Translations under genes and position numbers: made by a program | In this document: positions 1-24,297 of the stretch, one piece after another | How positions within the stretch are numbered: position 1 is the stretch's first letter | Layout: each line of letters opens with the position of its first letter | The notes under the pieces: model-generated | Database searches by the model: none | What the model saw: only the letters and a program-made list of their open reading frames with translations | Told to the model about the DNA's origin: nothing | DNA from: a virus | Direction: 5' to 3' (one strand) | Length of the DNA: 24,297 nt | Virus record (IMG/VR): IMGVR_UViG_3300030389_002376 | Span: 5,518 to 29,814 of that record

Positions 1-192
1 GCAAGGAAAAGAAGTAAAGCACAAGGTGTTGGTGGTAAACCAACAAATGTTCCAACATTTGCAAAAAGAAAAAAAGCATCTACAGGCGGTAGTATGCAAT
101 CATACAATGGTCCAGCAATTAATTCTGAATATGGTGGCGTAAGATTAAACAATCAATCTTATGCTAAATATTACAAAGGTATGTTGGATTAA
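1..192 (+). CDS. Partial basic protein, 3' end only
   Basis: The frame is open from the first base and stops with TAA at 190-192, giving 63 visible residues. The visible part is rich in Lys, Arg, Gly, Asn and Ser and ends in YAKYYKGMLD. No start codon is seen. The first visible residues (ARKRSKAQ) would suit a start just outside the window, so this may be a nearly complete small protein. It could equally be the C-terminal tail of a larger upstream protein such as a portal. Its stop overlaps the next ATG by one base (TAATG), so the two are probably translationally coupled. No function is assigned. Confidence 0.6.
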   Translation, partial: ARKRSKAQGVGGKPTNVPTFAKRKKASTGGSMQSYNGPAINSEYGGVRLNNQSYAKYYKGMLD

Positions 193-500
193 TGAGAACA
201 GATTATCAAACAAGAGCAGAATTTTCTAAAGGCACTATGCCTGCAAGAAATAAAAAAAACTTTAGACCTACAAAGTCTGGAGCAGGTATGACACAAGCCG
301 GGGTCAAAGCCTATAGAAGACTAAATCCTGGCTCAAAACTAAAAACAGCCGTGACGGGTAAAGTAAAACCTGGATCAAAAGCTGCCAAAAGACGTAAATC
401 ATTCTGTGCAAGAAGCGCAGGACAAATGAAAAAATTTCCAAAGGCTGCTAGAGATCCTAATTCAAGACTACGTCAGGCAAGAAGGAGATGGAAATGTTAA
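192..500 (+). CDS. Small basic DUF6321-like phage protein
   Basis: The gene encodes 102 residues with a very high Lys/Arg content. From about residue 33 the pattern is GMTQAGVKAYRRLNPGSKL, then KAAKRRKSFCARSAGQM, then a C-terminal RRRWKC. This matches a small family I recall from many marine and cyanobacterial phages, usually listed as a domain of unknown function (DUF6321-like, from memory). The Cys in KSFCAR and the terminal WKC are typical of that family. The start is the ATG inside TAATG, overlapping the previous stop. The strong charge suggests nucleic-acid binding or packaging, but that is inference. The family recognition is stronger than any functional claim. Confidence 0.8.
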   Translation: MRTDYQTRAEFSKGTMPARNKKNFRPTKSGAGMTQAGVKAYRRLNPGSKLKTAVTGKVKPGSKAAKRRKSFCARSAGQMKKFPKAARDPNSRLRQARRRWKC

Positions 501-628
501 AAAAACAAAAGATAAGAAAAGTAATAAAAGGATTGGGCAAAGCTGTTAAGGCTCATACTAAACAAGCTAAGATGTTGAAAGGAGCTATAAATGGCGGATC
601 CAAAAAAAGGAACGGGAAAAAAGCCTAA
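494..628 (+). CDS. Tiny basic protein, 44 aa, overlapping both neighbours
   Basis: A short frame runs from ATG 494 to TAA 626-628 and encodes 44 residues beginning MLKKQKIRKVIKGLGKAV. It has a good ribosome-binding site, AAGGAG at 482-487, six bases before the start. It overlaps the upstream gene by 7 bases and the downstream gene by 38. About a third of the residues are Lys or Arg, and the first half could form an amphipathic basic helix. I recall similar short proteins at this place in pelagiphage-like contigs. Function is unknown. The clean ribosome-binding site and the chained layout are the main reasons to call it real. Confidence 0.65.
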   Translation: MLKKQKIRKVIKGLGKAVKAHTKQAKMLKGAINGGSKKRNGKKA

Positions 629-872
629 GGGTTCTGGTAGAAGATTATATACCGATGAGAATCCTAAAGATACCGTCGGTATAAAATTTGCAACACCAGC
701 AGATGCGAGAGCAACTGTTGCAAAAGTAAAACGTGTAAGTAAACCTTTTGCACGAAAGATACAAATCCTAACTGTTGGAGAACAGCGAGCCAAAGTTATG
801 GGTAAATCACAAGTCGCTGCAATTTTTAAAAGAGGTAAAAATGCTATTAGAAGAAGCAGAGGTAATAAATAA
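591..872 (+). CDS. Conserved small basic phage protein, unknown function
   Basis: The gene encodes 93 residues beginning MADPKKGTGKKPKGSGRRLY. The start is supported by AAAGGAG at 578-584. The N-terminal 25 residues are a Lys/Gly-rich flexible tail. The middle (about 30-60) looks like a small folded domain, and the C-terminus is again basic (KRGKNAIRRSRGNK). I recognise it as a recurrent protein of marine podovirus contigs without a known role. Its place just before the head genes and its charge would fit DNA binding or head assembly, which is inference. It overlaps the preceding 44-residue gene by 38 bases and the next gene by 32. Confidence 0.75.
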   Translation: MADPKKGTGKKPKGSGRRLYTDENPKDTVGIKFATPADARATVAKVKRVSKPFARKIQILTVGEQRAKVMGKSQVAAIFKRGKNAIRRSRGNK

Positions 873-1089
873 AATACAAAAATTCTTAAAAGAATCTTAT
901 CAAAATATCGGTGACTCTATGATCAGCGGAAGTGTTGACAACATGGAGAAATACAAGTATATGATGGGACAGGCACATGCCTATTTAAGAACATCACAGG
1001 AAATCTCTAACCTGCTAAACCCAAAGGAGCAAAAAAATGACAGAGAAAAAACCGCTAATGTCTTCGAGTTTAAAGGTCCCAAAAACTAA
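841..1089 (+). CDS. Small acidic/helical protein, unknown
   Basis: The chosen start is ATG 841, preceded by an AGAGG-type site at about 830-834. A longer in-frame start at 775 lies deep inside the previous gene and lacks support. The product is 82 residues (MLLEEAEVINKIQKFLKESY...). It is predominantly helical, with a Met/Tyr-rich middle (KYKYMMGQAHAYLRTSQEI) and a polar C-terminus. It overlaps the upstream gene by 32 bases and the GroES-like gene by 53. The pattern recalls small head-module proteins of marine phages, but no function can be stated. Confidence 0.7.
   Translation: MLLEEAEVINKIQKFLKESYQNIGDSMISGSVDNMEKYKYMMGQAHAYLRTSQEISNLLNPKEQKNDREKTANVFEFKGPKN
935..963 (+). promoter_or_regulatory. 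Possible sigma70-like promoter inside a coding region
   Basis: A perfect TTGACA (935-940) is followed after 17 bases by TATATG (958-963), a 4/6 match to TATAAT. A transcript would start near 970, about 65 bases before the GroES-like gene. Both boxes lie inside the 841-1089 coding region and the -10 is poor, so chance is a real alternative. Confidence 0.25.
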
Positions 1090-1498
1090 GTCGGCATTAT
1101 TAGATAAATACAAAGAAGATCATCAAAAAGAAGTTGATGGTTATGAACGTCTAAAAACAAAAGAATCAGCTAAATTACCTAAACCTACTGGATGGAGATT
1201 ACTTGTTCTGCCATTTAAAATGCCAGAAAGAACCAAAGGTGGATTATATCTTGGACAAGATACAATTGAAAGACAACAAGTAGGATCTACTTGTGGTCTT
1301 GTTCTTGCCATGGGTCCACATTGTTATGACAAAGAAAAATTTCCTGAAGGACCTTGGTGTAAAAAAGGTGATTGGGTGATCTTTGCAAGATATGCTGGAT
1401 CAAGAATCCAGATCGATGGCGGGGAAGTAAGATTGCTAAATGATGATGAAGTTTTAGCAACCATCGAAAAACCTGAAGATATACTTCATCAATATTAA
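1037..1498 (+). CDS. Phage GroES-like co-chaperonin (Cpn10 family)
   Basis: The gene encodes 153 residues. About 48 charged N-terminal residues precede a Cpn10-like domain at roughly 50-145. The domain opens with GWRLLVLPF (52-60), then PERTKGGLYLGQ (63-74), which aligns by pattern with the GroES mobile loop that docks into GroEL (compare ...GGIVL...). It continues with GLVLAMGP and KKGDWVIFARYAG, and ends in LLNDDEVLATIE (133-144), like the end of host GroES. Such viral proteins (T4 gp31 is the classic case) cap host GroEL to fold the capsid protein. The position before scaffold and capsid genes supports this. The start has an AAAGGAG site at 1022-1028. The N-terminal extension is unusual for GroES and has no assigned role. 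Confidence 0.85.
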   Translation: MTEKKPLMSSSLKVPKTKSALLDKYKEDHQKEVDGYERLKTKESAKLPKPTGWRLLVLPFKMPERTKGGLYLGQDTIERQQVGSTCGLVLAMGPHCYDKEKFPEGPWCKKGDWVIFARYAGSRIQIDGGEVRLLNDDEVLATIEKPEDILHQY

Positions 1499-1515
1499 TC
1501 ATAGAGGAGGATACT

Positions 1516-2514
1516 ATGCCAAAAGACGATAGAGTAGAAATAGACACATCTGGTCCAGCAATGGATGTTGATATTCCTGAAGAAAAGGATTCAGCTGAAA
1601 TTGAACAACCAGAAGTAAAAGAAGAACCAACGGTAAGACCCGTTGTTGAAGAAGGTGAGAAAACACCTGAGGATAAAACATACGAAAATGAAAGAGAGAC
1701 TAAATTAGAAGAAAAGAAAGAAGAGTCTAAAGACGAGAAAGAATTAGAAAAATACTCTGACTCAGTTCAGAGAAGAATAGCTAAACTAACCCATAAATGG
1801 AGAGAAGCACAAAGACAAGCAGATGAAGCTACTGACTATGCTAAAGCTCAAATTAAATTAAGAGAGCAAGCAGAAGCTAAAATCTCTAAGCTTGAACCAG
1901 GATACTTACAATCTACTGAAGATAGTATCACATCAGGTATTCAAGCAGCACAAGCTAAACTTGCAGCGGCACGAGAAGCAAATGATTTATCCGCTGAAGC
2001 AGAAGCTTTAACTGCAATATCTGAATTGGGTTATAGAAAAGCAAAACTCGAAGAGACGAAAGTGGCTCAAGAAGAGTTTAAGAAAAACAAAAAAGAACAA
2101 CCAGAGCTTAAATTAGATCAAAAAACTAAACCACAGCAAGCTCCAGATCCAAAAGCGGAAGCTTGGGCAGCTAAAAATACTTGGTTTGGTACAGACAATG
2201 CTATGACTTATACAGCATTTGATCTACATAAGAAGCTAACTGAACAAGAGGGTTATGATCCACAGTCTGATGAATATTATCAAGAAATTGATAAAAGAAT
2301 TAGACTTGAATTTCCACACAAATTTGATACAACTAAATCAGATAAAGGGGAAATTTCGACTAAACCCGTACAAACAGTAGCTAGTGCGAAGCGAAGTACA
2401 AATACTGGTCGCAAAACTGTGAGACTCACTTCATCACAAGTAGCAATCGCTAAAAAATTAGGAGTGCCACTAGAAGAATATGCGAAACAATTAAAAATCA
2501 CGAAGGAGGTATAA
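1516..2514 (+). CDS. Probable capsid scaffolding protein
   Basis: The protein is 332 residues and extremely rich in Glu, Lys, Gln and Ala. The first 70 residues are acidic and look disordered. Residues about 75-205 look like a long coiled coil (repeated KLxxxxREAQRQADEA-type heptads). A short folded segment with Trp follows at about 215-270, then a basic C-terminal tail. Phage scaffolds have this build and sit directly upstream of the capsid gene. A basic C-terminus that binds capsid is known for the P22 scaffold. The ribosome-binding site GAGGAGG lies at about 1504-1510. The call rests on composition and position rather than on a recognised motif. It could instead be an internal head protein. 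Confidence 0.7.
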   Translation: MPKDDRVEIDTSGPAMDVDIPEEKDSAEIEQPEVKEEPTVRPVVEEGEKTPEDKTYENERETKLEEKKEESKDEKELEKYSDSVQRRIAKLTHKWREAQRQADEATDYAKAQIKLREQAEAKISKLEPGYLQSTEDSITSGIQAAQAKLAAAREANDLSAEAEALTAISELGYRKAKLEETKVAQEEFKKNKKEQPELKLDQKTKPQQAPDPKAEAWAAKNTWFGTDNAMTYTAFDLHKKLTEQEGYDPQSDEYYQEIDKRIRLEFPHKFDTTKSDKGEISTKPVQTVASAKRSTNTGRKTVRLTSSQVAIAKKLGVPLEEYAKQLKITKEV

Positions 2515-2518
2515 GCAT

Positions 2519-2983
2519 ATGGAAAATAATAACGATAAAAGAACTTCTCGTGCGAGTCAGACTAGAGAAAAAGAAGCTAAGAAAAAAGTCTGGACTCCAC
2601 CGTCATCTTTAGATGCACCCCCTGCGCCAACAGGATTTCAGCATAGATGGTTAAGAGCTGAATCATTAGGCTTCCAGGATACTAAAAATATCCAAGGAAG
2701 AATAAGATCAGGATACGAATTAGTAAGAGCTGATGAATATCCAGATTCAGAATTTCCAATTGTTGAAGATGGTAAATACAAGGGAGTGATCGGAGTTGGT
2801 GGCCTTGTGCTGGCAAGGGTACCGAATGAGATTGCTAAACAACGTGCGGACTACTATAAACAGCAGGCCAAAGACAACGTTGATGCAGTAGACAACGATC
2901 TTATGAAGGAACAGCACTCAAGTATGCCTATCAATATTGATAGACAGACACGTGTAACTTTTGGTGGTTCAAAGAAATCTTAA
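2519..2983 (+). CDS. Conserved head-module protein, unknown
   Basis: The protein is 154 residues and starts just four bases after the scaffold stop, with GAAGGAGG upstream inside the end of the scaffold gene. The N-terminus is polar and basic (residues 1-30). A compact middle follows, with PTGFQHRWLRAESLGFQDTK and IQGRIRSGYELVRADEYP, then GVIGVGGLVLARVPNEIAKQR. The C-terminus is polar. I recall this arrangement from pelagiphage and cyanophage genomes next to the scaffold and capsid genes, where it is listed as hypothetical or structural. A head-completion or capsid-interacting role is likely from context only. Confidence 0.75.
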   Translation: MENNNDKRTSRASQTREKEAKKKVWTPPSSLDAPPAPTGFQHRWLRAESLGFQDTKNIQGRIRSGYELVRADEYPDSEFPIVEDGKYKGVIGVGGLVLARVPNEIAKQRADYYKQQAKDNVDAVDNDLMKEQHSSMPINIDRQTRVTFGGSKKS

Positions 2984-3042
2984 CGAATTCTAAACCATTA
3001 AGAATACACTTAAACTAACAATGTCTAAGGAGGACAACGACT

Positions 3043-3618
3043 ATGGCAAATAAAGATGCCGCTTTCGGACTGAGAGCAATAGGGAAAGTTGGACAAAATA
3101 GAGATAACCAAGGTTTAAGTGAATATTCAATAGCAAGTAACCAAGCTGGATCCATCTTTTTTCAAGATCCAGTTAAATGCTTAAACACTGGAACAATCGG
3201 TGTAGCAGCAGCTGGTGATGAGTTATTGGGAACACTTAACGGTATCTTTTTTACCAACTCAACTACTAAAAAACCAACGTTTCAAAATCACTACACTCAA
3301 ACAGTGGCTAGCGATATTGTTGCGTTCGTTTCTGATGATCCGTATGAAAGATTTGAAATACAATCTGACAATACACTTGCATCAGCACAAACAGACGTGT
3401 TCTTAAACGCTGACATTCTATACACTGCTGGCGATTCTGCTAACAATGTATCTAAAGTAGAGTTAGATGATAGTTCAATGAATGATACTTTATCTGCTCA
3501 ACTTAGAATTATCGGTGTTTCAAAAGATCCTGTAAACAATGATTTAGGTTCATCGAACGTAAACTTTGTTGTAATGATCAACGAACATGCCTTAAAATCA
3601 ACACTAGGTAACGTATAA
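3043..3618 (+). CDS. Putative capsid decoration/structural protein
   Basis: The gene encodes 191 residues beginning MANKDAAFGLRAIGKVGQNR. The sequence is rich in Ser, Asn, Asp, Thr and Val, with alternating hydrophobics that suggest a beta-rich fold, and it has no enzyme motif. It lies immediately upstream of the major capsid gene with a strong site, AAGGAGG (3028-3034), in a 59-base gap. That suggests high expression as an abundant virion protein. The size and place fit a head decoration or stabilisation protein, but I cannot tie it to a named family. Confidence in the gene is high and in the role moderate. Confidence 0.7.
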   Translation: MANKDAAFGLRAIGKVGQNRDNQGLSEYSIASNQAGSIFFQDPVKCLNTGTIGVAAAGDELLGTLNGIFFTNSTTKKPTFQNHYTQTVASDIVAFVSDDPYERFEIQSDNTLASAQTDVFLNADILYTAGDSANNVSKVELDDSSMNDTLSAQLRIIGVSKDPVNNDLGSSNVNFVVMINEHALKSTLGNV

Positions 3619-3635
3619 GAATAAGGAGATAAATT

Positions 3636-4547
3636 ATGGCGATATCACGAGGACAACTAGTCAAAGAACTAGAGCCAGGATTGAATGCTTTATTCGGCCT
3701 GGAATATAAACGTTATGAGAATCAGCACGCTGAAATATACACTACTGAGTCTTCAGACAGAGCGTTTGAAGAAGAAGTTATGTTATCAGGTTTTGCTCAA
3801 GCTCATGTTAAACCAGAAGGAAGTGGAGTTGCTTTTGACAATGCTCAAGAAACTTTCACTGCAAGATATACACACGAAACTGTGGCTCTTGCTTTTGCGA
3901 TAACAGAAGAAGCGATTGAGGATAACTTGTATGACAGACTTGCTAGTAGATATACAAAAGCGTTAGCTAGATCTATGGCGAACACTAAACAAGTTAAATC
4001 GGTTGTACCACTAGTACAAGGTTTACCAACTAACGATGGCTTTGATACAGGTGACGGTGTTTCATTATTTAACACTGCACACCCAACAATAGCTGGAACA
4101 GTTGCTAACACTTTGGCTAACCAAGCTGATTTGAACGAAACTTCATTAGAGCAATCTTTGATTGACATTAATGCATTTACTGATGAGAGAGGTCTTAAAG
4201 TAGCTGCAAGAGGTGTTAAAATGATTGTACCTAGTGAGCTTCAGTTCACAGCTGAGAGATTAATGAAATCTCAAGGTAGAACAAGTACAGCTGATAATGA
4301 TGTAAACGCAATTGTGTCTATGGGAATGATCCCACAAGGTTACAGAGTTAATAACTTTTTAACTGATCCAGATGCGTTCTACATTATCACTGACGTACCA
4401 AATGGTATGAAGTACTTTGACAGAGCACCTATCAAGACTGCTATGGAAGGTGACTTCGATACTGGTAACGTAAGATACAAAGCTAGAGAAAGATACAGTT
4501 TTGGCTGTTCTGACTTTAGAGGTATCTTCGGTGTAGAAGGTGTATAA
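3636..4547 (+). CDS. Major capsid protein, Mu gpT-like
   Basis: The protein is 303 residues, the usual size of Mu gpT-type major head subunits. Recognisable pieces are the N-terminal region MAISRGQLVKELEPGLNALF, the ITEEAIEDNLYDRL segment (89-102), LFNTAHPT (144-151), and the C-terminal half with IVPSELQFTAERL (197-209) and FYIITDVP (248-255). These pieces occur in the HK97-fold Mu gpT family. The product would be the shell subunit, assembled on the scaffold and probably folded by host GroEL with the phage co-chaperonin at 1037-1498. An AAGGAG site (3622-3627) precedes the ATG. A perfect hairpin follows the stop, so the gene probably ends a transcription unit. The ISRGQ N-terminus recurs in the protein at 18013. 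Confidence 0.88.
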   Translation: MAISRGQLVKELEPGLNALFGLEYKRYENQHAEIYTTESSDRAFEEEVMLSGFAQAHVKPEGSGVAFDNAQETFTARYTHETVALAFAITEEAIEDNLYDRLASRYTKALARSMANTKQVKSVVPLVQGLPTNDGFDTGDGVSLFNTAHPTIAGTVANTLANQADLNETSLEQSLIDINAFTDERGLKVAARGVKMIVPSELQFTAERLMKSQGRTSTADNDVNAIVSMGMIPQGYRVNNFLTDPDAFYIITDVPNGMKYFDRAPIKTAMEGDFDTGNVRYKARERYSFGCSDFRGIFGVEGV

Positions 4548-4560
4548 TAACTAATTATTT

Positions 4561-4583
4561 GAGGCGGAACAAAGTTCCGCCTC
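4561..4583 (+). terminator. Perfect 10-bp hairpin after the capsid gene
   Basis: GAGGCGGAAC (4561-4570) and GTTCCGCCTC (4574-4583) are exact reverse complements around an AAA loop. The stem is GC-rich and begins 13 bases after the capsid stop. The downstream U tract is poor (ATTTAGA), so it may act as an attenuator or mRNA-stabilising stem rather than a full intrinsic terminator. The sequence before it (AATTATTT) would give a similarly modest U tract on the other strand. Confidence 0.75.
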
Positions 4584-4608
4584 ATTTAGAAAGTAGCAAG
4601 AAAGACGT

Positions 4609-4863
4609 ATGAAAAAATTCTTAGTAAATATCTGGGCCTATGATTATCACAGTAGATTTGAAGTAGAGTCTGAAGATAACTCAAATTCTCTTGAAAAAGC
4701 AATCCTTGACAAATTGGGAGAAAAGAGTATAAACTGGGAATATCTCGGAAATTCATATGATGACCGAGTTAACAGAATAACCTATGAGGAGGTTATCAAT
4801 GATACAAGACCTATACAAACAAAAAAGGTCCTTGGAGTTGAAGTGGGAGCAGGAGCATATTAA
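4609..4863 (+). CDS. Small hypothetical protein
   Basis: The gene encodes 84 residues beginning MKKFLVNIWAYDYHSRFEV. It has a beta-like N-terminal half, with alternating hydrophobic and charged residues, and an acidic middle. The upstream site is weak (AAGA-type), and translation starts 26 bases after the hairpin at 4561-4583. The next gene starts inside it, overlapping by 65 bases. I do not recognise a named family, though similar small proteins occur after capsid genes in marine phage contigs. The overlap with a well-supported downstream start and the tidy N-terminus favour a real gene. Confidence 0.6.
   Translation: MKKFLVNIWAYDYHSRFEVESEDNSNSLEKAILDKLGEKSINWEYLGNSYDDRVNRITYEEVINDTRPIQTKKVLGVEVGAGAY
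4706..4733 (+). promoter_or_regulatory. Candidate sigma70-like promoter
   Basis: TTGACA (4706-4711) is followed after 16 bases by TATAAA (4728-4733), a 6/6 and 5/6 match to consensus. Transcription would begin near 4740, downstream of the capsid hairpin and upstream of the genes at 4799 and 5170. It lies inside the 4609-4863 coding region. A match this good is expected by chance less than about once per strand in a sequence this size (rough estimate), so it is plausible but unproven. Confidence 0.4.
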
Positions 4864-5008
4864 TAACGGCAAATATACTCTTGAGATGGTCAGAATAGAT
4901 GACAAAGTAAAACAGATCATCACTGACATCAAGCTTGCAGAAGCAGCTGTAGCTCACAAACAAAACCTTATTGAAGGTGCAGCTCCACAAGTTTCAGTAG
5001 CTACTTAA
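4799..5008 (+). CDS. Small coiled-coil protein
   Basis: The preferred start is ATG 4799 because AGGAGG (4787-4792) sits six bases before it. An in-frame ATG at 4784 lies upstream of that site. The product is 69 residues (MIQDLYKQKRSLELKWEQEH...), almost entirely helical with heptad-like spacing (VRIDDKVKQIITDIKLAEAAV), and ends in a short polar tail. It overlaps the previous gene by 65 bases. A small coiled-coil structural or assembly helper is plausible, but function is unknown. Confidence 0.65.
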   Translation: MIQDLYKQKRSLELKWEQEHINNGKYTLEMVRIDDKVKQIITDIKLAEAAVAHKQNLIEGAAPQVSVAT

Positions 5009-5169
5009 TAAAAAAGCTACATCGTTGAATAAATCACATTCACATTACAGGCTCTCTTGCGCTCTAATCAAAACTAGTATATAAAATAATTACTATACAA
5101 TTAATTAGAACGTAAACGAGTATAGTCGACGGCCTAGAGATTACGTTCGGAAACTAGGAGGATATAATT
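5009..5169 (+). promoter_or_regulatory. Longest non-coding gap; structured leader candidate
   Basis: This 161-base gap holds no open frame of note. It contains AT-rich sequence with weak -10-like boxes (TATAAA 5080-5085, with only TTGCGC 17 bases upstream). It also has the inverted repeat GAACGTAA (5108-5115) / TTACGTTC (5141-5148). CCTAG (5133-5137) could instead pair with CTAGG (5154-5158), which overlaps the ribosome-binding site AGGAGG (5156-5161) of the next gene. The two pairings overlap topologically, so the leader could switch between forms. The stems are short and this is inferred from pairing only. Confidence 0.35.
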
Positions 5170-5703
5170 ATGGCAAATACTACATTTGATGGTCCGGTAC
5201 GATCACGTGCTGGATTCCAATCAATAGGACCAGGATCAACTGTTGCGTTGACTTTAGCTACTAATTTAACTGTAGCAGATCACGCAGGCAGAATCTGTAC
5301 TATGGATCCAGCTGGAACACCTACAGCTATCACTTTACCATCAATCATTGGTGGTGCTGACGGAGCATCTGCAGGACCAGGAAGAGATCCAAACAACCGA
5401 AGCACAGTTGGTACAACTTTTGAAATTATTTTCATTGATGAGTTCACTGGAACAATTTCAACTGATGGAACTGACAAGTTTGTGGGTGCGGTTATGATTG
5501 GTGTTAATGATGGTTCGAAAAAAGCTTTCGTACCTTCAGCAGCAAATGACATTGTAAACTTAAACGGAGAAGCTGGAACTGCTACTACAGGTGGTTTAAT
5601 TGGTTCAAGAATTAAGTTTACTGCAACTGCAGAAAACACTTACATGGTTGAAGGTTTATTAATTGGTGCAGGCTCAATCGCTACACCTTTTAGTGGATCA
5701 TAA
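5170..5703 (+). CDS. Virion structural protein candidate, beta-rich
   Basis: The protein is 177 residues beginning MANTTFDGPVRSRAGFQSIG. The opening ANTTF(N/D)GPVRS is a signature I recall from many marine phage structural proteins, variously described as decoration or fibre-like. The remainder is rich in Gly, Thr, Ala, Ile and Val with no catalytic motif and looks like a beta-sandwich. AGGAGG (5156-5161) gives a strong start. A long leader upstream and a terminator directly downstream make this a nearly self-contained transcription and translation unit. That is what one expects of a protein needed in large or carefully set amounts. Confidence 0.7.
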   Translation: MANTTFDGPVRSRAGFQSIGPGSTVALTLATNLTVADHAGRICTMDPAGTPTAITLPSIIGGADGASAGPGRDPNNRSTVGTTFEIIFIDEFTGTISTDGTDKFVGAVMIGVNDGSKKAFVPSAANDIVNLNGEAGTATTGGLIGSRIKFTATAENTYMVEGLLIGAGSIATPFSGS

Positions 5704-5714
5704 TAAATAATTTA

Positions 5715-5736
5715 ATGTGGGCCTTCGGGCCCGCAT
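5715..5736 (+). terminator. Hairpin terminator with UUCG tetraloop
   Basis: The arms TGTGGGCC (5716-5723) and GGCCCGCA (5728-5735) pair with one G-U wobble around TTCG, giving the very stable C(UUCG)G loop. A further A-T pair extends the base of the stem. AAAATTTT follows. It lies 12 bases after the stop of the structural gene and just before the next ribosome-binding site. It is probably an intrinsic terminator or a partial read-through attenuator. Confidence 0.8.
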
Positions 5737-5758
5737 AAAATTTTAAGGAGAAAAATAA

Positions 5759-6082
5759 ATGGCATCAAAAGGTGACATACAAGCTACGAGATCCACTGCA
5801 GCAGCAGGTGCTTCTGCAATTGTTTCACAACCTATCAGACTAAGAGGAATTATAGTTGCTTCTGATGGTAGTGGTGCAGGTGTTTTAGAACTTACAACTA
5901 CTTCTAATACTGGAACAACATTACTAATTCTTGATGTTCCAGAGGGAGATGTAATTAATATATCTTTTCCTGAAGATGGAATTTTATTTCCAAAAGGAAT
6001 TTTTTGTAAAACTAAAACAAATGTTTCTGCATATACTTTATTGACAGATAAGTATTCGGGTCCAGGCTTAACAGCAGGATAA
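5759..6082 (+). CDS. Small beta-rich virion protein candidate (paralogue A)
   Basis: The protein is 107 residues beginning MASKGDIQATRSTAAAGASAIV. Its core, IRLRGIIVASDGSGAGVLELTT...LLILDVPEGDVINISFPEDGILFPKGIF, parallels that of the next gene product (YAIYFTNTATSGDLVVRDG...VDVPGDGILFKNDVHV). The two look like tandem paralogues with about the same strand order. The shared pattern is VPxGD...DGILFxxxxxV/F. The start is supported by AAGGAG (5745-5750). The role is unknown. Small beta-sandwich proteins of this size serve as decoration or tail-attached proteins in marine phages. Confidence 0.7.
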   Translation: MASKGDIQATRSTAAAGASAIVSQPIRLRGIIVASDGSGAGVLELTTTSNTGTTLLILDVPEGDVINISFPEDGILFPKGIFCKTKTNVSAYTLLTDKYSGPGLTAG

Positions 6083-6093
6083 GGAGTTAGATT

Positions 6094-6390
6094 ATGGTTG
6101 ATGTAGTCAGCACATTCACAGAAGCTGAGGCTACTACTATTAAAAGTGGTAGAACTCGAGTCTATGCAATATATTTTACAAATACAGCTACGTCTGGAGA
6201 CTTAGTTGTTAGAGACGGTGGAGCAACAGGCACTATAAAAATTAAAATTAAAAGCCCTGCAACAGCAGATTCTTATCAAGTAGACGTACCAGGTGATGGA
6301 ATTCTTTTTAAGAATGATGTTCACGTAGGATTTACAACAGAACAAATAACAAGTTGTACAGTTTTTCATAGTGGAGGAAGTAATACTTAA
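6094..6390 (+). CDS. Small beta-rich virion protein candidate (paralogue B)
   Basis: The protein is 98 residues beginning MVDVVSTFTEAEATTIKSGR. It resembles the preceding product in length and in the DGILF segment, and more distantly the protein at 15611. There is no catalytic motif. An AAGGAG site lies at 6081-6086. Its TAA overlaps the ATG of the next gene (TAATG at 6388-6392), so it is coupled to the adaptor gene. The close coupling with the neck genes suggests a virion part of the neck or head surface. The exact role is unknown. Confidence 0.68.
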   Translation: MVDVVSTFTEAEATTIKSGRTRVYAIYFTNTATSGDLVVRDGGATGTIKIKIKSPATADSYQVDVPGDGILFKNDVHVGFTTEQITSCTVFHSGGSNT

Positions 6391-7112
6391 TGGCTACTTC
6401 TGGAACTACGGTATTTGAAAAAAATTTTTCTATTGATGATATTATAACTGAGGGTTATGAGAGAATTGGTAGATTTGATTATTCAGGTAATGATATAAAA
6501 ACAGCCAGACGTTCATTAAATATAATGTTTCAAGAATGGGCTAATCGTGGTCTTCATTATTGGGAAATCGCAAATAATGATATTACATTAGTTAGTGGTC
6601 AAGCTGTTTACACTATGTTTAGATCTTCAGCTGATGGAACATCTGATGCTACTGCTGTATTTGGAGTAGATGATGTTTTAGAAGCAGTTTATAGAAATTC
6701 TGATAATACTGATTTTCCATTAACAAAAATAAATAGATCTGCTTATCAAGGTCTTTCTAATAAAACAAGTACGGGTGTACCAACTCAATATTATGTGCAA
6801 AGATTTATAGATAAAGTTACTATAACTTTATATCTAACACCAGGTTCTTCTGAAGCCGGTAATAAATTAAATTATTATTATGTAAAAAGAATTCAAGATG
6901 TAGGCGATTATACTAATGAGGCCGATGTGCCTTATAGATTTGTGCCTTGTATGGTTGCTGGACTTGCATATTATTTAGCACAAAAATTTAGTCCACCACT
7001 TGTACAACAATTAAAATTACTTTACGAAGATGAATTAAAAAGAGCGTTAGAAGAAGATGGTTCATCTTCAAGTTCTTTCATAACCCCAAAAACTTATTAT
7101 CCAAATGTCTAA
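6390..7112 (+). CDS. Head-tail adaptor-like protein (P22 gp4-like) 1
   Basis: The protein is 240 residues. The N-terminal part has IDDIITEGYERIGRF, then TARRSLNIMFQEWANRGLHYWEI (about 39-61), the helical pair typical of P22 gp4 / SU10-type adaptors. A beta-rich middle follows (LVSGQAVYTM, then KINRSAYQGL). The C-terminal half has helices beginning VPYRFVPCMVAGLAYYLAQKF. Adaptors form the ring under the portal that connects the head to the short tail. The gene starts on the previous stop, and its own stop overlaps the next ATG by eight bases. A second adaptor-like gene lies at 7470, so the labour may be divided between two neck rings. Confidence 0.75.
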   Translation: MATSGTTVFEKNFSIDDIITEGYERIGRFDYSGNDIKTARRSLNIMFQEWANRGLHYWEIANNDITLVSGQAVYTMFRSSADGTSDATAVFGVDDVLEAVYRNSDNTDFPLTKINRSAYQGLSNKTSTGVPTQYYVQRFIDKVTITLYLTPGSSEAGNKLNYYYVKRIQDVGDYTNEADVPYRFVPCMVAGLAYYLAQKFSPPLVQQLKLLYEDELKRALEEDGSSSSSFITPKTYYPNV

Positions 7113-7473
7113 TTTATCAAAAGGAAAATATGCACAATTTATATCTGACCGTTCTGGTTTAGCATTTCCATATTCGGAAATGGTAATAGAGTGGAATGGA
7201 TCAAGAGTGCATGTATCTGAGTTTGAAGCAAAACATCCACAGTTAGAACCAAAACCAACCACTGCAGATGGACAAGGTTTAAGAAATGCAAGACCACAAA
7301 CTTTTACACTTGCTTCTGGAGGTGGTGGAGGTATCGCTGTAGATTTAACCTTGCCAGCCCCATTTTCTTTTAGTACAAATACAAATAGCATGGTGCCTGA
7401 GGATGGAACAGCTGTAAACACAGCTAGACAAGCACAGGCTATTTTAGGGAGGGTTACAATAACAATATCATGA
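7105..7473 (+). CDS. Conserved phage structural-region protein, unknown
   Basis: The protein is 122 residues beginning MSNLSKGKYAQFISDRSGLAF. The segment ISDRSGLAFPYSEMVIEWNGSRVHVSEF with QPKP-like follow-on (QLEPKPTTADGQGLRNARP) is strongly conserved in many marine phages by my recollection, though no function is known. The DRSG...WNG section looks like a small zinc-ribbon-sized or beta fold but lacks paired Cys. The rest is Gly-rich, then beta-like. It overlaps both flanking adaptor genes (8 bases upstream, ATGA downstream), so it is co-translated with them and is probably a neck or tail component. Confidence 0.75.
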   Translation: MSNLSKGKYAQFISDRSGLAFPYSEMVIEWNGSRVHVSEFEAKHPQLEPKPTTADGQGLRNARPQTFTLASGGGGGIAVDLTLPAPFSFSTNTNSMVPEDGTAVNTARQAQAILGRVTITIS

Positions 7474-8123
7474 CGTATGCTGAATTAGTACAAAAGATTA
7501 GAGATTATACAGAGGTGTCAAGCACTGTCTTAACTGATTCTATTATAAATGATTTTATCAGAGATGCAGAGTTAAGAATAATGAGAGATGTCGACGTTGA
7601 TGCAAATAAAAAATATGTAACTGCTCAAGTAATTTCAGGAACAAGATTTATTGATACACCTGCTGATACCATGATTATTAGATCAGCTCAGATTGTAGAC
7701 TCTGATGGTGTGGGACAAGCTAATAATAGAGAATTTTTACAATGGAGAGATACAAGTTTTATGTCTGAATTTAATCCAAAGGGTGCTCAGGGAGTTCCAA
7801 AATATTACAGCTGGTGGGATAATAATACGATAGTATTAGCTCCAACGCCAAACGCCACTTTCACGATCCAATTAAATTATATCTTGAAACCAGAGACATT
7901 ATCAAGTACAAATACACAAACATATATTAGTCAGAATTTTCCCAATGGCTTATTGTATGCATGCTTAGTTGAAGCATTTTCATTCTTGAAAGGGCCAAAT
8001 GATCTCTTGCAATTATACGAAGGAAAGTATAAACAGGTGGTAGAAGGCTTCTCAATAGAACAAATGGGAAGACGAAGACGCGACGAATATCAATCTGGTG
8101 TTCCTCGTATCGGTGGTAAATAA
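7470..8123 (+). CDS. Head-tail adaptor-like protein (SU10 / gp4-like) 2
   Basis: The protein is 217 residues. The opening TYAELVQKIRDYTEVSSTVLTDSIINDFIRDAELRIMRDV is the typical helical start of SU10-type adaptor proteins. The middle has FIDTPADTMIIRSAQIVDSDG, EFLQWRD and PKYYSWWDNNTIVLAPTPN, and the C-terminal helices begin NGLLYACLVEAFSFLKGP. This order is the usual adaptor layout in podoviruses. It begins with ATGA overlapping the previous stop and has no close ribosome-binding site; the nearest purine run is about 17 bases upstream, so coupled translation is likely. It would sit between the portal and the nozzle. Confidence 0.8.
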   Translation: MTYAELVQKIRDYTEVSSTVLTDSIINDFIRDAELRIMRDVDVDANKKYVTAQVISGTRFIDTPADTMIIRSAQIVDSDGVGQANNREFLQWRDTSFMSEFNPKGAQGVPKYYSWWDNNTIVLAPTPNATFTIQLNYILKPETLSSTNTQTYISQNFPNGLLYACLVEAFSFLKGPNDLLQLYEGKYKQVVEGFSIEQMGRRRRDEYQSGVPRIGGK

Positions 8124-8143
8124 ATATAAGGAGATAAACTACT

Positions 8144-8581
8144 ATGGCTATAACACAGGCAATTGCTAACTCTTTCAAAAAAGAATTATTGGAAGGTCAG
8201 CATAACTTTAGTTCGGGACAAGATAAGTTTAAGATCGCTCTTTATACTTCTTCAGCTACTCTAAACTCAGCAACAACTTCTTTCACAACTGGGAACCAAG
8301 TTCCTAACAGTGGTCAATACACTTCTGGTGGCGGACTACTTGTTAACAATGGAACTTCTATTTCAGCTGGTGTCGCAAGAGTTGACTTTGCAGACAGATC
8401 TTTTACTGGTGTAACGTTAACTGCTAGAGGAGCTTTAATCTATAATACTTCAGCAACTGCAACTAATGCAGCTGTTGCAGCATTAGATTTTGGAGGAGAT
8501 AAAACAGCGACATCAGGCGTATTCACTATTCAGTTCCCAGCCCCAACATCCACAGCAGCGATTTTAAGAATCTCTGGTTAA
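8144..8581 (+). CDS. Structural protein, tail region
   Basis: The protein is 145 residues beginning MAITQAIANSFKKELLEGQHNF. The pattern SFKKELLEGQHNF, then DKFKIALYTSSATL and the later ARVDFADRSFTGVTLTARGALIYN, is a marine phage structural protein type I recall from many contigs, including cyanophages. It is beta-rich and without catalytic residues. It has a clear AAGGAG site (8129-8134). The next gene starts 20 bases later behind a hairpin (8584-8604) that covers its start. The likely role is a tail- or fibre-associated part. Confidence 0.75.
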   Translation: MAITQAIANSFKKELLEGQHNFSSGQDKFKIALYTSSATLNSATTSFTTGNQVPNSGQYTSGGGLLVNNGTSISAGVARVDFADRSFTGVTLTARGALIYNTSATATNAAVAALDFGGDKTATSGVFTIQFPAPTSTAAILRISG

Positions 8582-8583
8582 TT

Positions 8584-8604
8584 CATAGGAGTTAAAATCC
8601 TATG
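8584..8604 (+). promoter_or_regulatory. Hairpin masking the start codon and ribosome-binding site
   Basis: CATAGGA (8584-8590) and TCCTATG (8598-8604) form a perfect 7-bp stem with a 7-base loop. The left arm and first loop base contain the AGGAG ribosome-binding site, and the right arm contains the ATG of the gene at 8602. The stem begins three bases after the stop codon of the previous gene, so a terminating ribosome would melt it. This is a textbook layout for translational coupling. Confidence 0.6.
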
Positions 8605-9678
8605 GCAGGCTGGTCAACTAATACCTGGAACGTTGGTTCATGGGGAACGGGTGTCGATAACATCGTTTCTCTCACAGGGATTAGTATGTCCACTGGTTCA
8701 GGATTTCTAAGCACCGATTCAACAGTAGAGCAAGGTTGGGGTAGAGATCAATGGGGTGCTAGAGCATGGGGTAATCCAGATCAGATTGTAGTTCCAACAA
8801 CACCTGAAGACACTATGTCAATGTCTTTAGGTTCTGTTTCTATTACAGCAGAAATAAATGCAGGTTGGGGTGCAAAAAATTGGGGAGACAATGCTTGGGG
8901 TATTCAGGGTAATGTTTTACCAACAGGTTTACCTATTACATCTACTTTAGGTAACGAAACAATTTCAATTGATGTAACTCCTGTTCCATTAGGAATAGGA
9001 ATGACAAGTGCACTTGGAAATGAAGATATAGATATTGCAACTACTATCTTCCAAACTGGTCTTCCAATGACTAGTGCATTAGCAAATGTTGATGCTGGTC
9101 CTGATGCAATGCTTACAACCAATCATGCAGTTATGGGTCTTGGATCTTTAGATGCATTTAACCAAACAGGTTGGGGTAGACAAGGTTGGAATGAAAATGC
9201 TTGGGGTGTTGAAGGACAGTTTGCAACTGCAACTCCTACAGGTATAGGAATGACCGCAGCTGCTGGAACGTTGGCAGCTACAGGTACAGCTAACTTAACT
9301 CTTAACACTTTAAACGTTGCTAATACAACATTAGGTCAAATAGATCCTGCACCTGATGCAAACTTATTAAGTCAATTAATGACTGCTAATTTAGGATCTC
9401 TTGAAGGTCAAGCAGGAGCAGGCGCAAGTCCAAATGGAATTGCAATGACTGCAAATTTAGGAACAATGGTAGCTGTTCCGAGTCAAGAGGTAGATGTAAC
9501 AGGATTAGCAGGTTTAGCTAGAGTAGCCTCTGTTACTCCTGTAATTCATGTAGATGTACAGGTTACAGGAAATGCCTTGACTATGGCTCAAGGTTCTGGT
9601 AGTGCTCTAATCTGGAATGAAGTAAACACAGGCTCAGCACCTTTAGACCCTCCAGGTTGGCAGGAAGTAGCTGCATAA
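8602..9678 (+). CDS. Trp-Gly repeat virion protein (fibre candidate)
   Basis: The protein is 358 residues. It holds four Trp-rich blocks: residues 3-14 (a looser copy), 45-57 (GWGRDQWGARAWG), 88-100 (GWGAKNWGDNAWG) and 190-202 (GWGRQGWNENAWG). Between and after them are short repeats of the type TG(L/I)xMTSxLGN (about 109, 130, 152, 213, 279), giving a regular Gly/Ala/Thr beta structure. There is no catalytic motif. The same GWGxxxWGxxxWG motif appears once in the nozzle protein at 12560. I recall similar repeat proteins in marine phages, listed only as structural. Its place before fibre-type genes fits a tail fibre or tail-surface protein. Confidence 0.7.
   Translation: MAGWSTNTWNVGSWGTGVDNIVSLTGISMSTGSGFLSTDSTVEQGWGRDQWGARAWGNPDQIVVPTTPEDTMSMSLGSVSITAEINAGWGAKNWGDNAWGIQGNVLPTGLPITSTLGNETISIDVTPVPLGIGMTSALGNEDIDIATTIFQTGLPMTSALANVDAGPDAMLTTNHAVMGLGSLDAFNQTGWGRQGWNENAWGVEGQFATATPTGIGMTAAAGTLAATGTANLTLNTLNVANTTLGQIDPAPDANLLSQLMTANLGSLEGQAGAGASPNGIAMTANLGTMVAVPSQEVDVTGLAGLARVASVTPVIHVDVQVTGNALTMAQGSGSALIWNEVNTGSAPLDPPGWQEVAA
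8608..9207 (+). repeat. GWGxxxWGxxxWG coding repeats
   Basis: Dispersed copies of a 13-residue Trp-Gly motif are encoded at 8734-8772, 8863-8901 and 9169-9207, with a looser copy at 8608-8643. The third copy has Asn in place of the central Gly. At DNA level they share GGTTGGGGT and similar blocks, which could allow recombination. Confidence 0.7.
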
Positions 9679-9706
9679 AGAGTTTGACACAAACTCTAAT
9701 TTTTAG
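9679..9706 (+). terminator. Intrinsic terminator overlapping a promoter
   Basis: AGAGTTT (9679-9685) pairs perfectly with AAACTCT (9691-9697) around GACAC, followed by AATTTTTAG. The stem begins directly after the stop codon of the Trp-Gly repeat gene. Only two of seven pairs are G-C, so it may be leaky. The loop and left arm contain the -35 box of the promoter at 9684-9712. Confidence 0.6.
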
Positions 9707-9712
9707 TAAAAT
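9684..9712 (+). promoter_or_regulatory. Sigma70-like promoter before the fibre genes
   Basis: TTGACA (9684-9689, perfect) and TAAAAT (9707-9712, 5/6) are separated by the ideal 17 bases and lie in a 57-base non-coding gap. Transcription would start near 9719, shortly before the ATG at 9736. It would drive the genes at 9736, 10441 and 11037. It is the best forward promoter in the window. Confidence 0.7.
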
Positions 9713-9735
9713 TAACACAAATAGGAATTTAAATT

Positions 9736-10437
9736 ATGGCAAACTCGACATCAGCTAATTTAAAACTGACAGTACAAGCAACCGGTGAAAACTCGGGAAC
9801 TTGGGGTCAAATTACAAATACAAACTTATTAATTTTAGAACAAGCTATTGGTGGTTTTACAACTTTTAACGTAACAAACGCTAATAGAGCTTTAACTTTC
9901 ACAAATGGTGCCGTATCAAATGGTAAAAATGATGTTATTAAATTAACAGGTACACTAGCAGGAAATTTAAACGTAACTATTCCAAACTCAATTGAAAAAA
10001 CTTATCAAGTTCAAGATGCTTGTGATCATGCAGGAAATACATTAACTTTTAAAACTGCATCTGGAACAGGCGTAGCTTTATGTGAAGGAAATAATTACAC
10101 ATTATATTCTGACGGAACTAATGTTGTAAAACTTCATGAGCAAAGAAACTGGAGAGTAGTTTCAGCAGCAGAAACAGTTCAAGCTGGTGCTCAACTTTTA
10201 GTAAATACAAATGGTGGAGCAGTAACGATTACACTTCCAGCATCACCTTCAACAGGTGATGAGGTTTCATTTGTAGATCAAGGTTATGATTTTGATAGTA
10301 ACGCATTGACTGTTGGAAGAAATGGATCTAATATAGCTAACTCAGCAGCTGATTTAGTAGTCAATACTCAAGGTGCTGGTTTCTGTTTAGTTTTTTCAGG
10401 AGACGCTACAACAGGTTGGACATTTAAGGAGAAATAG
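9736..10437 (+). CDS. Tail fibre-like virion protein
   Basis: The protein is 233 residues. The N-terminal part (MANSTSANLKLTVQATGENSG, then TWGQITNTNLLILEQAIGG) is a recurrent start among marine phage fibre and appendage proteins. Two similar beta-rich halves follow. In the second, QLLVNTNGGAVTITLPASPSTGDEVSFVDQ and the final SGDATTGWTFKEK are the characteristic parts. No enzyme motif is present. It comes first in the transcript from the promoter at 9684-9712 and is followed immediately by a tail-collar protein. An appendage or receptor-contact role is likely. An AGGA-type site lies at about 9722-9726. Confidence 0.75.
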   Translation: MANSTSANLKLTVQATGENSGTWGQITNTNLLILEQAIGGFTTFNVTNANRALTFTNGAVSNGKNDVIKLTGTLAGNLNVTIPNSIEKTYQVQDACDHAGNTLTFKTASGTGVALCEGNNYTLYSDGTNVVKLHEQRNWRVVSAAETVQAGAQLLVNTNGGAVTITLPASPSTGDEVSFVDQGYDFDSNALTVGRNGSNIANSAADLVVNTQGAGFCLVFSGDATTGWTFKEK

Positions 10438-10440
10438 AAT

Positions 10441-11028
10441 ATGGCAAATTACGAAGCAACAAGATACGATTTTTCAGGAGCAAATCTTACTGGTATCGAG
10501 GGAATTCCTACGGCTACTATTGTGCCGTGGTCTTCTTCTTCAGTGCCAACAGGTTTCTTAGAGTGTAATGGTGCAAACGTTTCAAGATCTACTTACTCTG
10601 CATTGTTTGCAATCATAGGTACAACTTACGGAGCTGGAGATGGATCTTCAACATTTACTTTACCTGATCTTCAAGATAACGTTGCAATGGGTAAATCTGG
10701 AACTAAAGCTTTAGCATCAACTGGTGGAGCAAATACGGTAGCCGCTTCAGGTACAGTAGGTGGTTCAACAGCTAACGCAACTTTAACAACTGCACAACTT
10801 GCATCTCACAGTCACGCTATGCAACCAACTAACTGGGGTAGTCACCACCCGAACCAAGGTTTTGGAGCAGGTTATACTCAAAATACTTCAGCTAGACCAC
10901 AAACTAGAAACACGACTAGCACAGGTTCTGGTACTGGTCACTCGCATAACATGAGTGCAACATTTACAGGTAGTGCAACTTCGGTAGTACAACCGTTTTT
11001 AACAATTATTTATATTATTAAGACGTAG
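10441..11028 (+). CDS. Phage tail collar domain protein
   Basis: The protein is 195 residues. Residues about 22-80 form a tail collar domain: GIPTATIVPW, then GFLECNGANVSRSTYSALFAIIGTTYGAGDGSSTFTLPDL, the usual GxGDGxxTFxLPDL signature. The rest has His pairs, HSH at 123-125 and 167-169 and HH at 135-136, and ends in VQPFLTIIYIIKT, as in T4 gp12 / Mdp-type proteins. In T4 gp12 and the L-shaped fibre family such His residues bind metal ions along a trimer. The protein is probably a trimeric tail tip or short fibre that touches the receptor. The ribosome-binding site (AAGGAG at 10427-10432) is inside the end of the previous gene. Confidence 0.85.
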   Translation: MANYEATRYDFSGANLTGIEGIPTATIVPWSSSSVPTGFLECNGANVSRSTYSALFAIIGTTYGAGDGSSTFTLPDLQDNVAMGKSGTKALASTGGANTVAASGTVGGSTANATLTTAQLASHSHAMQPTNWGSHHPNQGFGAGYTQNTSARPQTRNTTSTGSGTGHSHNMSATFTGSATSVVQPFLTIIYIIKT

Positions 11029-11036
11029 GAGAAAAG

Positions 11037-11378
11037 ATGGCAACAAACGCAACATGGACAATAGTATTTGATGATAAGATGATCATTAAACAAAGTGAAG
11101 GAATCGGATATACAATTGATGATGATACTTTTTGGAATCAATCACAATTTTCTAATATCTGGGCTATTCAATACGGAACTTCTAATTCTTCTGATGAAGT
11201 AGAACACAGAGATGAAACTCCTCATTGTAGTTATGCAGATGCAAATTTAGGAGATATTGGTCAATTTATAAGCAGATGGGACTCAGCGCATTTAGAACAA
11301 TTACAAATTGATTGGGACGAAGATCCTAGAGACGAATCTGAAAAAGGCCCTAGACCTACATCATACTCATCTCAATAA
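11037..11378 (+). CDS. Conserved acidic protein after the tail genes
   Basis: The protein is 113 residues beginning MATNATWTIVFDDKMIIKQSEG. It is acidic and Trp-containing, with FWNQSQFSNIWAIQYG in the middle and a run of ISRWDSAHLEQLQIDWDEDPRDESEKGP. I recall the family from marine phage contigs, always next to tail-collar genes, with no known role. A small acidic protein after a fibre gene could be a fibre chaperone (inference only). Its last 12 bases overlap the end of the reverse-strand oxygenase gene. A TAGGAG site precedes the start. Confidence 0.75.
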   Translation: MATNATWTIVFDDKMIIKQSEGIGYTIDDDTFWNQSQFSNIWAIQYGTSNSSDEVEHRDETPHCSYADANLGDIGQFISRWDSAHLEQLQIDWDEDPRDESEKGPRPTSYSSQ

Positions 11379-11963
11379 AAGCCAAGAAGTTAAAATATAT
11401 TTTTCACCAGATAATGGTGAGTTTCCTCTATGCACGTATGGAAATGCTGCTGGCCAAATAACTATTCTACCAGTTTTAGGTTTAACTCTTTTTGAAAAAT
11501 GTAAAAATTCTGTTTCACCACCTTCTTCAACATCATTTAGATAAATAGTATAAACAAAAGCTCTAGATTCATTATCAAAACCTGAACCATGTTCTAGATG
11601 CCAGACGTGATATCCTTCTGTAGGTAAAGTTTTTTGAATTTTTACTTCAGTATAAAAAAATTTTTCTTGATTATAACCTGCACCAGCTCCTGTATTTTTT
11701 TTATAATGTTGCCATGCCATATCAAAATTATGTAATAAAGGTTTAATATTTTCCCACCAAACTTTTAAATTTCTTGGTCCAGCAAAATACTGTTGATCTT
11801 GTTTTTCTGTGATTGGTGAATTTTCAAATTCTATTCTATTCATAGTATTTTTAAACTTATCTTGATCTTCATAAAAGTTAATGGTGTTATTACATTCTTC
11901 TGGTGTAATGTATCCATCATATACACCTATGAAATTATTTATATTTACAGTTCTTTCAGACAT
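11367..11963 (-). CDS. 2OG-Fe(II) oxygenase, prolyl 4-hydroxylase-like
   Basis: The protein is 198 residues on the reverse strand. The catalytic part is clear: YHVWHLEHGSG (118-128), the core YTIYLNDVEEGGETEF (138-153), then KPKTGRIVIWPAAFPYVHRGNSP (161-183) with SGEKYILTSWL near the end. The family needs His-x-Asp/Glu ... His for iron and Arg/Lys for 2-oxoglutarate. Here H122-x-E124, H178 and K188 fit. Glu in place of the usual Asp is worth noting. The enzyme should hydroxylate a substrate using O2 and 2-oxoglutarate. The substrate is unknown (protein side chain, sugar or base). AGAGGA precedes the ATG. Its gene follows another oxygenase gene on the same strand, and its 3' end overlaps the convergent gene by 12 bases. 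Confidence 0.87.
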   Translation of the reverse strand: MSERTVNINNFIGVYDGYITPEECNNTINFYEDQDKFKNTMNRIEFENSPITEKQDQQYFAGPRNLKVWWENIKPLLHNFDMAWQHYKKNTGAGAGYNQEKFFYTEVKIQKTLPTEGYHVWHLEHGSGFDNESRAFVYTIYLNDVEEGGETEFLHFSKRVKPKTGRIVIWPAAFPYVHRGNSPLSGEKYILTSWLLLR

Positions 11964-11976
11964 GTTTTAATTCCTC

Positions 11977-12516
11977 TTATACGTTTAATGTCATATAACT
12001 TACAGATATTCTCCAATAAGGTATTTTTTTTATTTCTTGTGATTGATGTCTTTTAGTAGAATCAAATAGTACAAAATCTCCAGGTGAATATTTAAATATT
12101 TCGCCTTCAATATTTAATTCACCTCCCCAATCTTCAGCCCATTGAGGTGTTAAAAATCCCACAATACTATGATGTGAGGGAGCTTTTCCAGTAGCTGTAT
12201 CAACGTGAAATTCTGTATAGTGATTATCATTTTGAGCGTTTAATGAGATGCGTTGTATTTTTCTAGCTAATTTAAAATTGTGTTGTTCACTTAATCCTTG
12301 ATTTATTCTATCATATAAACAATTAAAATATCCAATCCAATAAGGGTCATTATATAATACTTCACCATTTTCTAAAAAAGTTACACCTGGAAAAGCTCCT
12401 CTTGGTTTTCCTGGTTCAGAGGCTCTATTAAGATTCCACATATTTTGATTAATGATTCCCTCATAAAGTTCAAAAGAATCTTGTAGACTTAAAACGTTTT
12501 TTATTACCTTTATCAT
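11977..12516 (-). CDS. 2OG-Fe(II) oxygenase, second copy
   Basis: The protein is 179 residues on the reverse strand. The iron triad reads EFHVDTATG (102-110; H104, D106) and H157 (STKRHQSQ), and R169 in PYWRISVSYM would bind 2-oxoglutarate. Between them lie SIVGFLTPQWAEDWGGELNI and YSPGDFVLFDSTKRH, the normal core of this fold. It is only loosely similar to the neighbour at 11367-11963, so the two probably have different substrates or were acquired separately. It lies first in the transcript from the promoter at 12582-12555 and is separated from the second gene by 13 bases. It has no strong ribosome-binding site. Substrate unknown. Confidence 0.87.
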   Translation of the reverse strand: MIKVIKNVLSLQDSFELYEGIINQNMWNLNRASEPGKPRGAFPGVTFLENGEVLYNDPYWIGYFNCLYDRINQGLSEQHNFKLARKIQRISLNAQNDNHYTEFHVDTATGKAPSHHSIVGFLTPQWAEDWGGELNIEGEIFKYSPGDFVLFDSTKRHQSQEIKKIPYWRISVSYMTLNV

Positions 12517-12554
12517 TTTACGATTTCATTCTTTTTAAAATTAATATATAAGAT

Positions 12555-12582
12555 ATTATATGCTACAAAAATTAAATTTCAA
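12555..12582 (-). promoter_or_regulatory. Reverse-strand sigma70-like promoter for the oxygenase pair
   Basis: Reading on the reverse strand, TTGAAA (12582 to 12577, 5/6) is followed after 16 bases by TATAAT (12560 to 12555, 6/6). Transcription would start near 12548 and give a leader of about 30 bases before the ATG at 12516. The promoter sits over the start of the forward nozzle gene, so RNA polymerases heading both ways meet here. Confidence 0.65.
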
Positions 12583-14521
12583 GCCCGGATTTAACAAGAT
12601 GGTCACAGAATCGGGAGCAGAGTCCCAATGGGTCGACGGAGATTTTGTTAGATTTAGATATGGACTACCAGAAAAAATAGGTGGTTGGAATCAATTAAGT
12701 GTTGCTGGAGAAACTTTACCAGGAGTTGCAAGGGCTCAACATTCTTGGTCATCTTTAGCTGGTGAAAAATATGCAGCTATAGGAACATCACAGGGTTTAT
12801 TTTTATATTACAGTGAACAATTTTTTGATATCTCTCCACTTGATACAGCCATAACTGGTTGTACGATTTCTACAACTAACGGATCAACAACGGTAACTAT
12901 ACATAAAGGTTCGCATGGTTTATTAGTTGGAAGATATATTACCTTATCATCAGTGACAGTGACAGGAGCATCAGATTTCACAGCATCAGAATTAGAAAAG
13001 GCTTATGAAATTTTAACAGTAGCAACAGACAGTTTTACAATCCAAGCCTCACGTGCTGAAGGTGGATCGGGTATGACAGCGGCCGGAGCTGCAACAGTTA
13101 ATCCATACGTTATTGTTGGACCTACTGACCAAACAGCAGGTTATGGTTGGGGAACATCTTCTTGGGGAGCTGAAACATGGGGAACAGAAAGATCTACGAG
13201 TTCTGTAATTCTAGATCCAGGAAACTGGAGTTTAGATAATTTTGGAGAAGTACTAGTTGCAACTATTAGAGATGGAAAAACTTTTACATGGAATGCTGGA
13301 GCATCAAGTCCAAGAGGAATCAGAGCTTCACAAACAACAACTAATTTTGTAACAACAGCTAATCCAACAGCATCAAGATTAACACAAGTATCAGACAGGG
13401 ATAGACATCTATTTCATTTTGGAACAGAAACAACTATTGGTGATCCAACAACACAAGATCCGATGTTTATTAGATTCTCAAATCAAGAGGATTTAAATAC
13501 ATACGCACCAACGGCAACAAACACTGCGGGTACGTTTAGATTAGATAAAGGAAATAAAATAGTTGGAGCTGTATCTGGTAAGGATTATACTTTAGTTTTA
13601 ACAGATACATCTGCTTATGTAATTCAATTCGTTGGTCCGCCATTTACATTTAGTGTTAGACAGGTTGGTTCAAATTGTGGATTGATGGGTCAACATGCAT
13701 TAAGTTATTCTGATGGTAAGGTGTTTTGGATGTCAGGCCAAGGTGGATTTTTTGTATTTGATGGTACAGTAAAATCATTACCATGTCTTGTTGAGGATTT
13801 TGTATTCACAACAGACGGAGATAATTTAGGTATAAATTTTAATGCTAGTGATATTGTTTTTGCAAATCACAATACTCTTTATGGTGAAGTAAATTGGTTT
13901 TATGCAAAAGATGGATCTGATCAGATTGATCGTTGCGTGACTTATAATTATGGAGAGAACGTTTGGACTACCTCATCATTAGCAAGAACAACATATGGTG
14001 ATGTTGGAGTTTTTGATACACCAAAGGCAACTGAATATAATAAAACAGGATTACCTGTATTTCCTGATATATTAGGAATTACAAATACTCATGGGGCATC
14101 TATATATTATGCTCATGAGGTTGGCACAGATCAGGTCAATAGTTCAGGAACAACTTCAATTAATGCATTTATACAGTCTGGAGATTTTGATATTACACAA
14201 AGACGAAGTCCTTTAGGTCAATCAACAGGGTTGGCTGATTTTAGAGGAGATGGTGAGTTTTTTATGTCTGTCAAAAGATTTATACCAGATTTTAAAGTTC
14301 TTACAGGTAATTCAAAAATTACATTACTATTAAATGATTACCCAAATAATACAGCCGCAGGCTCACCACTTGGTCCCTTTACAATTACATCATCTACTGA
14401 TAAGATAGATACTAGAGCAAGAGGAAGACTTGTTGCTCTTAAGATAGAGAATGATGCTGTAGGTGAAACTTGGAGATATGGCACTCTAAGACTTGATGCA
14501 CAACCAGATGGTAGAAGATAA
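12560..14521 (+). CDS. P22 gp10-like tail nozzle / DNA stabilisation protein
   Basis: The protein is 653 residues. The opening MLQKLNFKPGFNKMVTESGAESQWVDGDFVRFRYGLPEKIGGW (1-43) is the signature of the P22 gp10-like packaged-DNA stabilisation family. Beta-propeller-like repeats follow, with segments such as DRHLFHFGTE, DYTLVLTDTSAYVIQFVGPP, YSDGKVFWMSGQGGFFVFDG and GEVNWFYAKDG. The protein would plug the short tail and hold the DNA, attached below the adaptor ring. A GWGTSSWGAETWG motif (196-208) matches that of the fibre candidate at 8602. No clear ribosome-binding site precedes the ATG, which also overlaps the -10 of the reverse promoter. The conserved N-terminus fixes the start. Confidence 0.85.
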   Translation: MLQKLNFKPGFNKMVTESGAESQWVDGDFVRFRYGLPEKIGGWNQLSVAGETLPGVARAQHSWSSLAGEKYAAIGTSQGLFLYYSEQFFDISPLDTAITGCTISTTNGSTTVTIHKGSHGLLVGRYITLSSVTVTGASDFTASELEKAYEILTVATDSFTIQASRAEGGSGMTAAGAATVNPYVIVGPTDQTAGYGWGTSSWGAETWGTERSTSSVILDPGNWSLDNFGEVLVATIRDGKTFTWNAGASSPRGIRASQTTTNFVTTANPTASRLTQVSDRDRHLFHFGTETTIGDPTTQDPMFIRFSNQEDLNTYAPTATNTAGTFRLDKGNKIVGAVSGKDYTLVLTDTSAYVIQFVGPPFTFSVRQVGSNCGLMGQHALSYSDGKVFWMSGQGGFFVFDGTVKSLPCLVEDFVFTTDGDNLGINFNASDIVFANHNTLYGEVNWFYAKDGSDQIDRCVTYNYGENVWTTSSLARTTYGDVGVFDTPKATEYNKTGLPVFPDILGITNTHGASIYYAHEVGTDQVNSSGTTSINAFIQSGDFDITQRRSPLGQSTGLADFRGDGEFFMSVKRFIPDFKVLTGNSKITLLLNDYPNNTAAGSPLGPFTITSSTDKIDTRARGRLVALKIENDAVGETWRYGTLRLDAQPDGRR

Positions 14522-15450
14522 TGACAATAGATAAAAAAATAAGTTATGAAGTACAAGGTGGTGTAAAAAACTATCTAGGAAAACAAAAAGAAGTTACAGC
14601 TCCAGTAAAATGGAAATCTAGTCCTGATAGTCCAGAAACAGAATTAGCATATATTACAAAAGCAGAAAAAAATTTACTTGTTAAAAAAGATTTACATGGC
14701 TCACTAAAAGGTGGTGTTAACAAAGGACCATCAGGTATTATGAGTCTAGATGGTTTTGGATCATTTGATGATCCTAGCGATCCAGGAAGAGACACAGGTA
14801 TGTCTGGTGCTGCAACAAGTGATGCAGAGGCAGGTAGAACCACAGCTAATACAAGAGCTGAAGGTCCTGGAAGAAACTTACCACCAGGGGTTAGAGATAA
14901 AGGTTTAGAAGGTTATAGAGATGCATTTATTGCAGCAGGTGGTGGCCAAAGAGTTAATCCAGGTTTTTTTGATAGCAGAAATGTTGTATCTCCAGCAGAG
15001 ATAGCAAGAGCTAGAGCATTTAATCCAGCTGCATTTAGGGCTGGTCGTAGAGGTAGTGGCATTTTAGGTTTTCTTGGCGGCGGTGGAATTATAGGAAATT
15101 TAGTAAGAGGTCTCGGACAAAGACTTGGTTTTGGTAAAAGATTTAATGAACCAACTTATGATATGTCTCAATTTAATAATTTAGGTTTATTTGGACAAGT
15201 ACCAGAAGATTTTGAAGATGATCCTAAAATATCTTTAACATCTTTTACAACACCAAAAGATATAATAGATAATGTTGTAATTGATAATGATATGAGTCTA
15301 GTTCCAGATAGACCAATGATAGGAACAGACAGAACTGTTTTAAGCGATTATGATAATTATTTAATGGATGCTCCACTTAATAATCCTTTAAGTCTTGAAG
15401 AATTTTCACGACTGCAAGCTGCAGGAAGAGGTGGTATTTTAGATCTGTAA
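14521..15450 (+). CDS. Conserved virion protein with hydrophobic Gly-rich segment
   Basis: The protein is 309 residues. The N-terminus (MTIDKKISYEVQGGVKNYLG, then APVKWKSSPDSPETELAYITKAEKNLLVKKDLHGSLKGG) is well known to me from marine podovirus contigs. The stretch GIMSLDGFGSFDD follows. Residues 176-205 (GRRGSGILGFLGGGGIIGNL and onward) form a hydrophobic Gly-rich segment that could cross or insert into a membrane. The C-terminal third is acidic. An ejected or tail-internal role is plausible from the hydrophobic segment and the gene order, but is inferred. Its ATG overlaps the stop of the nozzle gene (TAATG), and the next gene is coupled the same way. Confidence 0.75.
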   Translation: MTIDKKISYEVQGGVKNYLGKQKEVTAPVKWKSSPDSPETELAYITKAEKNLLVKKDLHGSLKGGVNKGPSGIMSLDGFGSFDDPSDPGRDTGMSGAATSDAEAGRTTANTRAEGPGRNLPPGVRDKGLEGYRDAFIAAGGGQRVNPGFFDSRNVVSPAEIARARAFNPAAFRAGRRGSGILGFLGGGGIIGNLVRGLGQRLGFGKRFNEPTYDMSQFNNLGLFGQVPEDFEDDPKISLTSFTTPKDIIDNVVIDNDMSLVPDRPMIGTDRTVLSDYDNYLMDAPLNNPLSLEEFSRLQAAGRGGILDL

Positions 15451-15614
15451 TGGCTAAAGTAACAAATTATATACCTGAACCAAAACCAGAGTATGATCAA
15501 GAAAATCAAAGACAGATATTAGAGTCATTAAGTACTTTACAAAATCAACTTAATTTTTCTTTTCAACAGGATTTAAAAAACGAACAAGACGCTTTTAATT
15601 ATTTTCTATCATGA
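15450..15614 (+). CDS. Small conserved phage protein, 54 aa
   Basis: A short frame runs from ATG 15450 (in TAATG) to TGA 15612-15614 and encodes 54 residues beginning MAKVTNYIPEPKPEYDQENQ. The stretch ENQRQILESLSTLQNQLNFSFQQDLKNEQDAFNYFLS is helical and coiled-coil-like. I recall nearly the same small protein in many marine phage contigs between the nozzle-associated and small virion genes. The overlaps at both ends (TAATG, ATGA) support it as a coupled, real gene. Function unknown; a small assembly or structural helper is plausible. Confidence 0.75.
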   Translation: MAKVTNYIPEPKPEYDQENQRQILESLSTLQNQLNFSFQQDLKNEQDAFNYFLS

Positions 15615-15961
15615 CAATAAGATATCAAAATCAAGGTTATAAACAAACTGGTACGGCTAAGACTACAGTGCTTACATGTCCTACTGATGCAACAATTATA
15701 GTTAAAAGTCTTTATTGTGCAAATAATGATGCATCATCAGCCATTGCGGTGAACATGAATTTTGTTGATTCATCTGATTCAAACACTGAGTATGAATTTT
15801 TTAGAGATGACGTAGCGGCTAAATCGCAAGTAAATGCTACGCCACAGGGCTTGAATTTAGAAGCAGGAGATGCTATAACTGTTCAAGCGGCTACAGGCAG
15901 TAGTAAAATACAAGGTCTGATAAGTTTTGCTTTAATAGATAGATCGCAAGAAAATGGATAA
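15611..15961 (+). CDS. Small beta-rich virion protein candidate
   Basis: The protein is 116 residues beginning MTIRYQNQGYKQTGTAKTTVLT. It alternates hydrophobic and polar residues (TIIVKSLYCANND, then AIAVNMNFVDSSDSN) and ends with GDAITVQAATGSSKIQGLISFALIDRSQENG. The plan resembles the small beta-sandwich proteins at 5759 and 6094, including their CPTDATIIV-type opening and the strand order, but similarity is weak and judged by eye. It begins inside the previous stop (ATGA). A minor virion or fibre-related role is probable. There is no enzyme motif. Confidence 0.7.
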   Translation: MTIRYQNQGYKQTGTAKTTVLTCPTDATIIVKSLYCANNDASSAIAVNMNFVDSSDSNTEYEFFRDDVAAKSQVNATPQGLNLEAGDAITVQAATGSSKIQGLISFALIDRSQENG

Positions 15962-16142
15962 AGACATACCAAAGATAGAGTGTACAACTATAACAACATA
16001 TAGAAATACTAAGACAGGAGAAGTGCATAAAGAAAAAGTAGAAGGACCAGATATCGTACAAGATGTTACAGTTCAAGTTACTAATAAAGGTCTAGAAGTA
16101 TTTCAGAAAGTGATGAATGAAAATAAGAAACCAAAGCCCTAG
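15954..16142 (+). CDS. Small hypothetical protein, 62 aa
   Basis: The gene encodes 62 residues beginning MDKDIPKIECTTITTYRNTKTGE. The N-terminal half looks like a beta-hairpin (TTITTYRNTKTGEVHKEKVEG), and the remainder is charged and helical. It overlaps the previous gene by eight bases and the glycosyltransferase gene by 26. I recall similar small proteins at this place in marine phage contigs, none with a known role. The layout and the conserved feel of the sequence support a real gene. Confidence 0.65.
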   Translation: MDKDIPKIECTTITTYRNTKTGEVHKEKVEGPDIVQDVTVQVTNKGLEVFQKVMNENKKPKP

Positions 16143-17064
16143 AGGTGGCACAGAATTACAATTTGAATATTTAAGAAAGCATGTTGAACATAGCTTACTT
16201 AATCAGGTAGAGATCTGTACCTCTGTACCAGAAAAGACACCACTACATCCAACAAAGATAAATATACTCTGGCAAAAAAATTCTTGGGATCAACCTAATT
16301 TAAATCCATGGTTTAAAGATAAATCTAATCACAATAAATATGATTGGTATGTATTTAATTCTAATTGGAACTTTGAACAGTTTACAAAAAATTTTGATCT
16401 ACCTAGAGAAAAATGTCTTGTAATTAAAAATGGTATTGAGAATGTAGAACCTATACCTACTGTTTATAAAAAAGGTGACCCAATAAAAATTGTTCATCAT
16501 TGCACACCTTGGAGAGGACTATCTGTGTTGTTAGGTGCGATGCAATTAGTTAAAAATCCTTTGATTACTTTAGATGTGTATTCTTCTTGTGAGGTATATG
16601 GTCAATCATTTTTTGAACAGAATGATCACCAATACAAAGAACTATATGAACAAGCAGAAAAATTACCAAACGTAAATTACATTGGTTATAAATCAAACGA
16701 ATACATAAAGAAAAATTTAAAAAATTATAGAATGTTTGTATATCCAAGTATATGGGAAGAGACATCTTGTATATCTTTACTTGAATCAATGTCTGCAGGT
16801 TTATATTGCATAACCACAAACTATGGAGCTATCTACGAAACAGGTGCAGAATTTCCAATGTACGTGCCGTATTCTAATAATTATAAAAATTTGGCTAGAA
16901 AGTTTGCGGTAGGAATAGATGCAGCTGCAGAAATGTTAGATACAGATGGAATAAATCAACATTTAAAAATGCAACAAAATTATGTAAATAAATTTTATGA
17001 TTGGAATATAAAAGCTCAAGCTTGGACTAGATTTTTAAAAGGAGCAATAAATGCAAAACAATAA
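16117..17064 (+). CDS. GT-B (GT4-like) glycosyltransferase
   Basis: The protein is 315 residues. It opens directly with the SPRGGTELQFEYL loop (7-19) of GT4-like enzymes, with almost no first strand before it. The C-terminal Rossmann half shows VIKNGI (102-107), KIVHHCTPWRGLSVLLGAMQLV (124-145) and LPNVNYIGY (183-191). It then has YPSIWEETSCISLLESMSAG (209-228), the E-x7-E-type donor-binding motif with E215 and E223. It should transfer a sugar from a nucleotide-sugar donor to an unknown acceptor. It overlaps the previous small gene by 26 bases and the next glycosyltransferase by 14, so the two act as a coupled pair. The viral family is familiar from marine phages. Confidence 0.85.
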   Translation: MKIRNQSPRGGTELQFEYLRKHVEHSLLNQVEICTSVPEKTPLHPTKINILWQKNSWDQPNLNPWFKDKSNHNKYDWYVFNSNWNFEQFTKNFDLPREKCLVIKNGIENVEPIPTVYKKGDPIKIVHHCTPWRGLSVLLGAMQLVKNPLITLDVYSSCEVYGQSFFEQNDHQYKELYEQAEKLPNVNYIGYKSNEYIKKNLKNYRMFVYPSIWEETSCISLLESMSAGLYCITTNYGAIYETGAEFPMYVPYSNNYKNLARKFAVGIDAAAEMLDTDGINQHLKMQQNYVNKFYDWNIKAQAWTRFLKGAINAKQ

Positions 17065-17962
17065 ACCAATATGGTTTTCTGAAACAAATGAAGATAGAGG
17101 CGCGGTAGAAAAAATAGAAAAGGTTAGTTCTGATTCAAACGTAAGAACTATAAATATAAATGAAATGTTGGATAAACCAAAAGCAAAAATTATGGTTGCC
17201 ACTCCATGTCATAGTGAAGTGTCTATGCATTATTGTCAAGCAGTATTAAAATTTCAATTAGACTGTATGCAACAAGGTATACTTGTTAGCTATACTCTTC
17301 TTAAATCATCACTAGTTACACAAGGTAGAAATCTTTGTGTTGCAGAGTTTTTAAATCATAAAGATCATTATGATTATCTTTTATTTATAGACTCAGATAT
17401 AGATTTTGATTCTAAAACTATCTACAAAATGATAGGTGCCGATAAAGATATTATATCTTGTCCGTATCCCATGAAAACATTTGATCTAGATAAGATGTGG
17501 AAAAAAATGAAAGAGACAGACATAGTTAAAACAAAAGATGATGTGCTAAGAGCTGCGCATGTGTTTCCTCTTAAGATTGGTAAGAATGAATTAGAAATGA
17601 AAAATGGGGTTATTAAAGTAACTCATGCTCCTACAGGGTGTATGTTAATCAAAAGATCTGTTATTGAAAAAATGATTAAACATCACCCAGAACTAGAGAT
17701 ATATCAACCCACTGTTATTAATGGTAAAGAGGTTAAAAAAGAAAATTTCTATAATCTATTTGATACCCTACATGATATAAAAACTAAAAGATACTTTGGT
17801 GAGGACTTTGGTTTTTGTCAAAGATGGACAGATATGGGTGGAGAGATATATGTGTATGCCTTAGACTATATAACCCATGTTGGTGATCATCAATATTGTG
17901 GTAGATTTTTTGATCTATTAGAACACGCAAAACGTGTTGACGATAGTAAAAAAATCAAATAA
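17051..17962 (+). CDS. GT-A glycosyltransferase (GT2-like)
   Basis: The protein is 303 residues. After a polar 40-residue start come KIMVATPCHSEVSMHYCQAV (46-65) and LVTQGRNLCVAEFL (88-101). The metal-binding DSD at 114-116 follows in LLFIDSDIDFDSKT, then SCPYPMKTF (136-144), HAPTGCMLI (192-200), and the catalytic GEDFGFCQR (250-258) with HVGDH (276-280). This is the GT-A order, with Asp-rich metal site and acidic base. It would use a nucleotide sugar with a divalent metal. A strong AAAGGAG site (17038-17044) lies inside the previous gene. Acceptors could be a capsid or fibre protein, a host lipopolysaccharide part or DNA; the sequence does not decide. Confidence 0.85.
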   Translation: MQNNKPIWFSETNEDRGAVEKIEKVSSDSNVRTININEMLDKPKAKIMVATPCHSEVSMHYCQAVLKFQLDCMQQGILVSYTLLKSSLVTQGRNLCVAEFLNHKDHYDYLLFIDSDIDFDSKTIYKMIGADKDIISCPYPMKTFDLDKMWKKMKETDIVKTKDDVLRAAHVFPLKIGKNELEMKNGVIKVTHAPTGCMLIKRSVIEKMIKHHPELEIYQPTVINGKEVKKENFYNLFDTLHDIKTKRYFGEDFGFCQRWTDMGGEIYVYALDYITHVGDHQYCGRFFDLLEHAKRVDDSKKIK

Positions 17963-17965
17963 ACT
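17937..17965 (+). promoter_or_regulatory. Weak sigma70-like promoter candidate before the ejection module
   Basis: TTGACG (17937-17942, 5/6) and TAAACT (17960-17965, 4/6) have the ideal 17-base spacing across the end of the glycosyltransferase gene. The following gap (17963-18012) contains the perfect palindrome TAAACTAGTTTA (17993-18004). It could serve the genes from 18013 onward. Evidence is modest. Confidence 0.3.
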
Positions 17966-18012
17966 GCGATACTACAGGAAATATACCTGCCCTAAACTAG
18001 TTTAATTAATAT

Positions 18013-18834
18013 ATGACAATATCACGAGGACAAATGCCCAGACAATTATATGGCTTAGGAAGCCTGGTTAAATCTATTACCAAACCGATTAAAAAGGTGG
18101 CTAGAGGTGTAAAGAAATTTGCTAAATCTGATCTAGGTAAAGCTGCATTATTAGCTACTGCAGGAGCGTATGGTTTTGGAGCAGGACCTTTTTCTGCTAC
18201 TGGAATGTTTAGTTCTGCACCAGGAGCTGGTTTTTTAAGAGGTATGACATTACCTAATTTTCTTAAAGGACCTAAAACTTCAAAATTTTTTGGTAAAATA
18301 GGAGACACACTTGTTGACGTGGGTATAGGTTCTTTAATAGGTGGTGGTATAGATGCATTTCAAAGATCAAGATTACCTGAGCCTGAGTTTAGAAGGGAAG
18401 GTAGAACTGCAGAAGAGATAGCAGAGCTTGAAAGAGAGCTTAGACAAAATTATAAAAATCTTGGATACTCAGAAGGAGAGATAGATTTACTTGTAGAACA
18501 GAATATGAAAGAGTACAGAGCAGAAGGTGGTAGAATAGGTTATGCTATGGGAGATAGTGCAGAACAAAACGCGATGCAGGCATCAGGGATCATGGGTCTA
18601 CCATTAAATGAGAATCCTGCAGGTGTAACAGAATTAGACCTTAGAAATACTGGTGGATTTATTCCTCCGGTTGGTGTAAAAGAAAAAGCAGACGACATCC
18701 CTGCGATGCTTTCAAATAACGAATTTGTATTTACAGCTGATGCTGTGAGAGGAATGGGTGACGGTGACGTTAACAAAGGTGCTGAACGTATGTATAGCAT
18801 GATGAAACAATTAGAAAACGGAGGAAGAGTCTAA
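18013..18834 (+). CDS. Internal virion/ejection-type protein candidate
   Basis: The protein is 273 residues. The N-terminus MTISRGQMPRQLYGLGSL is followed by a Lys-rich amphipathic stretch (19-40). Two Gly/Ala-rich hydrophobic parts come next (41-60, 97-113). After an acidic helix (130-170) comes AEGGRIGYAMGD (170-181), then the conserved KADDIPAMLSNNEFVFTADAVRGMGDGD (225-252). I recall that last block in many marine phage structural proteins. The hydrophobic parts suggest membrane contact during DNA entry. The start is not backed by a good ribosome-binding site; ATG 18034 has GAGGA too close to it. Its first residues share codon-identical ISRGQ with the capsid protein. It is coupled (TAATG) to the next gene. 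Confidence 0.7.
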   Translation: MTISRGQMPRQLYGLGSLVKSITKPIKKVARGVKKFAKSDLGKAALLATAGAYGFGAGPFSATGMFSSAPGAGFLRGMTLPNFLKGPKTSKFFGKIGDTLVDVGIGSLIGGGIDAFQRSRLPEPEFRREGRTAEEIAELERELRQNYKNLGYSEGEIDLLVEQNMKEYRAEGGRIGYAMGDSAEQNAMQASGIMGLPLNENPAGVTELDLRNTGGFIPPVGVKEKADDIPAMLSNNEFVFTADAVRGMGDGDVNKGAERMYSMMKQLENGGRV

Positions 18835-19637
18835 TGGCTACAGAAACAATAACACAGATAAATCAACCGGCTCCGTTTATTGAAGCGGCAGCAAAACCGT
18901 TTTTACAAGAATTAACAACAGCAGTTGGTGGATTAAAAACTGCTGACCTTACAAAACAATTTGGTCCACAATTTGTAGCTGCACCTGGTGCATTACAAAC
19001 ACAAGCAGAAGGATTAGCAAGTGGACTAGGAGGCTTTCAACCGTTCTTACAGACTGCAGCAGCAAGAACTGGACCATCAGCATATCAAGCTTTCATGTCA
19101 CCATTTCAACAAGATGTTATCAAAACATCTTTAGATGAATTTGATAGACAAACTCAAATGGGTATACCTGCATTAAATGCACGAGCTATTCAAGCAGGTG
19201 CTTTTGGTGGTGCAAGACAAGGAGTACAAGAAGCAGAATTTTTATCTAACCAAGCTAGAAACAGAGCTGCACTACAAGCACAATTATTAGGTCAGGGTTT
19301 TAGCCAAGCACAACAATTAGCGGGTGCTGATTTTTCAAGACAAATGAATTTAGCTCAAGCGACTCCTGCATTGTTGGGTCAACAGATAGGAGCACTGTCA
19401 ACTCTTGGAGGACAGCAACAAGCTCAAGAACAAGCGAGACTATCAGCTGCACAGCAATTAGCACAAGCACAAGCTGGTCAACAGATAAGTGCAGCACAGA
19501 CTTTAGGATCAGGCATCATGGGTCTAATCTCAGGATATCCTGGTGGAACACAAACACAAATGCAACCAACACCTAGTCCTTTACAGACAGCGTTAAGTGC
19601 AGGTGCTACGTTAGCAGGAATATATAGATCACTATAA
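18834..19637 (+). CDS. Gln/Ala-rich internal virion protein candidate
   Basis: The protein is 267 residues. Residues about 130-235 are a long Gln/Ala-rich helical region (QARNRAALQAQLLGQGFSQA, LAQAQAGQQISAAQ), probably coiled coil. The N-terminal part has PFIEAAAKPFLQELTTAVGG, and the C-terminus is a short Gly/Ala hydrophobic segment (ALSAGATLAGIYRSL). Such Ala/Gln-rich helical proteins are typical of the inner core or ejection proteins of podoviruses. The function is inferred from composition and from its place between two similar genes. It overlaps the previous stop (TAATG), and its own stop overlaps the next ATG. Confidence 0.7.
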   Translation: MATETITQINQPAPFIEAAAKPFLQELTTAVGGLKTADLTKQFGPQFVAAPGALQTQAEGLASGLGGFQPFLQTAAARTGPSAYQAFMSPFQQDVIKTSLDEFDRQTQMGIPALNARAIQAGAFGGARQGVQEAEFLSNQARNRAALQAQLLGQGFSQAQQLAGADFSRQMNLAQATPALLGQQIGALSTLGGQQQAQEQARLSAAQQLAQAQAGQQISAAQTLGSGIMGLISGYPGGTQTQMQPTPSPLQTALSAGATLAGIYRSL

Positions 19638-20488
19638 TGAGTATAACACTTAAAAGACCAATGTTTAGAAGAGGTGGAGAAGTAGGTGGTGGTATTACTT
19701 CTGGTATGAGAGAGAATTTTGAAGTTGGTACAAAACCATCTGAAAGAATCAGAGCAGTTTTAGAAGAATACTCTGCACCAGCAATTGATCCTATCAATCA
19801 ATTATTAATTGAAGGTGGACTAAGAGGTATGTCAACTGCAGGTAAAGGTGGAACATTAGCTAATTTAGCTTCTGCGTTTGAAGAACCTACGCAAAATTTA
19901 TTTAAAAATTTAGCTATAAAAAGAAAACAAGATAGAGATACTGCACTTGAAGGTGTGATTGCAGATATAGGTCAAGAACAATCAGATGAAGCAAATAGAA
20001 TAAAAAAAGAAATAGCTGAATTACAAAATGAAAGAATTGCAGCTGAAGGTGATAAAGATAGACAAAATAAAATTGATGTAGAAATATTAAAAAATAAAAA
20101 TGAATTAGAACAGATAGAAAAGAAAGCAGAACTTAAAGTTGGTAAAGAGTTCAGAACAGACCAAGTTCGACCAGCATTTGAGAATGTAGTAAATAATCTA
20201 ACAACAGTATATGCGGAAAGTAAAAATCCTGCGGTAAAAGCATCTCCAGATCTAAGTGCATTTAATGTAACTAAATTTAGAAGAGAAGCATCACCTGATA
20301 TATTAGCAAAATATAGAGGTTTTAAACCTTATACATTTGATAATAAAGGAAAGATAATAGCCCTGCCTACAGATAACTATAAACCTGGGGACATAATATA
20401 TGATCCGTTAACAACAGACTTTTTAGTATTTGATAATACAGGTGGAACTTACAGACTAGATCCATTAACATTTGAAATACAGGAGTAA
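19637..20488 (+). CDS. Ejection-module protein with coiled coil
   Basis: The protein is 283 residues. The opening MSITLKRPMFRRGGEVGGGITSGM is a Gly-rich basic start common in these modules. Residues about 112-165 form a charged coiled coil (SDEANRIKKEIAELQNERIA, NKNELEQIEKKAEL). The C-terminal 90 residues look beta-rich with KGKIIALPTDNYKPGDIIYDPLTTDFLVFDN. There is no enzyme motif. It is coupled to the previous gene (TAATG), and its end carries AGGAG for the large gene downstream. The likely role is an internal virion or injection protein, inferred from context. Confidence 0.68.
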   Translation: MSITLKRPMFRRGGEVGGGITSGMRENFEVGTKPSERIRAVLEEYSAPAIDPINQLLIEGGLRGMSTAGKGGTLANLASAFEEPTQNLFKNLAIKRKQDRDTALEGVIADIGQEQSDEANRIKKEIAELQNERIAAEGDKDRQNKIDVEILKNKNELEQIEKKAELKVGKEFRTDQVRPAFENVVNNLTTVYAESKNPAVKASPDLSAFNVTKFRREASPDILAKYRGFKPYTFDNKGKIIALPTDNYKPGDIIYDPLTTDFLVFDNTGGTYRLDPLTFEIQE

Positions 20489-20491
20489 CCT

Positions 20492-23400
20492 ATGGCTACT
20501 CTAAGCCTAGACGATCCAAGATTTCAACCTTTAACTCCTGAAGAAGAGGAGAGAAGAAAGAAACAGAAAAAGATCACAGAGGAAAACAAGCAAGATATTA
20601 TCAAAGCAGGTTTTGACGAAACAGATATAGAATTAGAAAGCATAGAAGCCAATAACGAAGTATCAGGTGCCACTGCATTTGCAGCAGGTCTAGCATCTGG
20701 TGTTATTAAAGTTGGTGAGGGTGTCGTATCTCTAGGTGCAGAATTAATTGATTTAGGAGCAGATACAAATACAGCAGCATCAGTTGAACAATTTTTTGAT
20801 ACATTAAATCCATTCGAAGAGATAGCAGAAAAGAGAGCTGTGGGTAGACTTACAGAGGCTTTAATTCAAATAGGTGTACCAGGTGGTGCTGGTGCAAAAG
20901 CGGCCACTATGGCTGCCAAAGCATTAAAAGCAAAAAGAGCTGGTAAGTATCTAGATTATAAAAAAGCAAATGTAAAAAAGGGTACAGCTAAAGCAAAAAA
21001 ATTAAATGAATTATCTGGTAAACAAAGATTCGCTGCGATTGTTGCAGGAGGTGCAGCGGGCGAAACATTAGTTGCTGATGTAGAAAGAATTGGAACAATA
21101 GGAGATGTTTTTGAAACAGATTTTGGACTTATACAACAATTAGATAGAGATATAAGTGAGGACCCTTCAGATGATGCTGCAAGAAAACTTATGAATAGAG
21201 TTAAGTTTGGTGGTGAATCTATATTATTAACACCATTTGTTTATGGTGTAGGTGCTGGTGCTAAAGCTTTGGCTAAAAGAGGAAAAGAACTTGCATATAG
21301 TAGTTCTAGAATAGAGAGAGGTTTGGATAAATTAGCTTCTATATTTAGATTTAGAGGAACTAAACCAGAGCAGATTGCAACTGCTAAACAAAAACAAAAA
21401 GCAAGAGGCATGAGAGATACTAATTTTGCAGAAGAACAAGTGTTCAGAATAGATAAAGAGATAGACAAAGTATTTCCTGAATACAGAAAATTTTTTAATG
21501 CTTCTTCTAATGAAGAAAGAAAAAAATTTTTAAAACTGTTAGATGATACTTTATTTGAAGGTGATTTAACAAAACCTTTAGATGCAAAATTTAAAAAGGA
21601 TGTATTGACCACTGTTATAAAAAGAATGGGTAAAGATGAGGGAGCTGTTACTGGCAACAAGATTATAGATATATTAGATAAAACAAGAAAAGAATTTAAT
21701 AATCTATTAGAAGTAACAGCAGCTGGACCAGGGGCAAAGGTAGATCTACCTCCAGGTGTCACTAAAGATCTTAGAAAGATCATGGGTAATAGAGTTAAAA
21801 ATTATATTGGTAATACATTTGAAATATTTGAAGATGCAGAGTCTGGTTTCTTTCAAAAATATAAACCAACAAAAGATGCTGTAAAAAATGCAACGGCGTT
21901 ATTTAAAAGATATGCAGCTAAAAATAAAAACCCCATTACAGATTTAGAAGCGGAGGGTATGGTTAATGATATTATAAAACAGGTTAGAAAGATGGATCCA
22001 TCTAAAGATACTCTACCAACTTTTATGTATCAAGATTTATCTAAACTTGCAGATGATGCATTTGGTTTAAAAACATTTGCACAGACTTTAACAAAAAATC
22101 TACCTGGTGGTAAAAAAGAAATACAGGTTATAGGTAAAGGATCTAAAATATTTAGAGAATTATTTGGTGAGATAAATGATGTAAGACACTCTATCTTTGA
22201 AGGTACAAATAGATTGTCTGCAATAGCTAGAAAAAATCAATTATTTGATGAGATACTAGATGTGGATGATGCTATGAAAGCAGCTGTAAAATCAGATACG
22301 CCACTTGGACAAAGGGGATTCTTTCACGATAGTCCACTTTCTGCAAAGAGAGCGTTTGGTCCCGAAGCAGATATTGTAAAAATGGATCCTTATGTAAAAG
22401 AATATTTTAAAGATGGTGTGTTGGTAAATAGATTATCTAATACGTATACTACAAGAGAGATAGCAGAAGGGTTTACAAATGTATCTAAAATACAAGATTT
22501 TATGAGAGGAGATACAGGTGGTGCGTTAGGTAAAACTTTTTCTGCAGCATGGAGATATGGAGTCTTAACACCAAAAGCAGGTGCACAGTATGCTAAAACA
22601 ATTCTATCTATACCCACACATATAAGAAACTTTTTAAGTTCTGCAGCATTTTCTATTGCAAACGGTGCAATACTTTCTGATCCAAGAGTTTTTGCAAGAG
22701 CAATGAAAAATGCATTTGGCACTGTACAGGTAGGTGGACCAAGAAAAGAAGTATCTCAAAAAAAATATCAAGAATATTTAGAATTAGGTATTGTAAACAC
22801 AAACGTAAGGCTTGGAGATCTTCGTAATCTAATGAAAGATATCAGATTTGGTGAGGGTAATATCGCAACTGACAGTGTATTAAAACCAATGTTAGAAACT
22901 TTGGGTAAAAGAACATCGAGAGGTGTCAAGAAAGCTGGTAAGTTTATGCAAGACTTATATGTGGCTGAAGATGATATCTGGAAGATTGTAAACTACGAAA
23001 CACAATTGATAAAAAGAGGAGACTTGTACAGAAAAGCAGGTATCAAAATATCTGACGATGCACTTAAAAGAGAGGTAGCAGAGATTGTACAGGATACTGT
23101 TCCAAACTACGCAAAGGTTGGTGAGTTTGTAAGGGCTATGCGTGTGTCTCCACTTGGTAACTTTATGTCCTGGCCATCAGAGGTATTTAGAACAGGTGGT
23201 GGTATATTTAAACAGATAATGAAGGATCTAAGAGATCCGGTAACAGGTAAAATAAATCCAATAACAAGTAAAAACCCTATGAAATCAGAAGGTATGAAAA
23301 GACTTATAGGTACAACATTTGCTATGGGTGTAATTCCATATGGATTAATTAAAGGATCACAAGCAATTTATGGAGTGACACAGGACGAAGCAGATGCTGC

Positions 23401-24297
23401 AAGAGACTTTGTTGCACCATGGTCAAAAAATTCACAATTAATATTTGTTAAAGATCCAGATACAGGAGAGTTATATTATACAGACTGGTCTAAAAATAAT
23501 GTTTACGATACATTATCAAGACCATTTCAAAGTTTACTTACAAATATACAACAGGGTATAGAAGATGAAGAAGTATTATTAAAAGGTTTTATAGAAGGTA
23601 TTGCAAAAGCTGCCGGTGAAACAGCTTCACCTTTTATATCAGAATCTATCTATTCAGAAGCATTTGCAGATATTATGTTAAGAGGTGGTAGAACTAGAGA
23701 AGGTCAAGAGTTGTGGACGGATACAACACCACTTGGTGAACAAATAGAAATTGGAATGAGACATGTAATTAAAACATTAAAACCTACAACTGCACCTTTT
23801 GAAAGAACAATAAAAGGTATAAGAAAAATACCAGGAAAAGGACCAGAGATTTATGAAGTTCCAAAAGAGCTTGCAGGTATCTTTGGTTTTAGATTAGAAA
23901 AAGTTAATCCAGAGAAAGCATTAGGTTTTTATTTATATGATCTTAGACAAGGTCAATCAGAGGCTACTAAACTATTTACTGGTGGTAAATTTGGTGTGTT
24001 ATCTGGTGAACCTAAAACACCAAAAGATGTAATTGAAAGATATTTTGTTGCAAATAAAGATTTGTTCGATGTTAGAAAAAATGCACAAAAACATTTATTA
24101 AACGCTATAAAATTAGGTGTTAATCCAAACAAACTAGAAGATATATTTGAAAAAAGAGGTATACCAAAAGGATTACTAGATAGTTTATTATCTGGTGAGT
24201 TTAAACCTTTCTTTCCATCAGAAAAAATTCAAGAGCGATTTCAAGATATTGCATTTGAAGGTGGACAACCAAATCCATTTGTGGGTGCTGAGAACAC
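20492..24297 (+). CDS. Very large virion/ejection protein, 3' end missing
   Basis: The frame opens at ATG 20492, four bases after the previous stop, with AGGAG at 20481-20485. It stays open to the end of the window, giving at least 1268 residues. The first 45 residues are charged and acidic. Residues about 55-90 are Gly/Ala hydrophobic (ATAFAAGLASGVIKVGEGVV). Long helical, Lys-rich stretches follow, with another hydrophobic segment near residues 935-960 (IGTTFAMGVIPYGLIKGSQAI). I see no lysozyme or transglycosylase signature in the visible part. Such giant proteins end the structural modules of pelagiphage-like phages and are presumed to be injected with the DNA. The function is inferred from size, build and position. 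Confidence 0.8.
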   Translation, partial: MATLSLDDPRFQPLTPEEEERRKKQKKITEENKQDIIKAGFDETDIELESIEANNEVSGATAFAAGLASGVIKVGEGVVSLGAELIDLGADTNTAASVEQFFDTLNPFEEIAEKRAVGRLTEALIQIGVPGGAGAKAATMAAKALKAKRAGKYLDYKKANVKKGTAKAKKLNELSGKQRFAAIVAGGAAGETLVADVERIGTIGDVFETDFGLIQQLDRDISEDPSDDAARKLMNRVKFGGESILLTPFVYGVGAGAKALAKRGKELAYSSSRIERGLDKLASIFRFRGTKPEQIATAKQKQKARGMRDTNFAEEQVFRIDKEIDKVFPEYRKFFNASSNEERKKFLKLLDDTLFEGDLTKPLDAKFKKDVLTTVIKRMGKDEGAVTGNKIIDILDKTRKEFNNLLEVTAAGPGAKVDLPPGVTKDLRKIMGNRVKNYIGNTFEIFEDAESGFFQKYKPTKDAVKNATALFKRYAAKNKNPITDLEAEGMVNDIIKQVRKMDPSKDTLPTFMYQDLSKLADDAFGLKTFAQTLTKNLPGGKKEIQVIGKGSKIFRELFGEINDVRHSIFEGTNRLSAIARKNQLFDEILDVDDAMKAAVKSDTPLGQRGFFHDSPLSAKRAFGPEADIVKMDPYVKEYFKDGVLVNRLSNTYTTREIAEGFTNVSKIQDFMRGDTGGALGKTFSAAWRYGVLTPKAGAQYAKTILSIPTHIRNFLSSAAFSIANGAILSDPRVFARAMKNAFGTVQVGGPRKEVSQKKYQEYLELGIVNTNVRLGDLRNLMKDIRFGEGNIATDSVLKPMLETLGKRTSRGVKKAGKFMQDLYVAEDDIWKIVNYETQLIKRGDLYRKAGIKISDDALKREVAEIVQDTVPNYAKVGEFVRAMRVSPLGNFMSWPSEVFRTGGGIFKQIMKDLRDPVTGKINPITSKNPMKSEGMKRLIGTTFAMGVIPYGLIKGSQAIYGVTQDEADAARDFVAPWSKNSQLIFVKDPDTGELYYTDWSKNNVYDTLSRPFQSLLTNIQQGIEDEEVLLKGFIEGIAKAAGETASPFISESIYSEAFADIMLRGGRTREGQELWTDTTPLGEQIEIGMRHVIKTLKPTTAPFERTIKGIRKIPGKGPEIYEVPKELAGIFGFRLEKVNPEKALGFYLYDLRQGQSEATKLFTGGKFGVLSGEPKTPKDVIERYFVANKDLFDVRKNAQKHLLNAIKLGVNPNKLEDIFEKRGIPKGLLDSLLSGEFKPFFPSEKIQERFQDIAFEGGQPNPFVGAEN

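Follow-up and report, generated by a model that had tools for sequence, protein, structure and literature searches.

A predicted sigma-70-type promoter sharing bases with a terminator-like hairpin ahead of the fibre gene in relatives of Pelagibacter phages

Introduction

Phages of SAR11 bacteria are very abundant in the sea, and little, to our knowledge, is known about the control of their transcription. The locus described here raises the question of whether the signal that ends one transcript and the signal that starts the next can be written in the same few bases and, if so, how such an arrangement is distributed among related phages. The window (i.e. the whole stretch of DNA that was analysed, 24,297 nucleotides) comes from a virus record of 29,814 bases and belongs to a phage that is kin to the Pelagibacter phages HTVC027P and HTVC023P. 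It had been proposed, in what is here called the original prediction, that a single element in the gap ahead of the fibre gene stops the upstream transcript and starts the fibre transcript. The reading preferred in the following, which we hold to be probable, is that a conserved promoter of the host sigma-70 type would share bases, in the window's branch, with a compact terminator or 3′-end hairpin lying past the stop codon.

The site and its genome context

All features of the site lie on the plus strand. The upstream gene (8602–9678, 358 amino acids) ends in a TAA stop codon (9676–9678), the fibre gene starts at the ATG at 9736, and both the hairpin and the promoter are contained in the 57-nt gap between the two. 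The upstream gene has close relatives in viral contigs and is without PHROG or Pfam match; the sole phage record matched by its protein is HTVC027P (41.5% identity), the homologue being gp68. The fibre gene (9736–10437, 233 amino acids), the predicted first gene of the new transcript, encodes a protein 86.7% identical to the putative tail protein of HTVC027P. It is followed by a gene with a tail collar domain (10441–11028; Pfam PF07484) and by a gene for a 113-amino-acid protein (11037–11378), the last before the minus-strand genes, both of which probably belong to the same transcript as the fibre gene. The gene order at the corresponding site of HTVC027P (gp68, gp69 tail, gp70 collar) matches that of the window, and the homologous gap spans 40384–40438 of MN698241.1.

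The hairpin (9679–9697), which abuts the TAA stop codon, reads AGAGTTTG-ACA-CAAACTCT and has eight pairs, three of them G-C, around the loop ACA. The −35 box TTGACA (9684–9689) is made up of the last three bases of the 5′ arm (TTG) and of the loop itself (ACA). The 3′ arm and a run of five T (9700–9704; the U tract of the putative terminator), which is separated from the stem by AA, fall within the 17-nt spacer (9690–9706), and the −10 box TAAAAT follows (9707–9712), giving 11 of 12 consensus bases. From the distance to the −10 box, transcription would be expected to start at 9719, upstream of a ribosome-binding-site-like AGGAA (9723–9727). The original prediction had this anatomy almost entirely right: the TTGACA within the hairpin agrees base for base, the near-perfect promoter with its 17-nt spacer and TAAAAT stands as described, and so do the sequence, position and T run of the hairpin, the one correction being that the stem has eight pairs rather than seven.

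The hairpin alone has a predicted RNA folding energy of −6.8 kcal/mol, and the folding z score of the segment 9660–9735 is −2.99, with 2 of 200 shuffles equally good. A scan of the window against Rfam at the gathering score gave no match. Promoter-like matches, taken alone, occur at chance level (69 found versus 69.3 expected in shuffles); on the plus strand, two matches reach at least 11/12 consensus bases with a spacing of 16–18 nt, and only the promoter at 9684 touches an intergenic gap, in a sequence where non-ORF bases account for 1158 of the 20297 examined. The composite of promoter and hairpin was found at a single site in the window, and its homologue is likewise single in the two pieces covering HTVC027P. 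One hundred dinucleotide shuffles of the whole window yielded 16 composites at 10/12 or better and two at 11/12 or better, so that a composite this good is expected about 0.02 times per window by chance. Conservation in relatives, considered below, is stronger evidence than these whole-window shuffles.

The N4-like virion polymerases use hairpin promoters, and a promoter of this kind was also considered; it was set aside, the −10 box, spacing and context fitting sigma-70.

Other promoter-like sites were observed in these genomes. In the window, TTGAAA-16-TATAAT lies on the minus strand (12582–12555) in the divergent gap before the gene at 12560, and HTVC027P has a counterpart of this site (L161, 18821, minus strand). 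HTVC027P (L162) also carries three TTGACA-17-TAGGAT promoters, at 17718 (−), 19224 (+) and 19774 (+); the −10 box of the two plus-strand sites is embedded in a palindrome resembling TAGGATARTCCTA, which is a candidate operator.

Sampling of relatives

Relatives were gathered through the fibre and upstream proteins, and the conservation counts use these alone, loci fetched by DNA pattern being excluded. Classes were counted on 200 distinct 80-base upstream regions, drawn from the 379 loci that extend 300 bases or more upstream, shorter loci being dropped. A promoter was called at a score of at least 9, a hairpin when a stem of at least six pairs lay over the −35 box, and a T run at four or more T. 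Folding was compared, in clusters at 75% flank identity, with that of shuffled arms (p ≤ 0.05).

Pattern scans served to locate the element elsewhere. When viral contigs were scanned for the exact hairpin core, 106 of 112 among the matches listed lay less than 400 nt from a homologue of the fibre or upstream gene, and for this reason the hairpin element is not taken to be a mobile repeat; the remaining six of those listed look unrelated. A scan for TTGACA-17-TAAAAT-AAGGA-ATGGC placed 130 of 150 among the matches listed near a fibre gene and 20 at other genes. Four contigs filed in a Maricaulis metagenome-assembled genome (L629, L630, L633 and L634) have this phage's fibre gene and may represent phage DNA that was binned together with the bacterium.

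Conservation of the promoter

A scored −35/−10 pair is found upstream of the fibre gene in 192 of the 200 distinct regions, and is absent or unclear in eight. Among the 62 distinct window-type elements fetched by protein, TTGACA is present in all 62, as is a TAnnnT hexamer at −10, and the spacer measures 17 nt in 61, the script having picked TATAAT at 15 nt in the odd one. The 67 distinct HTVC023P-type elements have the 17-nt spacer in 59 cases.

In this second group, the −35 box overlaps coding sequence. The upstream gene ends V-D-x-A-A in 65 of the 67 protein-fetched cases, and the Val codon bearing TTGA is invariably GTT (65 of 65). Of the other Val codons of these ORFs, 843 of 2037 (41%) are GTT, and of those before Asp 56 of 174; third positions do vary in the preceding Glu and following Ala codons. 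The invariance of GTT points to a constraint on the DNA beyond that on the protein, with the proviso that these are related sequences and not 65 independent trials. Hexamers at 16–18 nt and conservation beyond other constraints (kinship uncorrected), both expected of a sigma-70 promoter, are observed here, and a promoter for the fibre genes is, as a prediction, well supported.

The promoter can occur by itself in a close relative. The locus L016, whose fibre protein is 90% identical to that of the window, has TTGACA-17-TAAAAT with the −35 box in coding sequence and without a hairpin; its junction is thus of the coding class described below, and a near relative therefore has the promoter and no hairpin. 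Phage 023Pt_psg01 lacks the promoter, a single base separating the upstream stop codon from the fibre ATG.

As to the polymerase, according to the available part of the HTVC027P transcriptome paper, an RNA polymerase gene is peculiar to HTVC022P, the other phage of that study, and use of the host polymerase is therefore expected for HTVC027P. RNA-seq data of HTVC027P infection are deposited (PRJNA1253180).

Three placements of the −35 box

The position of the −35 box relative to the preceding stop codon divides the elements into three classes. In class C (80 elements), the box falls within the terminal codons of the upstream gene, which typically ends V-D-x-A-A-stop; in class S (11 elements), it is on the upstream TGA stop codon, as in GCTTGACA; and in class N (101 elements), it is past the stop codon, which is the placement of the window. 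The class S junctions (L592, L599, L605, L608, L609, L615, L617, L619, L620, L622 and L627) have the upstream TGA within the −35 box (GCTTGACA or GCTTGATT), stop codon and promoter box sharing bases.

In 31 of the 80 class C elements (e.g. L163, around 3950–4003), the −10 box ends at most 11 bases from the fibre ATG, and 23 of these 31 are without a Shine-Dalgarno-like motif, and class N leaders have such a motif in 100 of 101 cases. The fibre mRNA of the HTVC023P branch may, on this pattern, be nearly leaderless.

In a fibre-protein tree built from 179 rows and 128 columns, with few of its forks supported, at least eight changes are needed between the after-stop and the other placements; the T-run class requires 13 on this poorly resolved tree. 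At the L016/L515 junction, a window-type fibre gene is combined with an upstream gene carrying a coding-embedded −35 box, which suggests gene exchange at this junction, as is also hinted at by the poorly resolved tree.

Conservation of the hairpin and the weighing of alternatives

The promoter is kept throughout the group, and the hairpin is lineage-specific, having apparently been gained or lost in different branches. A stem of at least six pairs over the −35 box with a T-rich tail is present in 60 of 62 window-type elements versus 6 of 67 of the HTVC023P type. By placement, a hairpin over the −35 box is found in 94 of 101 class N elements (with the T run too in 77), in 23 of 80 class C elements (with the T run in 4) and in none of the 11 class S elements. 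The comparison with shuffled arms gave p ≤ 0.05 in 6 of 10 class N clusters (the other four at p = 0.057, 0.097, 0.13 and 0.31), in 0 of 15 class C and in 0 of 5 class S clusters. The check proposed with the original prediction, conservation of both parts in relatives, thus came out positive for the promoter (192/200) and for the class N hairpin (94/101); in classes C and S, no significant structure was found.

These counts bear on the alternative that the promoter alone matters and that the hairpin reflects a symmetry around TTGACA which arose by chance in A+T-rich DNA. Classes C and S do keep the promoter without a significant hairpin, and, of 20 unrelated phage promoters that share the consensus, 5 have a lax six-pair hairpin over the −35 box; however, the contrast between window-type and HTVC023P-type elements, the arm shuffles and compensating changes all argue against chance, which we regard as a very improbable explanation. 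The pairing itself was examined in 31 distinct window-type elements, where 89.0% of pair cells are standard versus 85.1% (s.d. 1.0) when shuffled, covariation is 0.122 versus 0.070 and versions slid along the alignment are at most 58.4% paired. At the end of the stem, 15 elements have A-U, nine have U-A and seven are unpaired; the number of pairs with both sides changed is not exceptional, being reached by 51 of 500 shuffles. Across branches, the arms differ yet pair (AGAGTTTG, TGAGTTT, AATAAGTGT, TTATAGT, ACAAG), and the branch of HTVC027P lacks the inner pairs but gains outer ones, between the TAA of the stop codon and a downstream TTA.

A palindrome over the −35 box is a usual place for a repressor site, and this position would favour an inverted repeat acting as a DNA operator for a repressor or activator. 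Yet the arms vary by branch, as just listed, and the symmetry centre is displaced by some 3 nt with respect to the −35 box (it falls on ACA in the window and on TTG in L539), a poor fit to a fixed protein contact; neither the window nor HTVC027P yielded a second copy of the composite, and no half-site was found that is conserved in sequence and in its distance from the −35 box. Because the arms and the symmetry centre shift, a protein-binding palindrome is improbable.

A further alternative concerns the function of the RNA. Instead of ending transcription, the hairpin could protect the 3′ end of the upstream mRNA or mark a site where this mRNA is processed, the T run being a by-product of the A+T-rich spacer, as is suggested by sister branches (L539/L543, L566, L584 and others) that keep the hairpin without a T run beside the stem. 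However, all 31 distinct window-type elements agree in four T columns, though a sigma-70 spacer needs no fixed bases, and a run of at least four T is present in 77 of 101 after-stop elements, which makes this alternative an unlikely one. The stem-loop appears to be kept by selection, and the U tract, two bases past the stem, is weak in sister branches. The terminator is called putative because the hairpin of related branches has a poor T run. Hairpins of this kind account for 17 of the 101 after-stop elements, so that the older hairpin was perhaps not a terminator and may have served as a 3′-end hairpin.

Proposed mechanism and significance

In the mechanism proposed here, which is the simplest account, the host polymerase would read the sigma-70 promoter and transcribe three genes (fibre, collar and the one that follows) as a unit of their own. 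The −35 box of the wider group is accommodated at the end of the upstream coding sequence or on the TGA that stops it; in the window's branch, it comes directly after the stop codon, enclosed in a short hairpin that is followed by a T run, and promoter and hairpin share bases within the 57-nt gap. Hairpin and T run would most likely end or trim the upstream transcript by intrinsic termination. We infer use of the host RNA polymerase, upstream transcript ends near 9700–9704, a start near 9719 and a three-gene unit. As for the claim that one element stops the upstream transcript and starts that of the fibre gene, the conserved promoter and a T-run hairpin that fits a terminator speak for it, but relatives keep the promoter without the hairpin, and the description as one element holds for the window's branch only.

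A bolder possibility, which we think improbable, is a relay in which the polymerase ending at the T run would stay on the DNA over the fibre promoter and restart there, tying fibre expression to upstream transcription. If this were true, the after-stop branches would form a natural series of relay strengths, with coding-class relatives as relay-free controls.

Being recognisable among HTVC023P-type phages whichever of its three positions it takes with respect to the upstream stop codon, the promoter is a testable landmark, and the matched natural variants allow one to ask whether the overlap of terminator and promoter interferes or helps restart.

Comparison with known systems

In pelagimyophages, an attempt to predict middle and late promoters is reported to have failed (PMC7029224); few promoters are described in pelagiphage papers, with four sigma-70 promoters and no terminator reported for phage skadi (PMC10504331), both as far as the available parts of these papers go. 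In the open-licence literature, as far as available to us in part, no description of a nested terminator-promoter in these phages was found.

The element resembles a sigma-70 promoter in its TTGACA, 17-nt spacer and TAAAAT, with 11/12 consensus bases, and is unlike it in that the −35 box lies here in a hairpin and, in relatives, in the last codons or on the stop codon. Likewise, a stem-loop directly past a stop codon and followed by a T run is what is seen in intrinsic (Rho-independent) terminators, whereas the three G-C pairs only, the two-base gap between stem and T run, and a loop and spacer that double as a promoter are not.

Among phages, the T7-like LUZ100 is described, in the available part of the report, as having a terminator and a promoter between transcription units (PMC10134795); the separate promoter/terminator control of a structural gene is shared with the window, but the two signals are neighbouring there and nested here. 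In purified systems, RNA polymerase stays on the DNA after intrinsic termination and can restart (PMC6978380, PMC6978322), also at nearby promoters (PMC6978380); a putative terminator that coincides with a promoter is a feature of the window and not, in the available parts of those two reports, of the systems they describe. Promoter and terminator are, then, each known in kind, and their nesting is a variant.

Follow-up and report, generated by a model that had tools for sequence, protein, structure and literature searches.

Why do two putative 2OG-Fe(II) oxygenase genes read backwards within the structural module of a phage stretch whose other genes all read forwards, and are they an occasional insert or a standing part of the genome? 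The stretch analysed here (the window) comprises 24,297 nucleotides of a 29.8 kb virus record (IMG/VR record IMGVR_UViG_3300030389_002376, positions 5,518 to 29,814). Apart from the oxygenase pair, its reverse open reading frames are nested in forward genes or overlap them. The closest isolate is Pelagibacter phage HTVC027P, whose gp75 is 78% identical to P0003 and in which the flanks match; by a structural core gene and gene order common with HTVC027P, we assign the window to the HTVC023P-type pelagiphages, phages of marine SAR11-type bacteria. A preliminary description, made from the window alone, had placed two reverse oxygenase genes here and let them converge on a tail-module gene with a 12-base overlap. 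Coordinates and strands of both genes were confirmed (Table 1), and the overlap between P0001 and P0004 was found at positions 11367-11378. The cassette is AT-richer, with a G+C content of 27-30% versus 37%, and in relatives the value is 0.269 across 116 islands versus 0.365 in P0003 homologues. No terminator-like site was found on the reverse strand between 10500 and 13500.

Table 1. Features of the reverse oxygenase locus and its flanks (positions in the window)
Feature	Position	Strand	Remarks
Tail-collar protein, forward neighbour	10441-11028	+	
P0004, small protein, upstream flank	11037-11378	+	convergent with P0001, in relatives too
P0001	11367-11963	-	PF13640, 2.9e-10; putative 2OG-Fe(II) oxygenase, prolyl-4-hydroxylase-like; anchor gene of the array
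P0002	11977-12516	-	PF13640, 1.6e-7; putative 2OG-Fe(II) oxygenase; promoter-proximal, interchangeable member of the array
Leader mini-ORF, ATG AAA TCG TAA (MKS*)	12519-12530	-	directly before the P0002 ATG
Conserved 38-bp element	12522-12559		reverse transcript's 5' leader; alternatively, in the opposite direction, possible forward promoter TTTCAT-N17-TATAAG
Predicted -10 box, TATAAT	12555-12560	-	TATAGT in most relatives; spacer 16
P0003, virion structural protein, downstream flank	12560-14521	+	phrog_3287, 5.6e-82
Predicted -35 box, TTGAAA	12577-12582	-	within codons 6-8 of P0003

Both predicted enzymes exceeded the PF13640 gathering cut-off of 27 bits given by Pfam, with scores of 41.4 and 32.6 bits. 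They had been described as dissimilar, one of them with Glu in the iron-binding H-x-E position, and both statements held. Pairwise comparison of P0001 and P0002 gave no significant similarity, which rules out that both arose when a single oxygenase gene was recently duplicated. P0001 carries a His-x-Glu...His motif with a Lys 10 residues past the distal His, whereas P0002 has Asp instead, in a His-x-Asp...His...Arg motif. H122, E124, H178 and K188 are invariant in the P0001 family, as are H104, D106, H157 and R169 in that of P0002; Glu occupies the His-x-Glu position in 111 of 113 non-redundant P0001 homologues. P0001 is 72% identical to HTVC027P gp73, and isolated phages yielded no match to P0002. 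The nearest sequence and fold matches of both proteins are mostly protein prolyl hydroxylases. When the P0001 profile was compared with the PDB, the nearest sequence matches were prolyl 4-hydroxylases (P4H), and its AlphaFold model was closest to the Chlorella-virus collagen prolyl hydroxylase vCPH, a weak match (TM 0.51, E 2e-4) with a weak C-terminus. The P0002 model was closest to PolD (TM 0.67, E 1e-7) and P4H, both models being of moderate quality (pLDDT 75-78). In T4-like cyanophages, a P0001 homologue lies between the genes for the major capsid protein gp23 and gp3 (Prochlorococcus phage Syn33, L383:6977-7567; P-SSM3, L384:6989-7579). Homologues in cellular genomes were found at 56 loci; the single Massilia locus inspected had no informative neighbours, and the SAR11-like contigs among these loci may be phage DNA.

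The site was then compared in relatives that had been retrieved through the structural gene alone and were hence not selected for oxygenases. Reverse genes were present in all 56 of these loci with both flanks, one to eight per locus, and an empty site in none, which rules out the reading as an occasional insertion. According to our own cluster assignment, which for several clusters without a Pfam hit is based on motif reading only, 180 of the 196 reverse genes in these loci belong to oxygenase families. The P0001 family occurs in every one of the 56 islands and the P0002 family in four. A total of 74 architectures was counted among 116 loci, many of which are closely related, so that such counts are not independent events. 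The constant presence of reverse genes and the number of architectures argue together for a resident, hypervariable antisense island, of which the P0001/P0002 pair is the minimal form at the short end of the array. In the sister clade around HTVC023P, this position is occupied by a forward gene, which in HTVC023P itself carries an oxygenase annotation, and the 38-bp element is lacking.

The content of the island is not restricted to one enzyme family. Among 55 representative island proteins, 17 matched PF13640 and nine PF13759; further families are methyltransferase, carbamoyltransferase and tryptophan halogenase, together with weak matches to sulfotransferase and ParB_N. The tryptophan halogenase gene (L192:3602-5017; PF04820, 1.6e-90) is located in the oxygenase array of a pelagiphage-like contig. 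A 109-aa protein with the weak ParB_N match (E 0.0015) often opens the array, its start codon being that of the conserved ATGAAAG (L225:817-1143, L228, L182, L070). In a 14-member cluster, DUF6817 is fused to a 2OG oxygenase domain (L009:1256-2107, L105:7715-8488). Two to three tandem forward copies of a tail-collar gene (P0005-like) were observed between the P0004 homologue and the island in L036, L039, L040, L042, L069 and similar loci.

How might such an island be expressed? The promoter TTGAAA-N16-TATAAT proposed for the pair at 12582-12555 is present at that place. A single-sequence scan found 13 promoter-like sites where 12.8 were expected in 3 kb and, being at chance level, was rejected as proof. 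Sites matching at least 11 of 12 positions numbered five in the window versus 1.0 expected, and the probability that one falls by chance within the correct 100 nt of the correct strand is about 0.002. Since a lone consensus match is weak evidence, the case for the promoter depends on its conservation. In relatives, a conserved block extends from about 37 nt upstream of the ATG of the structural gene through its codon 8. Codons 7-8, which coincide with the -35 box, read TTC-AAG in 97 of 100 relatives, although in this gene TTC accounts for 8% of the Phe codons and AAG for 19% of the Lys codons. Of its 28 conserved Phe columns, codon 7 alone is fixed as TTC and the other 27 favour TTT. Codons 7 and 8 underwent two changes each on the tree versus a median of 12, whereas codons 9, 10, 12 and 13 vary freely. 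TTGAAA was found in 105 of 124 loci, and 102 of the 124 have a -10 box 16 nt from the -35 box (TATAGT in 64, TATAAT in 38). In L041, L152 and L156, in which the neighbouring gene is forward, the peptide MLQKLNFK is kept with the codons TTT-AAA, and the -10 box and the leader are lost; on the tree, L041 and L152/L156 are two separate lineages. Exceptions are a structural-gene allele, MALKKVDFAP (VDFA), that has no TTGAAA with the island still present, and L026, in which the promoter is retained and a forward oxygenase gene is inserted between promoter and island. Taken together, the comparison demonstrates a predicted reverse promoter that is conserved at the DNA level across relatives, with its -35 box within codons of the structural gene. 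According to the part of the HTVC027P transcriptome paper considered here, this phage encodes no RNA polymerase of its own (PMC12753301), with which sigma70-type promoters are consistent.

The proposal that the pair is a moron set into a structural operon thus stands in part. The genes are antisense, AT-richer and, as far as the conserved promoter indicates, independently promoted, but they are not an occasional insert. The survey of related contigs gave a divided answer as well: their reverse orientation is resident in relatives, which speaks against the proposal, and the promoter is conserved, which speaks for it.

The 38-bp element scored 38.2 bits in the window and 45.5 bits in HTVC027P, with the runner-up in either genome below 3. 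As this is the only such site in HTVC027P and in the window, a genome-wide late promoter was ruled out. The leader ends in AATGAAAG, and the ATG in it opens a mini-ORF of few codons. In 46 of 55 unique leaders, the stop of this mini-ORF lies within a few bases of the ATG of the first gene, compared with a mean of 29.7 and a maximum of 37 in 500 shuffles; about ten loci have the leader ATG as the start codon of the first gene. At the other end of the array, in 39 of 70 cases and involving 12 families, a gene begins 19 nt within the P0001-family gene, a start that gives unrelated proteins similar, MDDVKI-like N-termini. These arrangements suggest that modules may be swapped at conserved ends while translational coupling is kept.

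Other readings of the conserved stretch have to be weighed against a reverse promoter with its leader. The 38-bp element could be the forward promoter of P0003, giving a near-leaderless mRNA and needed because the island interrupts the operon, with the reverse genes having no dedicated promoter. The fixed distance of the element to the P0003 ATG, the 17-nt spacing, the lack of an obvious ribosome-binding site and the absence of the element where neighbouring genes are forward would fit, but this reading does not explain why TTC-AAG is fixed at 18-24 nt of the gene, why TATA[AG]T is matched or why the mini-ORF is coupled to the reverse genes, and we regard it as quite improbable. Overlapping and mutually exclusive promoters, by which oxygenase and downstream tail expression would compete, are a somewhat less remote but still unlikely solution: the reverse boxes and plausible forward ones lie inside the same conserved 60 bp, although the forward hexamers are poor (TTTCAT) and the element could simply be a leader. 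The lowest probability is given to a recombination linker for cassette exchange that resembles a promoter incidentally. Such a linker would account for very different cassettes with the same boundary and for the shared docking junction at the end of the P0001 gene, but predicts neither a codon fixation that ends at the -35 hexamer nor the loss of this fixation in two lineages upon a change of orientation. Candidate forward promoters were seen elsewhere. TTGACA-N17-TAAAAT at 9684-9735, upstream of the tail gene at 9736, overlaps the inverted repeat AGAGTTTG/CAAACTCT and is conserved in HTVC027P and relatives; it is likely to be the start of the tail transcript. In the sister clade (L249-L326), a different conserved sequence, TATAAAATGnTGTAAAAT, precedes the P0003 homologue by 45 nt and is possibly a forward promoter.

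What the enzymes act on, and when, may be narrowed from the published HTVC027P transcriptome text and from the matches described above. Early expression had been considered for the pair, but the text of the HTVC027P transcriptome paper, in the part considered here, places gp73 outside the early class: all early genes are said there to be of unknown function, gp73 is named an oxygenase, and two extra expression clusters hold only gp30, gp33 and gp34 (PMC12753301). If the authors used these terms strictly, gp73 falls into the middle or late class, and we consider this the probable assignment. Protein hydroxylation is favoured by the prolyl-hydroxylase matches and by the position of the cyanophage homologues between gp23 and gp3. 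Our best guess, with low confidence, is that the enzymes hydroxylate proteins, most likely those of the virion, during the middle or late phase of infection. No collagen-like repeat longer than four triplets was found in the window, and a collagen-like tail substrate with a long G-x-y repeat was thereby ruled out within it. Independently expressed morons often modify the host for superinfection exclusion or takeover. The enzymes might accordingly modify the host envelope, EF-Tu or metabolism, not virion proteins. EF-Tu is the target of a bacterial P4H (PDB 4iw3 and 5v7y are among the matches), and iron uptake is up during HTVC027P infection in the part of the transcriptome paper considered (PMC12753301). 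The genomic neighbours, which are tail-collar genes here and gp23 and gp3 in cyanophages, point towards the virion, though not decisively, so that we treat host modification as a real but minority possibility.

Comparison across relatives shows, on the level of gene order and DNA, that one fixed site lies between two structural genes and that the gene families in it turn over strongly. It also shows that the conserved leader holds a mini-ORF abutting the first gene, and that a docking junction where the P0001-family gene has its 3' end is shared. The reading that we prefer, with a probability of about 75%, is that the pair represents the smallest version of an antisense enzyme island that is resident and hypervariable in HTVC027P-like pelagiphages, which is reverse-promoted and into which enzymes tailoring proteins or surface molecules are swapped. 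From the conserved promoter, the host RNA polymerase would transcribe the array independently of the tail operon. Recombination at the conserved leader and at the end of the P0001 gene would bring in new enzyme genes, which would stay translated through coupling. Their products may hydroxylate proteins or surface molecules made late in infection, or tailor them in another way; the phage's own adhesin or tail proteins are the likeliest substrates. Turnover of the repertoire may be driven by the host-phage arms race. A bolder version, which we consider speculative and rather unlikely, sees a locus for chemical diversification: an antisense array driven by recombination, with a fixed promoter, a mini-ORF docking leader and an anchor gene, would let pelagiphages exchange enzymes that tailor proteins or glycans (hydroxylases, halogenase, carbamoyl-, methyl- and perhaps sulfotransferases), rewriting adhesin or host surface chemistry, and the overlapping promoter would act as a switch against tail expression.

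The fixed antisense slot, the conserved promoter and the fast-changing oxygenases point to a strong and repeated selective use of these enzymes in phages that are counted among the most abundant pelagiphages (PMC9599517, in the part considered). If tail or host-surface proteins were indeed modified, phage-host recognition would be altered by chemistry, not by sequence. The array is directly testable in the cultured HTVC027P, for which directional RNA-seq has been published (PMC12753301; PRJNA1253180).

The oxygenase richness of HTVC023P-type phages is already known, as eight non-orthologous 2OG genes near each other have been described in the lineage (PMC9599517); the part of that account considered here does not include a fixed antisense site, a promoter, a mini-ORF leader or the turnover of the array. 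Likewise, the portions of the literature consulted contained no account of a fixed antisense site with a conserved promoter in structural-gene codons, a mini-ORF leader and a docking junction. With phage morons the island shares its own (here predicted) promoter, an odd base composition and a position within a structural operon, but it has no empty site and no reverse terminator was found, and it is lineage-wide, multi-gene and hypervariable; we rate it as a moron-like variable island. The hyperplastic region that lies between g15 and g18 of cyanomyoviruses also places variable genes within the structural module of marine phages, but holds other genes and is not described as antisense with a conserved promoter in the part of the publication considered (PMC2984593). 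The P4H-type hydroxylases (vCPH of PBCV-1, Bacillus P4H) and PolD are the best sequence or fold matches of P0001 and P0002, at an identity of about 15-20% and with the difference that P0001 has Glu in its iron motif. The nearest counterpart is gp72-gp74 of HTVC027P (MN698241), which has three reverse genes instead of two and a promoter-proximal gene of another oxygenase-like family, but shares with the window the site, the orientation, the P0001 homologue, the 38-bp element and the promoter.
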